Program-made: the position numbers and the translations under genes
DNA from: Gammaproteobacteria bacterium
GTDB lineage: Bacteria; Pseudomonadota; Gammaproteobacteria; Steroidobacterales; Woeseiaceae
Length of the DNA: 64,000 nucleotides
Reading direction: 5' to 3'
Assembly (NCBI GenBank): GCA_029863125.1
Contig: JAOTWB010000007.1
Location: 1 to 64,000, forward strand
Shown: one piece after another, positions 1 to 64,000 of the stretch
Layout: each line of letters begins with the position of its first letter
Position numbering within the stretch: the stretch's first letter is position 1
The notes under the pieces: generated by a model
Told to the model about the DNA's origin: nothing
Databases searched by the model: none
Seen by the model: only the letters and a program-made list of their open reading frames with translations

Positions 1-2
1 TG

Positions 3-386
3 CACGTCGCGATCTGGCCCGGCAGCGCACGCAATACCGAGGACATCACGCGCTTCATGGCGCGCGAGAGCCGCTCATTCGTCGTTTCGGTTTCGGGGCT
101 GATGCGAAAACAGGATATCGACCCCGTACTGCCGCACGCCGAGCTCCTGATCGAGTCCGCCGAGGACACGATGGCCAACGGCGGATCTTGCGCGGCGACA
201 CCTGCGGGGGAATGGCTGCTCAAGCCGGTAGTTGACAAAGAAACACTTGAGGTCGTCGAACTCGATCATCGCAGCGTACTCGAAGAACGCCACAGTCTCG
301 ATCCGGTCGGCCACTATTCGCGCCCGGATGTCACGCGACTCATCGTGAACCGCAAGCGACAGACAACGGTCAAATTCAATAACTGA
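3..386 (+). CDS. Carbon-nitrogen hydrolase (nitrilase family), C-terminal part, 5' end outside window
   Basis: The reading frame is open from the window edge, so only the last ~127 residues are visible. They begin HVAIWPGS and contain NGGSC, then GHYSRPDV near the end. This matches the segment downstream of the catalytic cysteine in aliphatic nitrilase and cyanide-hydratase type enzymes, which hydrolyse nitriles to acids and ammonia. The catalytic Glu, Lys and Cys would lie outside the window, so activity cannot be judged. The internal ATG at 57 is not a real start because the family similarity runs upstream of it. The gene ends one base before a convergent small membrane-protein gene. Family assignment is firm, but the substrate is unknown. 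Confidence 0.8.
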   Translation, partial: HVAIWPGSARNTEDITRFMARESRSFVVSVSGLMRKQDIDPVLPHAELLIESAEDTMANGGSCAATPAGEWLLKPVVDKETLEVVELDHRSVLEERHSLDPVGHYSRPDVTRLIVNRKRQTTVKFNN

Positions 387-387
387 T

Positions 388-756
388 TCAGGCCGCGACG
401 TAAATCAGAAAGCCACCGAAGGCGAACGCAAAAACGGCAGACAGGCGCAGCAAGCCGTCTGACCGGGAAAGCCACCAGCCGATGAGACCGTCAAGGCGGT
501 CGCGCCCCGTGAACAGGATTCCAATGGCGGCAAAGATGCTGATGGCAGCGATAATTCGCATGACCTGCGGAAACCGCAGCTCGTCGGCAGCGATCCAGAA
601 AATTACGCCGATGACCAGCCGCACGATGACGGCGGCCAGGAAGCGCGTCTGACTCGTCATGCGCTTGAACAGGCCACGAAAGCGGTCCGGTGCCAACAGG
701 CCGACCAAGCCGATCAAGACACCAAAAAGACCAATCCCGGCAACGATGATCCGCAT
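388..756 (-). CDS. Small integral membrane protein, unknown function
   Basis: A 122-residue, strongly hydrophobic protein with about four predicted membrane helices: residues ~2-24, ~42-58, ~66-84 and ~100-120. The short loops between them carry arginines, including FRGLFKRM and GRDRLDG. No catalytic or metal-binding motif is visible and I do not recognise a named family. The gene lies 27 bp downstream of the MaoC-like gene on the same strand, so the two may be co-transcribed. It converges on the nitrilase-family gene with almost no spacer. Codon use and GC content look like its neighbours. Confidence 0.6.
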   Translation of the reverse strand: MRIIVAGIGLFGVLIGLVGLLAPDRFRGLFKRMTSQTRFLAAVIVRLVIGVIFWIAADELRFPQVMRIIAAISIFAAIGILFTGRDRLDGLIGWWLSRSDGLLRLSAVFAFAFGGFLIYVAA

Positions 757-783
757 ATCAAGGTCCTGAAACAGCCCGCACGG

Positions 784-1245
784 CTATTCGTCGAAAAAGT
801 ACATGCCGAGAGTCTCGGCGACGCAGGCCGGTTTGCGCGCGCCTTCCATTTCCAGCCTGACTTCCGACGTCAAGAGCAGCGCGCCCGCCCTGCGCCTCGC
901 CTGCAGAACCTTCGCCCTGGCACGCAGGCGTGCGCCTACCGGGACGGGTGCATAGAAGCGGACTTTGTTCAGGCCAAAGTTGATTGCGCGCGCCAGGTTT
1001 TCAACCTCTATAAAGTTAACGGTCAGTGCGGGTATCAGCGCGAGCGTGAGATAACCGTGAGAGATCGTCTTGCCGTCGGGCATTTCTCTGGCTGCCCGTT
1101 CGGTATCCACATGAATCCACTGGTAGTCGCCCGTCGCCTCGGCAAACTGATCAATGCGGTGCTGATCGATGACGACCCAGTCGGACAGCCCGACCTCCTC
1201 ACCCTCCAGCTTCTTGGCATCCTCAACGGATTTTACGAGCCGCAA
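784..1245 (-). CDS. MaoC-family (R)-specific enoyl-CoA hydratase-like protein
   Basis: A 153-residue single hot-dog-fold protein. FAEATGDYQWIHVD carries the catalytic Asp and His of the hydratase-2 motif and is followed by HGYLTLALIPAL. Such proteins hydrate trans-2-enoyl-CoA to (R)-3-hydroxyacyl-CoA in fatty-acid or side-chain degradation or polyester precursor supply. An in-frame TGA sits directly before the TTG at 1245, so TTG is the earliest possible start, and the length fits the family. The gene follows moaE by 85 bp on the same strand but is functionally unrelated to molybdopterin. The acyl-CoA dehydrogenase pair lies nearby at 4.2-6.6 kb. The physiological substrate cannot be told. 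Confidence 0.82.
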   Translation of the reverse strand: MRLVKSVEDAKKLEGEEVGLSDWVVIDQHRIDQFAEATGDYQWIHVDTERAAREMPDGKTISHGYLTLALIPALTVNFIEVENLARAINFGLNKVRFYAPVPVGARLRARAKVLQARRRAGALLLTSEVRLEMEGARKPACVAETLGMYFFDE

Positions 1246-1330
1246 TCACTATGTCCTGTCCCCAAGCCAGCGGCTAGTGATACCTGATACATCAGCAATC
1301 TGCAATGGCAGTAGCTTTGCGCCCCGCGAC

Positions 1331-1765
1331 TCAGTCCTGTCGGTGCTCGGCACAGCGTTCGCAGTTGACCCAGCCAGAATCACCGTTGGTGTAATGCTCC
1401 TTCTTCCAGATCGGCAGTCGCACCTTGATCTCGTCGATGATATATCGGCAGGCTTTGAAAGCTTCCTCACGATGGGCCGACGCAACCCCGACCCAGACCG
1501 CCAGATCGCCAACTTCGAGCAATCCCGTTCGATGCACGCAGCGCGCCGCCAGGTACGGGAAACGCTGCCGAGCTTCTGCCAGCACCTTTTTGCCTTCGGC
1601 GATCACCAGCGGCTCATACGCCTCGTACTCGAGCCGCCGAACGGACCGGCCGTCATTTTCGTTTCTGACCCAGCCTTCGAAGCTGCAGAAACCACCTGCG
1701 CCGGGATGCAGCAGTTCGGCTTTGAGCTTCCCCGCATCGATCGCGTCGGTGCTTACCTCGATCAT
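1331..1765 (-). CDS. moaE: Molybdopterin synthase catalytic subunit MoaE
   Basis: A 144-residue MoaE. It transfers sulfur from thiocarboxylated MoaD to cyclic pyranopterin monophosphate to make molybdopterin in the cytoplasm. Diagnostic segments are GGFCSFEGWVRNEN, LEYEAYEPL and the conserved IWKKEHY with the catalytic lysine region. The frame extends 26 codons upstream, but the extension is arginine-rich and unlike MoaE. The ATG at 1765 falls one base after the moaD stop and matches the family N-terminus, so it is preferred. It is the last gene of the moaA-moaC-mobA-moaD-moaE operon and is presumably translationally coupled to moaD. Confidence 0.93.
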   Translation of the reverse strand: MIEVSTDAIDAGKLKAELLHPGAGGFCSFEGWVRNENDGRSVRRLEYEAYEPLVIAEGKKVLAEARQRFPYLAARCVHRTGLLEVGDLAVWVGVASAHREEAFKACRYIIDEIKVRLPIWKKEHYTNGDSGWVNCERCAEHRQD

Positions 1766-1766
1766 T

Positions 1767-2021
1767 TCAGCCGCCGGCAACCGGTGGAAACAGCAGCACC
1801 GTGTCGCCATCATTGACCGGCGAAGACCAGTCGGCCATCTCATCGTTGATGGCTACCTTGCAGTGGCCGTTGGGCTCGCTCGACCCATGCCGCAGACGCG
1901 TTCGTTCGAATACGTCTTTTGCCGTCGCAACACTCAGGCTCAAGGTTTCTTCGCCGATGCCTGCGTGTTCGCGGAACACCGCGAAGTACCGCACGGTGAT
2001 GGTTTTCTCTGGCGGGCTCAT
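1767..2021 (-). CDS. moaD: Molybdopterin synthase sulfur carrier subunit MoaD
   Basis: An 84-residue ubiquitin-fold protein ending in VAGG. The C-terminal Gly-Gly is adenylated and thiocarboxylated so that MoaE can use it as sulfur donor. The hydrophobic core FPPVAGG and the N-terminal ITVRYFAVFREHAG are typical of MoaD. Its ATG overlaps the mobA stop by four bases and its stop is one base from the moaE ATG. This tight packing indicates translational coupling and equal stoichiometry of the MoaD-MoaE heterotetramer. No moeB/moeZ activating enzyme is in the window. Confidence 0.92.
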   Translation of the reverse strand: MSPPEKTITVRYFAVFREHAGIGEETLSLSVATAKDVFERTRLRHGSSEPNGHCKVAINDEMADWSSPVNDGDTVLLFPPVAGG

Positions 2022-2626
2022 GAGGCTATCTCGAGGCGGCTGTTTTTCAGATCGTCCGGCGTATTCACGTTATCGAGCGAACGCGGATCCGGTTGTTCGA
2101 GTAACAGCGTATCGGAACGAATCAGGATCTTTCGCGGACAGTGAACACCAGCCGCGACGAATCCCCGCACGATTTCGGCGCTGGCTGACGTGTAGATCGC
2201 GCAAAGTGGCTCCGGAAGACCATCATGGCTGCTTCTGTAGGCCGAAAACGGCTGATCCTGCGAGCGATGCTCCAGGAGATGAGAAACGGTTAACGCGTCA
2301 ACATTGGGCAGGTCGCAGGCAACAACCAGCCAGTCAGTATCGGGGTGCTCATCCATTGCCGAGAGAATCCCGGCCACCGGGCCCATGTCCTGGTACCGGT
2401 CAATAATCTGGTCGAATCGGCGGCGCTCCGCTTCTCTCTTCTGGTCTGCCCGGGTCGAAACGAAAACGCGGTCGACCAGTGGCTCGAGGAGCCGCGCTAT
2501 ATAGGCAAGCTGCGACTGCCCGTTCCGCCTGAGCCGGGCTTTGTCCTGCCCCATGCGTCGACTCTTGCCGCCCGCAAGGACCAGCCCGTAGAGCGATTTT
2601 TTCGAGCTACGAGCGGCCACGATCAA
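2018..2626 (-). CDS. mobA: Molybdenum cofactor guanylyltransferase MobA
   Basis: A 202-residue nucleotidyltransferase with the signature LAGGKSRRMGQDKA near the N-terminus (GTP and Mg binding) and VVACDLPNV in the middle. MobA attaches GMP to Mo-molybdopterin to give the guanine dinucleotide cofactor used by DMSO-reductase-family enzymes such as nitrate reductases and formate dehydrogenases. No such enzyme is encoded here, so the client is elsewhere; the nearby denitrification genes make a nitrate reductase a reasonable guess. The start overlaps the moaC 3' end by 20 bp and the stop overlaps moaD. MobA between moaC and moaD differs from the E. coli moaABCDE order. Confidence 0.9.
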   Translation of the reverse strand: MIVAARSSKKSLYGLVLAGGKSRRMGQDKARLRRNGQSQLAYIARLLEPLVDRVFVSTRADQKREAERRRFDQIIDRYQDMGPVAGILSAMDEHPDTDWLVVACDLPNVDALTVSHLLEHRSQDQPFSAYRSSHDGLPEPLCAIYTSASAEIVRGFVAAGVHCPRKILIRSDTLLLEQPDPRSLDNVNTPDDLKNSRLEIAS

Positions 2627-3086
2627 AATCCTCTTTGCCGCCGGTCTTGGCCATCAAGCGCGTTTCGCTGATAACGATGTCGTGAGACATCGCTTTCAGC
2701 ATGTCGTAAATCGTCAGCGCGGCAACGCTGGCACCCGTCAGCGCCTCCATCTCGACACCGGTCCTGTGCACCACTTTGCAGCGACAGTCGACCACCGCAT
2801 TGTTGCCGTCCATTGTGATCGTGATCCGGCAGTCGTCGAGTCCGACCGGATGACAAAATGGAATAAGTTCATGTGTCTTTTTCGCGGCCATCACACCGGC
2901 AATGATCGCAGTCGCAAAAACGGGGCCTTTCTTTGTGCCGATCTCATCGCCCGAAATATGCTGCGCAATTTCAAGCGGCAATTGTACGGTGGCCCGCGCG
3001 TGCGCTTCACGAACAGTCTCTTTCTTGTCGCTGACATCGACCATCGTCGGTCGATTGTCCGCATCGATGTGACTGAGTTTGCTCAA
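2607..3086 (-). CDS. moaC: Cyclic pyranopterin monophosphate synthase MoaC
   Basis: MoaC converts the MoaA product 3',8-cyclo-dihydro-GTP into cyclic pyranopterin monophosphate. Conserved segments are KLSHID at the start, the active-site region IPFCHPVGL, and GVEMEALTGAS. The best start is TTG at 3086, one base after the moaA stop, preceded by a GGGGGA Shine-Dalgarno. It gives 159 residues, close to E. coli MoaC (161), and the normal SKLSHID N-terminus. Starting at an upstream ATG (3161) would add a cysteine-containing tail unlike the family. Confidence 0.93.
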   Translation of the reverse strand: MSKLSHIDADNRPTMVDVSDKKETVREAHARATVQLPLEIAQHISGDEIGTKKGPVFATAIIAGVMAAKKTHELIPFCHPVGLDDCRITITMDGNNAVVDCRCKVVHRTGVEMEALTGASVAALTIYDMLKAMSHDIVISETRLMAKTGGKEDFDRGRS

Positions 3087-3087
3087 G

Positions 3088-4149
3088 CTATCCCCCGATT
3101 CGGTACATCTCGACTTTGCGCTGCATGTGTGCTTCGGCAAGCTCGGGGCTGCGAAGTTCACTGTAGCGATCCGCCCTCTGCAGCCAGATGCGAGACAGGA
3201 TGTCGGTCAGCTCTTTTTCGTCGGCGCCGTTTCTGATCGCCTCACGCAAATCGGTGCCATGGCTTGCAAACAGGCAGGTATAAAGCACGCCGTCTGCCGA
3301 TAAACGCGCACGACTGCAGCCGCCACAAAAAGGCTCCGTCACCGAGGAAATAAACCCAATCTCGCCCTGGCCGTCTATATACTCGTAGCGCCGCGCGACT
3401 TCACCCGGATAGTTCTGGTCGATGCGTCGAACTGGCCACCGTCTGCCAACCTGTTGCAACAACTCCCGGGACGGAACGACCTGTTCCATGCGCCAGCCGT
3501 TGCGATTGCCCACGTCCATGTACTCGATCAGCCGGACGATATGGCCGCTGCCGCGGAAATAGTCCAGCAGATCCATCACCGTATGGTCGTTCATGCCGCG
3601 TTCGACCACGACGTTGATCTTGATCGGAGAAAGCCCGGCCCGTTCGGCCGCGTCGAGCCCGGCAAGGACTCTCTGCAAGTCTCCGCGCCCACCGCTCATC
3701 ACGCTGAAAACGTCTTCGTCCAGGCTGTCAAGGCTGATTGTCACGCGGTGCAAACCGGCTTCGGCCAGTTTTTCGGCGAGCGGCGCCAGCAGCATGCCGT
3801 TCGTCGTCAGCGCAAGGTCGTCGACTCCGGGCAAGCTCGCAAGGCCCACAACCAGATCGGCCAGGTTCCTGTCCAGCAGCGGCTCGCCGCCGGTGAGTCG
3901 AATCTTGCTGACACCAAGCCCGGCGGCAACCCGCGCCACCCGGAGTATTTCGTCATAAGTCAGGCGCTGCTGCTTGCGCAGGAATTCGTAGTCGGCGTGA
4001 AATTCTGCTTCCGGCATGCAGTAGGGGCAGCGGAAATTGCACTGATCGAGCAAGGAAATACGCAGATCGTGCAGCGGCCGGCCGAGCGCGTCCCTTGTCT
4101 CCACCGGGGCCGTGACCGGTATTCGCTTTGGCGTCGATTTCAGACTCAT
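3088..4149 (-). CDS. moaA: GTP 3',8-cyclase MoaA (radical SAM)
   Basis: The first enzyme of molybdenum cofactor synthesis. It uses two [4Fe-4S] clusters to cyclise GTP. From the ATG at 4149 (353 residues) the radical-SAM motif CNFRCPYC provides Cys37, Cys41 and Cys44. The C-terminal cluster motif CGGC followed 13 residues later by another Cys (in GVLYTCLF) binds the substrate cluster. The protein ends in Gly-Gly, as MoaA should. The frame extends 13 codons upstream but without family support. It heads the five-gene moa/mob operon and is divergent from the acyl-CoA dehydrogenase gene, with ~100 bp between them for both promoters. Confidence 0.94.
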   Translation of the reverse strand: MSLKSTPKRIPVTAPVETRDALGRPLHDLRISLLDQCNFRCPYCMPEAEFHADYEFLRKQQRLTYDEILRVARVAAGLGVSKIRLTGGEPLLDRNLADLVVGLASLPGVDDLALTTNGMLLAPLAEKLAEAGLHRVTISLDSLDEDVFSVMSGGRGDLQRVLAGLDAAERAGLSPIKINVVVERGMNDHTVMDLLDYFRGSGHIVRLIEYMDVGNRNGWRMEQVVPSRELLQQVGRRWPVRRIDQNYPGEVARRYEYIDGQGEIGFISSVTEPFCGGCSRARLSADGVLYTCLFASHGTDLREAIRNGADEKELTDILSRIWLQRADRYSELRSPELAEAHMQRKVEMYRIGG

Positions 4150-4249
4150 CGCACCATTCTGCCCTAAGTAGCCAGTGTTACAAACCACAACAGACGAAAG
4201 GCCCGGGGTTTGCTAAGCTGCGGCGCTCGCCACACAGGGATTACTTGAT

Positions 4250-5449
4250 ATGCACGTTACTTTCAGCCCTGAGGAGCTCGCGTTTCAGGAAGAGGTGCGA
4301 GCGTTCTTCCGCGACGAATATCCTGAGGACATCCGCGAGAAGCGGGACAATGGAATGGAACTCGAGCCCGAAGACCAGATCCGCTGGCAGCAGCTGCTTT
4401 ACAAGAAGGGCTGGGCCGGCGTCAACTGGCCAGTGGAGTATGGTGGCACGGGTTGGACACCGGTTCAGAAGTACATTTATGCCACCGAAGAGGCCAACGC
4501 CAATGCGCCGCTGGTGATTCCGTTCGGCCTGAGTATGGTCGGCCCCGTTATCTACACCTTTGGCAACGAGGAACAGAAGCAGCGTTTCCTGCCCGACATA
4601 CTCGCGAGCAGGGTCTGGTGGTGCCAGGGTTATTCGGAGCCCGGCTCAGGATCCGATCTTGCTTCCCTCAAGACACGCGCCGATTGGGTCGGCGACCATT
4701 TTGTCGTGAACGGTACCAAGACGTGGACAACGCTCGGCCAGCATGCGGACTGGATATTCTGCCTTGTACGAACGAACACTGACGTCACGCGCCGTCAGGA
4801 AGGCATTAGCTTCATCCTGATCGATATGAAGTCGCCCGGCATATCTGTCAAACCCATCATCCTTCTGGACGGTGTTCATGAGGTCAACGAAATCCATTTC
4901 GACAATGTCGAGGTACCGGCTGAAAATCTCGTCGGCGAGGAGGGCAAAGGTTGGACCTACGGCAAAGTGTTGCTGCAGCACGAACGCGCAAACATCGCCG
5001 GCGTCGCACGTTCACGATATCGCCTGCGGCGGCTGCGCAAACAGGTAAAGACATCAGTACGGGGCGCTGACCCGCTGATCGGCGACAACAATTTCATGCG
5101 CAGATTAGCCGCCGTCGAAGTTGAATTAAAAGCACTCGAGTACACGGAGTTGCGCACCCTCGCTGCCGTCTCATCCGGTAGAGCGCCCGGCCCGGAATCT
5201 TCGATTCTCAAGGTCAAAGGCACCGAAATTCAGCAGGCAATAGATATGCTGTATCTGCAGGCCGCCGGTTACTACGCGCTCCCGTATGTACCCGACCAAT
5301 ACAAGCCCGATTTCGCCGACCAGTACGTTGGCGAAGAAGCGGAAACCCAGTCTTCGCTGCGGTATTTCAACTACCGCAAAGCGTCGATTTACGGCGGCTC
5401 GAACGAAATACAGAAAAATATTATCGCCAAGCACGTACTTGGGCTTTGA
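4250..5449 (+). CDS. Acyl-CoA dehydrogenase, larger subunit-type paralogue (FadE family)
   Basis: A 399-residue flavoprotein of the acyl-CoA dehydrogenase superfamily. It shows the FAD/substrate signatures WCQGYSEPGSGSDLAS and GTKTWTT and the C-terminal IYGGSNEIQKN. The glutamate found in MCAD-type enzymes in the C-terminal loop (YEGT) is a glycine here (YGGS). A glutamate in LLQHERANIAG (about residue 245) sits where isovaleryl-CoA dehydrogenase-like enzymes carry their base. It is followed after 9 bp by a second, shorter dehydrogenase. Such tandem pairs, known from mycobacterial FadE26/27-type systems, form heterotetramers acting on steroid or branched side chains. The actual substrate is unknown. 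Confidence 0.9.
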   Translation: MHVTFSPEELAFQEEVRAFFRDEYPEDIREKRDNGMELEPEDQIRWQQLLYKKGWAGVNWPVEYGGTGWTPVQKYIYATEEANANAPLVIPFGLSMVGPVIYTFGNEEQKQRFLPDILASRVWWCQGYSEPGSGSDLASLKTRADWVGDHFVVNGTKTWTTLGQHADWIFCLVRTNTDVTRRQEGISFILIDMKSPGISVKPIILLDGVHEVNEIHFDNVEVPAENLVGEEGKGWTYGKVLLQHERANIAGVARSRYRLRRLRKQVKTSVRGADPLIGDNNFMRRLAAVEVELKALEYTELRTLAAVSSGRAPGPESSILKVKGTEIQQAIDMLYLQAAGYYALPYVPDQYKPDFADQYVGEEAETQSSLRYFNYRKASIYGGSNEIQKNIIAKHVLGL

Positions 5450-5458
5450 GGAAGGACA

Positions 5459-6583
5459 ATGGATTTCTCACTCAACGAAGTACAGGAGATGCTCGCCGAC
5501 AGCATCGAAAAGTTCATCGACAATGAGTACGCGTTTGATACCCGCCAGAAATATGCGGCCAGCGATGAAGGTTTCAGTGCGAATGTCTGGAGTACTTTCG
5601 CCGAGTTGGGCTGGACGGCCGTGCCGTTTGCCGAAGACGAAGGCGGATTCGATGGTGACCAGATCGATATCATGATCATGATGCAGCGCTTCGGTCGCGG
5701 GCTCCTGGTCGAACCTTATCTCGCCAACATCGTGCTTGCCGGCGGCATACTCAAGCGCGTCGGCAGCGCGTCGCAAAAGCAGCAGTGGCTGCAGCCGATC
5801 ATCGCCGGCGAGCTGCAGGCGACGCTGGCGTTTACCGAGCCGCAGGCCCGCTATGACACTGCAAATATCGCTACGAAGGCAACTGAGGATGGCTCTGAGT
5901 GGGTCCTTAACGGCCAGAAAGGCGTCGTCTTCAACGGTGGGACTTCTGACCTGGTGATCGTGCCCGCAAGGACCTCCGGCAACCAGACCGACAGGAACGG
6001 CATCACGCTGTTTGCCCTCCCGACCGACGCGGCCGGCATGTCGATCAACGCTTATCACACGGTTGACGGCCTGCGGGCAGCCGAGCTGACTCTGAATGAC
6101 GTCCGCGCCAGCGCTGACGCCGTCCTCGGCGCCATCGGTGAAGGCTATGCGGCACTTGATGCGACTATCGACGACGCGACCCTGGCCGTCTGTGCCGAAG
6201 CAGTCGGCATCATGCAGATTCTGAAGGACAAGACGGTCGAGTATTCCAAGAGCCGCTCGCAGTTTGGCGTACCGATAGGCAGCTTCCAGGCATTGCAGCA
6301 CCGCATGGTCGATATGCTGACCGCCTGCGAACAGGCACAGTCGCTGCTACTGTGGGCGACAATGACTGTTGCCGAGGGAAGCGATGAAGCCAAGCGCGCT
6401 GTGAGTTCGATCAAGTACCTCATCGGCACGAGCGGTCAAACAGTCGGCGAGGAGGCGGTGCAGCTGCACGGCGGAATGGGCGTAACCTGGGACCTCGATG
6501 TCGCGCATTACTTCAAGCGCCTGACTGCAATCGGTCAGCTGTTCGGCAATGCCGACTGGCATCTCGACAAGCTGGCTGCCTGA
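5459..6583 (+). CDS. Acyl-CoA dehydrogenase, smaller subunit-type paralogue (FadE family)
   Basis: A 374-residue acyl-CoA dehydrogenase family protein starting at an ATG preceded by AGGAAGG. It contains LAFTEPQARYD in place of the usual T-E-x-x-x-GSD flavin loop. The C-terminal segment QLHGGMGVTWDLDVAHYFKR is typical of the non-catalytic partner in alpha2-beta2 acyl-CoA dehydrogenases. Neither the C-terminal Glu of MCAD nor an obvious equivalent is visible. Position and divergence suggest it forms an obligate hetero-oligomer with the upstream gene product and shares FAD binding at the interface. The oligomeric state is inference from gene pairing. Confidence 0.87.
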   Translation: MDFSLNEVQEMLADSIEKFIDNEYAFDTRQKYAASDEGFSANVWSTFAELGWTAVPFAEDEGGFDGDQIDIMIMMQRFGRGLLVEPYLANIVLAGGILKRVGSASQKQQWLQPIIAGELQATLAFTEPQARYDTANIATKATEDGSEWVLNGQKGVVFNGGTSDLVIVPARTSGNQTDRNGITLFALPTDAAGMSINAYHTVDGLRAAELTLNDVRASADAVLGAIGEGYAALDATIDDATLAVCAEAVGIMQILKDKTVEYSKSRSQFGVPIGSFQALQHRMVDMLTACEQAQSLLLWATMTVAEGSDEAKRAVSSIKYLIGTSGQTVGEEAVQLHGGMGVTWDLDVAHYFKRLTAIGQLFGNADWHLDKLAA

Positions 6584-6604
6584 CAATCTGTCGCGCAGAG
6601 TACG

Positions 6605-7357
6605 GTGTTTCCACAAGCGGTCGTCGACTTTTACTCGGCTAACCAGGAGCTACTCTGGCTGACGACGCTGTTTGCGGACCTGGGGTTCACGGTCCTGCTT
6701 TATCGGCTGTTCGGCAAAGCCGGGCTGCAGGTCGCAATCGCAACGGCAATCATCCTTGCCAACCTGCAGGGCCCCAAGCTGACCGTTATTTTCGGGCTGC
6801 AGACCAGCCTGGGCGTCATCTTCTATTCGAGCATATTCTTTGCAACCGACATGCTCAGCGAAATCTACGGCAAGGCCGCAGCAAACAAAGCGGTTCGCAT
6901 GGGGTTTGTCGTAAGCGTCATCGTTCTGGTAATGCTCAGCCTTGCGCTGCTCTACGTGCCGAGCGACAGGCCCGCGACGGCTGAATTCTCAGCCTCGATC
7001 CACGACGCGTTTGCGACCATCGTCAACTTCACGCCGCGCTTCATATTCGGATCGCTGCTCGCGTACTACATCAGCCAGCACTTCGACGTCTGGGCATTTC
7101 ACAAGATCAAGTCGGTGACAGGCGAGCGCTGGCTGTGGTTGCGCAACAATCTTTCCACCATGAGTTCGCAGGTAGTCGACACCGTGATTTTCTCACTGGT
7201 TACCTGGTGGGGTATTGTGGACCTGGAAACAGCGCTTGCCCTTGGCGCCGCGAAGTACCTATTCAAGGTCGTCATTGCTATGATCGACACCATATTCATC
7301 TACTGGGCAAAGCAAAGCTACAGGATGACCAACCCATCTCCGCAAACGGCCGCGTGA
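6605..7357 (+). CDS. Queuosine precursor transporter family membrane protein (VUT/YhhQ-like)
   Basis: A 250-residue protein with about six membrane helices. The family signatures are ATDMLSEIYGK after the third helix and the distinctive LRNNLSTMSSQVVDT late in the protein. The VUT/YhhQ family (COG1738) imports 7-deazapurine precursors of queuosine, such as preQ0 or preQ1, across the inner membrane. Its GTG start at 6605 is 21 bp after the dehydrogenase pair. Its stop overlaps the next gene by four bases (GTGA). The window also encodes queF, the preQ0 reductase, 25 kb away, so salvage and reduction of preQ0 are compatible. Transport of another vitamin-like compound is possible. Confidence 0.82.
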   Translation: MFPQAVVDFYSANQELLWLTTLFADLGFTVLLYRLFGKAGLQVAIATAIILANLQGPKLTVIFGLQTSLGVIFYSSIFFATDMLSEIYGKAAANKAVRMGFVVSVIVLVMLSLALLYVPSDRPATAEFSASIHDAFATIVNFTPRFIFGSLLAYYISQHFDVWAFHKIKSVTGERWLWLRNNLSTMSSQVVDTVIFSLVTWWGIVDLETALALGAAKYLFKVVIAMIDTIFIYWAKQSYRMTNPSPQTAA

Positions 7358-8153
7358 GCAAAGTGATCCCGTCGGGCGTCATAACCATCACGACCGATTT
7401 CGGGCATAAAGGCCCATTCGCAGGAGTGATGAAAGGCGTCATCCTGTGCCGGTTTCCCGAAGCCCGGATTATCGACCTCGCTCACGACATCCCCGCGCAG
7501 TGGCCGCCTGAGGCAGGGTTTTGGGTTAGCCGATCGTATTCCTGGTTTCCCGCCGGCACGGTACACATGGCTATCGTCGACCCCGGTGTCGGAACCGAAC
7601 GGGACATTCTCCTCGTTGAAGCGGATGGCCACGTTTTCATCGCGCCCGATAACGGGCTGCTGGCACCATTACTCGACAATGCCCAATCGCCGCGCGTTTT
7701 CAGGCTGCTTCCGAACGAGGCCGGGACACTGAAGCTGGTGGCGCCCAGCGCAACATTCCACGGCCGCGATATTTTCGCGCCGGTTGCAGCGGAGATTGCG
7801 GCGGGCCGCGTTGCTCTCGATGACATCGGCGAATCGATAAGCGAATGGACACCGGGCTGGCTCGATGAACCGGAGGTGAAGGTCGGCAAAGTCACTGGCG
7901 TCATCGTCACGATCGACACGTTCGGCAACCTGATCAGCAATATCGACGCAAAATTAATCCAGGACTTCAAAGAGCCTGTTGCCGAAATCGCCGGTCACCA
8001 GATCGCCATGCTGCAGACTTATGGGCGCGCCAGGCCTGGCGAGCTGCTGGCGCTCGTGAATTCATTCGGTGTCGTCGAAATAGCGAAGGCGGAAGGCAGC
8101 GCGGCAGAAGGGCTCGGCTCGGCTCGAGGCGCCCCGCTCCTCGTGAGCGACGG

Positions 8154-8166
<13 letters not shown>
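7354..8166 (+). CDS. SAM hydrolase / S-adenosyl-L-methionine hydroxide adenosyltransferase family protein (DUF62)
   Basis: A 270-residue protein with the DUF62 hallmarks: [19 protein letters not shown] at the start, [22 protein letters not shown], and a C-terminal NSFGVVEIA. Members cleave SAM to adenosine and methionine with water; the related fluorinases and chlorinases use halide. Nothing here suggests a halogenase. The start is GTG at 7354, overlapping the transporter stop, which implies translational coupling. The frame extends further upstream, but only inside the transporter gene. The 3' end overlaps the convergent glnS by 13 bp. Confidence 0.88.
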
Positions 8167-9845
<1,679 letters not shown>

Positions 9846-9878
9846 CGATATTGTTCTTGCTGGTTCCGGAAGAGGCGG

Positions 9879-9913
9879 TATTGTACGCGAACAGCTCCAA
9901 TTGGCGTACAATA
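9879..9913. promoter_or_regulatory. Inverted repeat with back-to-back -10-like boxes in the glnS/thrS divergent promoter region
   Basis: Perfect 10-bp arms TATTGTACGC (9879-9888) and GCGTACAATA (9904-9913) flank a 15-bp centre. Each arm contains TACAAT reading outwards, resembling a -10 box for each gene. This would give transcription starts near 9873 (glnS) and 9919 (thrS). Convincing -35 hexamers at 17 bp are not seen. It could equally be a symmetric operator. Promoter use is inference. Confidence 0.45.
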
Positions 9914-9964
9914 ACGCGCCGTGCCGGCTGGCACAGCGAAACTCTGCAAGCAACAGTCTGGATC

Positions 9965-11878
9965 ATGCCGAAAATTACCTTACCTGACGGCTCCGAGCGA
10001 CGGTTCGATGCCGCGACCAACGGTGCCGAAATTGCAGCGGCCATCGGCAAGAGCCTGGCGCGCGACGCAGTTGCCGTACGCGTAGACGGTGCCCTTTGGG
10101 ACCTCGGCCGCGAAATAACGGCCGATGCGCAGGTTGAAATCTTGACGCGAGATTCCGACGAAGGCCGCGAATTGCTGCGCCACGATGCGGCCCATGTGCT
10201 GGCCGAAGCCGTCAAGGAACTGTGGCCCGACACACAGGTGACGATCGGACCGGCAATCGACAACGGCTTTTACTACGACTTTTCCCGCGACGAGGCATTT
10301 ACCGAAAATGACCTTGAAACAATAGAAGCACGCATGAAGGACATCGTTGACCGGGACGAGCCCGTCAAACGCGAAGTCTGGGAGCGCGACAAGGCGGCAG
10401 AGTTCTTTCGTGGCATCGGCGAAGTTTATAAAGCGGAAATTATTGAGAGCATTCCATCCGACGAGGACCTCACGCTCTATCGTCAGGGCGAATTTATCGA
10501 CCTTTGCCGCGGCCCGCACCTTCCGTCAACCGGCAAGCTGGGCAAAGCATTCAAGTTGACGCATGTCTCCGGTGCCTACTGGCGAGGCGACTCCAACAAC
10601 GAAATGCTGCAGCGCATCTACGGCACCGCCTGGTCGAATGAAAAACAGCTGCGGCAATATCTACACATGCTCGACGAGGCCGAGAAGCGCGATCATCGTC
10701 GACTGGGACGCGTCATGGACCTGTTTCATTTTCAGGAAGAAGCGCCCGGTGCCGTGTTTTGGCACCCGAAAGGATGGAACCTGTTTCAAAGTCTTATAAA
10801 TTTCATGCGTGAGCAACAGAATGCCGCGGGATACCAGGAAATCAATACGCCCGAGATCATGTCGAGATCGCTGTGGGAAGCATCGGGACACTGGGACACG
10901 TTCGGCGATAATATGTTCACGACCGAAACGGTCGACGGCAGGCAGTTTGCGATCAAGCCAATGAACTGCCCCGGCCACGTGCAGGTATTCAAACAGGGCA
11001 TTACAAGTTACAGAGACCTGCCGTTCCGGCTCGCCGAATTCGGCAAGTGTCATCGCTACGAACCGTCAGGCGCATTGCACGGCATGATGCGAGTGCGCGC
11101 TTTCACGCAGGACGATGCGCACATCTTCTGCACGCCCGAGCAAATTACTGAAGAATCGATCGCCGTTTGCGACCTGATTCTAGGCATTTATCGCAACTTC
11201 GGATTCGATGATATTCGCATCAAGTTTGCTGATCGACCTGACGTGCGGGTTGGCGAAGACGCGGTGTGGGACCAGGCAGAGGCGGCGCTGGTCAAAGCAC
11301 TCGACGTGGCGGGCCTCGACTACACGCACAATCCCGGCGAAGGCGCTTTTTACGGACCCAAACTCGAGTTTGTCCTGCGCGACGCCATCGGCCGCGACTG
11401 GCAGTGCGGAACCCTGCAGGTCGACCTGAATATGCCTGGACGTCTGGGCGCAACCTACATCGGCGAAGACGGCGACAAACACCTGCCCGTGATGCTGCAT
11501 CGCGCAATATTCGGCTCGCTGGAACGCTTCATTGGCATACTGATCGAACATCATGCAGGTAACCTGCCGCTGTGGCTTGCGCCGGTGCAGGTCAAGGTCC
11601 TTACGATCACGTCTGACGCAGATCAGTATGCCGCGGAAGTCACAGCGCTTATGCGTTCGAAAGGACTGCGGGCCGAAACCGACTTGCGCAACGAGAAGAT
11701 CTCCTACAAGGTCCGCGAACACAGCGTCGCCAAGATCCCGGTGCAGTTCGCCGTTGGCCAGCGCGAGCTCGAGAACCGAACGGTGGCGGTTCGCCGGCTG
11801 GGCTCGAAAAAACAGGACGTGCTGCCGCTGGGCGCGGCCGTGGCCGCGCTCCAGGAAGAGATCGATACGCGGGCCTGA
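9965..11878 (+). CDS. thrS: Threonyl-tRNA synthetase
   Basis: A 637-residue class II synthetase (E. coli 642). The order is a TGS domain (~1-60), an editing domain with the [11 protein letters not shown] metal/editing motif, the catalytic core with NCPGHVQVF (zinc-binding Cys region) and [12 protein letters not shown] (motif 2), and a C-terminal anticodon-binding domain. The ATG at 9965 gives MPKITLPDG, which fits the TGS domain start. An upstream in-frame extension to 9851 lies in the divergent promoter region. Unlike the common thrS-infC-rpmI-rplT order, the next gene is a TonB-like fusion gene, so the translation-factor linkage is broken here. Confidence 0.95.
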
Positions 11879-11887
11879 CCGGCGAAC

Positions 11888-11924
11888 GTGACGCGCCTTC
11901 CTCGGTCATTGTGCGGCGCGTCAC
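11888..11924 (+). terminator. Hairpin after thrS, possible terminator
   Basis: Perfect 10-bp arms GTGACGCGCC (11888-11897) and GGCGCGTCAC (11915-11924) are separated by 17 bases, beginning 10 bp after the thrS stop. No T-run follows, so it would be a weak or factor-assisted terminator, or an RNA-stabilising 3' stem. Confidence 0.4.
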
Positions 11925-12032
11925 AGAATCGAAATTCAGTCTCCGGGTACCGACAATTTCAGATCGAGCCGAGGATATACTACCCTGACAGAAAGGCCGC
12001 ACGATTCGACATAAGACCCTAGAGGAGGCGAG

Positions 12033-14792
12033 GTGCCACTGGACCAATTCAAAACCCAGGTTTTGTTACTGCATAGCGAGCAAAGCACCCTCGACAATCT
12101 GAGTGCAGGGTTCGACGACAGCTATACGGTACATTGTGCAACCAGCGGCAGCGAAGCCCTGAATACGCTTGTCGAGACTCCGATAAACGTCATTGTCTCG
12201 GCCCATGATCTGCCGGGCATGAGCGGCCTCGAGGCCCTCCGCGAAGCCAAAAAGCGTTCGCCGCAGACGATCGGTATCCTGTTGGCCGGAAATGCCGACG
12301 CCGGCCTGGAAGCGCTGGTCGGGGACAAGGAAGTGTTTCAGGTCGTTCGCGGTAATGTTACAGGCGAAACGATCCTCAAGCTTGTCGGCGACGCGACGCA
12401 GCAGATGCGCCTGATGACGTTGGCCGAATCCGCCAACGACACGGCCGCCAATGTCGAAGATACGATTGGCGAGCACATTGTCATGGAGACTTCGGAAAAC
12501 GGTGCCACAATTATAAGCGACGGCACCGGGCGCCTGAGGGCGCTGGATCCCGAAAAGGTGTCGGCCGCAGCGGCGATTGGTTCGCGGTCCGTCGACCTGC
12601 TGGTTTTGACCCAAGACCAGGACTTTCTCGCTACGATCAAGAGTTCGTCGCGTGGAATGCACACAGTCCACTACGCCAATACGCTCGCCGAGGCTGTTGA
12701 GACGATTCGCAAGTTCAAGGTCGGCGTCGCCATCGTCGACGCGGCCATGGTCGGCGAGAGAATCGAGCAGCTGACCGAACACCTGCGCAAGGGATCCGCG
12801 CGCCTCGTGTCGATTGTCGCGGGTCGTCGTGACGATGGCGAAATGCTCATGGACCTCATCAATCGAGGCAAGGTTTATCGCTTCCTGCTGAAACCGGTAT
12901 CGCCGGGTCGCGCGAGGCTGGCCGTAGAGGCATCCGTCAAATATCACCTCGAAGCGCCCGACGCGGCGTTCAAGGCAAAAAACGCGGCGCCTGGCGCGCC
13001 TGCTGCGAGACCCCCGGCAAAAGCAGCAGCGGACCCGAAGCCCGAATCGAGACCCGAGGCCGCAGCAACGCCTGCATCGAAGACACAAGCAGCCGCGCCG
13101 CAGTCCGGCGCTGCAGCGGATCCGGCGCCCGAGAGAAGGACCGGCTCCGGCGTCGAGTCAGAGATCAACGACAGCCTTGCGGATGCATTTGACGGCGATG
13201 ACTCGAGCTTCACGGAAACGATAAGCGGACTGTTCAGCAGCATCGGCAGAAAGAAGTCGGCTGAGGAAGACACCGGGCAACCGGATAAGAAAGCGGTCTC
13301 GTCCAAAGCGGCAGCCGCATCCGGCAGCTCGCTGCTGCGAAACCCGAAAATGCTTGGCGTCGCTGCCGCAGCGCTCGTTGCGATTGCCGCGACCCTGTTC
13401 TGGTTCACGGGCGGCCCCGACGAAGCCGTTACAAGAGACGAACCCGTTGTGGCTGTCCCTTCTACGGCATCCCCGGAATTTGAGGCGCCTCCGGAAGTTG
13501 GAGCCGGCGCCGATGTACAGCTTACGGACGGGCTGGTTGCGGAGGCGCTCGATCTTGCCGAGACCGCGTTGCTCGAATCCCGTCTCGACGATGCGAGCGA
13601 ACAACTGCGGCGTGTCAGCGCCGCGGACCCGGAGAATACGCGATTGCCGTTCCTGACAGCACAGCTGTCACAACTGCAGCTGCGCGCGCTACTGAGCGAT
13701 GCTCGCACAGCGATTCGCGAATCGCGATTCGAGGATGCCGAGGAGTCGCTCGCAAGCGCCCGTGCAATGGACGCTGCAGACGCTGCAGAGATCGATGCAG
13801 TCGTCGATGAGCTAACTGCCGCGCGCAGCGCACGGCAGGCGGAAGACATTCTGGCAATGGCCAACGCCCGTATCGAGGACGGCAGCCTGATCAGTCCGCC
13901 AAACGACAACGCCCGCTATTATTATGAGCTGGCGTTGTCGAGCGACCCCGAAAATACGGTGGCGCAACAGGGACTAACTGTTGTGGCCACCAAACTCGCG
14001 CTACAGGCTCGCGCAGAAATTGACAGCGGCAACCTGGATTCGGCCGAGAAGCTGCTCGGCGCCGCGAACGCGATCGATCCCGCCAACAGCGATCTTGCTG
14101 TGGCGGTCGATGCACTCTCGGAAAAGCGCGCGGCGATCCTGGAGGAACGGCGGCAGGCCCTGGCACAACGTCGTGCCGAGGACAGGCGGCGTGCTGAAGA
14201 GGCGGCGAAAATCGCGGCGGAGAAAGAGGCTGCCGAAGCGGCCAGGGTCGCAGCGGAGAGGAAGGCAGCAGAAGAACAGGCTGCTGCTGCAGCACCGCAG
14301 AAGGCCGCCGTCCAGCTTCCGGCGGGCGTGGCAGGCACCGCGGCGTCTGACTCTGATACGACTACACCTGACCCGGGGTCGGCGGGCGTGGCAAGCACCG
14401 CGGCATCTGACTCCGATACGACTACACCTGACCCGGGGTCGGCGGCCGCGGTTGACGGGCCGCAAGCCGAGACAATTGCGGAGACCGCAAATCGGCAGCC
14501 TGATGCTCCGGCGCCAGCCCCCGCCAGCTCCATGAAACGGATCAAGTATGTTGCTCCGAAGTACCCGCGCGCGGCGCAGAGGCGTAACCTGTCGGGCTGG
14601 GTAGACGTTATTTTCACTGTCAGCACCGACGGAACGGTCAAACATGTCAGCGTTCGCGATTCCGAGCCCGGTGACATATTCGTCACTGCCGCGACCAAGG
14701 CGGTCGAAAAATGGGAGTTCGAACCCGCGGTTGAAAACGGTTCCATCGTCGAAAAACGTATCGGCGTACGCTTGATGTTCGCGCTCGAATGA
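12033..14792 (+). CDS. Receiver-like/TPR/TonB C-terminal fusion protein
   Basis: A 919-residue protein starting at GTG behind AGAGGAGG. Residues ~8-120 resemble a response-regulator receiver but lack the acidic pocket and have Ala57 at the phospho-acceptor position. Residues ~187-305 are a second receiver with Asp236 and the conserved Lys287-Pro. A long Ala/Pro-rich linker follows, then one membrane helix (~440-460), helical TPR-like repeats (~495-700), a charged coiled segment (~700-755), a duplicated 20-residue Asp/Thr/Pro-rich unit, and a TonB C-terminal domain (~835-919; APKYPRAA, WVDVIFTVSTDG, AVEKWEFEP). The receivers would be cytoplasmic and TonB periplasmic. It may couple signalling to an energy-transduction or envelope function. 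No exbB/exbD is adjacent. Function is unknown. Confidence 0.8.
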   Translation: MPLDQFKTQVLLLHSEQSTLDNLSAGFDDSYTVHCATSGSEALNTLVETPINVIVSAHDLPGMSGLEALREAKKRSPQTIGILLAGNADAGLEALVGDKEVFQVVRGNVTGETILKLVGDATQQMRLMTLAESANDTAANVEDTIGEHIVMETSENGATIISDGTGRLRALDPEKVSAAAAIGSRSVDLLVLTQDQDFLATIKSSSRGMHTVHYANTLAEAVETIRKFKVGVAIVDAAMVGERIEQLTEHLRKGSARLVSIVAGRRDDGEMLMDLINRGKVYRFLLKPVSPGRARLAVEASVKYHLEAPDAAFKAKNAAPGAPAARPPAKAAADPKPESRPEAAATPASKTQAAAPQSGAAADPAPERRTGSGVESEINDSLADAFDGDDSSFTETISGLFSSIGRKKSAEEDTGQPDKKAVSSKAAAASGSSLLRNPKMLGVAAAALVAIAATLFWFTGGPDEAVTRDEPVVAVPSTASPEFEAPPEVGAGADVQLTDGLVAEALDLAETALLESRLDDASEQLRRVSAADPENTRLPFLTAQLSQLQLRALLSDARTAIRESRFEDAEESLASARAMDAADAAEIDAVVDELTAARSARQAEDILAMANARIEDGSLISPPNDNARYYYELALSSDPENTVAQQGLTVVATKLALQARAEIDSGNLDSAEKLLGAANAIDPANSDLAVAVDALSEKRAAILEERRQALAQRRAEDRRRAEEAAKIAAEKEAAEAARVAAERKAAEEQAAAAAPQKAAVQLPAGVAGTAASDSDTTTPDPGSAGVASTAASDSDTTTPDPGSAAAVDGPQAETIAETANRQPDAPAPAPASSMKRIKYVAPKYPRAAQRRNLSGWVDVIFTVSTDGTVKHVSVRDSEPGDIFVTAATKAVEKWEFEPAVENGSIVEKRIGVRLMFALE
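14325..14444 (+). repeat. Two tandem 60-bp repeats inside the TonB-fusion gene
   Basis: Units 14325-14384 and 14385-14444 differ at three positions by eye. Each encodes a 20-residue stretch with the core SDSDTTTPDPGS in the periplasmic linker before the TonB domain. The near identity indicates a recent duplication and a length-variable spacer. Confidence 0.85.
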
Positions 14793-14887
14793 CGCCAAAA
14801 GTGTCTCTATGAGTTCCCCGCAGCCCTAATACGTTCTTTCCGAGGTACATCGAGTCTAAGAATCCCGCTAGTCTAGATCGGACTCTC

Positions 14888-15568
14888 TTGTTGGCGAAAA
14901 TAGTGTCAAAGGAAACCGATCCGAGGGCCGACAGGCCGACGCGAAAGCAACAGCAACGCAGCGTGGTAACGCAGCATAAGCTGCTTGATGCCGCGATACT
15001 GGCTTTCTCCGAGAACGGTTTCAAAGGAACGTCAACGCGCGAGATCGCCGAGCGGGCCGGCGTTCATCATCCGCTGATAACGTATCACTTCAAGAACAAG
15101 GATCAGCTGTGGCGCGCTGCCGCGGACAAGATCTTTAGTGAATTCAGGAGTTCGCTGGCCACCGCGCTTGAGAATAACAACGAGGATTGCCCGAAGCGCC
15201 GCATGGCATCGCTGATTCGCGCGTACATCGACTATGCCAAGAGCCGGCCTGCACTGCACAAGGTCATGATTCAGGAAGCCAGCGTTCCGGGCCCGCGCCT
15301 GGATTGGTTGATCGACACACACCTCAAGCCGTTTTTCGAAGCGACGTTCGTCATGATTGAAGAGCTGCAGGAGCTGGGCGTAGCGCCTCCCGGAAACGCG
15401 AGAATTCTGTTTAACATGATCCGCCTTTCTTCGGGCGGCATGCTCGCGCTGGGCAATGAGCTCAAGGCGTCCAGCGGTATTGATATCGATTCGCACGAAA
15501 CGCTCGACGAACTCGCGGAGATCATTGTCAACGTCTTCCTCCCCGGTGAGGTCCGCTCGACAGCCTGA
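14888..15568 (+). CDS. TetR/AcrR-family transcriptional regulator
   Basis: A 226-residue regulator. The N-terminal helix-turn-helix is about residues 30-75: LLDAAILAFSENGFKGTS, then IAERAGVHHPLITYHF, then KDQLW. The C-terminal ligand domain has a run of helices without recognisable specificity. Possible starts are TTG 14888, TTG 14891 or GTG 14903; there is no clear ribosome-binding site to decide. The gene is convergent with puuB (one base between stops) and follows the TonB fusion by 95 bp. It may regulate an operon elsewhere, because neither neighbour is divergent from it. Confidence 0.85.
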   Translation: MLAKIVSKETDPRADRPTRKQQQRSVVTQHKLLDAAILAFSENGFKGTSTREIAERAGVHHPLITYHFKNKDQLWRAAADKIFSEFRSSLATALENNNEDCPKRRMASLIRAYIDYAKSRPALHKVMIQEASVPGPRLDWLIDTHLKPFFEATFVMIEELQELGVAPPGNARILFNMIRLSSGGMLALGNELKASSGIDIDSHETLDELAEIIVNVFLPGEVRSTA

Positions 15569-15569
15569 T

Positions 15570-16850
15570 TCAAAGGCGGTCCTTCACGCGCAAATACAGC
15601 ATGCCCAGTGCGAGCGCCGGATTGGCAAACCACCGGCCACCCGGCAGTCGCCGGTGCCTGATTTTCGAAAACACATCGAATTGTTCCGAATCACCTGCCA
15701 CGATATCGGCGAGAATCTTGCCGGCCAGATGGGTCGGCGCGACGCCGTGGCCTGAATACCCCTGCGCGAAATAAGTGTTGTTTTCGATCCGGCCCAGCTG
15801 CGGTATACGATTCACGCTGATGGCGATATTGCCGCCCCACTCATAGTCGATCCTCGTATCCGCAAGCTGCGGAAATACCTTCAGCATTTTCGGTCGAAGC
15901 GCACCCGCAATACTCCGCGGCACGCGACCCGAATAATTGCACATGCCCCCGAACAACAGCCTCTTGTCCGCTGACAGGCGAAAATAGTCCAGCGCAGCGC
16001 GCTGATCACAGCACGCCATATCGTGTGGCAGCAGATTCCTCGCCAGCGCATGTGACAGGGGCGCGGTCGCGATGATATAGCTTCCCGCCGGAATGACAGA
16101 ACCCGACAATTTTGATTCGACTCCTCCAAGGTAGGCATTTCCGGCCAGCAATATTTTGCCGGCGCGTACGGTGCCTGTTGCCGTTTGGACCTGCGGCGCG
16201 GCGCCATTCCGGATACGCGTGACCGCGGAGCGTTCGAAAATTCGGGCACCCAGGTTCTCGGCTGCAAGTGCTTCACCGATACAGAGATTCAGCGGATGCA
16301 GGTGGCCGTTTCCCAGGTTCACAAGACCGCCGAGGTAGCGATCCGAGCCGATGTACTCCTGCATTTCTTCCTTTCTTATCAGCCGGACCGCGTGCGGATA
16401 TGCAGCCTTGATCTTTGCGTCGATCGTTCTTTCGAAGTCGCGCATATCACTGTCGCGAAGCGCGAGGTCGAGATAGCCGTACTTGAGATCACAGTCGATC
16501 GCGTATTTCTCGATGCGCTCAATGACAATATCACGGCACTCGAGTCCCATCTCATAAGCAACCTTTGCGGCGTCGGCCCCCAATCGTTGTTCGATCTTGT
16601 CTTCCTCGACAAATCCGTCGATGAGCTGGCCGCCGTTGCGGCCCGACGCACCCCAACCGATACGATTCGCTTCGAGCAGCATGACGTCGTAACCGCGTTC
16701 GGCAAGATGTAACATCGCCGATACGCCGGTAAAACCACCACCGACGATTACAACATCGCAGCGGTGCTCGCCTTCGAGGCGCGCAAAATTCGTGTCAACG
16801 TTAGCCGTCGCCGCATAGTAGGACCGGGTGTGTTCTCCGCCGTCACTCAC
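15570..16850 (-). CDS. puuB: FAD-dependent oxidoreductase, gamma-glutamylputrescine oxidase-like
   Basis: A 426-residue D-amino-acid-oxidase-fold flavoenzyme. It has the Rossmann motif VVIVGGGFTGVSAMLHLAERG, then WGASGRNGGQ, and the C-terminal FAD-binding FAQGYSGHGVAPTHLAGK. PuuB oxidises gamma-glutamylputrescine to the aldehyde with release of ammonia and hydrogen peroxide. The assignment rests on this architecture plus membership of the polyamine operon, where it is the last gene, 12 bp after speB. The start is GTG. An oxidase for another glutamylated amine is possible. No puuC-type aldehyde dehydrogenase follows, so the next step must be encoded elsewhere. Confidence 0.82.
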   Translation of the reverse strand: MSDGGEHTRSYYAATANVDTNFARLEGEHRCDVVIVGGGFTGVSAMLHLAERGYDVMLLEANRIGWGASGRNGGQLIDGFVEEDKIEQRLGADAAKVAYEMGLECRDIVIERIEKYAIDCDLKYGYLDLALRDSDMRDFERTIDAKIKAAYPHAVRLIRKEEMQEYIGSDRYLGGLVNLGNGHLHPLNLCIGEALAAENLGARIFERSAVTRIRNGAAPQVQTATGTVRAGKILLAGNAYLGGVESKLSGSVIPAGSYIIATAPLSHALARNLLPHDMACCDQRAALDYFRLSADKRLLFGGMCNYSGRVPRSIAGALRPKMLKVFPQLADTRIDYEWGGNIAISVNRIPQLGRIENNTYFAQGYSGHGVAPTHLAGKILADIVAGDSEQFDVFSKIRHRRLPGGRWFANPALALGMLYLRVKDRL

Positions 16851-16862
16851 GAATCGGACGCT

Positions 16863-17813
16863 TCACTTCGCCGGACGGCAGGCGTACAGGTACAGCATTT
16901 CCATCGCGATGTGGCTGGCAGCGAGCGCCGTGATTTCGCCGACATCGTAGGCCGGAGCAACTTCGACCACATCCATGCCGACGACATCGATACCTTTAAG
17001 CCCGCGCAGGATCGACATCGCCTGATGACTGGTCAGGCCGCCGCAGACCGGCGTCCCGGTTCCCGGTGCAACGCTCGGGTCCAGGCAATCGATGTCGAAG
17101 GTTACATACACGGGCCGATCACCGAGGTGCTTTAGCGTCGCTTCGATGACGGCATCTATGCCGTGCTCATGTACCCAGGGCGCGTCGATGACGTTAAATC
17201 CCAATGTGTCGGGGTTGGTCGTGCGCAGACCGATCTGAACGGACGTGGCCGGGTCGATAATCCCGTATTTCGCTGCCCAGTAGAACATCGTGCCATGATC
17301 GATACGATCGTTCTTATCCGCCCAGGTATCACTATGCGCATCGAAATGCAACAGTGATAGCGGCGCGGAAAACTTTCGCGAGTGTGCCTTCAGCAGCGGA
17401 TACGCAACAAAGTGATCGCCGCCCAGTGTCAGCAGGCCGGGGCCTTCGTTAATGACATTCCAGGCATGTTCCTCGATTTGTTCGGGCACGTTCTCCGGCC
17501 GCCCGAAGTCGAAGAAACAGTCGCCGACGTCCGCGACGGCGAGCTTGTCGAATGGATCGAACTCCATGCCATACGGTCTTTCCCATGCCATGATCGACGA
17601 TGCGCTGCGAATGGCACGCGGACCGAAACGGGCGCCCGGCCTGTTCGTCGTTGCCGTATCGAGCGGAATGCCCATAACGGCCACATCAACGCCGGCCAGG
17701 TCCTTCGTATACTTGCGGCGCATGAATGACGTAATGCCCGCATACGTCGGTTCGGGCGTTGTGCCATACAAGCTGTCGCGGGTAATGGCTAAGTCGCTGT
17801 CGTGCTTGTCCAC
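16863..17813 (-). CDS. speB: Agmatinase / ureohydrolase family protein
   Basis: A 316-residue binuclear manganese ureohydrolase. The metal-binding motifs are TLGGDH, LHFDAHSDT and FDIDCLDPSVAPGTGTP. Agmatinase splits agmatine into putrescine and urea. The GTG at 17813 is preceded by AAGGAGA at proper spacing and gives the normal N-terminus, while the frame continues upstream into non-homologous sequence. Placement between spuC and puuB suggests it feeds putrescine into the operon's degradation pathway. Guanidinobutyrase or a related guanidino-acid hydrolase is the main alternative, because these enzymes share all the visible motifs. Confidence 0.87.
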   Translation of the reverse strand: MDKHDSDLAITRDSLYGTTPEPTYAGITSFMRRKYTKDLAGVDVAVMGIPLDTATTNRPGARFGPRAIRSASSIMAWERPYGMEFDPFDKLAVADVGDCFFDFGRPENVPEQIEEHAWNVINEGPGLLTLGGDHFVAYPLLKAHSRKFSAPLSLLHFDAHSDTWADKNDRIDHGTMFYWAAKYGIIDPATSVQIGLRTTNPDTLGFNVIDAPWVHEHGIDAVIEATLKHLGDRPVYVTFDIDCLDPSVAPGTGTPVCGGLTSHQAMSILRGLKGIDVVGMDVVEVAPAYDVGEITALAASHIAMEMLYLYACRPAK

Positions 17814-17835
17814 GGTCCGTCTCCTTGTCGTCTTC

Positions 17836-19209
17836 TCAGGCGGACAGGGCCTCCTGCAAACGATCCAATGTCGCGATGGCCTTGTCGATGAGTTCGTCCG
17901 CTTCGGCATGCGAAAGTATGAAAGGCGGCGCGCAAATAATCGTATCGCCAACCGCCCGCATGCATACGCCGTCCTCGATCAACAGGTCACGGAAAGCTAC
18001 ACCGGCGCCTTGCTTTTCCTCGAACCGCTCGACGGGGTCTTTGCTCCTGACGATTTCGAATGCGCCCATCAGCCCGACCATCCGGGTATCCCCGACAAGC
18101 GCGTGTTCACCCAGCGCACTCCATTTTTCCTGCAGATACGGTCCTATGTCGGTTCTGATGCGTTCAACGAGGTTCTCGCGCTGCAAGAGCTTGATATTGG
18201 CAATCGCGACAGCGCAGGCGACAGGGTGTCCCGAATAGGTATAGCCGTGGAAAAACTCACCGCCTTTTTCAATCAGGACATCAGCTACGCGATCGCTTAC
18301 GAACACGCCGCCCAGGGGCAAGTAGCCCGAGGTCACGCCCTTGGCGAATGTCATGAAATCCGGCCGCGTGTCGAAATAGTCGGCGCCGAACCACTCGCCG
18401 AGTCGTCCGAAGCCGGTGATCACTTCGTCCGAGATCAGGAGGATGCCGTACTTGTCACAAATACGCTGCACTTCCGGCCAGTAGCTGTCCGGTGGCACGA
18501 TGACGCCGCCGGCACCCTGGATCGGTTCTCCGATAAACGCGGCAACCTTGTCGGCTCCCACTTCTTGTATCTTGTCTTCAATTGCCCGGGCCGCCGCGAG
18601 CCCGAATTCGTCTGGCGACAGACTGCGGTCGCTGCCGAACCAGTAGGGCTGATCGACATGCACGATGCCGGGGATCGGCAGGCCGCTTTGCCGGTGCATC
18701 GGCTTCATACCGCCGAGGCTTGCGGCAGCAACCGTGGAGCCATGGTAGGCATTGTGGCGACTGATAATCGTGTGTCGCTCGGGCTGGCCCATCAGGTCCC
18801 AATAGGTGCGAACCATACGCACAATCGTGTCATTCGACTCCGAGCCGGAGCCGGCAAAAAACACGCGGTTGAACTGCGGCGGGCTGATTTCCTGGAGCAG
18901 CGACGCGAGTTCAATGGACGGCGGATGGGCGCACTGGAAAAAATTGTTGTAGTACGGCAACTCGTTCATCTGCGCGGTCGCCGCGTCAACAAGCTCGCGG
19001 CGGCCATAGCCTGCATTGACGCACCAGAGGCCCGACATGCCGTCGAGGATCTTGCTGCCATCCGCGTCATAAATGTACACACCATCGGCCCGTGCAATAA
19101 TCCGTGATCGCTTCTTGTGCAGGCTTTTGTGATCCGTGAACGGATGCAGGTGATGGTCTTTGTCGAGTTCCTGCCAGGCCTCGCGGGACCGCTTTTCAAT
19201 TGCTGCCAT
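17836..19209 (-). CDS. spuC: Class III aminotransferase, putrescine/polyamine aminotransferase (SpuC-like)
   Basis: A 457-residue PLP-dependent aminotransferase. HPFTDHKSLHKKRSR and ILDGMSGLWCVNAGYGR closely resemble Pseudomonas SpuC. The PLP-lysine lies in TFAKGVTSGYLPLGG, with FFAGSGSESNDT as phosphate-binding loop and the aspartate in LLISDEVITGFGR. SpuC transfers an amino group from putrescine (or spermidine or gamma-glutamylputrescine in related systems) to pyruvate. The ATG start at 19209 has a GAGGTGA site. It lies 28 bp after puuA and 22 bp before speB. Its presence beside puuB means the operon encodes both a transaminase and an oxidase route. Confidence 0.9.
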   Translation of the reverse strand: MAAIEKRSREAWQELDKDHHLHPFTDHKSLHKKRSRIIARADGVYIYDADGSKILDGMSGLWCVNAGYGRRELVDAATAQMNELPYYNNFFQCAHPPSIELASLLQEISPPQFNRVFFAGSGSESNDTIVRMVRTYWDLMGQPERHTIISRHNAYHGSTVAAASLGGMKPMHRQSGLPIPGIVHVDQPYWFGSDRSLSPDEFGLAAARAIEDKIQEVGADKVAAFIGEPIQGAGGVIVPPDSYWPEVQRICDKYGILLISDEVITGFGRLGEWFGADYFDTRPDFMTFAKGVTSGYLPLGGVFVSDRVADVLIEKGGEFFHGYTYSGHPVACAVAIANIKLLQRENLVERIRTDIGPYLQEKWSALGEHALVGDTRMVGLMGAFEIVRSKDPVERFEEKQGAGVAFRDLLIEDGVCMRAVGDTIICAPPFILSHAEADELIDKAIATLDRLQEALSA

Positions 19210-19237
19210 TACTCACCTCGCGTTAGTAATTGACGCG

Positions 19238-20569
19238 TTATACATTGAACATCAGGATCTCGCGCTCGTATGGCGTGATGATTTCCTGAAACTCCCGGTT
19301 TTCGTCGTCTTTCAATGCCGTGTACAGGGTCACGAACTCGTCACCGAGCATGCTTCGCATTGCGTTGCTATCACGCATCGCCTCGATCGCCGAATAGATA
19401 TGCCGATGCAGCTCGAACGGCCTGCCGTAAGCGCTCCCTACAACCGGCGCAGTCGGCTGCAGTCCCTCCACCATGCCGAGATAGCCGCACGCCAGCGAGG
19501 CGGCTATCACGAGGTACGGATTCACGTCTGAGCCAGCAAGCCGGTTCTCGACACGCCTCGCATTGGGCTCTGAATCCGGAACGCGCAGTCCCACGGTCCG
19601 ATTGTCAACCGCCCACGCAAGGTTCACCGGCGATGAATCGGGGTTCAGGAATCGCCGGTAGGAATTGACATAGGGCGCAAAAATCAGCATGGCTTCCGGC
19701 ATGTAGTGCTGCAGACCGGCGATAAAGCCGTGGAAGAGCTCGCTGGCCTCGCCGTCGGGGTTCGAAAATATATTGTTGCCCTGCTTGTCTGTGACGCTGT
19801 GGTGGATATGCAGCGCACTGCCTGCTTCTTCGGCCATCGGCTTTGCCAGGAACGTCGCGTGCATTTCATGTTCAATGGCGGCCTCCCGGATCGTACGTTT
19901 GAATAAAAATGCCCGGTCGGCATTATCGAGCGCATTGCCGTGCAAAAAATTGATTTCAAACTGCGCGGGGCCCATTTCCTGTGACAAGGTGTCGATACGT
20001 ATGCCCTGTACCTCGCAATATGCATACACATCGTTAATGAACGGATCGAAATCGTTCATCGTGTCGATGCTGTAGGGCTGGCGAGCGCCCTCGGTCCAGC
20101 CGAGACGGCCTTCGGGCGGTTCGGCTTCTTCGTTGGGGTCCGAATGCGGGCTCAACAAGTAGAACTCGACTTCTGGTGCGACAACCGGTATCCACCCTCG
20201 CGCTTCATACTTCGCAAGGACATTGCGCAAGACACTGCGCGGAGACTGCGCAACGGCCGACCCGTCGCGATGATAACAGTCGACAAATACCGATGCGGCC
20301 GGATCGGATGCCCACGGAACGGGGCGCAATGTCGCGGGGTCAGGCACGAGCAGCATGTCCCGATCCTCGACGTTGTTGGCATCGTCGATGTAGTCGCCCG
20401 ATATTGTCTGCGAGAAGATAGCTTCGGGCATTTTCATTTCACCCGACCCAAACTTGTCAGCTGGCACGACCTTGCCGCGGGCCGAGCCCGCCATGTCCGG
20501 CACGAACGCCTCAACATCCTCGATCTTGCGTTCTCTTAACCACTGTTGAAATACGTTGTTGTTACTCAC
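19238..20569 (-). CDS. puuA: Gamma-glutamylputrescine synthetase-like glutamine synthetase
   Basis: A 443-residue protein of the glutamine synthetase superfamily. APEVEFYLL carries the metal-binding glutamates, GSALHIHHSV is the glutamate/ATP loop, and NSYRRF and ENRLAGSDVNPYL follow. The length and operon fit PuuA, which ligates glutamate to putrescine with ATP. The tyrosine adenylylation loop of GlnA is not apparent. GTG at 20569 is one base after the puuD stop and gives SNNNVFQQWLRE; an upstream in-frame extension lies inside puuD and is discarded. A second paralogue is divergently encoded at 22260. Other gamma-glutamyl-amine substrates are possible. Confidence 0.87.
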   Translation of the reverse strand: MSNNNVFQQWLRERKIEDVEAFVPDMAGSARGKVVPADKFGSGEMKMPEAIFSQTISGDYIDDANNVEDRDMLLVPDPATLRPVPWASDPAASVFVDCYHRDGSAVAQSPRSVLRNVLAKYEARGWIPVVAPEVEFYLLSPHSDPNEEAEPPEGRLGWTEGARQPYSIDTMNDFDPFINDVYAYCEVQGIRIDTLSQEMGPAQFEINFLHGNALDNADRAFLFKRTIREAAIEHEMHATFLAKPMAEEAGSALHIHHSVTDKQGNNIFSNPDGEASELFHGFIAGLQHYMPEAMLIFAPYVNSYRRFLNPDSSPVNLAWAVDNRTVGLRVPDSEPNARRVENRLAGSDVNPYLVIAASLACGYLGMVEGLQPTAPVVGSAYGRPFELHRHIYSAIEAMRDSNAMRSMLGDEFVTLYTALKDDENREFQEIITPYEREILMFNV

Positions 20570-20570
20570 G

Positions 20571-21329
20571 TTACACCTGTCGCCGGTTCGCGCGCACCCT
20601 GCACGCGTCGCCGAACGCCTCGAATATTGCTTTCGAAAAATCGTTTTCCGTGACCCGCCATTCGGGGTGCCACTGCACGGCCAGCGCAAAGGCCGGCCCG
20701 CTGTCGATTTGAAACGCTTCAATCAGTCCGTCATCGGCAACGGCTTCGACAGTGACGCCGGGCGCGAGCTTCGCGACGCCCTGTGCATGCAGGGAATTGA
20801 CCATGACGGTATCCGACCCCGCCAGTTGTCGCAGCAGGCCACCGTCGGCCAGGTTGACTGGATGCGAAGGACCGTACTGTTGTTCGAGCGGATCGTCTTT
20901 GTTTTCAAGATGGTTGTGATAGCCCGCTACCTCGTGGACCTTTTGATGCAGCGTTCCCCCCAGCGCAACGTTCAGCTCCTGGAAACCACGGCACACGGCA
21001 AGCAGAGGTACGCCGATCTCCAGCGCTCTTTTTGCCAGCGGCAGTGTGACCGCGTCGCGATGCGGGTCATGCAGCGTCCCATCCTCGCTCGGCGAGCCGT
21101 TGTAGTGATGCGGTTCCACGTTGGAGTAGCTGCCGGTAAGAAAGATGCCGTCGAACTGCTGCAATAGCGCGTCAATATCGACATCGCCGGGTAACACCGG
21201 CGTGATCAGCGGCAGGGCTTCGGATCCCTTGATGAGTGCGTCGAGGTATTTCTCCCCCACCATATGAAACGGGTGAGGATCGATAATTCGCCGGTCCGCC
21301 GGCACACCTACGAGTGGTTTCGGGTACAT
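20571..21329 (-). CDS. puuD: Gamma-glutamyl-gamma-aminobutyrate hydrolase PuuD (class I GATase fold)
   Basis: A 252-residue protein with the peptidase C26 nucleophile motif LAVCRGFQELNVALGGTL and the catalytic HP/E pair in VQWHPEW. PuuD hydrolyses gamma-glutamyl-GABA to glutamate and GABA, the last step of the glutamylated putrescine pathway. Residues such as HQKVHEVAGYHNH support the family. The ATG is at 21329, 57 bp after the iclR stop. It is the first enzyme gene of the polyamine operon although it acts late in the pathway. Confidence 0.9.
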   Translation of the reverse strand: MYPKPLVGVPADRRIIDPHPFHMVGEKYLDALIKGSEALPLITPVLPGDVDIDALLQQFDGIFLTGSYSNVEPHHYNGSPSEDGTLHDPHRDAVTLPLAKRALEIGVPLLAVCRGFQELNVALGGTLHQKVHEVAGYHNHLENKDDPLEQQYGPSHPVNLADGGLLRQLAGSDTVMVNSLHAQGVAKLAPGVTVEAVADDGLIEAFQIDSGPAFALAVQWHPEWRVTENDFSKAIFEAFGDACRVRANRRQV

Positions 21330-21386
21330 AAAATACGCTTACGCCTTACCGGCACCTTGCCGGGGATACTAACATCTCGTTCCTGC

Positions 21387-22154
21387 TCAAAAGGTCGGCT
21401 GGAGGCGCTCTGCGGCCTTGCAAAGGGTCGCGCCCAAACTCGCCCTGCGCTCTGCCGAAAAGCGCTGGGTCGGCCCACAGATCGACAGGGCGCCGAGTAC
21501 CTGCCCGACGCTGCCGCGGACAACGGCGGCCACGCCGGAAAAACCGTCTTCAAGCTCATCGACGGTTTCGGCAAACCCGCGCCGGCGAACCTCCTCGAGC
21601 TGTGCGTGCAGTTGGTCGCGCTCCGTAATCGTCCGGGACGTCAGTGGCACGAGGTTGCCCACAAGTCGATCCATACCCTGCTCGTCGAAAGCGATTAGCG
21701 CTTTGCCGGTCGACGTTGCGTAAATCGGCCAGCGTGTGCCGACGTTGCCGGCAGCGCCGACGAAGTGGCTGCCTGTCACTTCGTCGAGAATCAGCATCAT
21801 GTCGTCAATGGGCACTTCGAGCGTCGCCGTTTCGCCGGTTTCCTCGGCCAGGCGATTGAGCAGGGGCCGTGCTCGAATCCTGAGATCGTTGCTCGACAGC
21901 GCCTGTATGCCGAGCGCCATCAGCGCCGGTCCGAGACGATACGCCCCGTTGCTCGCGTTCCTGTCCAGCATCGATTCGCTGTGCAGCGCCTGCAGCAAAC
22001 GATGCGTCGTGGTCTTGTTGAGACCGGAGTGCCGGCTGATTTCGGCGAGCTGCTGTTCCGGTCGTTCGGGAGTAAACAACTTGAGCAGCCGGAGTGCGCG
22101 CAGAGCGGCCTGGGCGCCTTGTGGCGGAGTTTTGTCGCGTCTGACTAATTCCAT
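21387..22154 (-). CDS. IclR-family transcriptional regulator of the polyamine region
   Basis: A 255-residue regulator. The N-terminal winged helix-turn-helix (LAEISRHSGLNKTTTHRLLQAL, about residues 37-58) is followed by the IclR effector domain with VGTRWPIYATSTGKAL and DELEDGFSGVAAVV. It is first in the minus-strand puu-type operon and divergent from a second glutamine-synthetase-like gene. This position suggests control of both by a polyamine or gamma-glutamyl intermediate. A repeated AT-rich motif near its start codon is a candidate binding site. The ligand is unknown. Confidence 0.88.
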   Translation of the reverse strand: MELVRRDKTPPQGAQAALRALRLLKLFTPERPEQQLAEISRHSGLNKTTTHRLLQALHSESMLDRNASNGAYRLGPALMALGIQALSSNDLRIRARPLLNRLAEETGETATLEVPIDDMMLILDEVTGSHFVGAAGNVGTRWPIYATSTGKALIAFDEQGMDRLVGNLVPLTSRTITERDQLHAQLEEVRRRGFAETVDELEDGFSGVAAVVRGSVGQVLGALSICGPTQRFSAERRASLGATLCKAAERLQPTF

Positions 22155-22180
22155 ATTGTGCCCCGATATTTCATATTATG
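22149..22180. promoter_or_regulatory. Direct-repeat candidate operator between iclR-type regulator and second glutamine synthetase-like gene
   Basis: TTCCATATTGTG (22149-22160) and TTTCATATTATG (22169-22180) match at 10 of 12 positions and are spaced 20 bp, about two helical turns. The second extends into the palindrome TCATATTATGA. The motif overlaps the regulator start codon and lies 80-110 bp upstream of the divergent gene. Assignment as the IclR site is inference. Confidence 0.4.
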
Positions 22181-22259
22181 ATAACAGTTCCCTGGTTGCG
22201 GCGCATCACGAAATCGTCGATGCTCGGACGCTCGGTATTTGGCGGCTTCAGGTAACCCG

Positions 22260-23651
22260 ATGGCAAAATCGATCGCGAGCAAACTGCACGCCGAACTGCG
22301 CGGCTGTCAGCAGAAGCACGGCCAGTTCCAGGGCATGGAGCTGCTGATTCCGGATCTCAACGGCGTTCTCAAGGGCAAGCGCATTCGCCAGGATGACTTC
22401 GCCAAAGTTATCGAGGACGGCTTTTTCTTCTGCGGCGGTGCGACCTTGCTGACCGTGCTCGGCGAGACCGTGACCGGCATTCCCTTTGGCGAGGGCGATG
22501 GCGATCCCGACGTCTTTGCTGAACTCGTACCCGGCAGCATCGCACCGATTCCCTGGTCAAAGCGATCGATGGGCCAGGCGCTGTTTCGCCTGTACGAGCA
22601 GCCCGGCGTGCCGATGTTCTCGGATCCGCGAAACGTGCTTGAACGGGCCATGCAGCCACTGAAGAAAATGGGCCTCAAGATGGTCATGGCCACCGAGCTC
22701 GAATTCTATCTGCTGGATGCAAAAACCGATCGCCCGACCGTTGCGCTGCCACACGTACCCGGGGTCGGTCGCCTGCAGCCGGGCGCGCAGGTCTACCATC
22801 CCGATGACCTGTGGGAAATCGAAGAATTTCTGAACGACGTTTACGACTACTGCGACGCGCAGAACATTCCGGCCGATTCCGCAATCTCCGAATACTCGCA
22901 GGGCCAGTTCGAGATCAACTTGCAGCATGTCGATGACCCGGTGCTGGCCTGTGACCATGCTGTGCTGCTAAAGCGAGCCGTCAAAGCGGCGGCGCAGAGG
23001 CACGGCTTTGTCGCCTGTTTCATGGCGAAGCCGTTTGCAGAGGATGCCGGCAGCGGCCTGCACATTCATATGAGCCTCGTGGACCGCAAAGGCGCCAATT
23101 ATTTCTCACAACAAAAAGACAGCCTGTCGAGTCCGCCCTTTTCGGCCAGGCTGCGTCACGCCGTCGGGGGCCTACTGAAAACCATGCCCGAGACGACGGC
23201 GATCTGCGCGCCCAACGCCAACTCGTATCGCCGCCTGCGGCCCGACATGTTTGCGCCCGTAGAGTGCAACTGGGGTGTCAACCATCGGGTCGTCGCGATA
23301 CGAATCCCCCAATCGGACGCGGATAATCTGCGCTTCGAACATCGGACGGCAGGCGCCGACGCAAACCCCTATCTCGTAACCGCGGCCGTCGTTGCCGGCG
23401 TGCACTATGGCCTCAAGAACAAGTGCGATCCCGGAAAGCTCGTCGAGCAGGGAGCTCATATCGTCCCGAAGCTGAATATTCCGCACCGCTGGGATGCGGC
23501 GATCGACAGGTTCGAGCGCGGTAAAGTACTTCCACAGTATCTCGGCAAAGACTACTGCAGGTATTTTGCGATGAATCGGCGCGAGGAAAGCCGGCAGTTC
23601 CACAACACGGTAAGCCAGCTCGACTTCGACTGGTATCTTCGTTCCGTCTGA
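22260..23651 (+). CDS. Glutamine synthetase family protein (second gamma-glutamylamine ligase-like paralogue)
   Basis: A 463-residue glutamine-synthetase-fold protein. TELEFYLL carries the metal-binding glutamates. DAGSGLHIHMSLVD, NANSYRRL and EHRTAGADANPYL are the remaining family motifs. It resembles PuuA-type enzymes more than nitrogen-assimilating GlnA. The ATG at 22260 is chosen over an in-frame TTG at 22239 because the ATG begins the conserved domain at normal length. It is divergent from the iclR gene and likely co-regulated with the minus-strand polyamine operon. Two such ligases suggest different amine acceptors (for example putrescine and another polyamine or ethanolamine). Substrates are not determinable here. 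Confidence 0.88.
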   Translation: MAKSIASKLHAELRGCQQKHGQFQGMELLIPDLNGVLKGKRIRQDDFAKVIEDGFFFCGGATLLTVLGETVTGIPFGEGDGDPDVFAELVPGSIAPIPWSKRSMGQALFRLYEQPGVPMFSDPRNVLERAMQPLKKMGLKMVMATELEFYLLDAKTDRPTVALPHVPGVGRLQPGAQVYHPDDLWEIEEFLNDVYDYCDAQNIPADSAISEYSQGQFEINLQHVDDPVLACDHAVLLKRAVKAAAQRHGFVACFMAKPFAEDAGSGLHIHMSLVDRKGANYFSQQKDSLSSPPFSARLRHAVGGLLKTMPETTAICAPNANSYRRLRPDMFAPVECNWGVNHRVVAIRIPQSDADNLRFEHRTAGADANPYLVTAAVVAGVHYGLKNKCDPGKLVEQGAHIVPKLNIPHRWDAAIDRFERGKVLPQYLGKDYCRYFAMNRREESRQFHNTVSQLDFDWYLRSV

Positions 23652-23672
23652 AACCGTCCCGGCCGGTGTTCG

Positions 23673-24923
23673 CTAGGGCAGCACTACTTTGAAAATGAAG
23701 AAGAACACTATGGCGAGGAAGGCGCCAGCCGGAATCGTCACGACCCACGATATAAAGATTCTCGCTACAACACGCAGGTCGATGGCTTCGATACCGCGAG
23801 CCATACCGACCCCGAGCACCGCGCCAACGAGCGTGTGCGTCGTGGAGATCGGTATACCGGTACCCGACGCAATAACGATCGTCGTTGCCGCTGCCAGTTC
23901 GGCCGCGAAGCCGCGGCTCGGAGTCAGCTGCGTAATACTTTCGCCCACGGTAGCAATGACGTGCCGTCCGAAGGTCGCGAGACCGATGACGATGCCGCCA
24001 CCGCCGAGCATCAGCACCCATATCGGTAGTGCCGACTTGGCGGCGATCGCGCCCGTGGTCGCAATGCCAATGACCGCGGCTAGTGGGCCAATTGCGTTGG
24101 CCACATCGTTCGACCCATGCGCGAACGCCATGGAACACGCGGTAACGATCATGAGCACGCCAAATACACGCTCAACCGTGTAAAAATGCTCTTTCTTCTC
24201 GGCTTTGCGATCCGGCTCTATGCGCCTGATAAAGAATGCCCCAATTAGCGCTACGCCAGCAGCAACCGCAGTTGCGAGCAAATAACTGTCAACCAGGGCG
24301 ATGTCCAGGCCGACGTGTTTGAGGCCCTTCACGATCGTGACCAGCGTAATCGTAAACGCCGCGAGAAAAATGTAGACAGGGACATAACGCTTGGCTTTGG
24401 TCAGCGGATCGTCCTGGCTGAGAATCAGTCTTTGCACGCTGCGATAGATCAGGTAGGCGATAAAGCCGGCCGTCAACGGCGATACGACCCAGCTCATCAC
24501 GATAGTGCCAACCTTGGACCATTTCACGGCATCCACTCCAATGCCGACGGCCGCAAATCCTACGATTGCACCAACGATCGAGTGTGTCGTCGATACGGGC
24601 CAGCCGTTTTTCGACGCGATCAGCAGCCAGGTGGCGGCCGCCAGCAGTGCGGCCAGCATGCCGTAAACAAGAAGTTCGGGCGTGTCGGCAAGCAGGTTGG
24701 CATCAACAATACCCTTGCGAATGGTGCTCGTTACTTCACCGCCGGCAAGAACCGCACCGGTGAATTCGAATATGGCGGCGACAAGAATCGCCTGCTTGAT
24801 GGTCAGGGCTTTGGAGCCAACCGATGTTGCCATCGCGTTGGCCACGTCGTTTGCACCGATGCCCCAGGCCATAAACAGGCCGAACGCTGCTGCAAGGCCG
24901 ATATAAACGTATTGAGCTTCCAT
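23673..24923 (-). CDS. Inorganic phosphate transporter, PiT family
   Basis: A 416-residue inner-membrane protein with about ten helices. The duplicated PiT signature appears as GANDVANAMATSVGS near the N-terminus and GSNDVANAIGPLAAV in the second half. NGWPVSTTHSIVGAIVGF and IPISTTHTLVGAVLG are the other repeat pair. PiT proteins move metal-phosphate in symport with protons or sodium. It is downstream of a DUF47/PhoU-like gene on the same strand, the usual partner arrangement. A GC-rich hairpin lies between the two, close to the ribosome-binding site. Confidence 0.93.
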   Translation of the reverse strand: MEAQYVYIGLAAAFGLFMAWGIGANDVANAMATSVGSKALTIKQAILVAAIFEFTGAVLAGGEVTSTIRKGIVDANLLADTPELLVYGMLAALLAAATWLLIASKNGWPVSTTHSIVGAIVGFAAVGIGVDAVKWSKVGTIVMSWVVSPLTAGFIAYLIYRSVQRLILSQDDPLTKAKRYVPVYIFLAAFTITLVTIVKGLKHVGLDIALVDSYLLATAVAAGVALIGAFFIRRIEPDRKAEKKEHFYTVERVFGVLMIVTACSMAFAHGSNDVANAIGPLAAVIGIATTGAIAAKSALPIWVLMLGGGGIVIGLATFGRHVIATVGESITQLTPSRGFAAELAAATTIVIASGTGIPISTTHTLVGAVLGVGMARGIEAIDLRVVARIFISWVVTIPAGAFLAIVFFFIFKVVLP

Positions 24924-24934
24924 TATGCGCCTTT

Positions 24935-24949
24935 GGGGCGAATCGCCCC
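24935..24949 (-). promoter_or_regulatory. Hairpin just upstream of the phosphate transporter start
   Basis: GGGGCG-AAT-CGCCCC forms a 6-bp GC stem with a 3-base loop, 11 bases before the transporter start codon and within the DUF47-pit intergenic space. On the minus-strand mRNA it sits directly before the AAAGG that may act as ribosome-binding site, so it could lower or modulate translation. Confidence 0.4.
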
Positions 24950-24976
24950 GCCCCGTTATTTTTATGATTTTTTTGC

Positions 24977-25651
24977 CTAATTAGCGAGCAATAACTCGAG
25001 CCGACGGCCAACGCGTTCAGCCATGTCTGCAATCTCACCGATTAGAGAGACAACTTCGTACAGGAACATTGCGTCGATCGGATCCAGCGTCTTTTCAATT
25101 TCAAACAGCGCCCCGCGAAGAACCGCCTGTTGTTCGTCCGTGTGTGTTTCGATTTGATCCAGTTTTTCGATCATGTCCTCTACGAGTGAGACCTCAGCAC
25201 CCCGGAAACCTGCCGTAAACAGTTCGTCCAGTTCACGAACACTTTTTCTCGCCTGTTTCGCCGCGTCGATATTGCGGTCAACGAATTCAACAAGCTTTTC
25301 GGCGATACTCTCCGGAATTTTCATCCTGCGACCGACGATAACGCCCGATACGTCTTTGGCGCGGTTGGCGATTTTGTCCTGCACGAGCAGCAGTTCCAGC
25401 AAATCCTCGCGCGGAACCGGCATGAACAGACTTTTGGGCATGTTCAGACGAATCTCTTTCTTGAGATCATCGGCTTCGTGTTCGAGCGCCTCGATTTCCG
25501 CCCGGGCCTCAAGAGCCCTGTCCCAGTCGTTGGCTATAACGGCCTCGAAAAGGGGCCTCAACTGCTTGGCGCAGCGAAATGCAATTTCGATGTGCTTTTC
25601 GAGCGGCATGACCGGCGAGGAGCCGAAAATATTAGCCAGTATATTGGCCAT
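24977..25651 (-). CDS. DUF47 / PhoU-like phosphate transport accessory protein
   Basis: A 224-residue, highly helical protein of the TIGR00153/DUF47 family. Typical features are the N-terminal FGSSPVMPLEKHIEIAF, the metal-binding-type EALEHEADDLKKEI, and the RVGRRLELLLAN end. It is distantly related to PhoU and regulates low-affinity phosphate or metal-phosphate uptake by the adjacent PiT transporter. The ATG at 25651 gives the usual length; a 40-codon upstream extension has no similarity. It is the first gene of a two-gene operon with the transporter. Confidence 0.9.
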   Translation of the reverse strand: MANILANIFGSSPVMPLEKHIEIAFRCAKQLRPLFEAVIANDWDRALEARAEIEALEHEADDLKKEIRLNMPKSLFMPVPREDLLELLLVQDKIANRAKDVSGVIVGRRMKIPESIAEKLVEFVDRNIDAAKQARKSVRELDELFTAGFRGAEVSLVEDMIEKLDQIETHTDEQQAVLRGALFEIEKTLDPIDAMFLYEVVSLIGEIADMAERVGRRLELLLAN

Positions 25652-25787
25652 CTGAACGTTCCCTTTTAAAATCGCGCGACGCTGCGCGAGGCGCAATGCT
25701 AACACAGCGTTCGCGAGCGAATCATACGCCTCGAAAGTGCTAAACTTCGCAGCCCCGTGGTCTCGAGTCAATCCGTAGAATCATCAA

Positions 25788-26240
25788 ATGACATACTGGT
25801 TAATGAAGTCAGAGCCCGATGCCTACAGCATTGATAACCTCGAGCGCGATGGCCGCGAGATGTGGGACGGTATTCGCAACTACCAGGCGCGCAACATGAT
25901 GCGCGACGACATGAAAATCGGCGACGAAATCTTCTTTTACCACTCAAGCTGCAAGGAGCCCGGCATCGTCGGTATCGCGAGGGTTGCCAGCGAGCCTTAT
26001 CCGGACCCCACCCAGTTCGACAAGAAATCGAAGTACTTCGATCCGAAAAGCGATAAGGACAACCCGCGCTGGTGCCTCGTCGATATCGAATTCGTTCGCA
26101 AAACAAAGAGGAACATAACGTTGGCGGACCTCAAGGCACAGAAAGGCCTCGATGACATGATTTTGACCCGAAAAGGCAATCGCCTTTCCATCATGCCTAT
26201 TAGCAAAAAGCACTGGACGAAGATTTTGAGTCTTGAATAG
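25788..26240 (+). CDS. EVE domain-containing protein
   Basis: A 150-residue EVE-domain protein of the PUA-like superfamily. Visible features are YWLMKSEPDAYSIDNL at the N-terminus, MWDGIRNYQARNMMRDDMK, and IGDEIFFYHSS. EVE domains bind modified nucleotides such as 5-methylcytosine or hydroxymethylcytosine in DNA or RNA, and stand-alone bacterial copies are common but poorly understood. The stop overlaps the TTG of the downstream hydrolase gene by eight bases, suggesting co-translation. It begins 136 bp from the divergent DUF47 gene. Confidence 0.9.
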   Translation: MTYWLMKSEPDAYSIDNLERDGREMWDGIRNYQARNMMRDDMKIGDEIFFYHSSCKEPGIVGIARVASEPYPDPTQFDKKSKYFDPKSDKDNPRWCLVDIEFVRKTKRNITLADLKAQKGLDDMILTRKGNRLSIMPISKKHWTKILSLE

Positions 26241-27198
26241 GTCACGCACAGCCATCGTCGTGCTGTTGATGATCGTAGCGGCACTCTGGATTCTCACGCC
26301 GGCGAAGCTGCAGCCCGCGATTGAAGAACTCGTCCTGCCGGATGACCTGGTCACGTGGCTGCAGCAGACGGAACAGCAGGCGTCTGACCGCTATGGCCTG
26401 GTGCCCGGGACGGAAAAACGCATCACCTGGGTCGGCGAGCAGAAACAGACGCCCTACTCGGTGCTGTATTTGCACGGCTTTTCGACGACTCGCCAGGAGA
26501 CGGCGCCGCTGGCTGAGATCGTCGCAGCAAAGTTGGGCGCCAATCTCTTCGAAACGCGCCTTACCGGTCATGGACGCGAGCGCGAACCGCTCGCAGGCGT
26601 TCGCGCTGAAGACTGGCTGCAGGATGCGATCGAAGCATTGACGATCGCAGCCCGGCTCGGAGAACGGGTTGTCGTTATCGGCACGTCGACCGGTGCAACA
26701 CTCGCCGCGGCGATGCTCGGCCATCCGGTCATGGACGCTGTCGACACGCTGATCATGATCTCGCCAAATTTCGCACCGCGTGACACCAATGCACTGTGGC
26801 TGACACGGCCGGCGGGTCCGCTCCTGGCGAAAATGCTCGTCGGCGATACGCGTAGCTGGGAGCCGCATAACGAGCAGCAGGCACGCTACTGGTCGACGAG
26901 CTATCCGACGGATGCAGCGATAGAGATGATGCGCCTCGTGGGCCTTGCTAATCGTCACCTGCCGGCCGACATCGAACAACGGCTCCTGATGTTTTATTCG
27001 TCCAGGGATGCTGTCATTGCGCCGGCGGCCGCCCTGTCGGTCTTCGAGCAGACCGGCGCGCCTCAAAAAGCCGCGATAGAAATCGGCGACGTCGGCGATC
27101 CCAGCTACCATGTGCTCGCCGGGGACGTACTGTCTGGCCCGACGACGCAGCAGATCGCGGATGAAATCGTCGAGTTTATCTTGCGCCCATCGCCTTGA
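26233..27198 (+). CDS. Alpha/beta hydrolase with N-terminal membrane anchor
   Basis: A 321-residue serine hydrolase. An N-terminal hydrophobic segment (residues ~7-22) is likely an uncleaved anchor or signal. LYLHGFSTTRQE contributes the oxyanion region. The nucleophile elbow is GTSTGA, the acid is probably the Asp in YSSRDAVIAP, and the histidine is in PSYHVLAGD. It resembles carboxylesterase or monoacylglycerol lipase-like enzymes. TTG at 26233 is the only start keeping the anchor and overlaps the EVE gene. The 3' end overlaps the convergent Mur-ligase gene by 23 bp. The substrate is unknown. Confidence 0.83.
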   Translation: MNRSRTAIVVLLMIVAALWILTPAKLQPAIEELVLPDDLVTWLQQTEQQASDRYGLVPGTEKRITWVGEQKQTPYSVLYLHGFSTTRQETAPLAEIVAAKLGANLFETRLTGHGREREPLAGVRAEDWLQDAIEALTIAARLGERVVVIGTSTGATLAAAMLGHPVMDAVDTLIMISPNFAPRDTNALWLTRPAGPLLAKMLVGDTRSWEPHNEQQARYWSTSYPTDAAIEMMRLVGLANRHLPADIEQRLLMFYSSRDAVIAPAAALSVFEQTGAPQKAAIEIGDVGDPSYHVLAGDVLSGPTTQQIADEIVEFILRPSP

Positions 27199-28855
27199 GT
27201 TTTTCCTGCACGGGCCGCGCGCCGCCAAGTGCCAGCATGATGATCAGATCGCCCGGGCCAACGCGGTCAACGGCGTACATGAATGACTCCATTTCGGTTT
27301 CGAAGTGCGCTATTTGTGATGGCCTGGCGCCCAGCCGCAGCAGCTCATCCCTGATGATGCCGTAGACCTCGCCATGCTCGCGCCCCCGATGGTATGGGGC
27401 AAGTTCCGAGACGACGACGTGATCGAGTCCAATTGCCCAGGCGTCGCGGGCAAGTTCACGAATCAGTTCGTCCGTGCGATCACCGGCCTGCCCGAAGCAG
27501 AGCACCCTGCGCGTCGCCGGGATCACGCTTGCCATATCGAAGAGCGCCGACATCGCGGCCGGGTTGTGTGCAAAATCGACGAGGATCTTGCAGCCATCGA
27601 GATCGTAGATGTTGCAGCGTCCCGGGTTTTCATCCTGCACCATCGTCGTCAGGCCACTCCGTATGTCCGCGACGCTTGCGCCCAGGCACCAGGTAATCGC
27701 CGCAGCGGCCAGTGCGTTCGCCACATTGTGTCGCGCTGCACCGCCAAGCGCGATCGGAATCTCGTGACTGAGACAAATCAGCTCGCGGGCACCGGCGTCG
27801 AGTTTCAGCAGTTCCTGACCGTCAAGCACGAACGCAAGTCCGCCACCAGCAATGTGCTTTTTGATTGTTTCAGTGCCGCCATCCAGGCTGAACCACGCGA
27901 GTTCGCCTTTGTAGTCCCGCGACTTCGCGCACAGCCGCGCGTCATCGGCATTGAGGATCAGCCGTCCTGATGCTTCTACCGCGCGGCTCACGATCCACTT
28001 GACGGCCAGCAGCTCGTCGAGATCGCGCGAGCCGAAATCGCCGAGGTGATCCTCGCTGATATTGGTGATCAGGGCGGCGTCCGCACGCTCGACACCGAGC
28101 CCGCGACGCAGCAATCCACCACGTGCCGTTTCGAGCACCGCAACGTCGACGGTTGGTTCACGCAAGACGGCGCGGGCACCGCCGGGTCCCGACCAGTCAC
28201 CGCGATCAAGCACCTCGCCGTTCACGGCAATCCAGTCGGTGGAACTCATGCCGACGGTTTTCCCGGCCGCCTGCAGGATGTGCGCCGCAAAGCGCACCGT
28301 CGTCGTCTTGCCGTTGGTGCCCGTCACTATTCCCACGGGAACATCGTGAAGGCTGTCCCAATCGAGCGAATCCGGAATCTCGCCGACCGACCAGGTTTGC
28401 GATCCGCAGCCGAGACCGACGGAGACCTTGTCGTCATCCCAAAGCAGGGTCTTGCCATGCGCGGCCGCCTCGTCGACGAGCCACATCAGCTCGGCGTTAG
28501 CCTCTTCCGCGGCCGATGCGCGAATCGCTTTTAAGGATTCTTCAAAATCCGGCTTTTCAGCCACGGCGCCGAATTCGAATGCGCTTGCGGACCAGGCCCA
28601 TTCGTTGATTTCCGAGGCCGCGTAGAGCGCATCGATCGGCGCCGAGAACGCCAGGCTGACACCGCCCAACAGCTGTCGCGACGAGAATGTCGCGGAAGGC
28701 CAGTCGAGCGCTTCGAGCATTCTCGTGACGTGATCGGACCAAACGGGAATGAGCTTGTCCGCCTCGTCCGGCGTGCAGCTAATGTCCAGGATCGAACCGG
28801 GCCCGTCGAACATCAGGCTGGGTCCGGTCAGTCTGCGGGCATCGAGGAACTCCAT
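27176..28855 (-). CDS. Stand-alone Mur ligase family protein related to the C-terminal half of cyanophycin synthetase
   Basis: A 559-residue protein. Residues 1-~170 form a domain I cannot name. The Mur ligase module follows, with P-loop GTNGKTTT at 179-186, the CphA-like ETARGGLLRRGLG, NISEDHLGDFG, and the C-terminal ligase domain with VDFAHNPAAM. These motifs parallel the Mur half of CphA next door (P-loop 500-507), which adds arginine to the aspartate backbone. No ATP-grasp domain is present. It is the third gene of the cphB-cphA operon, behind a 36-bp palindrome. It may ligate an amino acid or dipeptide in cyanophycin turnover. This function is inference. Confidence 0.75.
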   Translation of the reverse strand: MEFLDARRLTGPSLMFDGPGSILDISCTPDEADKLIPVWSDHVTRMLEALDWPSATFSSRQLLGGVSLAFSAPIDALYAASEINEWAWSASAFEFGAVAEKPDFEESLKAIRASAAEEANAELMWLVDEAAAHGKTLLWDDDKVSVGLGCGSQTWSVGEIPDSLDWDSLHDVPVGIVTGTNGKTTTVRFAAHILQAAGKTVGMSSTDWIAVNGEVLDRGDWSGPGGARAVLREPTVDVAVLETARGGLLRRGLGVERADAALITNISEDHLGDFGSRDLDELLAVKWIVSRAVEASGRLILNADDARLCAKSRDYKGELAWFSLDGGTETIKKHIAGGGLAFVLDGQELLKLDAGARELICLSHEIPIALGGAARHNVANALAAAAITWCLGASVADIRSGLTTMVQDENPGRCNIYDLDGCKILVDFAHNPAAMSALFDMASVIPATRRVLCFGQAGDRTDELIRELARDAWAIGLDHVVVSELAPYHRGREHGEVYGIIRDELLRLGARPSQIAHFETEMESFMYAVDRVGPGDLIIMLALGGARPVQEKLKAMGAR

Positions 28856-28860
28856 GACAC

Positions 28861-28896
28861 CTAGTGTCCTGCTTGATTAATCAAACAGGACACTAG
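28861..28896. promoter_or_regulatory. 36-bp near-perfect palindrome between cphA and the Mur-ligase paralogue
   Basis: The arms CTAGTGTCCTGCTTGATT and AATCAAACAGGACACTAG pair over 18 bp with a single mismatch. The element includes the cphA stop codon and ends five bases before the next start codon, overlapping its AGGTG ribosome-binding site. As RNA it would fold into a long hairpin that could stop transcription, be processed, or mask translation initiation. As DNA it could be an operator. Confidence 0.75.
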
Positions 28897-31679
28897 TCGC
28901 CCTCTTCCCTTGCAATGCGCACCCCGCGCTCGTCGCTGATGATCTCGAGATCGTCACTGAGTTCAAAACCAACCGTATCGGGAAGCTCGACGGCCGCGGC
29001 CGGTTTCTTGTTCGAATCGACCACCCTCGCGCCCGAGTTAAAGTAGATGATCTGCTTCCAGGCACGCGTCGTGTTGTCGCCCAGGATGAGGATCAGATCC
29101 CCGCTTACCGCCATCTCGAGCGCCCGGGTGGTTGCTTCCTGCTCGTCCGGGATCACCTCGATCCGGTCGGCTGAAACGCCGGACTCCAGCAGCTTGTTCT
29201 TTAGCATGACGGCGACTTCGTCATGGCCCCGTCCGCGACGATTGTCGTCGCAGCGACAAATGAAGTAATCGAAATGAGCGGCTGCGATTTCAGCAATGTT
29301 CCGGATGTCTTCGTCGCGACGATCGCCGGGCGCTGCCAAGACGACAATGCGCCGACCGTCTACGTCGAGGCGATCGACAAGCAGGCACATGGCCCTGACG
29401 GCCGCCGGATTATGCGCGTAGTCGAGGATGACGCGGAAAGGATGCTCATCGTAGATATTCATGCGACCCGGCGCCTGGAAGAAAGTCGAACCAAACGTCC
29501 TGAGACCCTGGCGAATATCTTCGAGACCGATGTGCATATTGTGGGCAAGAGCCGCCGCGAACATCGCGTTCTGTACATTGTGTAATGCACGTCCCTCGAT
29601 CGTCGCCGGGATCAGGTGCGTCCAGACTAGCGGCGTGTGCGTTTCGTTGTCATAGATCGTGATCAGGTGACCGTTCATACCCTGTTCGAGAACGAATGCC
29701 TGCCCGCCGGCCTGTATATGCCGCTTGACCAGCGGGTGCGACGGATTCATCGTGACGTAGCTGAGCATTGCGGCATCGGTGTAGTCGGCCATCTGCAGGC
29801 ACAGTGGGTCGTCCGCATTCAGCACGGCTGCGTCAGTCGCAATCTCGATCGGCACGCGTTTGACCTCGGCCAGATCCTCGAGGGTATCGATGCCACTCAA
29901 GCCCAGGTGATCCGCCGACACATTGAGACAGGCGGAAACATTGCATTCCTGGAAACCGAGGCCGCTCCGCAGCATGCCCCCGCGTGCCGTTTCCATGACC
30001 GCCGCGTCAACGGACGGATCACGCAGGATCATCTGTGCCGAGACCGGCCCGGTCATGTCCCCGGGCACGCTCAGCTTGCCGTCGATATACACGCCGTCCG
30101 TCGACGTCAGGCCGACCGTACGGCCGGACATTTTGAGAATATGCGCCAGCATACGCGCCGTCGTCGTCTTGCCGTTCGTGCCGGTGACTGCAGCGATCGC
30201 AATTCGGCTCGGCTTGTCGGGCGGGAACAGCATGTCGATGACCGGGCCTGCAACGTCACGCGGCGTTCCTTCACTTGGCGCAACGTGCATGCGGAATCCA
30301 GGGCCGGCGTTCACCTCGCAAATTCCACCACCCGCCTGCCGATAAGACTCGGTTATGTCCCTGGTCAGGAAATCGACACCGCCTATGTCGAGGTCGATGG
30401 CACGGATCGCCCGAATTGCCATCTCACGGTTATCGGGATGTATGACGTCGGTGACATCGATGGCCGTGCCGCCGGTCGAGAGATTCGCCGTGGACCGCAG
30501 GTAAACGATTTCGCCTTTCGCAGGAACCGTCTCCTTGCTGTAGCCGAGCTTTGCCAGCAGCCGTTCCGCCTGGTGGTCGAACTCGAGGCGCGTCAAGACT
30601 TTCTCGTGACCAACTCCGCGACGCGGATCCTCGTTTACGATTTCAACGAGACGCTCGATTGTTGTTTCCCCGTCACCAACTACATGACCCGGCACACGTT
30701 TCGCTGCGGCAACCAATTTGCCATTTACAACCAGCAGGCGATGATCGAATCCGTCGATGTAGCTTTCGACGATGATCGTTTGGCCGTGCTCGCTCGCCTT
30801 GGCGAAACCCGTTTCAACTTCCGGAGCCGTGCGCAGGTTGATCGAAACGCCGCGCCCATGATTGCCGGAAAGCGGCTTGACCACGACCGGGTAGCCAATT
30901 TTCTCGGCAGCACGCACCGCATCCTGCGCCGTGCGCACCAGCACCTGCGCAGGCACCGGCAAGCCGAGATCACGCAAGATTCCGTTGGTCTCCTGTTTGT
31001 CCGACGCCAGTTCTACAGCGATATTGCTCGTGCGCCCGGTCGTTGTCGCCTGGATTCTCTGCTGGTATCGGCCCTGGCCGAACTGCACGAGGCTGTAACC
31101 GTTCAGGCGCAACCAGGGAATGTTGCGCGCTTCGGCCGCTCTGACCAGCGATGCCGTACTCGGCCCGAATTCGCGGCGCTGCGCAAAGCGAATAAACTGA
31201 TCCCGCGCCGCGGCAAAATCCCAGTCCGGAGGCGGCGCTTGTGCCGGCTTTATGTCCGCCGGTAACAGGCTATGCAGCAGGTCCAGCGCAAGCGCGCTCG
31301 CTGCACGCCCGACCGTTGCATCCTTGTACTGGAACACCATGTTGTAAAAACCGGGCCTGCCGTCGATCGAGCGAGTGCGTCCGAACGTGACATCCGAACC
31401 GGCGACGTTCTGCAGCTCGAGCGCCACGTGCTCCATCACGTGGCCAAGCCACGTGCCCTCGTCTTCGTACATGCGGCGAATAAAACCGCCGGGTTCACGA
31501 TAGGAGCAGCCGTGGTCGTGCAGGCCCGGCAAATAGGCCAGCAGCGGATTCAGGAAATCGTCACCCAGTCTCGTGGTCGGCCAGTGCTCCAGCTCTCCGA
31601 GATCCAGGATGTGTCGGATGACGGGAAAGCGGGCAAACATGTTCGGCCCGACGAATACATTGGTGCTCTCAATTTTCAT
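28893..31679 (-). CDS. cphA: Cyanophycin synthetase
   Basis: A 928-residue CphA with the full three-part architecture. These are an N-terminal domain (~1-160); an ATP-grasp domain (~165-490) with VVVKPLSGNHGRGVS around Lys268 and ICEVNAGPGFRMH; and a Mur ligase module with P-loop GTNGKTTT at 500-507, METARGGMLRSGLGF, NVSADHLGLSG and LDYAHNPAAVRAM. It polymerises aspartate and arginine into the storage polymer multi-L-arginyl-poly-L-aspartate in the cytoplasm. The length matches bacterial CphA. It follows cphB by 18 bp and precedes the Mur-like paralogue. The window therefore encodes synthesis and depolymerisation together, but no isoaspartyl dipeptidase. Confidence 0.95.
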   Translation of the reverse strand: MKIESTNVFVGPNMFARFPVIRHILDLGELEHWPTTRLGDDFLNPLLAYLPGLHDHGCSYREPGGFIRRMYEDEGTWLGHVMEHVALELQNVAGSDVTFGRTRSIDGRPGFYNMVFQYKDATVGRAASALALDLLHSLLPADIKPAQAPPPDWDFAAARDQFIRFAQRREFGPSTASLVRAAEARNIPWLRLNGYSLVQFGQGRYQQRIQATTTGRTSNIAVELASDKQETNGILRDLGLPVPAQVLVRTAQDAVRAAEKIGYPVVVKPLSGNHGRGVSINLRTAPEVETGFAKASEHGQTIIVESYIDGFDHRLLVVNGKLVAAAKRVPGHVVGDGETTIERLVEIVNEDPRRGVGHEKVLTRLEFDHQAERLLAKLGYSKETVPAKGEIVYLRSTANLSTGGTAIDVTDVIHPDNREMAIRAIRAIDLDIGGVDFLTRDITESYRQAGGGICEVNAGPGFRMHVAPSEGTPRDVAGPVIDMLFPPDKPSRIAIAAVTGTNGKTTTARMLAHILKMSGRTVGLTSTDGVYIDGKLSVPGDMTGPVSAQMILRDPSVDAAVMETARGGMLRSGLGFQECNVSACLNVSADHLGLSGIDTLEDLAEVKRVPIEIATDAAVLNADDPLCLQMADYTDAAMLSYVTMNPSHPLVKRHIQAGGQAFVLEQGMNGHLITIYDNETHTPLVWTHLIPATIEGRALHNVQNAMFAAALAHNMHIGLEDIRQGLRTFGSTFFQAPGRMNIYDEHPFRVILDYAHNPAAVRAMCLLVDRLDVDGRRIVVLAAPGDRRDEDIRNIAEIAAAHFDYFICRCDDNRRGRGHDEVAVMLKNKLLESGVSADRIEVIPDEQEATTRALEMAVSGDLILILGDNTTRAWKQIIYFNSGARVVDSNKKPAAAVELPDTVGFELSDDLEIISDERGVRIAREEGD

Positions 31680-31697
31680 GGCGTGCGCCTGTCTTTC

Positions 31698-32573
31698 TTA
31701 GCGTTGTGCGGCGTGTGCTTCGCGGGTGGCGATGTCGAATCGCCCGCCCGCGATCAGTACGTGCAGTACCACGCCAATCAGGCTGACCGGGTCGCCACGG
31801 CGCGCGATATCCATGGACGAATAGGTCAGGTGCGTCGGGTCGATGATCGTAATGCCGCCGCTGCCAACCACTTCCAGCTCATCACCCGGACGAATAAAAG
31901 CAGCCGTATTTTCATCGAGTCCGATACCGACCGCAAAGGGATTGTAGGCCAAAGCGGTCAGAAGCCGACCGAGCCGGTCGCGCTCGCGAAAATGCTGGTC
32001 GATGATGAACGCATTGGTAAGTCCCAGCCCTGGCGCCATCGTCACCATGTCCGGCCTCGGCGTAGACCCCTCCATGCCGCCCGCAATCATGTGTTCCGGC
32101 ATGAAGGCCGCGCCGGCCGAAGTGCCCGCAACGTGCATGCCGTTGGCATTGCGACGGCGAATCAGCTGCGCAACCGCCGTGCCGCCCAGCGTCGTCGATA
32201 AGCGCAGCTGGTTGCCGCCGGTCATGAACACGCCGTCGCATTTTTCAACGTACTGCACGTCGCTGCCCGACTGGCAGTCCTCGCGCGTAATGAACGGCAG
32301 GACCCGCGCATGTTTGACGCCGATCTTTCGAAACAGCTTTTCGTAGTTGCGCCCCGTGTCGTCCAGTTCCGACGCGGTGGAAATGATGCCGATCCGCGAT
32401 TCCTTGCCGCCGCAGAGATTGATGAAGCGGTCGAGAATCTCGGGATGGTGCAATTTTTCTTCGGCGCCGCCTATCGGAATGATGTAGCCGCGGTTGGAAC
32501 TATTGCTGCCGTTTGCAGGACTCATTAATTCGTAAACCCGTGTGATTGGCCCGCCCCGGTTGTTAGCTGCCAT
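31698..32573 (-). CDS. cphB: Cyanophycinase
   Basis: A 291-residue serine peptidase of family S51. The nucleophile motif is GTSAGAAFMPEHM, and IPIGGAEEK, FMTGGNQLRL and GIGLDENTA are typical of CphB. It cleaves cyanophycin to beta-Asp-Arg dipeptides in the cytoplasm. The start may be ATG 32573 or the second ATG at 32525, which matches more compact homologues; the first is kept here because nothing excludes it. It is the first gene of the cph operon and divergent from queF across 147 bp. The beta-Asp-Arg product would need an isoaspartyl dipeptidase encoded elsewhere. Confidence 0.93.
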   Translation of the reverse strand: MAANNRGGPITRVYELMSPANGSNSSNRGYIIPIGGAEEKLHHPEILDRFINLCGGKESRIGIISTASELDDTGRNYEKLFRKIGVKHARVLPFITREDCQSGSDVQYVEKCDGVFMTGGNQLRLSTTLGGTAVAQLIRRRNANGMHVAGTSAGAAFMPEHMIAGGMEGSTPRPDMVTMAPGLGLTNAFIIDQHFRERDRLGRLLTALAYNPFAVGIGLDENTAAFIRPGDELEVVGSGGITIIDPTHLTYSSMDIARRGDPVSLIGVVLHVLIAGGRFDIATREAHAAQR

Positions 32574-32720
32574 AATGGCTGTTCGAAGGGTGCGCTACCA
32601 TTGCCCGGAAAGGCCGGCCATTTTACACAAGATTGACGCAATTCCCGCGTATCCTGGGGCAAATAACCGCGCGCATGGCGGCTGCAGGCGACGATAACCC
32701 GACCAACAGGGACGGACTTC

Positions 32721-33539
32721 TTGAAAACTCGCAAATTACCGCTTGGCAGGGAAACCGACTATCCGGACAAGTACGCACCGGACCTGCTGTGCCCGATTTC
32801 GCGCGCGGAAAGCCGCGCTTCCCTGGGGCTTTCCGACGCGCTGCCTTTCCATGGCGTCGATATCTGGAACGCCTGGGAGTTGACCTGGCTCGGCGACGGC
32901 GATTTGCCGGCCGCGGCAACTGCCGAGATCACCGTGCCCGCCGATTCGATGTGCATTGTCGAGTCGAAATCCCTGAAGCTCTATCTGAATTCGTTTTCAA
33001 TGAGCCGCTTTCCTTCGTCGACCGCGGTCGCTGAAGCCATCGCCACTGACCTCAGCGCCTGTACTGGCGGCCGCGCCAGGGTCAGGGTGCAGCCGGTTGC
33101 CGCCACGGAAGCCCGCCACGTTTCGAGACTTGCCGGTACCTGCCTGGACTCGATGTCCGTCGCCTGCAGCGACTGGGAGGTCGATGCGGATCTGCTGCGG
33201 GCGGATCGTAACGCGGTGGTCGATGAAGACCTGCATACTCACCTGCTGAGAAGCCTCTGCCCGGTCACATCTCAGCCGGATACGGGAAGCCTGCAGATCA
33301 GCTATCGCGGGCCGAAGATCGACAGGGCGGCTCTATTGCGTTACATCGTTTCGTACCGTCAGCACAGCGACTTTCACGAAGCCTGCGTCGAGAGAATGTT
33401 CGTCGACCTGATGGCACGCTGTGCGCCAGAAAAGCTGGGTATCCATGCACGCTATCAGCGACGGGGAGGCATCGACATCAATCCGTATCGCAGCAATACC
33501 GACGAGTGTCCCATGAACCTGCGTCTCTGGCGCCAGTAA
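32721..33539 (+). CDS. queF: NADPH-dependent 7-cyano-7-deazaguanine reductase QueF
   Basis: A 272-residue, two-domain (YqcD/E. coli-type) QueF that reduces the nitrile of preQ0 to preQ1 in queuosine biosynthesis. It shows ESKSLKLYLNSF for the substrate pocket, the catalytic Cys region around LCPVTSQPDTGSLQI, and FHEACVERMF near the C-terminus. The start is TTG at 32721 behind AGGGACGG, with length close to E. coli QueF (282). Other queuosine genes are not adjacent, but a VUT-family precursor transporter is at 6.6 kb. The 3' end is convergent with ribA with 12 bp between. Confidence 0.94.
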   Translation: MKTRKLPLGRETDYPDKYAPDLLCPISRAESRASLGLSDALPFHGVDIWNAWELTWLGDGDLPAAATAEITVPADSMCIVESKSLKLYLNSFSMSRFPSSTAVAEAIATDLSACTGGRARVRVQPVAATEARHVSRLAGTCLDSMSVACSDWEVDADLLRADRNAVVDEDLHTHLLRSLCPVTSQPDTGSLQISYRGPKIDRAALLRYIVSYRQHSDFHEACVERMFVDLMARCAPEKLGIHARYQRRGGIDINPYRSNTDECPMNLRLWRQ

Positions 33540-33551
33540 GGCCCGCCCGAA

Positions 33552-34370
33552 TCAGTCGGAGCCAATGTCTTCGGGCGAGAGCTCGTGACCCCATTTCTGC
33601 TTGGCGCTCAGGTAGCGGCGGTTCTTGTCGCCGACGCCCGTTACGTGTTTAACGCGCGTGATACCCGTCAAACCCAATTGCTCGAGGTCATGCACTTTCT
33701 TGGGGTTGTTGGTCAGCAGCCGAAACGGTCGGTCCTTGACAAAGAACTTCAGTAACGAGCCTGCATCGCTGAAGTCTCTTGAGTCGTCCGGCAGGCCGAG
33801 CGAACGATTGGCTTCGTAGGTGTTTTCGCCGGCATCCTGCAACAGGTAGGTCGCCGCTTTCGCCCACAGCCCGATGCCGCGGCCTTCGTGTCCGGACATG
33901 TAGATCAACATGCCGCCCTCCCGATCCTGCCGGATCCGCTCGAGTGCAACCTGCAGCTGCGGGCCGCATTCACAGCGCTCCGACCCGAATACGTCACCCG
34001 TCAGGCAGCTCGAATGCACGCGCACCAGGGGGTTCGTCCAGCGGGCCGGATCGCCAATGATCAGGACGCTGTTGACGGCCATCGACGACGCCAGCGTGGC
34101 GAACAACGCCTGGCCGTGCTGGGCCCGCAATTCGTCCGCGATTTCCTCGATTTTGCCGAGTTCGGTCCTGCGGACGCAGGCATACCACTCAACGTCAATT
34201 GCCCGGTCAGCCAGCTTCAGCGGCATCGGAATCGGCCCGAGCACGCTGATTCCGGCGCCATCGGCCGGCATCTGATCGGCCGGCACCTGCTCGCCGTTGC
34301 GGTCGATCTGGAACAGTTTGCCTTGCGCCACTAGACGTTTGCGCACGGTGGGATCGATGTAGGTAAACAT
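33552..34370 (-). CDS. ribA: GTP cyclohydrolase II
   Basis: A 272-residue RibA-family enzyme that opens GTP to start riboflavin synthesis. The zinc ligands are in SSCLTGDVFGSERCECGPQL. GHEGRGIGLW holds the catalytic arginine region, and LLTNNPKKVHDL is the usual late motif. It is longer than E. coli RibA (196 residues) because of a ~75-residue N-terminal extension before the conserved core. Such longer stand-alone versions occur in proteobacteria. It is a monocistronic-looking gene between queF and the TetR efflux operon. Confidence 0.9.
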   Translation of the reverse strand: MFTYIDPTVRKRLVAQGKLFQIDRNGEQVPADQMPADGAGISVLGPIPMPLKLADRAIDVEWYACVRRTELGKIEEIADELRAQHGQALFATLASSMAVNSVLIIGDPARWTNPLVRVHSSCLTGDVFGSERCECGPQLQVALERIRQDREGGMLIYMSGHEGRGIGLWAKAATYLLQDAGENTYEANRSLGLPDDSRDFSDAGSLLKFFVKDRPFRLLTNNPKKVHDLEQLGLTGITRVKHVTGVGDKNRRYLSAKQKWGHELSPEDIGSD

Positions 34371-34415
34371 AGGCCGCGATTATGCGGGAATTGCGCTGCC
34401 GCGCGCCATCAGAGC

Positions 34416-34444
34416 TTGTTGACCGTCCGGTCATTAACTATAAT
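34416..34444 (+). promoter_or_regulatory. Promoter with embedded TetR-type operator upstream of efflux operon
   Basis: The perfect palindrome TGACCG-TC-CGGTCA (34420-34433) lies between a weak -35 (TTGTTG at 34416) and a consensus TATAAT at 34439-34444, spaced 17 bp. A strong AAGGAGG at 34464 precedes the tetR-type ATG. An operator between -35 and -10 is a classic autorepression layout. The repressor identity is inferred from adjacency. Confidence 0.65.
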
Positions 34445-34474
34445 AACTGACTCGAAGGTCATCAAGGAGGCCGG

Positions 34475-35083
34475 ATGACGGCACCCCGCTACCAGCGACG
34501 CAAGGAAGACCGGCCGCGAGAAATCAGCGAAGCCGCTTTCGAGGTGTTTGCCGAGAAAGGCTATGCCGCGGCGCGCGTCGACGAAGTTGCGAAGCGCGCC
34601 GGCGTCAGCAAGGGCTTGCTGTATCTCTACTTCGATACCAAGGAAGAACTTTTCAAGGCGGTGATCAAACGCGTGGTCACGCGGCGTATCGACGCACTGC
34701 TGCTCGCCCTTGAAGAAACGGATTTATCGTCCGAGGAGTTCGTTCGCGGCCCGCTGCTCGAATTCATGAAGCAGATTCCGGGGTCCCCTGTCGCCGTCGT
34801 GATTCGGCTGCTCATTGCCGAGGGTCATCGGCACCCGGACCTCGTCAGCTATTACTGGGAAAACGTTGTTTCCAGAGGTCTCGCCGCGATTTCACGTTTT
34901 ATTGAACGCGGCGTCGAACGCGGCGAGTTTCGTGATACGGCGGTGACCGGACTTCCTCAGCTGGTGCTCTCGCCAATGATGCTGTCGATGATCTGGCGGA
35001 TCCTTTTTACGACGCGCGAACTCGATACGGACAGGTTAATGGAAACCCAGATTGAAATGATTCTCGCTTATATCAAAGCGTGA
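34475..35083 (+). CDS. TetR-family regulator of the adjacent exporter
   Basis: A 202-residue TetR regulator. The helix-turn-helix is at about residues 17-60: ISEAAFEVFAEKGYAAARVDEVA followed by GVSKGLLYLYF. It has an all-helical effector domain and a C-terminal portion of the CecR/YbhR kind. It overlaps or abuts the HlyD gene and is first in a tetR-hlyD-ATPase-permease operon, comparable to E. coli cecR-ybhGFSR. A palindromic operator lies in its own promoter. The inducer is unknown, probably a drug or toxic metabolite exported by the operon. Confidence 0.9.
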   Translation: MTAPRYQRRKEDRPREISEAAFEVFAEKGYAAARVDEVAKRAGVSKGLLYLYFDTKEELFKAVIKRVVTRRIDALLLALEETDLSSEEFVRGPLLEFMKQIPGSPVAVVIRLLIAEGHRHPDLVSYYWENVVSRGLAAISRFIERGVERGEFRDTAVTGLPQLVLSPMMLSMIWRILFTTRELDTDRLMETQIEMILAYIKA

Positions 35084-35097
35084 ATGGAGCGCTGCTA

Positions 35098-36072
35098 ATG
35101 AACAAACGATCATTGATTGCCCTCTCAGCATGCGCCTTGCTGAGCGCGTGCAGTACCTCGGAAGAGAGCGCTCGCGTCGTCGGAGAACTGGCATCCGATC
35201 GCATTGAAATAAGCGCCGACACAAACGAACCGATTGTCGAAATTCTGGTCTCGGAGGGGCAGTCAGTGACCGCCGGCCGGGTTCTCGTGCGCCAGGATAC
35301 GGCGCGCGCTGCGTCCCGCCTGGCTGAAGCCGAAGCGGCGCTCGCGCAGCAGCAGGCGCGTCTCGACGAGCTCGTGCGGGGTCCACGGCGTGAACAAATT
35401 GCGGCGGCTCGCGCCAGCGTCGAAGGCGCAACGCAGGAACGCGCGTACCGGGAAAGCGAATTAGCGCGCATCCGTGAGGTGCACACCAAGGGACTCGCAT
35501 CGGCCGAGGCGCTCGACGCTGCCAAAGCCGCACTGGACGCGGCGACCGCGAACCACAAGCTGGCGCTCGCACAGCTCGAGGAACGCCTAACCGGCACCAC
35601 GATAGAAGAACTCCAGCAGGCAGAACAGGCCGTAAATCAGGCGGCTGCGCGACGCGACAGCGCGACGGTTGATCTTGAACGGCACACGCTGACGTCGCCT
35701 GTCGATGGCATAGTGGATAGTCGTCTGCTTGAACTCGGTGAAAGACCGATTCAGGGCCAGCCGGTCATGGTGGTTTTGGGCGGCAAACAGCCGTATGCGC
35801 GCGTTTTTGTGCCTGAGGATTTTCGGGTCCGGGTGTCTGCCGGTGTCGACGCGCTGATTCACGTGGATGGATTGACGGCTCCGATTCCCGGGCGCGTGCG
35901 CTGGGTATCCAGCGAGGCGGCGTTCACGCCTTATTTTGCGCTCACGGAACGCGATCGCGGGCGCCTGAGCTATGTCGCGAAAGTCGACATCAACGAAGAA
36001 CGCGATCGGCTACCCGACGGTATCCCCGTAGAAGTGGAGTTCCTGGTCGACAGTGGCAAAGATGCATTCTGA
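35098..36072 (+). CDS. HlyD-family periplasmic adaptor, lipoprotein
   Basis: A 324-residue membrane fusion protein. The N-terminal signal with lipobox LLSAC makes it a lipoprotein anchored by the cysteine in SACST. A half-lipoyl motif VEILVSEGQSVTAGRVLV follows. A long helical hairpin spans about residues 75-200, rich in Ala, Glu and Gln heptads, and the second lipoyl half is LTSPVDGIVDSRLLELGERPI. It would link the inner-membrane ABC transporter to an outer-membrane channel, as YbhG does. A GTG at 35080 overlaps the tetR stop, but the ATG at 35098 gives a proper signal peptide. No TolC homologue is in the window. Confidence 0.87.
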   Translation: MNKRSLIALSACALLSACSTSEESARVVGELASDRIEISADTNEPIVEILVSEGQSVTAGRVLVRQDTARAASRLAEAEAALAQQQARLDELVRGPRREQIAAARASVEGATQERAYRESELARIREVHTKGLASAEALDAAKAALDAATANHKLALAQLEERLTGTTIEELQQAEQAVNQAAARRDSATVDLERHTLTSPVDGIVDSRLLELGERPIQGQPVMVVLGGKQPYARVFVPEDFRVRVSAGVDALIHVDGLTAPIPGRVRWVSSEAAFTPYFALTERDRGRLSYVAKVDINEERDRLPDGIPVEVEFLVDSGKDAF

Positions 36073-36997
36073 ATTCGCCATCGAAGCACGTGGCTTAAGC
36101 AAGCAATTTGGCGAACTGCGCGCCGTGAGCTCGCTGGACCTCGATGTGCCGCGCGGGGAAATTTACGGCTTTCTCGGACCCAATGGATCGGGCAAGTCCA
36201 CGACGATCCGAATGCTGTGCGGGCTACTGACACCGACCGAAGGCAGTGCCACGGTTCTCGACACTGACGTGCCGGAAAACTCGAAGGACCTCAAGCCGAA
36301 AATCGGCTACATGACGCAGAGGTTCTCGCTATTCGGCGACATGACCGTCTTCGAAAACCTGCAGTTTATTGCCGAAATTTACTCCTACCCCTTCGCCGAT
36401 CGCTCGACTCGTATCGGAGAACTTCTTGACCGCTACGATCTCGTCGCGCAGCGGAACCAGCTCGCCGGAACGATGAGCGGTGGCGAAAGACAAAGGCTCG
36501 CGCTCGCCTGTGCCGTGCTGCATCATCCCGAGTTACTGCTTCTCGACGAGCCGACCAGCGCGGTCGATCCGCAAAGCCGCCGCGACTTCTGGGAGAATCT
36601 CTTCCGCCTGGCCGGCGGCGGGACCACGATTCTCGTGTCAACGCATTACATGGACGAAGCCGAGCGCTGCCACCGCCTCGCGATCCTCGATCACGGCGTC
36701 AAAGTCGCAGACGGCACGCCGCAGGAACTGCAGAATCGGACCGGCATGCATGTTCTCGAAGTAATCGCGGACGACCCGTACGCCGCGCAGGGCGCGATTC
36801 ACGAGCTCGAGGCCGTCGCGAGCGTGACACAACTGGGCGTTCGACTGCGTGTTCTCATACCTGATTCCCATGAACACCCCCGGGAGCTCGTCGAACACGC
36901 GCTCGCTGCGCGGAACCTGAAAGCGACGACCCGCCTGACCGCCGCGACGCTCGAAGATGTCTTTGTTGCCGTCACGATGAAGCCTCGGAAAACATGA
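36062..36997 (+). CDS. ABC transporter ATP-binding protein
   Basis: A 311-residue single nucleotide-binding domain protein: Walker A GPNGSGKST, signature MSGGERQRLALA, Walker B LLLLDEPTSAVD and the switch histidine in VSTHYMDEAER. It has the C-terminal extension found in CcmA/YbhF-type exporters. It overlaps hlyD by 11 bases and the permease by four. E. coli YbhF has two fused ATPase domains, whereas here there is one, so the transporter probably uses a homodimer with one ABC-2 permease type. Substrate unknown. Confidence 0.92.
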   Translation: MHSEFAIEARGLSKQFGELRAVSSLDLDVPRGEIYGFLGPNGSGKSTTIRMLCGLLTPTEGSATVLDTDVPENSKDLKPKIGYMTQRFSLFGDMTVFENLQFIAEIYSYPFADRSTRIGELLDRYDLVAQRNQLAGTMSGGERQRLALACAVLHHPELLLLDEPTSAVDPQSRRDFWENLFRLAGGGTTILVSTHYMDEAERCHRLAILDHGVKVADGTPQELQNRTGMHVLEVIADDPYAAQGAIHELEAVASVTQLGVRLRVLIPDSHEHPRELVEHALAARNLKATTRLTAATLEDVFVAVTMKPRKT

Positions 36998-38097
36998 TGA
37001 AGCCCCTGTACCGCATCATGGCTATCGTCAAGAAAGAGGTCCGGCAGTTGCGCCGCGATCGACTGACCTTTGGCATGGTCGTGGGGTTGCCCGTGATTCA
37101 GATGCTGCTGTTCGGCTACGCGATCAATACCGACGTCAGGAACCTGCGGACCGCCATCAGCGACCAGGCCGGCACCCATCTTGCAAGACAGTTCGTTGCG
37201 GAATTGCGGCAAACACAGGTCGTGGACATCATTGAATTCGTCGAGACAGCGGAGGAGCTGGAACAACTGCTGCGTGGCGGCAAAATATCGATCGGCGTGG
37301 TCATTCCGCCCGATTTCGACAGACGGGTCAGCGATCAGTCCCGCTCCGCCGTACAGCTGTTGGTCGACGGTACCGATCCGACCATACTCGGCGTCGCCAA
37401 TCAGCTGAAAACGATGCCGATTGGCTTCGACTCGGCCGGTCACGCTGCCGCTTCGCAGCAGTTGCTTGAAGTTCGGCCTTTTTACAACCCGGAACGCCGC
37501 ACGCCCGTCAACATCATCCCGGGGCTGATGGGCGTGATCCTGACAATGACGATGATACTGTTTACGGCAGTCGCCATCGTCCGCGAACGCGAACGCGGTA
37601 ATCTCGAGCTGTTAATCAATACGCCGCTGAGTTCTACCGAGCTAATGGTAGGCAAAGTGATCCCCTATATCGTTATCGGCATGCTGCAGCTGGCCCTGAT
37701 ACTCGCCGTCGGGCGGTTGCTGTTCGACGTGCCGGTACGAGGCAGTATCGCCGATCTGTACCTGGCGGCATCGGCGTTCGTCGCCGCAAATCTGTCGCTG
37801 GGACTGCTGATTTCCACGGCCGCAAAAACGCAGTTTCAGGCCATGCAGATGATGGTATTCGTGCTGCTGCCCTCGATCCTGTTATCGGGCTTCATGTTTC
37901 CGTTCGACGGCATGCCAACCCTCGCGAAGTACATCGGCGAGGTGTTGCCCAATACGCACTTCATCCGCCTGACTCGCGGAATAATGCTGCGGGACGCGAC
38001 GCTCCCAGAGCTGCTGCCGGACCTGTTCTATCTCATCGGCTTTACGCTGGTCGCGATGATTGTGGCTGCAATGCGATTCTCGAAGCGGCTCGACTGA
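36994..38097 (+). CDS. ABC-2 type permease
   Basis: A 367-residue inner-membrane protein. One N-terminal helix (~26-45) and a large extracytoplasmic domain (~50-180) are followed by five or six C-terminal helices containing MVGKVIPYIVIGMLQL and LLSGFMFPFDGMP, as in the YbhS/YbhR/YhhJ family. It has one permease gene, against two in ybhGFSR, so a homodimer is likely. Its ATG overlaps the ATPase stop (ATGATGA). It is the end of the exporter operon. Confidence 0.91.
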   Translation: MMKPLYRIMAIVKKEVRQLRRDRLTFGMVVGLPVIQMLLFGYAINTDVRNLRTAISDQAGTHLARQFVAELRQTQVVDIIEFVETAEELEQLLRGGKISIGVVIPPDFDRRVSDQSRSAVQLLVDGTDPTILGVANQLKTMPIGFDSAGHAAASQQLLEVRPFYNPERRTPVNIIPGLMGVILTMTMILFTAVAIVRERERGNLELLINTPLSSTELMVGKVIPYIVIGMLQLALILAVGRLLFDVPVRGSIADLYLAASAFVAANLSLGLLISTAAKTQFQAMQMMVFVLLPSILLSGFMFPFDGMPTLAKYIGEVLPNTHFIRLTRGIMLRDATLPELLPDLFYLIGFTLVAMIVAAMRFSKRLD

Positions 38098-38184
38098 GAA
38101 TAAACGGCCGGTCAACGGTGGAAATTTCCGGAATTGCTGCGCGAGACTCGCAAAATGGCGCTCTTTCTGGTCCAATCATCGCCC

Positions 38185-38799
38185 ATGGCACCGCAATCCC
38201 AACAAGCGCCCACCGTCTTTATCGTCGACGATGACGCGGCGATCCGCTTTGCGATGCAGGCGCTCATGGATTCTGTCAACCTGAACCACGAGATATTTGC
38301 GTCGGGAGACGAGTTTCTCGAGAAAATGACGGACCAGCGCCCGGGCTGCCTCGTACTCGACATCCGCATGCCCGGCCTCGGCGGCCTCGAACTTCAGGAA
38401 GAACTCATCAAGCGCGGCAACACGCTGCCCATCATTTTCATTACAGGTCACGGCGACGTGCCGATGGCAGTTGAAGCGATGCAAAAAGGCGCTGTCGATT
38501 TTATCCAGAAGCCGTTTCGCGACCAGGAGCTGCTGGACCGGATTCGCGACGCCCTGGCAACCGACGAGGAACGCCGTGAAGCACAGCAGCATCATGCCAA
38601 GGTTGCAGCACGGCTCGACCGGCTAACGAATCGTGAGCGCGAGGTCTTCGACCTAGTGGTTACGGGCAAACCGAATAAGGTTATCGCTTACGAACTGGGC
38701 GTCAGCCAGCGCACGGTAGAAATTCATCGTGCCCGGGTTATGGAGAAGATGCAGGCGAGATCACTCGCGGATCTCGTCAAAATGCACATGACGGCCTGA
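38185..38799 (+). CDS. FixJ/NarL-type response regulator
   Basis: About 204 residues from the ATG at 38185; earlier in-frame starts at 38134 and 38155 exist. The receiver domain has VFIVDDDAAIR, the phospho-acceptor Asp in LVLDIRMPGLGG, and the conserved Lys in DFIQKPFRDQEL, a FixJ-subfamily pattern. A short linker leads to a LuxR-type DNA-binding domain (LTNREREVFDLVVTGKPNKVIAYELGVSQ in outline). No kinase is adjacent. The nearest candidate is the PAS hybrid kinase at 53.3-55.2 kb. Targets are unknown, but FixJ-type regulators often respond to redox or oxygen. Confidence 0.88.
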   Translation: MAPQSQQAPTVFIVDDDAAIRFAMQALMDSVNLNHEIFASGDEFLEKMTDQRPGCLVLDIRMPGLGGLELQEELIKRGNTLPIIFITGHGDVPMAVEAMQKGAVDFIQKPFRDQELLDRIRDALATDEERREAQQHHAKVAARLDRLTNREREVFDLVVTGKPNKVIAYELGVSQRTVEIHRARVMEKMQARSLADLVKMHMTA

Positions 38800-38801
38800 G
38801 G

Positions 38802-39152
38802 CTATTGGCGCGCGCGGCGCATTTCGTCGAACTCTGCGCAATCGATACACTCATCGGCGTACGGATAGGCCTCGAGGCGCCCTGGCTCGATCGTCGTGCC
38901 GCATTCGGTGCAGGTACCGTAGTCCCCCGAGTCCAGGCGACGCAGCGCTGCGGAAATCTTGGCGATTTCCGCCCGAGCTTCGTTGCCAAGCGCGTCGACG
39001 ACTTCATTATCCTCGAACTCCTTGGCGCGCTCTTTGGAGTCAGCGTCTTTGCCGCGCCTCAGGTTCGCCGATATACGCTCGAGGCGCGCCATCAGCTCCT
39101 GCTTCTTTTGCTCAAGCTCTGCTCGCAGCGCCTCGTGTGATGCGGCCGACAT
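38802..39152 (-). CDS. DksA/TraR-family zinc-finger protein
   Basis: A 116-residue protein with an N-terminal coiled-coil (residues ~5-70) and a four-cysteine zinc finger: CTEC followed 17 residues later by CIDC. DksA-family proteins enter the RNA polymerase secondary channel and alter transcription. It lacks the DxxDxA tip motif of true DksA as far as I can see, so it may be a general stress variant like YbiI or RSP2654. It is convergent with the FixJ-type regulator, with only two bases between stop codons. Confidence 0.85.
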   Translation of the reverse strand: MSAASHEALRAELEQKKQELMARLERISANLRRGKDADSKERAKEFEDNEVVDALGNEARAEIAKISAALRRLDSGDYGTCTECGTTIEPGRLEAYPYADECIDCAEFDEMRRARQ

Positions 39153-39345
39153 ACTGTCCTCCTTCCGTCAATACTGCGTCCATCTAATCCTAAAGCAAGG
39201 CCTTTCGAAATGAGTAAATCCACTTACAACGAAATAAGTAGTAACCGAGACAGGCTAGGCATGTCGCCGTATGGCACGGCGGCTTGTCGCGGGTATGCTC
39301 ATGAGGAAGCTCAGTTGACCCCTCGAATCATGCGTCAGGTGTGAA

Positions 39346-40308
39346 ATGAAAGAAATATCAAAAATCCTCGCGGTTGTCGATCCGACAACCGAGGATCAGC
39401 CGGCGTTACGCCGCGCTGCCTGGCTAGCAAAGAAAAATAATGCAGAACTCGAACTACTTGTTTGTTATTACAATGAATACCTGAGTGGCGACCGCTTGTT
39501 CGACTCTCCATCACTCGAAAAAGCGCGCGACGAAGTAATCCAGAGCCATGAAAAACACCTGGAAAAACTGGCCGAACCGCTGCGGGCAGACGGCATCGTC
39601 GTCAAGACCACCGCTCTTTGGGATCACCCCTTGTACGAAGGCGTCGTGCGGCGCGCGGTCGAAAGCAAAACCGACCTGATCTTCAAGGATACGCACCACC
39701 ACTCTGCGGTGGCCAGAGCGTTGCTGACCAACACTGACTGGAACCTGATTCGCACCTGCCCTCTGCCGCTTTGGCTGGTCAAGCCAGTCGAGATTGCGGA
39801 TCCGCCGATTTTCGTCGCAGCAATCGACCCGATGCACCAGCACGACAAACCTGCCGCACTGGACGACGAGATCCTGCATGTCAGCAAGGCACTGGCCAAG
39901 AAGGTCGGCGGCGAATTACATGCATTTCATTCCTATGATCCGCGCATCGCCGTCGCGACCGCGACCGCGAATGCATACATCCCGGTATCACTGCCGTTCG
40001 ATGAGATCGAGAAGCAAATGCATGAAGATCACCAGAAGCGGTTCAAGGAAATCACCGAGTTTCACAAGATCGACGATGACCGCGCGCATCTCGTCGCCGG
40101 CCTGACGCATGAAGAGCTACCGATTATCGCGGAACAGCTGCAAGCGGATGTCGTCGTCATGGGTGCCGTCGCAAGGAATCGCTGGAAGCGCCTGTTCATC
40201 GGCGCAACGGCAGAACGGACGCTCGAGCACCTGCCCTGCGATCTGTTGATCATCAAGCCCGACTGGTTCAAGACCCCGGTCGATCTCGACGCTCACCAAG
40301 CCGCCTGA
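39346..40308 (+). CDS. Universal stress protein, tandem UspA domains (UspE-like)
   Basis: A 320-residue protein with two UspA folds: residues ~1-150 starting KILAVVDPTTEDQPAL, and ~150-310 starting PPIFVAAIDP. The second has the ADVVVMGAVAR...IGATAERTLEHLPCDLLII pattern of UspE. The classical G-2x-G-9x-G(S/T) ATP loop is imperfect. UspE-type proteins are induced under oxygen limitation and stress in many proteobacteria. The 193 bp upstream carries no other gene. A strong hairpin follows 21 bp after the stop. Confidence 0.9.
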   Translation: MKEISKILAVVDPTTEDQPALRRAAWLAKKNNAELELLVCYYNEYLSGDRLFDSPSLEKARDEVIQSHEKHLEKLAEPLRADGIVVKTTALWDHPLYEGVVRRAVESKTDLIFKDTHHHSAVARALLTNTDWNLIRTCPLPLWLVKPVEIADPPIFVAAIDPMHQHDKPAALDDEILHVSKALAKKVGGELHAFHSYDPRIAVATATANAYIPVSLPFDEIEKQMHEDHQKRFKEITEFHKIDDDRAHLVAGLTHEELPIIAEQLQADVVVMGAVARNRWKRLFIGATAERTLEHLPCDLLIIKPDWFKTPVDLDAHQAA

Positions 40309-40328
40309 CTCCTACCAGGATCCCAGTA

Positions 40329-40350
40329 GCCGGAGCTTACAAGCTCCGGC
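40329..40350. terminator. Intergenic hairpin between convergent usp and porin genes
   Basis: Perfect 10-bp arms GCCGGAGCTT and AAGCTCCGGC are separated by AC. It lies 20 bp after the usp stop and 29 bp from the porin stop, so it can serve both directions as a bidirectional terminator. No uridine run follows in either direction. Confidence 0.6.
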
Positions 40351-40379
40351 GCGGCACCATTTGTATCGGTGGGCGCCGG

Positions 40380-41606
40380 CTAGTAGCTGGCCGTGAACAT
40401 GATCCAGAACTTGTTCGTATCCGGGTAACTCGCGGTGTCGCCGGAAAAGAACGCCCCCTTGAAAAGAACGCTGTAGTTCTTGCCCAGGCCGCGGCCGACG
40501 GAAGCGTCGATCTCGGTACCATAGTCGCCGCCGCCCGTCTCGGCAGAGAAATCGTGGTAGACCCCCGTGAAGCTCCACGGGCCGAGCCGGTAATTTACCG
40601 TAGCGAACAAGTCGTCAATACCGCCGACGGGTGTCGTCAGAAACAGGTCAGCCCAGCCCTGGAACGCGTGCAGTGTCGCGAGCGGAGTACGGAACATCAT
40701 GCCGGGCTGGCTACCGCCGCCCAGGGATTCATAGCTCAAGCCCAGTGAAAGATCATTCGCAAGAGTGATTGTGCCGTCCAATCGTGCGTACTGCGCATCA
40801 TAGTTAACCGGGTTATTGGCAACGTCGGACTGCGTCGCGAATTCAGCCGTCACGGCAATCCTGTTCTCGCCGGTTTTGAAAGCGCCCGTGAGACGCGCGC
40901 CTGCAGTCGCGGTGGAAAACCCGGCAACGTCCTGGTTGTCAATATGATAGTAGTACGGCGTCAGCGACCAGGCGTCGTTCAGCGCGATCTTCGCGTTCAG
41001 CAAATGCACATCGACATTGTTTTTTCCGGCAGGCACGCGCTCACCCAAAATGCGGCGCACATAGCCAATGTAACTGTATTGCAGGCTGGTCTTTCTTAAC
41101 GCTTTGCTGGAAACCGTAAAGCCATCGTAGGTCTGCTCGTTTTGACGCCAGCCGACGCCACCAACAAAGCGCTGGTCGTCGAGCAGAATGCGCTGGCGCC
41201 CGAAACGCAGGGTCGTTGCATCGCTTGCCTGGTAGTCAAAATAGAGCTGGTTCAGGTCCGATCCTTTCGGATCCAGAACAGCGGGATACTGCGCCTTGCC
41301 GGGACTGGTACCCGCACCGCTGTCAAAGTCACTGAGAACATGGAAAACATAGTCATACTCCGCGAAGCCGGACCAGCCCTGCCAACGGCCGGTCCGGTAG
41401 TTGAAACGCAGCCGAGCCGTCAGCGCATTGGCGTCCTCGGCAACATTGTCGGGGTCGACGTGCTCATAGCGCGCCCGCACATTGACACCGACTTTTCCCG
41501 ACGTGAGCGCCGCACCGAGTTCGTTGCTTTCTGCCGCTCGCACACCGTAGGCCGATAGCACCAGCGAACACGCCGCCATCGGCAAAAACACCCGATTGAG
41601 TTTCAT
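40380..41606 (-). CDS. Alginate-export-type outer membrane porin
   Basis: A 408-residue protein with an N-terminal signal peptide (to about AVRAAES). Alternating beta-strand pattern runs throughout, and a C-terminal aromatic strand ends in FTASY, all typical of outer-membrane barrels. Segments such as NVRARYEHVDPDN, LRFGRQRILLDDQRFVG and DVHLLNAKI fit the alginate_exp-type porin family common in marine proteobacteria. It follows nirS by 38 bp on the same strand, so it may be a nitrite or anion channel of the denitrification operon. That role is inference from position only. Confidence 0.83.
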   Translation of the reverse strand: MKLNRVFLPMAACSLVLSAYGVRAAESNELGAALTSGKVGVNVRARYEHVDPDNVAEDANALTARLRFNYRTGRWQGWSGFAEYDYVFHVLSDFDSGAGTSPGKAQYPAVLDPKGSDLNQLYFDYQASDATTLRFGRQRILLDDQRFVGGVGWRQNEQTYDGFTVSSKALRKTSLQYSYIGYVRRILGERVPAGKNNVDVHLLNAKIALNDAWSLTPYYYHIDNQDVAGFSTATAGARLTGAFKTGENRIAVTAEFATQSDVANNPVNYDAQYARLDGTITLANDLSLGLSYESLGGGSQPGMMFRTPLATLHAFQGWADLFLTTPVGGIDDLFATVNYRLGPWSFTGVYHDFSAETGGGDYGTEIDASVGRGLGKNYSVLFKGAFFSGDTASYPDTNKFWIMFTASY

Positions 41607-41644
41607 TTTCTTCGCCTCGGTTCCACTCCGCTCGAGAGCCGCCG

Positions 41645-43822
<2,178 letters not shown>

Positions 43823-46003
43823 TTACCAGAACACGTTCAGGCTGAATGACGCACTGCGTCCGGCCTGGGCGAGATAGGGAATAACAGGATCGTTCGGCGA
43901 CAGGCTGCGCACATCGGACCAGTTCCAGTAGGTGCGGTCCGTCAGATTATGCAGCCCGGCGCGCATAACGGCGCGCGAGCCGAGTACTTGCGTCAGGTAC
44001 AGATCGAAGACAGCGTGGCCGGTAGGCTCGAACACGTCGCCGGTTGATTCGTCACGTCGGTCGTAGGCATCGGTAAACGTGCCTTTTAGCCGCAGCTGAC
44101 GCGATTCGTCAGCGGAATACCAGGTAAAACCGGCAGTGAGCTGCGCGGGCCCGACTGAATTCAGCGCCTGGCCGTTGTCCTTGTTCTTGCCGCGCGCATA
44201 GTACGCGGCTCCGTCGAAGCCGAAAGATTCGTTCTTGCCAAAACGGGCCGTCCAGCCCGCCTCGACTCCTTCGATCTCGGTTGCCGAAATATTCTGCGAC
44301 TGAAACAACGTGAAACCGCTCTCAGGATCAAGGCCGAGGTTGATCTTGGACTCAATGAAGTCGTCGTATTCCGTGCGGAATACCGAAAGACGTGCCGACG
44401 CGCGAATGCCGTGCCAGCGGAGTCCAACATCGAACCCATCCGACGATTCCGATCTGAGATCAGGGTTCGGAATTGCGCGATAAGCGAAAAACGGCATGTC
44501 CAGGCTGATGTTTGCATCCGAATACGGCGGTGCCCGAAAGCCGTGGGAATACTGGATATAGGCATCGACGCCCGGCGTCAGGCTATAGATGACACCCAGC
44601 TTGGGCGACAGCTCCGATTCCTCGAGGCTGACGATCTCGTAGCTCGGATAGTCCTCGAGATAGATCGCATCAGGCCGCGGCGACAGATCGAAACGGTCGG
44701 CACGGATTGCGGCAATGATCGTCCAGCTGCCGGCGCTGATCGTATCTTCAACAAACGCCGCTATCTCCGTCGTTGTGCTGACCGGGAAATCGCGTAATGG
44801 AAAAACTTCACCCAGGAGGACGTTGGTCCGGGTGCCTGTTGCCAGATCGGTCGACATTCCATCGCGATATTCCTCGGTATCCCGATCGCGATACTCGAGC
44901 CCGAAGCCCAGGCGATGGGACGCGACCTCGCCGCTGAAGTCTTTCCAAAGGTTCAGCTCGACACCGCGTATCTCCTGCTGGTACGAGAAAAACCGGTCGA
45001 TTGAGACGGGCGTTCTCGCAGCCGCCCGCTCATCCAGCGTGTACTGCTGAATGTCGGCCATTTCGTAATACGCCCGCACGACACCAGCATTGATCCAGCT
45101 TTCGGGCGATCCGAATTCGTAGGCAAGATTGACGACATCCATTTCATAGGAGTCGTCGCCTTCCAGTGCGGTCGTCGATCGATAGCGACCTTCGCCGAGC
45201 ACCGAATTCAGGTCCGACAGCGTATGCGAATCCTGGTGGATGAAGCTGGCTCGCCAGGTCCGGCCCCAGGGATCATCGGCAACGAACTTGATGAGCGCCG
45301 TCTGCCGCCGATGGTCTTTCGTGTCAATGCCGTCCGACGCCGCAGCGGAGTCAAGCTGCTCGCCGTCACGCCAGCTGAAACCGGCCATCAGTCCGAGGGA
45401 GCGGTCTCCCACCGCCAACATCGCCTGTGCGTGCCGGCTTTGATCAGCATCGCGCCACGTGCCCAGAAAGTCACCGCCGCCGCCATTGTCGCCGACAAGA
45501 TCTCCCGGGTCCGGCGTGCGCACGGCGACTACTCCACCGATCGCAGAACTGCCGTAAAGCGCGGAAGCCGGTCCATGCAGAACTTCGATACTCTGAACCA
45601 GGCCGGCGTCGATAAAATCGCGAGTTGCGTTCGAGAAACTGCCCGTATCGAACTGGTCCGTCAGCGGTACGCCGTCGACAAGAATAGCCACACGGTTGCC
45701 GCCGATGCCGCGGATGTTGATGCCTTCCGTGCCAAAGCGCGTACCGGCCGCCTCGTAGTCGACGCCGGGGACGTAACGAAACGCGTCGCCAATCGAAGTT
45801 GCCAGCTCGTTATTAAGCTCTGCTCTGGACAACACCGTGACATTGGCCGCGATTTCGCGGATCGAGCGCTCGTCCTTGTGGGCAACGACGACGATCTGCT
45901 CAACGGGCGCACCAGAGTCGCCAGTCTCCGCCCGGTCGGCCGCGAACACCGTGAACGCAGCGCCCAATACTGCGCCAAGCATGGCTTTCAGAACGGATTG
46001 CAT
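43823..46003 (-). CDS. TonB-dependent outer membrane receptor
   Basis: A 726-residue receptor. A signal peptide (to about VFAADR) precedes the TonB box region EQIVVVAHKDERS. The plug domain has INIRGIGGNRVAILVDGVPL and LHGPASALYGSSAIGGVV. The 22-strand barrel ends in SLNVFW. The pattern is closest to heme/hemoglobin or copper receptors. Upstream of nirS by 36 bp and behind the FNR/DNR-type box, it may import heme or a metal for the denitrification enzymes. The TonB-domain fusion at 12 kb is a possible but unproven energy partner. ATG 46003 is preferred over an upstream in-frame start for its signal peptide. Confidence 0.9.
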   Translation of the reverse strand: MQSVLKAMLGAVLGAAFTVFAADRAETGDSGAPVEQIVVVAHKDERSIREIAANVTVLSRAELNNELATSIGDAFRYVPGVDYEAAGTRFGTEGINIRGIGGNRVAILVDGVPLTDQFDTGSFSNATRDFIDAGLVQSIEVLHGPASALYGSSAIGGVVAVRTPDPGDLVGDNGGGGDFLGTWRDADQSRHAQAMLAVGDRSLGLMAGFSWRDGEQLDSAAASDGIDTKDHRRQTALIKFVADDPWGRTWRASFIHQDSHTLSDLNSVLGEGRYRSTTALEGDDSYEMDVVNLAYEFGSPESWINAGVVRAYYEMADIQQYTLDERAAARTPVSIDRFFSYQQEIRGVELNLWKDFSGEVASHRLGFGLEYRDRDTEEYRDGMSTDLATGTRTNVLLGEVFPLRDFPVSTTTEIAAFVEDTISAGSWTIIAAIRADRFDLSPRPDAIYLEDYPSYEIVSLEESELSPKLGVIYSLTPGVDAYIQYSHGFRAPPYSDANISLDMPFFAYRAIPNPDLRSESSDGFDVGLRWHGIRASARLSVFRTEYDDFIESKINLGLDPESGFTLFQSQNISATEIEGVEAGWTARFGKNESFGFDGAAYYARGKNKDNGQALNSVGPAQLTAGFTWYSADESRQLRLKGTFTDAYDRRDESTGDVFEPTGHAVFDLYLTQVLGSRAVMRAGLHNLTDRTYWNWSDVRSLSPNDPVIPYLAQAGRSASFSLNVFW

Positions 46004-46101
46004 AAAACTGCCTGCCTTCAGGTCGAGGGCAGCGGGCCTGACAACAGGGCCGGCCATCCCATACCGCAGCCTAAAGCTAGTTCTTCCGGGACGGCGCCGC
46101 C

Positions 46102-46142
46102 TTGATCTGGGTCAAGGCACGCCGCCGCGGGTTGTCTATACT
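46102..46142 (+). promoter_or_regulatory. FNR/DNR-type box and -10 element in the divergent nirS/NOR control region
   Basis: TTGAT-CTGG-GTCAA (46102-46115) matches the consensus TTGAT-N4-ATCAA at nine of ten defined positions. A TATACT -10 box lies at 46137-46142, which puts the box centre close to -41.5 from a start near 46150, the class II activation distance. The same box could also serve the minus-strand receptor-nirS-porin operon. Binding by the adjacent DNR-like regulator is inferred. Confidence 0.7.
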
Positions 46143-46162
46143 TACATCTAAGGCTCAATATC

Positions 46163-46912
46163 GTGGGGGATACCGTGCTGCAAAACCTCTCAACGCCGGA
46201 AAGAAGCAAGGTGCTAGACTCCCCGGCCATGGAAAATAGCGCCACCAAGATAGCGGCCTTAAAAGAACATTACCTTTTCGCGGGTCTCGATGATACAGAC
46301 TTCGAGTCGCTGATGCAGCGGGCGTCAGTGGTCTGCGTCGAAAGGGCTGCAGTGCTTTTCCATCGCGGCGACAGGGCCGACTGCTTTTACTTCATCGATA
46401 GCGGCCAGGTCGAACTGAATATCATCGCCCCGACCGGACAGAAAAAGGTCCTCGAGGTCGTCGGGCCCGATCGCACTTTCGCCGAAGCGGTTGCGTTCAT
46501 GGGCGGCCACAAATACCCGGTCACCTGCGAGGTGCTGAGCGACGCGGTCCTCGTCCGGATTCCCAACAAGGATTACGTCGACCTCATCTACACCGATCGC
46601 GATGCGTGTATGCGCCTCCTGAGCGACATCAGTCGCCATCTTCATGGGCTGGTCCGGGAGATCGAGCGCCTGACGGTGCAGAATGCAGGCGCCCGGCTCG
46701 TCAGCTATCTGCTGGAACATGTCGTGGACACCGATGAAGATGAGGCGACGATCCGCCTCGAGTTGCCGCGTCACGTTATCGCATCGCGACTGTCGATTAC
46801 GCCGGAGACCCTGTCGCGGCTGTTACGCGAGCTGGTCGATGCGCGCGTGATCACGATCGAAGACCGTGTTATCTTCGTCCACAACCTGTCACGCCTGCGG
46901 CCCTACGATTGA
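46163..46912 (+). CDS. dnr: Crp/Fnr-family regulator, DNR-like
   Basis: Up to 249 residues. The start is ambiguous: GTG 46163 (AAGG nine bases upstream), GTG 46175, or ATG 46229, which gives 227 residues as in Pseudomonas DNR. A cyclic-nucleotide-type sensor domain (~45-150; FHRGDRADCFYFIDSGQVEL) is followed by a dimer helix and a winged helix with HVIASRLSITPETLSRLL as recognition element. FNR-type N-terminal cysteines for an iron-sulfur cluster are absent, favouring a heme/NO-sensing DNR over FNR. It is the first gene before the predicted NO reductase and divergent from the nirS operon. Confidence 0.85.
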   Translation: MGDTVLQNLSTPERSKVLDSPAMENSATKIAALKEHYLFAGLDDTDFESLMQRASVVCVERAAVLFHRGDRADCFYFIDSGQVELNIIAPTGQKKVLEVVGPDRTFAEAVAFMGGHKYPVTCEVLSDAVLVRIPNKDYVDLIYTDRDACMRLLSDISRHLHGLVREIERLTVQNAGARLVSYLLEHVVDTDEDEATIRLELPRHVIASRLSITPETLSRLLRELVDARVITIEDRVIFVHNLSRLRPYD

Positions 46913-46926
46913 TCCCGGATGATAAT

Positions 46927-47112
46927 ATGAGCGCGATCTACTTCACTGTCGTAGCCGTCGCGCTTTATTTCGTCTCTGACAAGTTGCTGCAGCTGGTCGA
47001 GGCTCAGGCGGGCCGCCGCTTCGAATACCGCACACTGATTTTTTTCGTGATACTGCTGACCCTTGCATTGATCACGTTTTCCTTCATCCAAGAACTAACG
47101 GGGGTATCCTGA
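46927..47112 (+). CDS. Small two-helix membrane protein of the NO-reductase cluster
   Basis: 61 residues from ATG 46927. An N-terminal helix (YFTVVAVALYFVSDKLLQLV) and a second helix (TLIFFVILLTLALITFSFI) flank a short basic loop, EAQAGRRFEYR. It lies 15 bp after the dnr stop and overlaps the next small gene (TGATG). It has no recognisable family. Its place in the operon suggests an accessory or structural subunit of the heme-copper enzyme, like small subunits of other terminal oxidases. Confidence 0.7.
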   Translation: MSAIYFTVVAVALYFVSDKLLQLVEAQAGRRFEYRTLIFFVILLTLALITFSFIQELTGVS

Positions 47113-47291
47113 TGAGCGATAACAATGTCGGCGAGGGCCGTACGCAGGCGGCCGAGCAAGAACCAGTGCCGCTAATGCAGAGGCTGCTGGATAACCCATT
47201 CTTACTGCTGTTGCTCGGCATCCTCGTGCCGGCAGTGTTCTACATTATCTGGGGGATCATCGAGATCACCCAGATACCGATCGCTGAATAA
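47112..47291 (+). CDS. Small single-helix membrane protein of the NO-reductase cluster
   Basis: 59 residues. A hydrophilic N-terminus of about 28 residues is followed by one strongly hydrophobic helix (FLLLLLGILVPAVFYIIWG). Start ATG 47112 overlaps the previous stop; stop 47289-47291. It ends 11 bp before the CuA subunit gene. The tight TGATG coupling and conserved-looking layout argue that it is real. Likely a one-helix subunit or assembly factor of the downstream enzyme; this is inference. Confidence 0.7.
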   Translation: MSDNNVGEGRTQAAEQEPVPLMQRLLDNPFLLLLLGILVPAVFYIIWGIIEITQIPIAE

Positions 47292-47302
47292 GGAGCAAAC
47301 GC

Positions 47303-47836
47303 ATGGCTATTACACCTCCCAGCGAGCGAATCTGGTGGAAGGAACCGATCGCCAGGGTCGAACTGATCTGGATCATCGTGGCCTTTACGTGGGGCCTCGT
47401 CATGTTCTTCATGATGATCTACTGGCACGGCGCCGGCGAGCAGAACCTCTCCAACGAGGCGTACAAGACGACGCCGGTCAAGTTTTCGCAAAAAGCACAG
47501 ACGATGATCGATGACTATACGGTCAGGCAGGAAGGCAGCTTCCCGGTCGTCCATCCGCCGGCCGGCAGCGACGTCTACCTGATTGCGCGCCTCTGGCAGT
47601 GGTGGCCGATCCTGGAACTCGAAAAGGATCAGAGCTACCGACTGCACTTGTCCTCGATGGACTGGCAGCATGGCTTCTCGCTTCAGCCTGTCAATATCAA
47701 CGTCCAGGTACATCCTGGCTACGACATGGTAGTGACGATCAAGCCCGATCAAGCCGGTGAGTACGGCGTCGTATGCAACGAATTCTGCGGAATCGGCCAC
47801 CACAGCATGGTTGGCAAGATTTACGTGGTTGAATAA
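47303..47836 (+). CDS. CuA-containing heme-copper oxidoreductase subunit II (predicted NO reductase)
   Basis: 177 residues. One N-terminal helix (~21-40) anchors a periplasmic cupredoxin domain. The CuA ligands are all present: His123 in MDWQHGFS, then Cys158, Glu160, Cys162, His166 and Met169 in CNEFCGIGHHSM. A single membrane anchor and short length resemble B-family (ba3-type) subunit II rather than the two-helix aa3 type. It would accept electrons from cytochrome c or a cupredoxin and pass them to subunit I. A Shine-Dalgarno AAGGAG precedes the ATG, and it lies 13 bp before subunit I. Confidence 0.92.
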   Translation: MAITPPSERIWWKEPIARVELIWIIVAFTWGLVMFFMMIYWHGAGEQNLSNEAYKTTPVKFSQKAQTMIDDYTVRQEGSFPVVHPPAGSDVYLIARLWQWWPILELEKDQSYRLHLSSMDWQHGFSLQPVNINVQVHPGYDMVVTIKPDQAGEYGVVCNEFCGIGHHSMVGKIYVVE

Positions 47837-47849
47837 GGAGAACGGCGAC

Positions 47850-49544
47850 ATGGCTACGACAACAGAATTCAGAACCTGTCCGACCACCGGTCTCAAGGTC
47901 TGCCTGGCCGCGGAAAAGCTGATAAAGGCCAACGCAGTGGCTGCGGTCATATTCCTCGCTGTCGGCGGCTTCTTCGGGTTGTTGGTCGCCCTCACCCGCT
48001 GGCCTGCCGTGCATTTCCTGCCAGCCGACTGGTTCTACCTGGCGCTGACCGCGCACGGCCTCGATGTGCTGCTGGTCTGGATCATCTTTTTCGAGATCGC
48101 CGTGCTGTACTTCGCGTCCGCCGTCCTGCTGGGTTCCAGGCTCGCGGCGCCCCGCTGGGCCTGGACCGGGTTCTGGCTGATGCTTGTCGGCGCGGTCATC
48201 ACGAACATCGCGGTCCTGCGCGGCCAGTCGAGCGTCATGTTCACGTCCTACGTGCCCATGATGGCCGAGCCGCCGTTCTATCTCGGCATCATCCTGTTTG
48301 CCGTCGGTGCCCTTCTCGGCTGTTTCGTTTTCTTCGGCACCCTGGTGGTAGCCAAACAGGAGAAAACCTATCAAGGCTCCGTTCCGCTGGTCACCTTCGG
48401 TGCCATTACGGCGGCAATCATTGCCGTATTCACGATCGCATCGGGCGCCATCATCCTGATCCCGACGCTCTTGTGGTCGCTCGGCTTCGTCAGCTATATC
48501 GATCCGCTGGTCTACAAAACGATCTGGTGGGGCATGGGGCACTCGTCCCAGCAAATCAACGTTTCTGCGCATGTCGCCGTCTGGTATGCGATTGCCGCGA
48601 TGGTGTTCGGCGCCAAGCCGCTGTCAGAGAAAGTCAGCCGCATGGCGTTCCTGATGTACATACTGTTCCTGCAGCTCGCGAGCGCGCATCACATGCTCGT
48701 GGAGCCCGGGTTCAGCTCGGAGTGGAAGATCTTCAACACGAGCTATGCCATGTACCTCGCCGTTCTCGGCAGCATGGTCCACGGCATGACCGTTCCGGGG
48801 TCGATCGAGGCGGCACAACGTGCGCGTGGTTTGACCAAGGGTATGTTCGAGTGGCTTCGCAAAGCACCGTGGGGCAATCCGGCATTCTCGGGCATGTTCA
48901 TGTCGCTCGTTTTCTTCGGTTTCATCGGCGGCATTTCCGGTGTCGTCATGGGTACCGAGCAGATCAACCTGATCATGCACAATACGCTCTACGTCCCCGG
49001 GCACTTCCACGGTACGGTCGTCGCCGGCACGACACTCGCCTTCATGGCAATCACGTACCTGCTCGTACCGCTCATCTTCAGGCGTGAGCTGAAGTTCAGG
49101 AAACTGGCCCAGTGGCAGCCGTATGTCTTCGGCATCGGCGTAGCCGGCATCTCGCTGTTCATGATGGGCGCGGGCACACTGGGTGTGGCTCGCAGGCACT
49201 GGGATATGACCTTCGCCGACGCGCAGCTGCCGTTCGACTATCCGTCAGCGGCATTCCTGATGATGGGGCTGAACGGCATGTCCGCCGTGCTTGCCGCGCT
49301 GGGCGGCATCATGTTCATTGTCGTCGTGGTCGGCTCCGTGTTCTTCGGCCGCAAACTCGGCAAAGACGAAAAACCGAGTTATCCGGAAGTACCGCCGCAG
49401 GCGGCGGCCGTCAGCCACTACGGCAGCTCGGAAACCCTCAGGATTCCGGGCACTGTGATGCTGGTTGGCATATTCTTTGTGGCTTTCGTGCTCTATTACT
49501 TTGTCAACTGGAAGTATTTGTCGGAGATATGGCCACTGAGCTAG
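47850..49544 (+). CDS. Heme-copper oxidoreductase subunit I with Tyr-to-Gln active site, predicted NO reductase (eNOR-like)
   Basis: 564 residues, about 13-14 helices, B-family-like. Low-spin heme ligands are His69 (LTAHGLDVLL) and His387; the high-spin heme ligand is His385 (VPGHFHGTV). CuB ligands are His231 and His280/281 (AHHMLVEPG). In oxygen reductases of the A and B families, His231 would be followed four residues later by the cross-linked tyrosine (HPxxY). Here the motif is HSSQQ, with Gln235 at that position. Loss of the tyrosine is a mark of NO-reducing families derived from oxidases. With a CuA subunit, DNR-like regulator and nirS next door, NO reduction to N2O is the likely role. 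Confidence 0.85.
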   Translation: MATTTEFRTCPTTGLKVCLAAEKLIKANAVAAVIFLAVGGFFGLLVALTRWPAVHFLPADWFYLALTAHGLDVLLVWIIFFEIAVLYFASAVLLGSRLAAPRWAWTGFWLMLVGAVITNIAVLRGQSSVMFTSYVPMMAEPPFYLGIILFAVGALLGCFVFFGTLVVAKQEKTYQGSVPLVTFGAITAAIIAVFTIASGAIILIPTLLWSLGFVSYIDPLVYKTIWWGMGHSSQQINVSAHVAVWYAIAAMVFGAKPLSEKVSRMAFLMYILFLQLASAHHMLVEPGFSSEWKIFNTSYAMYLAVLGSMVHGMTVPGSIEAAQRARGLTKGMFEWLRKAPWGNPAFSGMFMSLVFFGFIGGISGVVMGTEQINLIMHNTLYVPGHFHGTVVAGTTLAFMAITYLLVPLIFRRELKFRKLAQWQPYVFGIGVAGISLFMMGAGTLGVARRHWDMTFADAQLPFDYPSAAFLMMGLNGMSAVLAALGGIMFIVVVVGSVFFGRKLGKDEKPSYPEVPPQAAAVSHYGSSETLRIPGTVMLVGIFFVAFVLYYFVNWKYLSEIWPLS

Positions 49545-49585
49545 GACCTTGCGGTGCCGGCGGTCGGCCGGCACCGTAACCACCC

Positions 49586-50371
49586 ATGCCGCTTCGCACC
49601 CCAATTCTCTCCTTACTGCTCGGCGTAATGGTCGCCGGGGCCGCCGCAGTTGCAGCCGACTACGATCGCGACGATGCGCTTGAAACGAGCCAGGGCGCAA
49701 TCGGGCGGGCCGTAACGAATCGGACGTTCCGTGATGTCGATGGCCAGTCTTTCGAGCTGGACAGCCTTCGCGGCAAGCCGCTGGTGATCAGCATGATTTA
49801 TACGAGCTGCCACCACGTCTGTCCAACAATCACGAAGAACCTCGGAAGCGCCGTCGAGATTGCCGGCGAGGCGCTGGGGAAGGACGCTTTCTCTGTTGTC
49901 ACCGTCGGTTTCGACTGGGCCGTCGACACGCCAGATCGTATGCGCCTGTATGCATCCGAGCGTGGCATTGACGAGGCCAACTGGCATTTTCTGGCCGGTG
50001 ACCCGGAATCGATCATGGCGCTCAGCGAAGATATCGGCTTTCTCTTTTACCCCAGCGCCAAGGGCTTCGATCATCTGACGCAAACCACGGTACTTGACGC
50101 AGACGGCGTGGTTTACCGGCAAATTTATGGCGTGGACATCGATCCGCCGGCGCTCGTCGAGCCGCTCAAGGAACTTGTGTTCGACACGCCGCGACAGGCA
50201 GGCTTGTTCGAGCACTGGCTCGATACGTTCCGATTGTTCTGCACGGTTTACGACCCAAACAGCGGTCGCTACAAATTCGATTACTCGATAGCGATGACGA
50301 TCTTTGTCGGCCTTTTCTGCCTGACTGCGATCGCGACGTTCATCATCAGGGAATGGAAGCACGCTCGATGA
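49586..50371 (+). CDS. SCO1/SenC-family copper chaperone with C-terminal membrane anchor
   Basis: 261 residues. A signal peptide (to AVAADY) precedes a thioredoxin-like domain with CxxxC in YTSCHHVCPT and the third copper ligand His in GFDHLTQT. A C-terminal helix of about 20 residues (FVGLFCLTAIATFII) is an unusual extra anchor. SCO proteins deliver copper to, and keep reduced, the CuA site of subunit II. Placement 41 bp after subunit I makes CuA assembly of this NO reductase its obvious task. Confidence 0.9.
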   Translation: MPLRTPILSLLLGVMVAGAAAVAADYDRDDALETSQGAIGRAVTNRTFRDVDGQSFELDSLRGKPLVISMIYTSCHHVCPTITKNLGSAVEIAGEALGKDAFSVVTVGFDWAVDTPDRMRLYASERGIDEANWHFLAGDPESIMALSEDIGFLFYPSAKGFDHLTQTTVLDADGVVYRQIYGVDIDPPALVEPLKELVFDTPRQAGLFEHWLDTFRLFCTVYDPNSGRYKFDYSIAMTIFVGLFCLTAIATFIIREWKHAR

Positions 50372-50387
50372 CTCGCGCCACGAACGC

Positions 50388-51941
50388 ATGCGGATGGCCG
50401 CGCTAAAACGCCTTTTCCGGATTCTGTTCGACAGGGCTGAGGCATTATTTGACCTCGCCTTCGGACAACAGCTCAATCCGTTCGCATGGCTCGGCGCACT
50501 GGGTTGGTATTTTTTCTGGATCGTCTTCGGCTCGGGTATCTATCTCTATGTGTTTTTCGACACGGGCATTACGGACGCGTACACGTCGGTCCAGTACATT
50601 ACCAACGACCAGTGGTACCTCGCCGGCGTCATGCGGAGCTTGCATCGCTACGCTTCGGATGCCCTTGTCGTCGTTGTCGTCCTACATGTCATGCGGGAAT
50701 TCTCTCTGGACCGTTTGCGCGGCAAACGTTTTTTTGCCTGGATAACCGGTATCCCGTCGATATTCTTCATCTACATCTGCGGCATCAGCGGTTATTGGCT
50801 GGTTTGGGACAAGCTCGCGCAGTACATCGCGATAGCAACGACCGAATGGATCGATACGTTGCCCTTTTTTGGTGAACCCATTGCGAATAATTTTCTCAAT
50901 AGTTCGACACTGGGCGGCCGCTTTTTCACCCTGATGGTGTTCATCCATATCTTTGCGCCGTTGTTCATGCTGCTCATGATGTGGATTCACATTCAACGCC
51001 ATGCGCGCGCGCGCGTAAATCCACCGCGGCAACTGGCTATCGGCACAGCCGTCATGCTGGTCGCGTTGTCGTTCCTGCATCCGGCTGTCAGTCAGGCGCC
51101 TGCCGATCTCGATGTCGTACCGACGGAGCTCGGCTTTGACTGGTATTACCTCTTTGCTTATGCCCTGCTCGACTCTATTCCGGGCGGCCAGCTCTGGCTC
51201 ATCATCGTCGGCGGCTTCTCGCTGCTTGCCGTCATGCCGTGGCTGCCACCGGAAAAACGAGCCCCCACCGCGGTCGTTTCACTCGACAACTGCAATGGCT
51301 GCGGTCGCTGCTTCGACGACTGTCCGTTCGGCGCCATCTCGATGGTACCGCGCTCAGACGGCAAAGCATACGACTCGGAGGCAGTCGTCAATGCGGACAA
51401 CTGTCTGAGCTGTGGCATCTGTGTCGGTGCATGTCCAACGGCGACACCGTTCCGGCGAGCGACCGCAATCGTCCCCGGTATAGAATTGCCGGACCATTCG
51501 ATCGTACGGTTGCGCGGCGACACACTGGCTGCGTCAGGCCGCTTTTCCGGCGACGTTCGCGTACTCGTCTATGCCTGCGACCGCTGCGGCATCGGTCCTG
51601 ATGAAGGCAACGGCGCGCAGATAATCACGATGCCGTGTATTGCGATGCTGCCGCCGTCTTTCGTCGACTTCGTTTTGTCACGCGGGCTGGCGGATGGCGT
51701 CGCTATCGCCGGCTGCGCTTCAGAGGACTGCTACTACCGCCTTGGCGACAAGTGGACCGCCCAGAGGCTGCGCGGCGAGCGGGATCCGTACCTGCGCAAG
51801 CGCGTCGACAAATCACGGCTCAGGCACCTGCACGCGCGGCCGACGAGTCGCCGGCAGCACCACCGGTTGTTGCAGGAATTCGCTAGCTCTGTCGCGCAGC
51901 TGCCCCCAAACCCGCCGCGTGGAGGTCGCCGCGATGCATAG
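50388..51941 (+). CDS. Cytochrome b / bis-[4Fe-4S] ferredoxin / MvhD-like fusion protein
   Basis: 517 residues. The N-terminal part is a cytochrome b6-type bundle with paired heme-b histidines 86/100 and 187/201, each 14 apart. A ferredoxin domain follows: Cys302/305/308/312 and Cys339/342/345/349. Residues ~390-480 resemble the hydrogenase iron-sulfur subunit MvhD: CDRC (397-400), Cys417 and AGCASEDCYYRLGDKW with Cys443/448. It probably moves electrons between quinone and a soluble or membrane partner. Such a three-part fusion beside an NO reductase is unexpected. The last ~30 residues are basic. It overlaps the next gene by eight bases. Confidence 0.85.
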   Translation: MRMAALKRLFRILFDRAEALFDLAFGQQLNPFAWLGALGWYFFWIVFGSGIYLYVFFDTGITDAYTSVQYITNDQWYLAGVMRSLHRYASDALVVVVVLHVMREFSLDRLRGKRFFAWITGIPSIFFIYICGISGYWLVWDKLAQYIAIATTEWIDTLPFFGEPIANNFLNSSTLGGRFFTLMVFIHIFAPLFMLLMMWIHIQRHARARVNPPRQLAIGTAVMLVALSFLHPAVSQAPADLDVVPTELGFDWYYLFAYALLDSIPGGQLWLIIVGGFSLLAVMPWLPPEKRAPTAVVSLDNCNGCGRCFDDCPFGAISMVPRSDGKAYDSEAVVNADNCLSCGICVGACPTATPFRRATAIVPGIELPDHSIVRLRGDTLAASGRFSGDVRVLVYACDRCGIGPDEGNGAQIITMPCIAMLPPSFVDFVLSRGLADGVAIAGCASEDCYYRLGDKWTAQRLRGERDPYLRKRVDKSRLRHLHARPTSRRQHHRLLQEFASSVAQLPPNPPRGGRRDA

Positions 51942-52437
51942 CGCGCTGCGATTCCTGTTGCAGGGAGCGGCCTACGTGGCAATGGCGGCATTGCTAGGCT
52001 ACTTTGCGACCCTGCCTCCATACGAATACGGCAATGCGGGCCTGGCCAGCGTCAAGGTCTCGCTGAGCCACGCCGCCAATCGCGTCAGACCGTGCGTGCA
52101 ACTGACGCAGGAGGAGATTGCGGAGTTCGCGGCGAACATGCGCCGCACCGAGACCTGTGAGCGGGAACGGCTGCCGCTGATTTTCGAACTCGACATCGAC
52201 GGTGAGACTATTATTGACCTGCGAGCGGAGCCGTCGGGGCTCTGGAACGACGGCCCGGCCTCGATCTATGAACGCTTCGAGGTGGCACCGGGAACGCATA
52301 CAATCGCAGCAAGGCTGCGCGATACGGCGCGCACCGTGGGTTGGGATTACGCGCGCGAAGAAACGGTCGAGCTGCGGGCGGGCCTGTATTTCACAATTAC
52401 TTTCAAACCGGAAACGCGGGGGTTCAATTTCCAATGA
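51934..52437 (+). CDS. Membrane-anchored periplasmic protein of unknown function
   Basis: 167 residues from ATG 51934, with GGAGG eight bases upstream. An N-terminal helix (RFLLQGAAYVAMAALLGYFATL) is followed by a soluble domain rich in beta-strand-like stretches such as LIFELDIDGETIIDLR, APGTHTIAARLRD and LRAGLYFTITF. It has two cysteines, no heme motif, and no family I recognise. It is locked between the cytochrome b fusion and the hemerythrin by overlaps on both sides, so it is almost certainly co-translated with them. An accessory role in the NO-reductase electron path is a guess. Confidence 0.65.
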   Translation: MHSALRFLLQGAAYVAMAALLGYFATLPPYEYGNAGLASVKVSLSHAANRVRPCVQLTQEEIAEFAANMRRTETCERERLPLIFELDIDGETIIDLRAEPSGLWNDGPASIYERFEVAPGTHTIAARLRDTARTVGWDYAREETVELRAGLYFTITFKPETRGFNFQ

Positions 52438-52826
52438 GCCTTATCGAGTGGAGAGACGACTTCAGCGTCGGCGTCGCGTCGGTGGATCTCGAACACCGTG
52501 AACTGATTGACCTGATCAATGACCTGCACACGCGGATCGGCGATAATGCTTCGGCTGATGACGTTGTCTCCATGCTTGGTGAGATCTTCGCGCAGATCTC
52601 TGCTCACTTTGCGCTCGAAGAGAAATACATACGCGAGACGCGTTATCCATTGCTCGATGCGCACAAAGCCGATCACGAGAACTTGCTCGATGATTTGCGT
52701 GACATCATGGAAAATGTGGACGTCGACGGCAGTTACAACCAGCAGGTTCTGTCGGAAAATCTGCAGCGCTGGTTCACCGAGCACTTCCGCACGCACGACG
52801 CGAAGTTGCACCGACTCGGCCACTGA
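52434..52826 (+). CDS. Bacteriohemerythrin
   Basis: 130 residues with a complete set of diiron ligands: His in DLEHRELIDLIN, His and Glu in AHFALEEKYI, two His in DAHKADHENLL, and His plus Asp in HFRTHDAKL. Single-domain hemerythrins bind oxygen or NO reversibly. In denitrifiers they are often controlled by DNR-type regulators. Overlap with the upstream unknown gene (ATGA) places it at the end of the predicted NO-reductase operon, where NO scavenging or oxygen delivery/protection is plausible. Confidence 0.92.
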   Translation: MSLIEWRDDFSVGVASVDLEHRELIDLINDLHTRIGDNASADDVVSMLGEIFAQISAHFALEEKYIRETRYPLLDAHKADHENLLDDLRDIMENVDVDGSYNQQVLSENLQRWFTEHFRTHDAKLHRLGH

Positions 52827-52909
52827 GCGGTGAGCGGTCAATTCCCCGGGGAGGACGCCCTGTACGCTCGCGGTATTCGCCCCCAAATCTTTGCCCTGAT
52901 CGCGCGGCC

Positions 52910-53302
52910 ATGAGCTATCTGATCATCAAGCATATCCACACTCTGCTGGCGCTGCTGACCATCAGCGGTTTCGTCGTTCGAGGCTATTGGATGATGACGA
53001 ACTCTGGCAACTTGCAGCACCGCGTAACTCGCATCGCGCCACACATCCTGGACACGGTGTTCCTGGCATCCGGAATAGCCATGCTGATGCTGCTGTCGCT
53101 GAATCCGTTGTCCCAGAGCTGGCTGCTTGCCAAATTCGCCGGTTTGATCGCTTACATCGTGCTCGGAACGGTGGCCATTCGTCGTGGATCGACACGGCAA
53201 GTCAGGATCCTTGCATTTGTAGGCGCGCTTGCCGCGTTTGCCTACGTCGTGGGCGTCGCTTTGTCGAAATCACCGGCCGGTTGGCTGGCCTACCTTGCCT
53301 AG
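52910..53302 (+). CDS. SirB family membrane protein
   Basis: 130 residues with four membrane helices and an early YLIIKHIHTLLALLTISGFVVRGYWMM that matches the SirB family (InvB/SirB2-like). Function in other bacteria is poorly known. It is 83 bp after the hemerythrin gene and convergent with the sensor kinase, overlapping its stop by four bases. It may be an extra gene of the NO-reductase operon or independent. No cofactor motif is seen, though the histidine near residue 8 and another at about residue 45 could be heme-related. Confidence 0.8.
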   Translation: MSYLIIKHIHTLLALLTISGFVVRGYWMMTNSGNLQHRVTRIAPHILDTVFLASGIAMLMLLSLNPLSQSWLLAKFAGLIAYIVLGTVAIRRGSTRQVRILAFVGALAAFAYVVGVALSKSPAGWLAYLA

Positions 53303-55200
53303 TCCTGCGGGACCCGGCCCGTGCGTATCGCGTGCCGCGCCGCGGCGAGCAGCCTTTTGGTATCGATCGGCTTGCTCATGAGCGTGCAGTTGTCGAGCAG
53401 CCGCGCGTCCTTGACGACCTTGGACGTGTCGCCGCTGACGATGAACGCCGGTATCCCGGCCTCATAGAAATCGCGAATGGCGCTAACGGCCTCGGCGCCG
53501 GTCGATCCATCAAGCAGGTGAAAGTCCGAGATCAACAGCTGCGGGATGTCGGCAAGGTGCCGCATCAACGCGCTCGCCTCGGTCGCAGAGGCCGCCGTGG
53601 CAACCCGGAAGCCTTCCCCTTCCAGCAGCAGTCCCCACGCATTCGCGACGTTTACGTCATCCTCGATCAGAATAACCAGGCCACTCGGCGCCGGTTCACC
53701 GCTGGCCGTGACGGCAACTTCCTCATCGCCCGCCGTGAATTCGCCGTCGACGGTGGGAATCGTCACACTGAAACACGATCCCTTGCCGAGCACCGACGCG
53801 ACACCGATCTCCACGCCGAGCAGGTCCGCCAGGCGCTTGACGATTGCCAGCCCCAGGCCAAACCCTTCCTTGCTCGCGCCAGGCGCTTTGCATTGGTGGA
53901 ACTCCCTGAAAATCTCGTCCAGCTGATTTGTATCGATACCGATGCCCGTATCGGCGATTTCGATGCGACAAAAAGCGTCGGCGTCAACGCATCTGAGGGT
54001 CACGCTGCCCTTGTTGGTGTAGCGGATCGCGTTCGACATGAAGTTCTGAATGATTTCAGCGAGCAGGTTAGGGTCGCTAACGACGAGTCGATCGCTTGCT
54101 GACGAAGAAAACTCCAGTCCCTGGTGCTGCGCCTGCCGCGCGAATTCGTCTGACAGTCGATCGATAAGACGGCGTATCGGGAACTCCTCGAGCTCCGGAG
54201 AAACGGCCCCCGCGTCCAGGCGGCTGATATCTAGCAGGGAGTTGAGCAGATTCGTCATTGCGGTCAACGAGTGCTGCTGATAGTCGATCATTTCGAGCGC
54301 TCGCTCGTCCGTGACGGTGCGCCGGAGAGCGCCGTTCAAGAGGCTCAGGGCCTGCACTGGCTGGCGAAGATCATGACTGGCCGCCGCGAGAAACGCGCTG
54401 TTGGCTTTGTTTGCGCGCTCGGCTTCCTGGCGGGCCGCAATGATATCGTCCTCCATGCGTTTCCGTTCGGTGACGTCGCGGATAACGCTCGACACAAAGC
54501 GCCCGCCCGACGCCTGAACCGGGCTGAGGCTGATCTCAACCGGAAACTCGCTGCCGTCCTTGCGCGTCGCGACGAGGTCCATACCCTCCCCCATGGGCCG
54601 CAGTTTCGGGTCGGCCATGAACCTGTCTCGATGTGCAACGTGCCGTTTACGCGCGCGCTCGGGCAACAGGGTCTCTACCGAGCGCCCCAGTATCTCCTGT
54701 CGCTCATAGCCGAACATGTTTTCTGCCTGCGCATTCACGATCGCTATCTTGCCCTGCTCATCGATGATCACCATCGCATCAGGGGCCGACTCGAGCAGGT
54801 TTCGGAAGTAAGCTTCGGAATCATCGATGCTGTTTACGGGGCGAATCGTACTCGTAACGACCAGGCCATCGTCCGTTTCGATCGGGTTGAGGCCAATTTC
54901 GGCACGAAACGTGCTGCCATCCTTGCGGCGGCCGAAGATTTCCAGGCCCGATACCATCGGTCGGGCCCTGGGCGCCTTGTGATAAGAGTCGCGCAGGTGA
55001 TGATGTTTGCCGCGCTGCTCCTGCGGTATCAGTACCTCGATCGGCTCGCCGATGAGTTCATCGGAACCATATCCGAACAGTTCTTCGGCGCTTTTGTTGG
55101 CGACCCGGATTTTGCCGTCCTCGTCCGAGACAATCGTTGCATCCGCGGATGCATTCAGTATTTCGCTGACAATATCGGCCGGCAGCGGGATTTTCTTCAT
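53299..55200 (-). CDS. PAS-PAS hybrid sensor histidine kinase with C-terminal receiver
   Basis: 633 residues from ATG 55200 (a TTG lies 15 bases upstream). Two PAS domains (~10-130 and ~135-255; [16 protein letters not shown] and [16 protein letters not shown]) are followed by a short coiled segment. HisKA has the H-box in [12 protein letters not shown], the ATPase motifs are [16 protein letters not shown] and [13 protein letters not shown], and the C-terminal receiver has its Asp in [11 protein letters not shown]. No membrane helices are seen, so it senses something cytoplasmic. The PAS domains show no obvious FixL-type heme histidine. It lies between the NO-reductase and cbb3 operons. The FixJ-type regulator at 38 kb is a candidate partner. 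Confidence 0.88.
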
Positions 55201-55451
55201 GGTTTTCTTCGGCAAGGTGTCTGGACCCGATTATAGGCCCTAAGGGCGGTCAATCCGGGCATTTGTCGGGCTCCGCGCGCCATACGTATCGTCCCCTATA
55301 CGAAGGATTCGGATGTGTTGATAGCCTGCGGCACGCGTACACGGCTATACTGGCGCATTCAATAAGCAAGAGCCGCGCCTGCCAACGGCCAAATTCGCCG
55401 CTTCGGTATCTCGCAGCCACACAAATCCAACAGCACACAGGGGTCCTTCCA
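55201..55451. other. Upstream region of the cbb3 oxidase operon, no gene seen
   Basis: This 250-bp divergent space between the sensor kinase and ccoN holds no open reading frame I can support. A TATACT at 55346 is a possible -10 box, and TTGATA at 55318 is too far away (22 bp spacer) to be its -35. CGTAT/ATACG pairs around 55283-55301 give a small inverted repeat. I see no convincing FNR/Anr box here, although cbb3 operons usually have one. Confidence 0.5.
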
Positions 55452-56867
55452 TTGGACACAGCAGCTTCTTATAACGACAAAGTCGTGCGTCAATTTTCGA
55501 TCATGGTCGTCGTCTGGGGCATCGTCGGTATGCTGGTCGGCGTAATTATCGCCGCGCAGTTGATCTGGCCGCAGCTCAATTTCGATCTGCCGTTACTGAC
55601 CTACGGTCGTCTTCGACCACTGCATACCAATGCCGTCATATTCGCGTTCGGCGGTTCCGCCTTGTTTGCAACGGCGTACTACGTCGTGCAACGCACCTGC
55701 CACGTGCGGCTTGCGTTCGGCAAGCTTGCGGCATTTACGTTTTGGGGCTGGCAGCTGGTGATCGTGCTGGCGGCAATCACGCTGCCGCTCGGCATCACCC
55801 AGTCGAAGGAGTATGCCGAGCTCGAATGGCCGATCGACCTGCTGATCACCGTCGTCTGGGTCGCGTACGCGATCGTTTTCTTCGGCACGATAGCGAAGCG
55901 ACGGGTTAAACACATCTACGTCGCCAACTGGTTCTACGGCGCATTCATCATCACGGTCGCCGTGCTGCATATTTTCAACAACCTCGCCGTGCCGGTGTCC
56001 CTGCTCAAGTCCTACAGCATATACACAGGAATCGTGGATGGCATGATGCAATGGTGGTACGGCCATAACGCCGTGGGCTTCTTCCTGACGGCCGGCTTCC
56101 TCGGCATGATGTACTACTTCGTGCCGAAACAGGCGGGTCGCCCCATCTACTCCTACCGCTTATCGGTGGTTCACTTCTGGTCGCTCATTGCTATTTACAT
56201 GTGGGCGGGCCCGCATCACCTGCACTACACGTCGCTGCCGGACTGGGCGCAAACTCTGGGCATGGTTTTCTCGATCGTGCTCCTGGCGCCATCCTGGGGT
56301 GGCATGATCAACGGCATCATGACCTTGTCGGGCGCGTGGCATAAGCTGCGGTCCGACCCGATTCTGAAGTTCATGATCGTGGCGCTGTCTTTCTACGGCA
56401 TGTCGACATTCGAAGGACCGATGATGTCGATCAAGACGGTGAACGCGCTGTCGCACTACACGAACTGGACGATCGGCCACGTGCACTCGGGTGCGTTGGG
56501 CTGGGTCGCGATGATGACGGTCGGCTCGATCTACTCGCTGCTGCCTCGCCTCTACAACCGCGAGGCCATGTACAGCACGCGGCTGATCGACGTGCATTTC
56601 TGGACCTCGACCATCGGTGTCGTGCTGTATGCCGTGTCAATGTGGATTGCCGGCATCACTGAAGGCCTGATGTGGCGCGCCGTGAATGATGACGGCACGC
56701 TGACCTATTCGTTTGTCGAGTCGCTCAAAGCTGTCGAGCCGTATCACTACATGCGGCTGCTCGGCGGCCTGGTGTTCTTCTCCGGAATGATCATCATGGC
56801 TTACAACGTCTGGAAAACCGTGAGCGACAAGAAACCGGTGCCCGTCGCGGTACTGGAACCGGCGTAA
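55452..56867 (+). CDS. ccoN: cbb3-type cytochrome c oxidase subunit I
   Basis: 471 residues from TTG 55452, giving [17 protein letters not shown], which matches the start of Pseudomonas CcoN; an upstream extension has no similarity. Twelve helices. Heme and CuB ligands are in [13 protein letters not shown], the CuB motif [23 protein letters not shown], and [11 protein letters not shown]. It reduces oxygen to water with high affinity in C-family oxidases. It is the first gene of the ccoNOQP cluster, 14 bp before ccoO. Confidence 0.96.
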
Positions 56868-56881
56868 CAGGAGAGCCAGCG

Positions 56882-57490
56882 ATGCGCCACGAGCAAATTG
56901 AAAAAAGTCTGAACCTGATGATCGTGCTTATCATCGTTGCGATCAGTATAGGCGGTTTGGTCGAAATCATTCCGCTGATGTTCAGCTCCGACGCGACCGA
57001 ACCTGCCGAGAACATCGAGCCTTACAGCCCGCTGCGTCTCGCCGGCCGCGACGTATACGTCCGCGAAGGCTGCTACAACTGCCACTCACAGATGATCCGG
57101 CCGTTTCGCAGTGAGACGGAGCGCTACGGTCCGTTTACGACAGCCGGTGAAACTGTCTATGACCGACCGTTCCAGTTCGGCTCCAAGCGGACCGGTCCCG
57201 ATCTTGCCCGCGTAGGCGGCCGCTACAGCGATGAATGGCAGCGACTGCACCTGACCGACCCCCGCGCGCTGGTTCCGGAGTCCAACATGCCGGGTTACCC
57301 GTGGCTCCTCGAGAATACGGTCGACCCCGAGCTGGTCACGGCGAAACTGAAGGCGCTCCAGTGGCTCGGAGACCCGTATACCGACGATCAGATTGCCGGT
57401 GCTGCAGCGGCCGTCGAGGGACGCACCGAAATGGATGCGCTCGTCGCGTATTTGCAGGGGCTCGGCACCAACCGCCGGGACCGCCGGTAA
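56882..57490 (+). CDS. ccoO: cbb3-type cytochrome c oxidase subunit II (mono-heme)
   Basis: 202 residues. One N-terminal helix (~12-32) anchors a periplasmic cytochrome c domain with the heme motif CYNCHSQ and axial methionine likely in [10 protein letters not shown]. It carries electrons from CcoP to the CcoN low-spin heme. The preceding CAGGAG is a good ribosome-binding site. Position between ccoN and ccoQ is canonical. Confidence 0.96.
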
Positions 57491-57496
57491 GCGCCG

Positions 57497-57667
57497 ATGG
57501 ATATCAACGACCTGCGCGGATTTCTCACGGCCGTCATATTCTTTGCCTTTATTGGCATCTGGATATGGGCCTGGAGCAGCCGGCGCAAGAAAGACTTCGA
57601 GGCTTCCGCGGCGCTGCCGCTGGAAGAGGACAAAGCATCAACACACTATGAGCGGGAGAACATCTGA
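57497..57667 (+). CDS. ccoQ: cbb3-type oxidase small subunit CcoQ
   Basis: 56 residues, ATG 57497 to TGA 57665-57667. One membrane helix (FLTAVIFFAFIGIWIWAW) is followed by a basic patch SSRRKK and an acidic tail, the usual CcoQ layout. CcoQ stabilises the interaction of CcoP with the CcoNO core. Its stop overlaps the ccoP start (TGATG). Confidence 0.9.
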   Translation: MDINDLRGFLTAVIFFAFIGIWIWAWSSRRKKDFEASAALPLEEDKASTHYERENI

Positions 57668-58557
57668 TGCCTGCATTCTGGCACTGGTTCGTTGCTGCTG
57701 GCACGATACTTTTCGTCATCTGGTGCGTCTGGCTGGTCAGCTGGTCTGCAAAACAGGGTCCGCAAAACGTCGCCGACGATGACGTCGTCGGCCACAAGTG
57801 GGACGGTGACCTCGAGGAGTGGAACAACCCGGCTCCAAAGTGGTGGTTATACCTGTACATCATCACCATCGCGTGGGCCGTTGCGTACATGATTGCCTAC
57901 CCGGGCCTCGGCAGCTGGGATGGCGCCCTGGGCTGGTCACAGCAGGGCCAGTACGAGGCGGAAATGCAGGCCGCGGCAAGCCGCTACGAACCCATCTACG
58001 CGAAATTCGCTGCCATGGACTTCGAGGAGCTGTCGCAGAATCCGGATGCAAATCAGCTCGGCAAGAGCCTGTATGCGAGTTACTGCACGACCTGCCATGG
58101 CTCGGATGCCCGTGGCGCGCCTGGGTTCCCGAATCTGACCGACGATGACTGGCTGTGGGGTAACAGCGAAGAGGCGCTGACCACGACGCTCAAGAACGGC
58201 CGCAGCGGTGTGATGCCGGTGCTTGCGCCCGCATTGGGTGGCGACAAAGGTATCGATAACATGGTCAGCTACGTGCAGAGCCTGAGCGGAATTGCAGAAA
58301 CGGACGCGGACGCCATGAGCGCGCAGCCGACGTTCCTCGCGCTTTGCAGCGCCTGTCACAATGCCGACGGCACGGGAAATCCGATTTTCGGCGCGCCGAA
58401 TCTGACGGACGACATCTGGCTGTACGGTTCGTCGGACGAGGCAATCCGGACGACCCTTGTCCAGGGGCGTAACGGCATCATGCCGGCTCACGGGCAACTG
58501 CTTGGAGACCACCGCACCAAGATTCTGGCGGCGTATGTCTACAGCCTGGCCAACTAG
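57667..58557 (+). CDS. ccoP: cbb3-type cytochrome c oxidase subunit III (di-heme)
   Basis: 296 residues. Two N-terminal helices (~5-25 and ~58-78) precede two cytochrome c domains with heme motifs CTTCHGSDARG and CSACHNADGTG and methionines in GRSGVMPVL and GRNGIMPAH. It receives electrons from soluble cytochrome c. It overlaps ccoQ by one base and ends 13 bp before a small unknown gene. Confidence 0.95.
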   Translation: MPAFWHWFVAAGTILFVIWCVWLVSWSAKQGPQNVADDDVVGHKWDGDLEEWNNPAPKWWLYLYIITIAWAVAYMIAYPGLGSWDGALGWSQQGQYEAEMQAAASRYEPIYAKFAAMDFEELSQNPDANQLGKSLYASYCTTCHGSDARGAPGFPNLTDDDWLWGNSEEALTTTLKNGRSGVMPVLAPALGGDKGIDNMVSYVQSLSGIAETDADAMSAQPTFLALCSACHNADGTGNPIFGAPNLTDDIWLYGSSDEAIRTTLVQGRNGIMPAHGQLLGDHRTKILAAYVYSLAN

Positions 58558-58570
58558 AGCACGGCCTGGG

Positions 58571-58867
58571 ATGATCAGCGAAGAGTACCGCGGCGCGAAG
58601 CAGTGGGGCCGTGACAAGCAGGCGGTCTTTACGGTCGTCTGGATCTCATTTCTAAGTGCCGCTATCGCCACGATGGTGTTCTTCGCTTTTTTCGATCCTG
58701 TCGAACTCGGCGGAATCCTTGATGAAGACTTCGACATCAGTCGTGACGCGGGCTACGCGATCGGCTTTTTCTTTTTCTGGGTGCTGTGCGCATTTTGCTC
58801 CGGCGTCACCGCGTACCTCGTGCGCACTGCTCCCAGGAAGCGTGACGGCAAACACCGACGGAAATGA
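58571..58867 (+). CDS. Small two-helix membrane protein between ccoP and ccoG
   Basis: 98 residues from ATG 58571. Two helices (VVWISFLSAAIATMVFFAFF and YAIGFFFFWVLCAFCSGVTAYL) are joined by an acidic loop. The stop overlaps ccoG by four bases, so it is part of the cluster. It matches none of the named Cco subunits; CcoQ and CcoS are encoded separately. It may be an assembly or stability factor. A clear family is not recognised. Confidence 0.7.
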   Translation: MISEEYRGAKQWGRDKQAVFTVVWISFLSAAIATMVFFAFFDPVELGGILDEDFDISRDAGYAIGFFFFWVLCAFCSGVTAYLVRTAPRKRDGKHRRK

Positions 58868-60237
58868 GCAATACAGAAAGTGCCTCGATGTACGAGAGCG
58901 CGAAAAAGATCTATCCGCGTGAAATCGGTGGACGCTTCGACAAGCTCAGTAAGCTCGCGACCGTTACCTTGCTCGGCCTGTATTACGCCGTGCCCTGGTT
59001 ACTGTGGGACGGGCGCCAGGCAGTGCTGTTCGATCTGCCGGAGCGCAAGTTTTACCTGCTCGGACTGACGCTCTGGCCACAGGATTTCCCGTACCTTGCG
59101 TTGCTTCTGATCATCGCGGCTTTGTCGCTGTTTTTTTTCACGGCGCTGGCCGGCCGCCTCTGGTGCGGTTTTGCCTGTCCCCAGACCGTCTGGACAGAAG
59201 CATTCATCTGGATGGAACAATTTACCGAGGGCACGCGCTCACAGCGCATGAAGCTCGACAAAGCTCCGTGGTCATTGACCAAGTTCCGCAAGAAAGCATC
59301 AAAGCAGTTTCTCTGGATCACGTTCTCAATGTGGACCGGCTTTACGTTCGTCGGCTATTTCACGCCAATCCGGGAGCTCGGCCTCGATATCCCCAACCTG
59401 AGCGTTGGCGGCTGGACGTTGTTCTGGGGCCTCTTCTACGGCTTCGCCACGTACGGCAATGCCGGCTACATGCGCGAACAGGTTTGCAAATACATGTGTC
59501 CCTATGCGCGTTTCCAGAGCGCGATGTTCGACAAGGACACGTTGATTATTTCCTACGACGAGAAACGCGGCGAGCCGCGCGGTAGCCGCGGCCGTTCCGT
59601 CGATCGCAAGGAAGCCGGGCTGGGCGACTGCATAGACTGCCAGCTCTGCGTACAGGTGTGCCCGACCGGCATCGATATCCGCGAAGGACTGCAGTACGAA
59701 TGCATTGCCTGCGCCGCATGCATCGACGCCTGCGATTCCATCATGGACAAGATGGATTATCCGCGTGGCCTCGTGCGCTACACGACGGAACACAACCTGC
59801 ACAGTGAAAAGACCCGCGTGCTGCGGCCAAGAATGTTTGTTTACGGGACCTTGCTCGTGATCCTCTGCGCCGCACTGGTGACCTCGATGTCGATGCGCAA
59901 GCCGGTCATACTCGACGTCATCAGGGACAGAAACACGCTGTACCGCGAATTGCGGAACGACCTGATCGAGAACATCTACACGATCAAGATCATCAACCAA
60001 AGCGACGACGCCCGCGGCTTCGCGCTCAGCGTCAGCGGCGTACAGGGTATTACGCTCGACGGCGTGGAAGACGAACTGCTGGTCGATGGCGGCGGCGTAC
60101 TGTCACTGCCGGTTCGAGTCAGGGCGCATCGCGAAAACGCCTACGGCGTCAACGAAATCGAGTTTACGGTCGAGGCCACTGATGACGCGTCGCTCGTAAT
60201 AGGCGAAGATAGCCGCTTTCTCGGCCCCAGCCCCTGA
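58864..60237 (+). CDS. ccoG: Cytochrome c oxidase accessory protein CcoG (RdxA/FixG family)
   Basis: 457 residues. About five helices surround ferredoxin-type motifs: CGFACPQTVW, CKYMCPYARF, CIDCQLCVQVCPTGID and CIACAACIDAC. A C-terminal periplasmic immunoglobulin-like domain (~370-457) completes the FixG family architecture. CcoG reduces Cu(II) during copper delivery to the cbb3 active site. It overlaps the preceding small gene and is followed after 8 bp by ccoH. Confidence 0.95.
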   Translation: MSNTESASMYESAKKIYPREIGGRFDKLSKLATVTLLGLYYAVPWLLWDGRQAVLFDLPERKFYLLGLTLWPQDFPYLALLLIIAALSLFFFTALAGRLWCGFACPQTVWTEAFIWMEQFTEGTRSQRMKLDKAPWSLTKFRKKASKQFLWITFSMWTGFTFVGYFTPIRELGLDIPNLSVGGWTLFWGLFYGFATYGNAGYMREQVCKYMCPYARFQSAMFDKDTLIISYDEKRGEPRGSRGRSVDRKEAGLGDCIDCQLCVQVCPTGIDIREGLQYECIACAACIDACDSIMDKMDYPRGLVRYTTEHNLHSEKTRVLRPRMFVYGTLLVILCAALVTSMSMRKPVILDVIRDRNTLYRELRNDLIENIYTIKIINQSDDARGFALSVSGVQGITLDGVEDELLVDGGGVLSLPVRVRAHRENAYGVNEIEFTVEATDDASLVIGEDSRFLGPSP

Positions 60238-60245
60238 TTGCGACG

Positions 60246-60779
60246 ATGATTCGTGAAGATACGCAACCCTGGTACAGGCAGTTCTGGCCCTGGTTCATTA
60301 TCGCGCTGCCGGCGGCGTCGGTCATTGCCGGCCTGACGACCGTCTGGATATCCATGCAGACGACCGACTCGCTTGTCATTGCCTCCGATGACGGCATACA
60401 GGTCGTTGCGGAACGCCGCGTCAGCGCCGAGCAGCTCGCCCAGGAACTCAATCTCGCGGCACTGCTGGAAGTGAATCTTGACAGCGGCGCGGTACAGGTG
60501 GCAATGCGTTCCGGCGATTTCGGCACCGCGCCCGCAGCCCTCGAACTCGAGTTTTCGCACCCGGCGTTCGCCGACCGCGATCACCTCGTTACGCTGCACC
60601 GCGCGCTGCCCGATGCGGTCGGCAACCCGGTCTGGTCCGGTCACTTTGTCGACGTCCCCGACGGACGATGGTACGTAACGCTGAAATCGGGCGACGAATG
60701 GCGTCTCTCCGGTGAATGGCGGGGCGAACCCCGCATGACGCTGCGCCCAGCCGAAACGCGCCATGACGACGGTCGCTAG
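60246..60779 (+). CDS. ccoH: cbb3 oxidase maturation protein FixH/CcoH family
   Basis: 177 residues. One N-terminal helix (WPWFIIALPAASVIAGLTTVWI) precedes a periplasmic beta-rich domain with VNLDSGAVQVAM, LELEFSHPA and DGRWYVTLKSGDEWRLSGEW. FixH is needed for cbb3 assembly. It overlaps the ccoI start by 17 bp, which implies coupled translation. Confidence 0.9.
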   Translation: MIREDTQPWYRQFWPWFIIALPAASVIAGLTTVWISMQTTDSLVIASDDGIQVVAERRVSAEQLAQELNLAALLEVNLDSGAVQVAMRSGDFGTAPAALELEFSHPAFADRDHLVTLHRALPDAVGNPVWSGHFVDVPDGRWYVTLKSGDEWRLSGEWRGEPRMTLRPAETRHDDGR

Positions 60780-63183
60780 CGGACAGGATACCGGCACCTG
60801 TTTTCACTGTGCGCTGCCCGTTCCCCCTGACTGCAGTCTCGTAGTCGATATCGAGGGCCGGCAACAGCCGGTCTGTTGCCCTGGATGCAAAGCGGTCGCG
60901 GAACTCATTCGCGACTCAGGCATGAGCCGCTACTACAGCCTGCGCGACGCGCCGCAGCCGGGCGTCGGTCGCCCACCTGAGGAGACCACCGAGTGGCAGG
61001 TCTTCGACAGCGAAGACATGCTAGTCGCGTTTGCCGATCGCGGCGACGGCTATGCCGAGAGCACGATTTACGTCGGCGGCATGTACTGTGCGGCCTGCAG
61101 CTGGCTGATCGAGACGACGCTCAAGAAACTGCCGGGCGTTGAATCGGCCGAGGTCAGCCCGGTTACGCACCGCCTGCGTGTGCGCTGGCGCCTGGCTGAC
61201 GCGCGTTACTCGGATCTGCTGGCAACTCTTGCCCGGCTCGGGTACCAACCGCAGCCGCTGGCACCCGAAAACGCCACCCGCCCCGAGCTCGTCGAACAAC
61301 GGATGGCACTCAAGCGCCTGCTGGTCGCGTCACTCGGCATGATGCAGGTCATGATGTTCGCCGTCGGTCTGTATGCCGGCGAATTCCAGGGCATCGACCG
61401 CGAGATGCAGCACTTCCTGCGCCTGGTCAGTTTCGTCGTCACGACACCGGTCGTCTTCTACTCCGCTCGCCCCTTTTTCACCGCTGCGTGGCGCGGGGTA
61501 GCAGCGAGAAAGCCTGGCATGGACCTGCCCGTTTCGATCGCGGTCGGCAGTGCGTATGCGGCATCGGTTTATGCCACGTTTAGCAACGGCGATGCCGTCT
61601 GGTTCGATTCGGTAACGATGTTTGTTTTCTTCCTGACGCTCGGTCGCTTTCTCGAAATGCGGGCCCGTCACCGTTCCATCGACCGCAGCACGGCACTCTC
61701 CGCAAGACTTCCAAATACCGCCACGCGAATCGATGGTGACGATAGGTCCGTTGTGCCCGTAAGCCGCCTGGCCGCCGGTGACCGGGTGCTGATACGCGCC
61801 GGTGACGCCATACCCGCGGACGGCATTATCGAGAGCGGAAGCACGAGTGTCGACGAGGCGCTGCTGACAGGCGAAGCCAGGCCGCAGCTCAAATCCCCGG
61901 GCGACCTGATCGCCGCCGGCAGCGTCAATCTCGACGGACTGATCGAGATGCGCGTGTCGCGAACCGGGGGCGACACCACGCTCGGAACAATCAGCCGACT
62001 CAGCGAACGCGCGCGCTACGCGCGACCCGGTTTCGTCACCATCGCGGACCGCATCGCGAGCTATGTCGTCGTCGCGCTGCTCGGCGTCGCCAGCATCGTT
62101 GCCGCGTACTGGTATTTCGTTGCGCCGGACCGCGCTTTCGTCATCACGCTGTCGGTCCTCGTCGTCACCTGTCCCTGCGCCCTGGCGCTGGCAACGCCGG
62201 CGGCTTTTGCCGCGGCGGGCAGCCGCCTGTCGCAGCTGCGGCTGCTCGTGACCAACGGCAACGCCATAGAATCGCTGTCGCGTGCCACGGCTGTAATGTT
62301 CGACAAGACAGGGACGCTGACGCGCGGCACGCCGGAGATCAGGTCGGTAATGGTGCTCGACCCGTCCATGAGCGAGTACGACTGCCGGCTTGTCGCCGCG
62401 GCGCTCGAAACGGCGTCGGCACACCCGCTCGCAAGGGCTTTTTCCGTGAACGCTTCGCTGCCAAAAGTATCGCGGCAACACGTGGAGGTCGGCCAGGGCG
62501 TCAGCGGCACCATCGAAGGCCGCCACTGGCGTATCGGAAGCGCACGATTCGTCGGCGGCGGCGCCGCAGGTGATCGCGATTCGGCAAGCGCTGCAGGCAC
62601 CGACGTATTCCTCGCTGTCGACGGCAATCTCGTTGCCTGGTTCGACGTCGCGGACGAGCTCAGGCCGGAAGTTGCCGAAACACTCGCAGCGCTCGATCGC
62701 CTCGGGCTCAAAACGGCGCTCCTGAGCGGCGACAACGAGAATGCGGTTGCGGATCTGGCGAAGCGACTCGGCATCACGGACTTTTGCTTCGAGTGCACGC
62801 CGCAGCAGAAGCTCAAGATTATCGAAGCGGCGCAACAGAACGGCGAGCGTGTCGTGATGGTGGGCGACGGCATCAATGATGCGCCCGTACTCGCGGGCGC
62901 CGACACCTCCATCGCACCGGCGCACGGCGCGCTGCTTGCGCAGACCAGTGCCGATGTCATCATGCTGGGTCATTCTCTGCTCCCCGTGACGACCGCCATA
63001 CGCATGTCGGGCAAGACCATGCGTATCGTGCGCCAGAACCTTGCGTGGGCAATCGTTTACAATGCGCTTGCGCTGCCGCTCGCCGCGGCTGGACTCGTGC
63101 CGCCCTGGCTTGCCGCGATCGGCATGAGCGCGAGCTCGCTGATCGTCGTGCTCAACGCCCTGCGTCTCAGTCGATTCAAATAG
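60763..63183 (+). CDS. ccoI: Copper-exporting P1B-type ATPase for cbb3 assembly
   Basis: 806 residues. The N-terminal cysteine-rich region (CFHCALPVP, CCPGCKAV) and heavy-metal domain GMYCAACSW are followed by membrane helices. The metal site is TCPCALALATP, the phosphorylation site DKTGTLTRG, with LTGEARP, SAHPLARAF and VGDGINDAPVL as remaining P-type motifs. CcoI/FixI moves copper to the periplasm for CuB insertion. The ATG at 60763 lies inside ccoH. A 291-bp MITE-like element follows 8 bp after its stop. Confidence 0.95.
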   Translation: MTTVASGQDTGTCFHCALPVPPDCSLVVDIEGRQQPVCCPGCKAVAELIRDSGMSRYYSLRDAPQPGVGRPPEETTEWQVFDSEDMLVAFADRGDGYAESTIYVGGMYCAACSWLIETTLKKLPGVESAEVSPVTHRLRVRWRLADARYSDLLATLARLGYQPQPLAPENATRPELVEQRMALKRLLVASLGMMQVMMFAVGLYAGEFQGIDREMQHFLRLVSFVVTTPVVFYSARPFFTAAWRGVAARKPGMDLPVSIAVGSAYAASVYATFSNGDAVWFDSVTMFVFFLTLGRFLEMRARHRSIDRSTALSARLPNTATRIDGDDRSVVPVSRLAAGDRVLIRAGDAIPADGIIESGSTSVDEALLTGEARPQLKSPGDLIAAGSVNLDGLIEMRVSRTGGDTTLGTISRLSERARYARPGFVTIADRIASYVVVALLGVASIVAAYWYFVAPDRAFVITLSVLVVTCPCALALATPAAFAAAGSRLSQLRLLVTNGNAIESLSRATAVMFDKTGTLTRGTPEIRSVMVLDPSMSEYDCRLVAAALETASAHPLARAFSVNASLPKVSRQHVEVGQGVSGTIEGRHWRIGSARFVGGGAAGDRDSASAAGTDVFLAVDGNLVAWFDVADELRPEVAETLAALDRLGLKTALLSGDNENAVADLAKRLGITDFCFECTPQQKLKIIEAAQQNGERVVMVGDGINDAPVLAGADTSIAPAHGALLAQTSADVIMLGHSLLPVTTAIRMSGKTMRIVRQNLAWAIVYNALALPLAAAGLVPPWLAAIGMSASSLIVVLNALRLSRFK

Positions 63184-63229
63184 AGAGTCTCGGACCCTCT
63201 GATCGATCATTTCGTGACTGCGTTGCGTG

Positions 63230-63250
63230 CCTTGTTTCGCCGAAACAAGG
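63230..63250. repeat. Perfect palindrome inside the MITE-like element
   Basis: CCTTGTTTCG-C-CGAAACAAGG forms a 10-bp stem with a minimal loop. It lies 47 bp after the ccoI stop and could end or attenuate the ccoI transcript. It lacks a following T-run. Confidence 0.7.
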
Positions 63251-63343
63251 CGCGGCTTGAAGGGAATGGCCTTAGTCCTTGCCAAATGCCGCAACACCGT
63301 ATCGGCGAAACTGGTGCGCAACCCATTGCCCACTATACTGTCG

Positions 63344-63372
63344 TTGACAGGGCCGGTGCGGATAGGTCGAAT
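63344..63372 (+). promoter_or_regulatory. Candidate promoter carried by the MITE-like element
   Basis: A perfect -35 hexamer TTGACA (63344-63349) is followed after 17 bp by TCGAAT (63367-63372, four of six matches to TATAAT). It points towards ccoS, 112 bp downstream. Weak -10; activity unproven. Confidence 0.35.
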
Positions 63373-63483
63373 AACATTGTTACGATAGCTCGACAGACCT
63401 ATGGGTATGTTTTCGCCATCGTGCCTCGTTCTGCGACCTATCCGCCTCCGGCGCAGCCACGAAATGATTGATCAGAGGGTCCA

Positions 63484-63669
63484 ATGTCCATCCTCTACGT
63501 CCTGATCCCGCTTGCGCTGCTGCTGCTCGGCGCCGCTGTATGGGCGTTCTTCTGGGCGGTCGGCAGCGGCCAGTTTGACGATCTGGATACACCGGCCGTA
63601 CGCATCGTCATGGACGACGACAAGAAACCGGACAGCGACGAAAAACCGGACGACGGCGGATCACCATGA
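63484..63669 (+). CDS. ccoS: cbb3-type oxidase assembly protein CcoS
   Basis: 61 residues. One N-terminal helix (LYVLIPLALLLLGAAVWAFFW) is followed by the family motif VGSGQFDDLDTPAVRI and a hydrophilic tail. CcoS is required for cofactor insertion into CcoN. ccoS normally follows ccoI directly; here the mobile-element-like sequence separates them. Its stop overlaps the next gene by four bases (ATGA). Confidence 0.93.
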   Translation: MSILYVLIPLALLLLGAAVWAFFWAVGSGQFDDLDTPAVRIVMDDDKKPDSDEKPDDGGSP

Positions 63670-64000
63670 GCGAGGCCCTGCCCCTGTTCGCGGCGGCGTT
63701 CGTCACCGGCCTGTTGGGCAGCGCGCACTGCTTCGGCATGTGCGCCGGCATCTCGGGCCTGTTCGCGGTCAACGCGAGCGTGGCATCACTGCGATTACAG
63801 ATTCCCAGGGCCATGGCTTACAACGCCGGACGCGTCCTGAGCTACGCGTTCCTCGGCATAGTGGTCGCGACGTTGGGGCAAACGGTCATCAAAGCCATTC
63901 CGGACGCTGCAGCGCCCGTGCGCCTGGCAAGTGGACTGCTGATCGTCGCAATCGGCCTGCAGGTCGCGTTCAACTGGCGCTTCCTCGCCCCGGTCGAGAA
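63666..64000 (+). CDS. Sulfite exporter TauE/SafE-like membrane protein, 3' end outside window
   Basis: The first ~111 residues are visible, starting MSEALPLFAAAFVTGLLGSAHCFGMCAGISG. The HCFGMC motif in the first helix and repeated hydrophobic helices are characteristic of the COG2836 branch that sits next to ccoS in many proteobacteria. In these clusters it is thought to take part in copper handling or oxidase maturation rather than sulfite export, but this is uncertain. Start ATG 63666 overlaps the ccoS stop. Confidence 0.85.
   Translation, partial: MSEALPLFAAAFVTGLLGSAHCFGMCAGISGLFAVNASVASLRLQIPRAMAYNAGRVLSYAFLGIVVATLGQTVIKAIPDAAAPVRLASGLLIVAIGLQVAFNWRFLAPVE

Follow-up and report, generated by a model that had tools for sequence, protein, structure and literature searches.

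What does a protein do that carries two receiver domains at one end, a TonB C-terminal domain (CTD) at the other and a single transmembrane (TM) helix between them? A gene for such a protein lies in the window, the 64,000-nt stretch of DNA analysed here, which comes from a member of the Woeseiaceae, common and little-cultured bacteria of marine sediments. The original prediction, made from the letters of the window, had proposed a single receiver–receiver–TM–TPR–TonB fusion protein in which a cytoplasmic signal could act on a TonB-type periplasmic domain. It had also suggested that one of the receivers might be phosphorylated. How bacterial pseudo-receivers work is an open problem (PMC12632262).

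Gene and domain architecture

The ORF at 12033–14792 (+) is real and intact and encodes 919 aa from a GTG start (Table 1). A Pfam search of the protein matched Response_reg in two stretches (1.4e-12) and TonB_C (PF03544) at residues 841–917 (7e-18), with a weak match to TPR_19 between them (0.0063, below the Pfam cut-off). There is only one hydrophobic helix, residues 440–458. It is flanked by Lys/Arg on the N-terminal side, which would place the receivers in the cytoplasm and the TPR–TonB part in the periplasm.

Table 1 Features of the receiver–TonB fusion gene, in window coordinates.
Feature	Coordinates	Strand	Basis
Whole gene: receiver 1–receiver 2–TM–TPR–TonB_C fusion, 919 aa	12033..14792	+	60 full-length single-ORF homologues
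Shine-Dalgarno-like GAGGAGG, few bases 5' of the GTG start	12022..12028 (position approximate)	+	Sequence
Receiver 1, pseudo-receiver, residues 7–125: HS for DD, Ala57 for Asp, Ala for Thr, RG for KP	12051..12407	+	Pfam, alignment
Conserved inter-receiver linker with IVMETSENG motif, residues 126–181	12408..12575	+	Mean pairwise identity 0.70
Receiver 2, pseudo-receiver, residues 185–312: Asp236 and Lys287, without DD pair, without Thr/Ser	12585..12968	+	Alignment, receiver 2 tree
Asp236 codon, acceptor position of receiver 2	12738..12740	+	Asp in 60/60
Variable Ala/Pro-rich cytoplasmic linker	12969..13340	+	Mean pairwise identity 0.37, dN/dS 0.16–0.45
Single transmembrane helix, residues 440–458, predicted N-in from positive flank, no SxxxH	13350..13406	+	Hydrophobic helix
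Predicted periplasmic TPR-like helical hairpins, residues 498–692	13524..14108	+	AF2 pLDDT >90; Foldseek TPR/BamD-type matches
Long helix, then disordered Ala/Pro-rich spacer	14109..14528	+	AF2 model, identity profile
TonB C-terminal domain, residues 833–919	14529..14789	+	PF03544 7e-18; 6i97_D Z 13.7

An AF2 model of the periplasmic half, built with 46 homologues, had a mean pLDDT of 87, mostly >90 in the helical hairpins at its start and the TonB CTD at its end; these are connected by a long helix and a disordered spacer. The CTD superposed on the CTD of P. aeruginosa TonB bound to FoxA (6i97_D) with a Z of 13.7 and an rmsd of 1.3 over 87 residues, the two domains sharing 36% identity. Fold matches of the preceding region, obtained with Foldseek and VIA-align, were of the TPR/BamD type with a middling score; together with the weak profile scores, the model suggests that residues 498–692 may be TPR repeats. 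Helical VIA-align matches, 14-3-3 proteins among them, were attributed to a chance arrangement of helices. The receiver half was modelled with moderate confidence (pLDDT 71) as two receiver-like folds, with helix alpha4 of receiver 1 not seen at that pLDDT, and its best solved-structure matches were PleD and other receivers. The predicted layout was thus borne out by Pfam, by AF2 and by the homologues described below, its TPR signal being weak.

Within the disordered spacer, a 60-base tandem duplication (14324–14443) gives AGVA(G/S)TAASDSDTTTPDPGS twice, in nearly identical copies. No tRNAs or Rfam elements were found in the 64,000-nt window, and a promoter and terminator scan gave nothing above chance. 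Among the other genes of the window are one for a cyanophycin synthetase-like protein (28893–31679; Cyanophycin_syn, RimK/ATP-grasp and Mur ligase domains) and, at 41645–46057, one for a cytochrome cd1-type protein (Cytochrom_D1 with N-terminal cytochrome c domains) directly adjoining a TonB-dependent receptor gene on the same strand. Elsewhere in the genome (G000, contig C34, ~68744–70733; L147, L148, L152), a row of genes encodes a MotA/ExbB-like protein, two ExbD-like proteins and a proline-rich TonB_C protein, an arrangement that recalls AglRQS together with an AgmX-type protein.

Conservation and genomic context

A frameshift or chimera joining two genes, the objection foreseen in the original prediction, is ruled out on three grounds. 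Sixty full-length sequences, of which the window protein is one, were aligned, all of them single ORFs. In most loci long enough to judge, the gene lay between thrS and a tetR-type gene (thrS-X-tetR), with glnS and polyamine genes beyond, and a sister-genus genome of the Woeseiaceae in one contig has a similar long frame of 953 aa. The orthologues likewise do not split after the receivers, apart from broken frames in a few MAG contigs (e.g. L089, L044); a paralogous operon, described below, does.

The query had a match somewhere in 59 of 60 related genomes, and the fusion gene was matched in 57 of the 61 sampled congeners. It is near-universal in the sampled genus and lineage-wide in Woeseiaceae, the related loci being recorded as Woeseiaceae, Gammaproteobacteria or Proteobacteria MAGs. 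An E. coli collection gave no match, and a one-receiver relative searched against a 299-genome sample of the phylum returned almost only TonB_C matches, the window's own genome apart. Class-wide, receiver 2 matched mostly ordinary dual-receiver regulators of about 310–340 aa; matches to it occurred in 57 of 147 genomes of the order, with TonB linkage known only for the loci read.

Receivers without complete phosphorylation sites

Pseudo-receivers were called by the five-residue phosphorylation-site definition of PMC12632262. Receiver 1 lacks all five residues, with HS/Ala57/Ala/RG where the split relatives have DD/D/T/K. Receiver 2 of the fused proteins has T-K/Q in place of DD and Gly/Ala in place of Thr/Ser, and keeps Asp236 and Lys287 in 60/60 sequences, Asp195 being likewise invariant. 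The contrast noted at the outset, one receiver without a phospho-acceptor and the other with Asp236 and Lys287, stands. Judged by their residues, both receivers are pseudo-receivers under the definition of PMC12632262; the complete site of a typical response regulator is absent from both and present only in receiver 1 of the split paralogues.

By identity and by dN/dS, the receivers are the most constrained parts of the protein. Mean pairwise identity was 0.75 and 0.78 in the two receivers, 0.65 in TonB_C, 0.56 in the TPR region and 0.37 in the cytoplasmic linker. Values of dN/dS, from a simple Nei-Gojobori calculation on five pairs, several of which had a dS near 1, were 0.03–0.08 for the receivers, 0.07–0.17 for TonB_C and 0.16–0.45 for the cytoplasmic linker. 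The lower values of the receivers relative to TonB_C indicate that these non-catalytic domains are under selection and in use, though very probably not as phosphate switches.

This bears on the proposal that Asp236 is phosphorylated, in its fullest form by an unlinked kinase, which would make the protein a membrane-bound response regulator with a TonB output. The invariance of Asp236, Lys287 and Asp195 speaks for it, as does the kinase that adjoins the split relatives. The replacements of the acid pair and of Thr/Ser argue the other way: among the TonB-linked relatives examined, none has the acid pair in its receiver 2, whether or not its receiver 1 is canonical, the window protein lacks Thr/Ser as well, and some single-receiver relatives lose the Lys or the Asp of receiver 2. 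No kinase of the split-operon type was seen in the window's own assembly, a weak absence at 74% completeness. We therefore consider this part of the original prediction very unlikely, although the 60/60 conservation of Asp236 and Lys287 could reflect residual phospho-chemistry.

Split operon and other relatives

In 12 of the 61 sampled congeners we found a split paralogue of the fusion, an operon encoding a sensor kinase (HisKA, HATPase_c and a weak DAHL), a dual receiver and a TM–TPR–TonB protein whose gene starts near, or overlaps, the end of the dual-receiver gene. Each of these 12 genomes has both the kinase and the split TonB, and neither occurs in any of the others sampled. Twelve split dual receivers were aligned, some of them from outside the family but within the order. 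All combine a fully canonical receiver 1 (DD/D/T/K) with a receiver 2 in which D and K remain and the acid pair is missing. Motifs similar to IVMETSENG (IVLE/VVMS) were recognised by eye in the split relatives.

In other families of the order, receiver 2 alone is fused directly to TM–TPR–TonB. One such locus (L105, 3922–8978) encodes a CheA-like Hpt/HATPase kinase, a CheY-like receiver and a CheX phosphatase, followed by the R2–TM–TPR–TonB protein; related single-receiver forms adjoin rpoD and other non-signalling genes (by eye). Outside the order, L138 (564–2367, −) has a dual-receiver regulator and, after it, an ORF in which a TM helix is combined with a weak match to TonB_C (5e-4); this pair is possibly the same split system. 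Common to all forms is a pseudo-receiver 2 with a TPR–TonB arm.

The tree of receiver 2, which rests on 128 columns and has long branches, placed the fused, single and split forms together and apart from the ordinary dual-receiver regulators on which it was rooted (100/98). The split forms made one group (98/93) and the fused and single forms another (93/85). The best tree did not recover the fused proteins strictly as one clade; their monophyly was not rejected (p-AU 0.34).

The neighbourhoods of these relatives also bear on whether the protein signals at all. It might be a static scaffold of the envelope that passes no signal, its receivers being only a cytoplasmic anchor, for example for polar localisation. 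Its standing as a core gene between housekeeping genes, matched in 57/61 congeners, would suit such a role, as would the rpoD-type surroundings of the single-receiver forms and the example of FrzS, whose receiver is described as lacking the acceptor Asp and controlling localisation (PMC1974792). We nevertheless regard a purely static role as unlikely, since the kinase and the CheA/CheY/CheX neighbours of relatives point to signalling in the family.

Proposed mechanism and origin

A different reading sees the protein as a regulated TonB energiser, with an ExbB/ExbD-type motor driving the TM helix, the TonB CTD opening TonB-dependent receptors and the receivers acting as a gate. The CTD is indeed very close to the receptor-bound form, a TonB-dependent receptor is encoded in the same window, and the genome encodes ExbBD-like and TolQR-like proteins and a third, MotA/ExbB–ExbD–ExbD cluster. 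The SxxxH motif of the TM helix has a role in TonB proteins that are driven by ExbBD. It is absent from the single TM helix of the window protein and its homologues, which argues against standard ExbBD energisation; moreover, the helix follows 440 cytoplasmic residues, unlike that of TonB, and no recognisable ExbBD adjoined the gene in any of the loci read, the ExbD-like genes of its own genome lying on other contigs. Another TonB of the genome, with His in its TM helix, sits in a yqgE/ruvX neighbourhood. Taken together, these points make the energiser reading quite unlikely.

We instead favour, with a probability of roughly 0.55, an inner-membrane adaptor that connects cytoplasm to periplasm without phosphorylation and is derived from a two-component module with a TonB-like output. 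The two pseudo-receivers may serve as a docking or dimerisation platform for a cytoplasmic partner, whose binding, rather than phosphate, would probably set the state of the protein. Through the single TM helix, the receivers would then control the position or clustering of the periplasmic TPR arm, at whose end the TonB CTD could engage an outer-membrane or periplasmic partner. Both the topology and the direction of the signal are as we infer them here. The idea of a cytoplasmic signal acting on a TonB-type periplasmic domain, with which the analysis began, holds on this predicted topology and is strengthened by the kinase of the split relatives.

The ancestor was plausibly a module of sensor kinase, dual receiver and TM–TPR–TonB protein, in which the receiver protein became fused to the TonB-like output; later, in Woeseiaceae, receiver 1 would have lost its whole phosphorylation site while remaining under strong constraint. 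In the split system, the kinase would phosphorylate receiver 1, and the receiver 1–receiver 2 protein would act on the TonB-like protein. The fusion of receiver and TonB in relatives supports a physical partnership of the two in the split system. More tentatively, these proteins may represent a class of two-component and chemosensory-type systems that end neither in DNA binding nor in an enzyme: their output would be a TonB-like protein of the envelope, and a receiver module would act through the inner membrane on its TonB domain in the periplasm; the Woeseiaceae would then hold a version in which one protein signals without phosphate.

One lineage thus offers a matched set of split forms (canonical receiver 1 plus kinase), fused forms (degenerate receiver 1) and one-receiver forms, all sharing a related pseudo-receiver 2 and a TPR–TonB output. 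The set is a natural experiment on what stays when phosphorylation is lost, and it outlines a way in which TonB-type proteins of the periplasm could be controlled from the cytoplasm.

Comparison with known systems

The fusion shares the fold and sequence of its CTD with energy transducer TonB, and differs in lacking SxxxH and in having an internal TM helix, a large cytoplasmic half and a TPR arm. Orthology to TonB3 (twitching) was rejected, the TonB that adjoins yqgE/ruvX, which we take to be the TonB3 layout, being a different protein of the genome. PleD has a live receiver next to a non-catalytic adaptor receiver. The fusion resembles it in its tandem receivers, for which PleD is the best solved match, and the split relatives do so further in pairing a canonical receiver 1 with a pseudo-receiver 2; it differs in that its receiver 1 is dead and its output is TM–TPR–TonB, with no GGDEF. 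The likeness to FrzS lies in a receiver that has no phosphorylation site and is under constraint (PMC12632262, PMC1974792), whereas the fusion is membrane-anchored and has a periplasmic TonB output.

The view that the arrangement is unlike described systems held in part. A receiver paired with a TonB output was not found in the literature searched, a scope outside which most subscription journals lay, but the general plan has a precedent in GltG/PglI of the Myxococcus xanthus gliding machinery, an FHA–TM–TonB_C protein, with FHA on the cytoplasmic side and TonB_C in the periplasm, that contacts the AglRQS motor and is encoded in glt clusters (PMC3169522). Both proteins have a cytoplasmic signalling domain, one TM helix and a periplasmic part ending in TonB_C. 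GltG/PglI carries FHA where the fusion has receivers, and no glt-type cluster lies beside the fusion gene; it is a precedent for the logic of tying a cytoplasmic domain to a periplasmic TonB_C.
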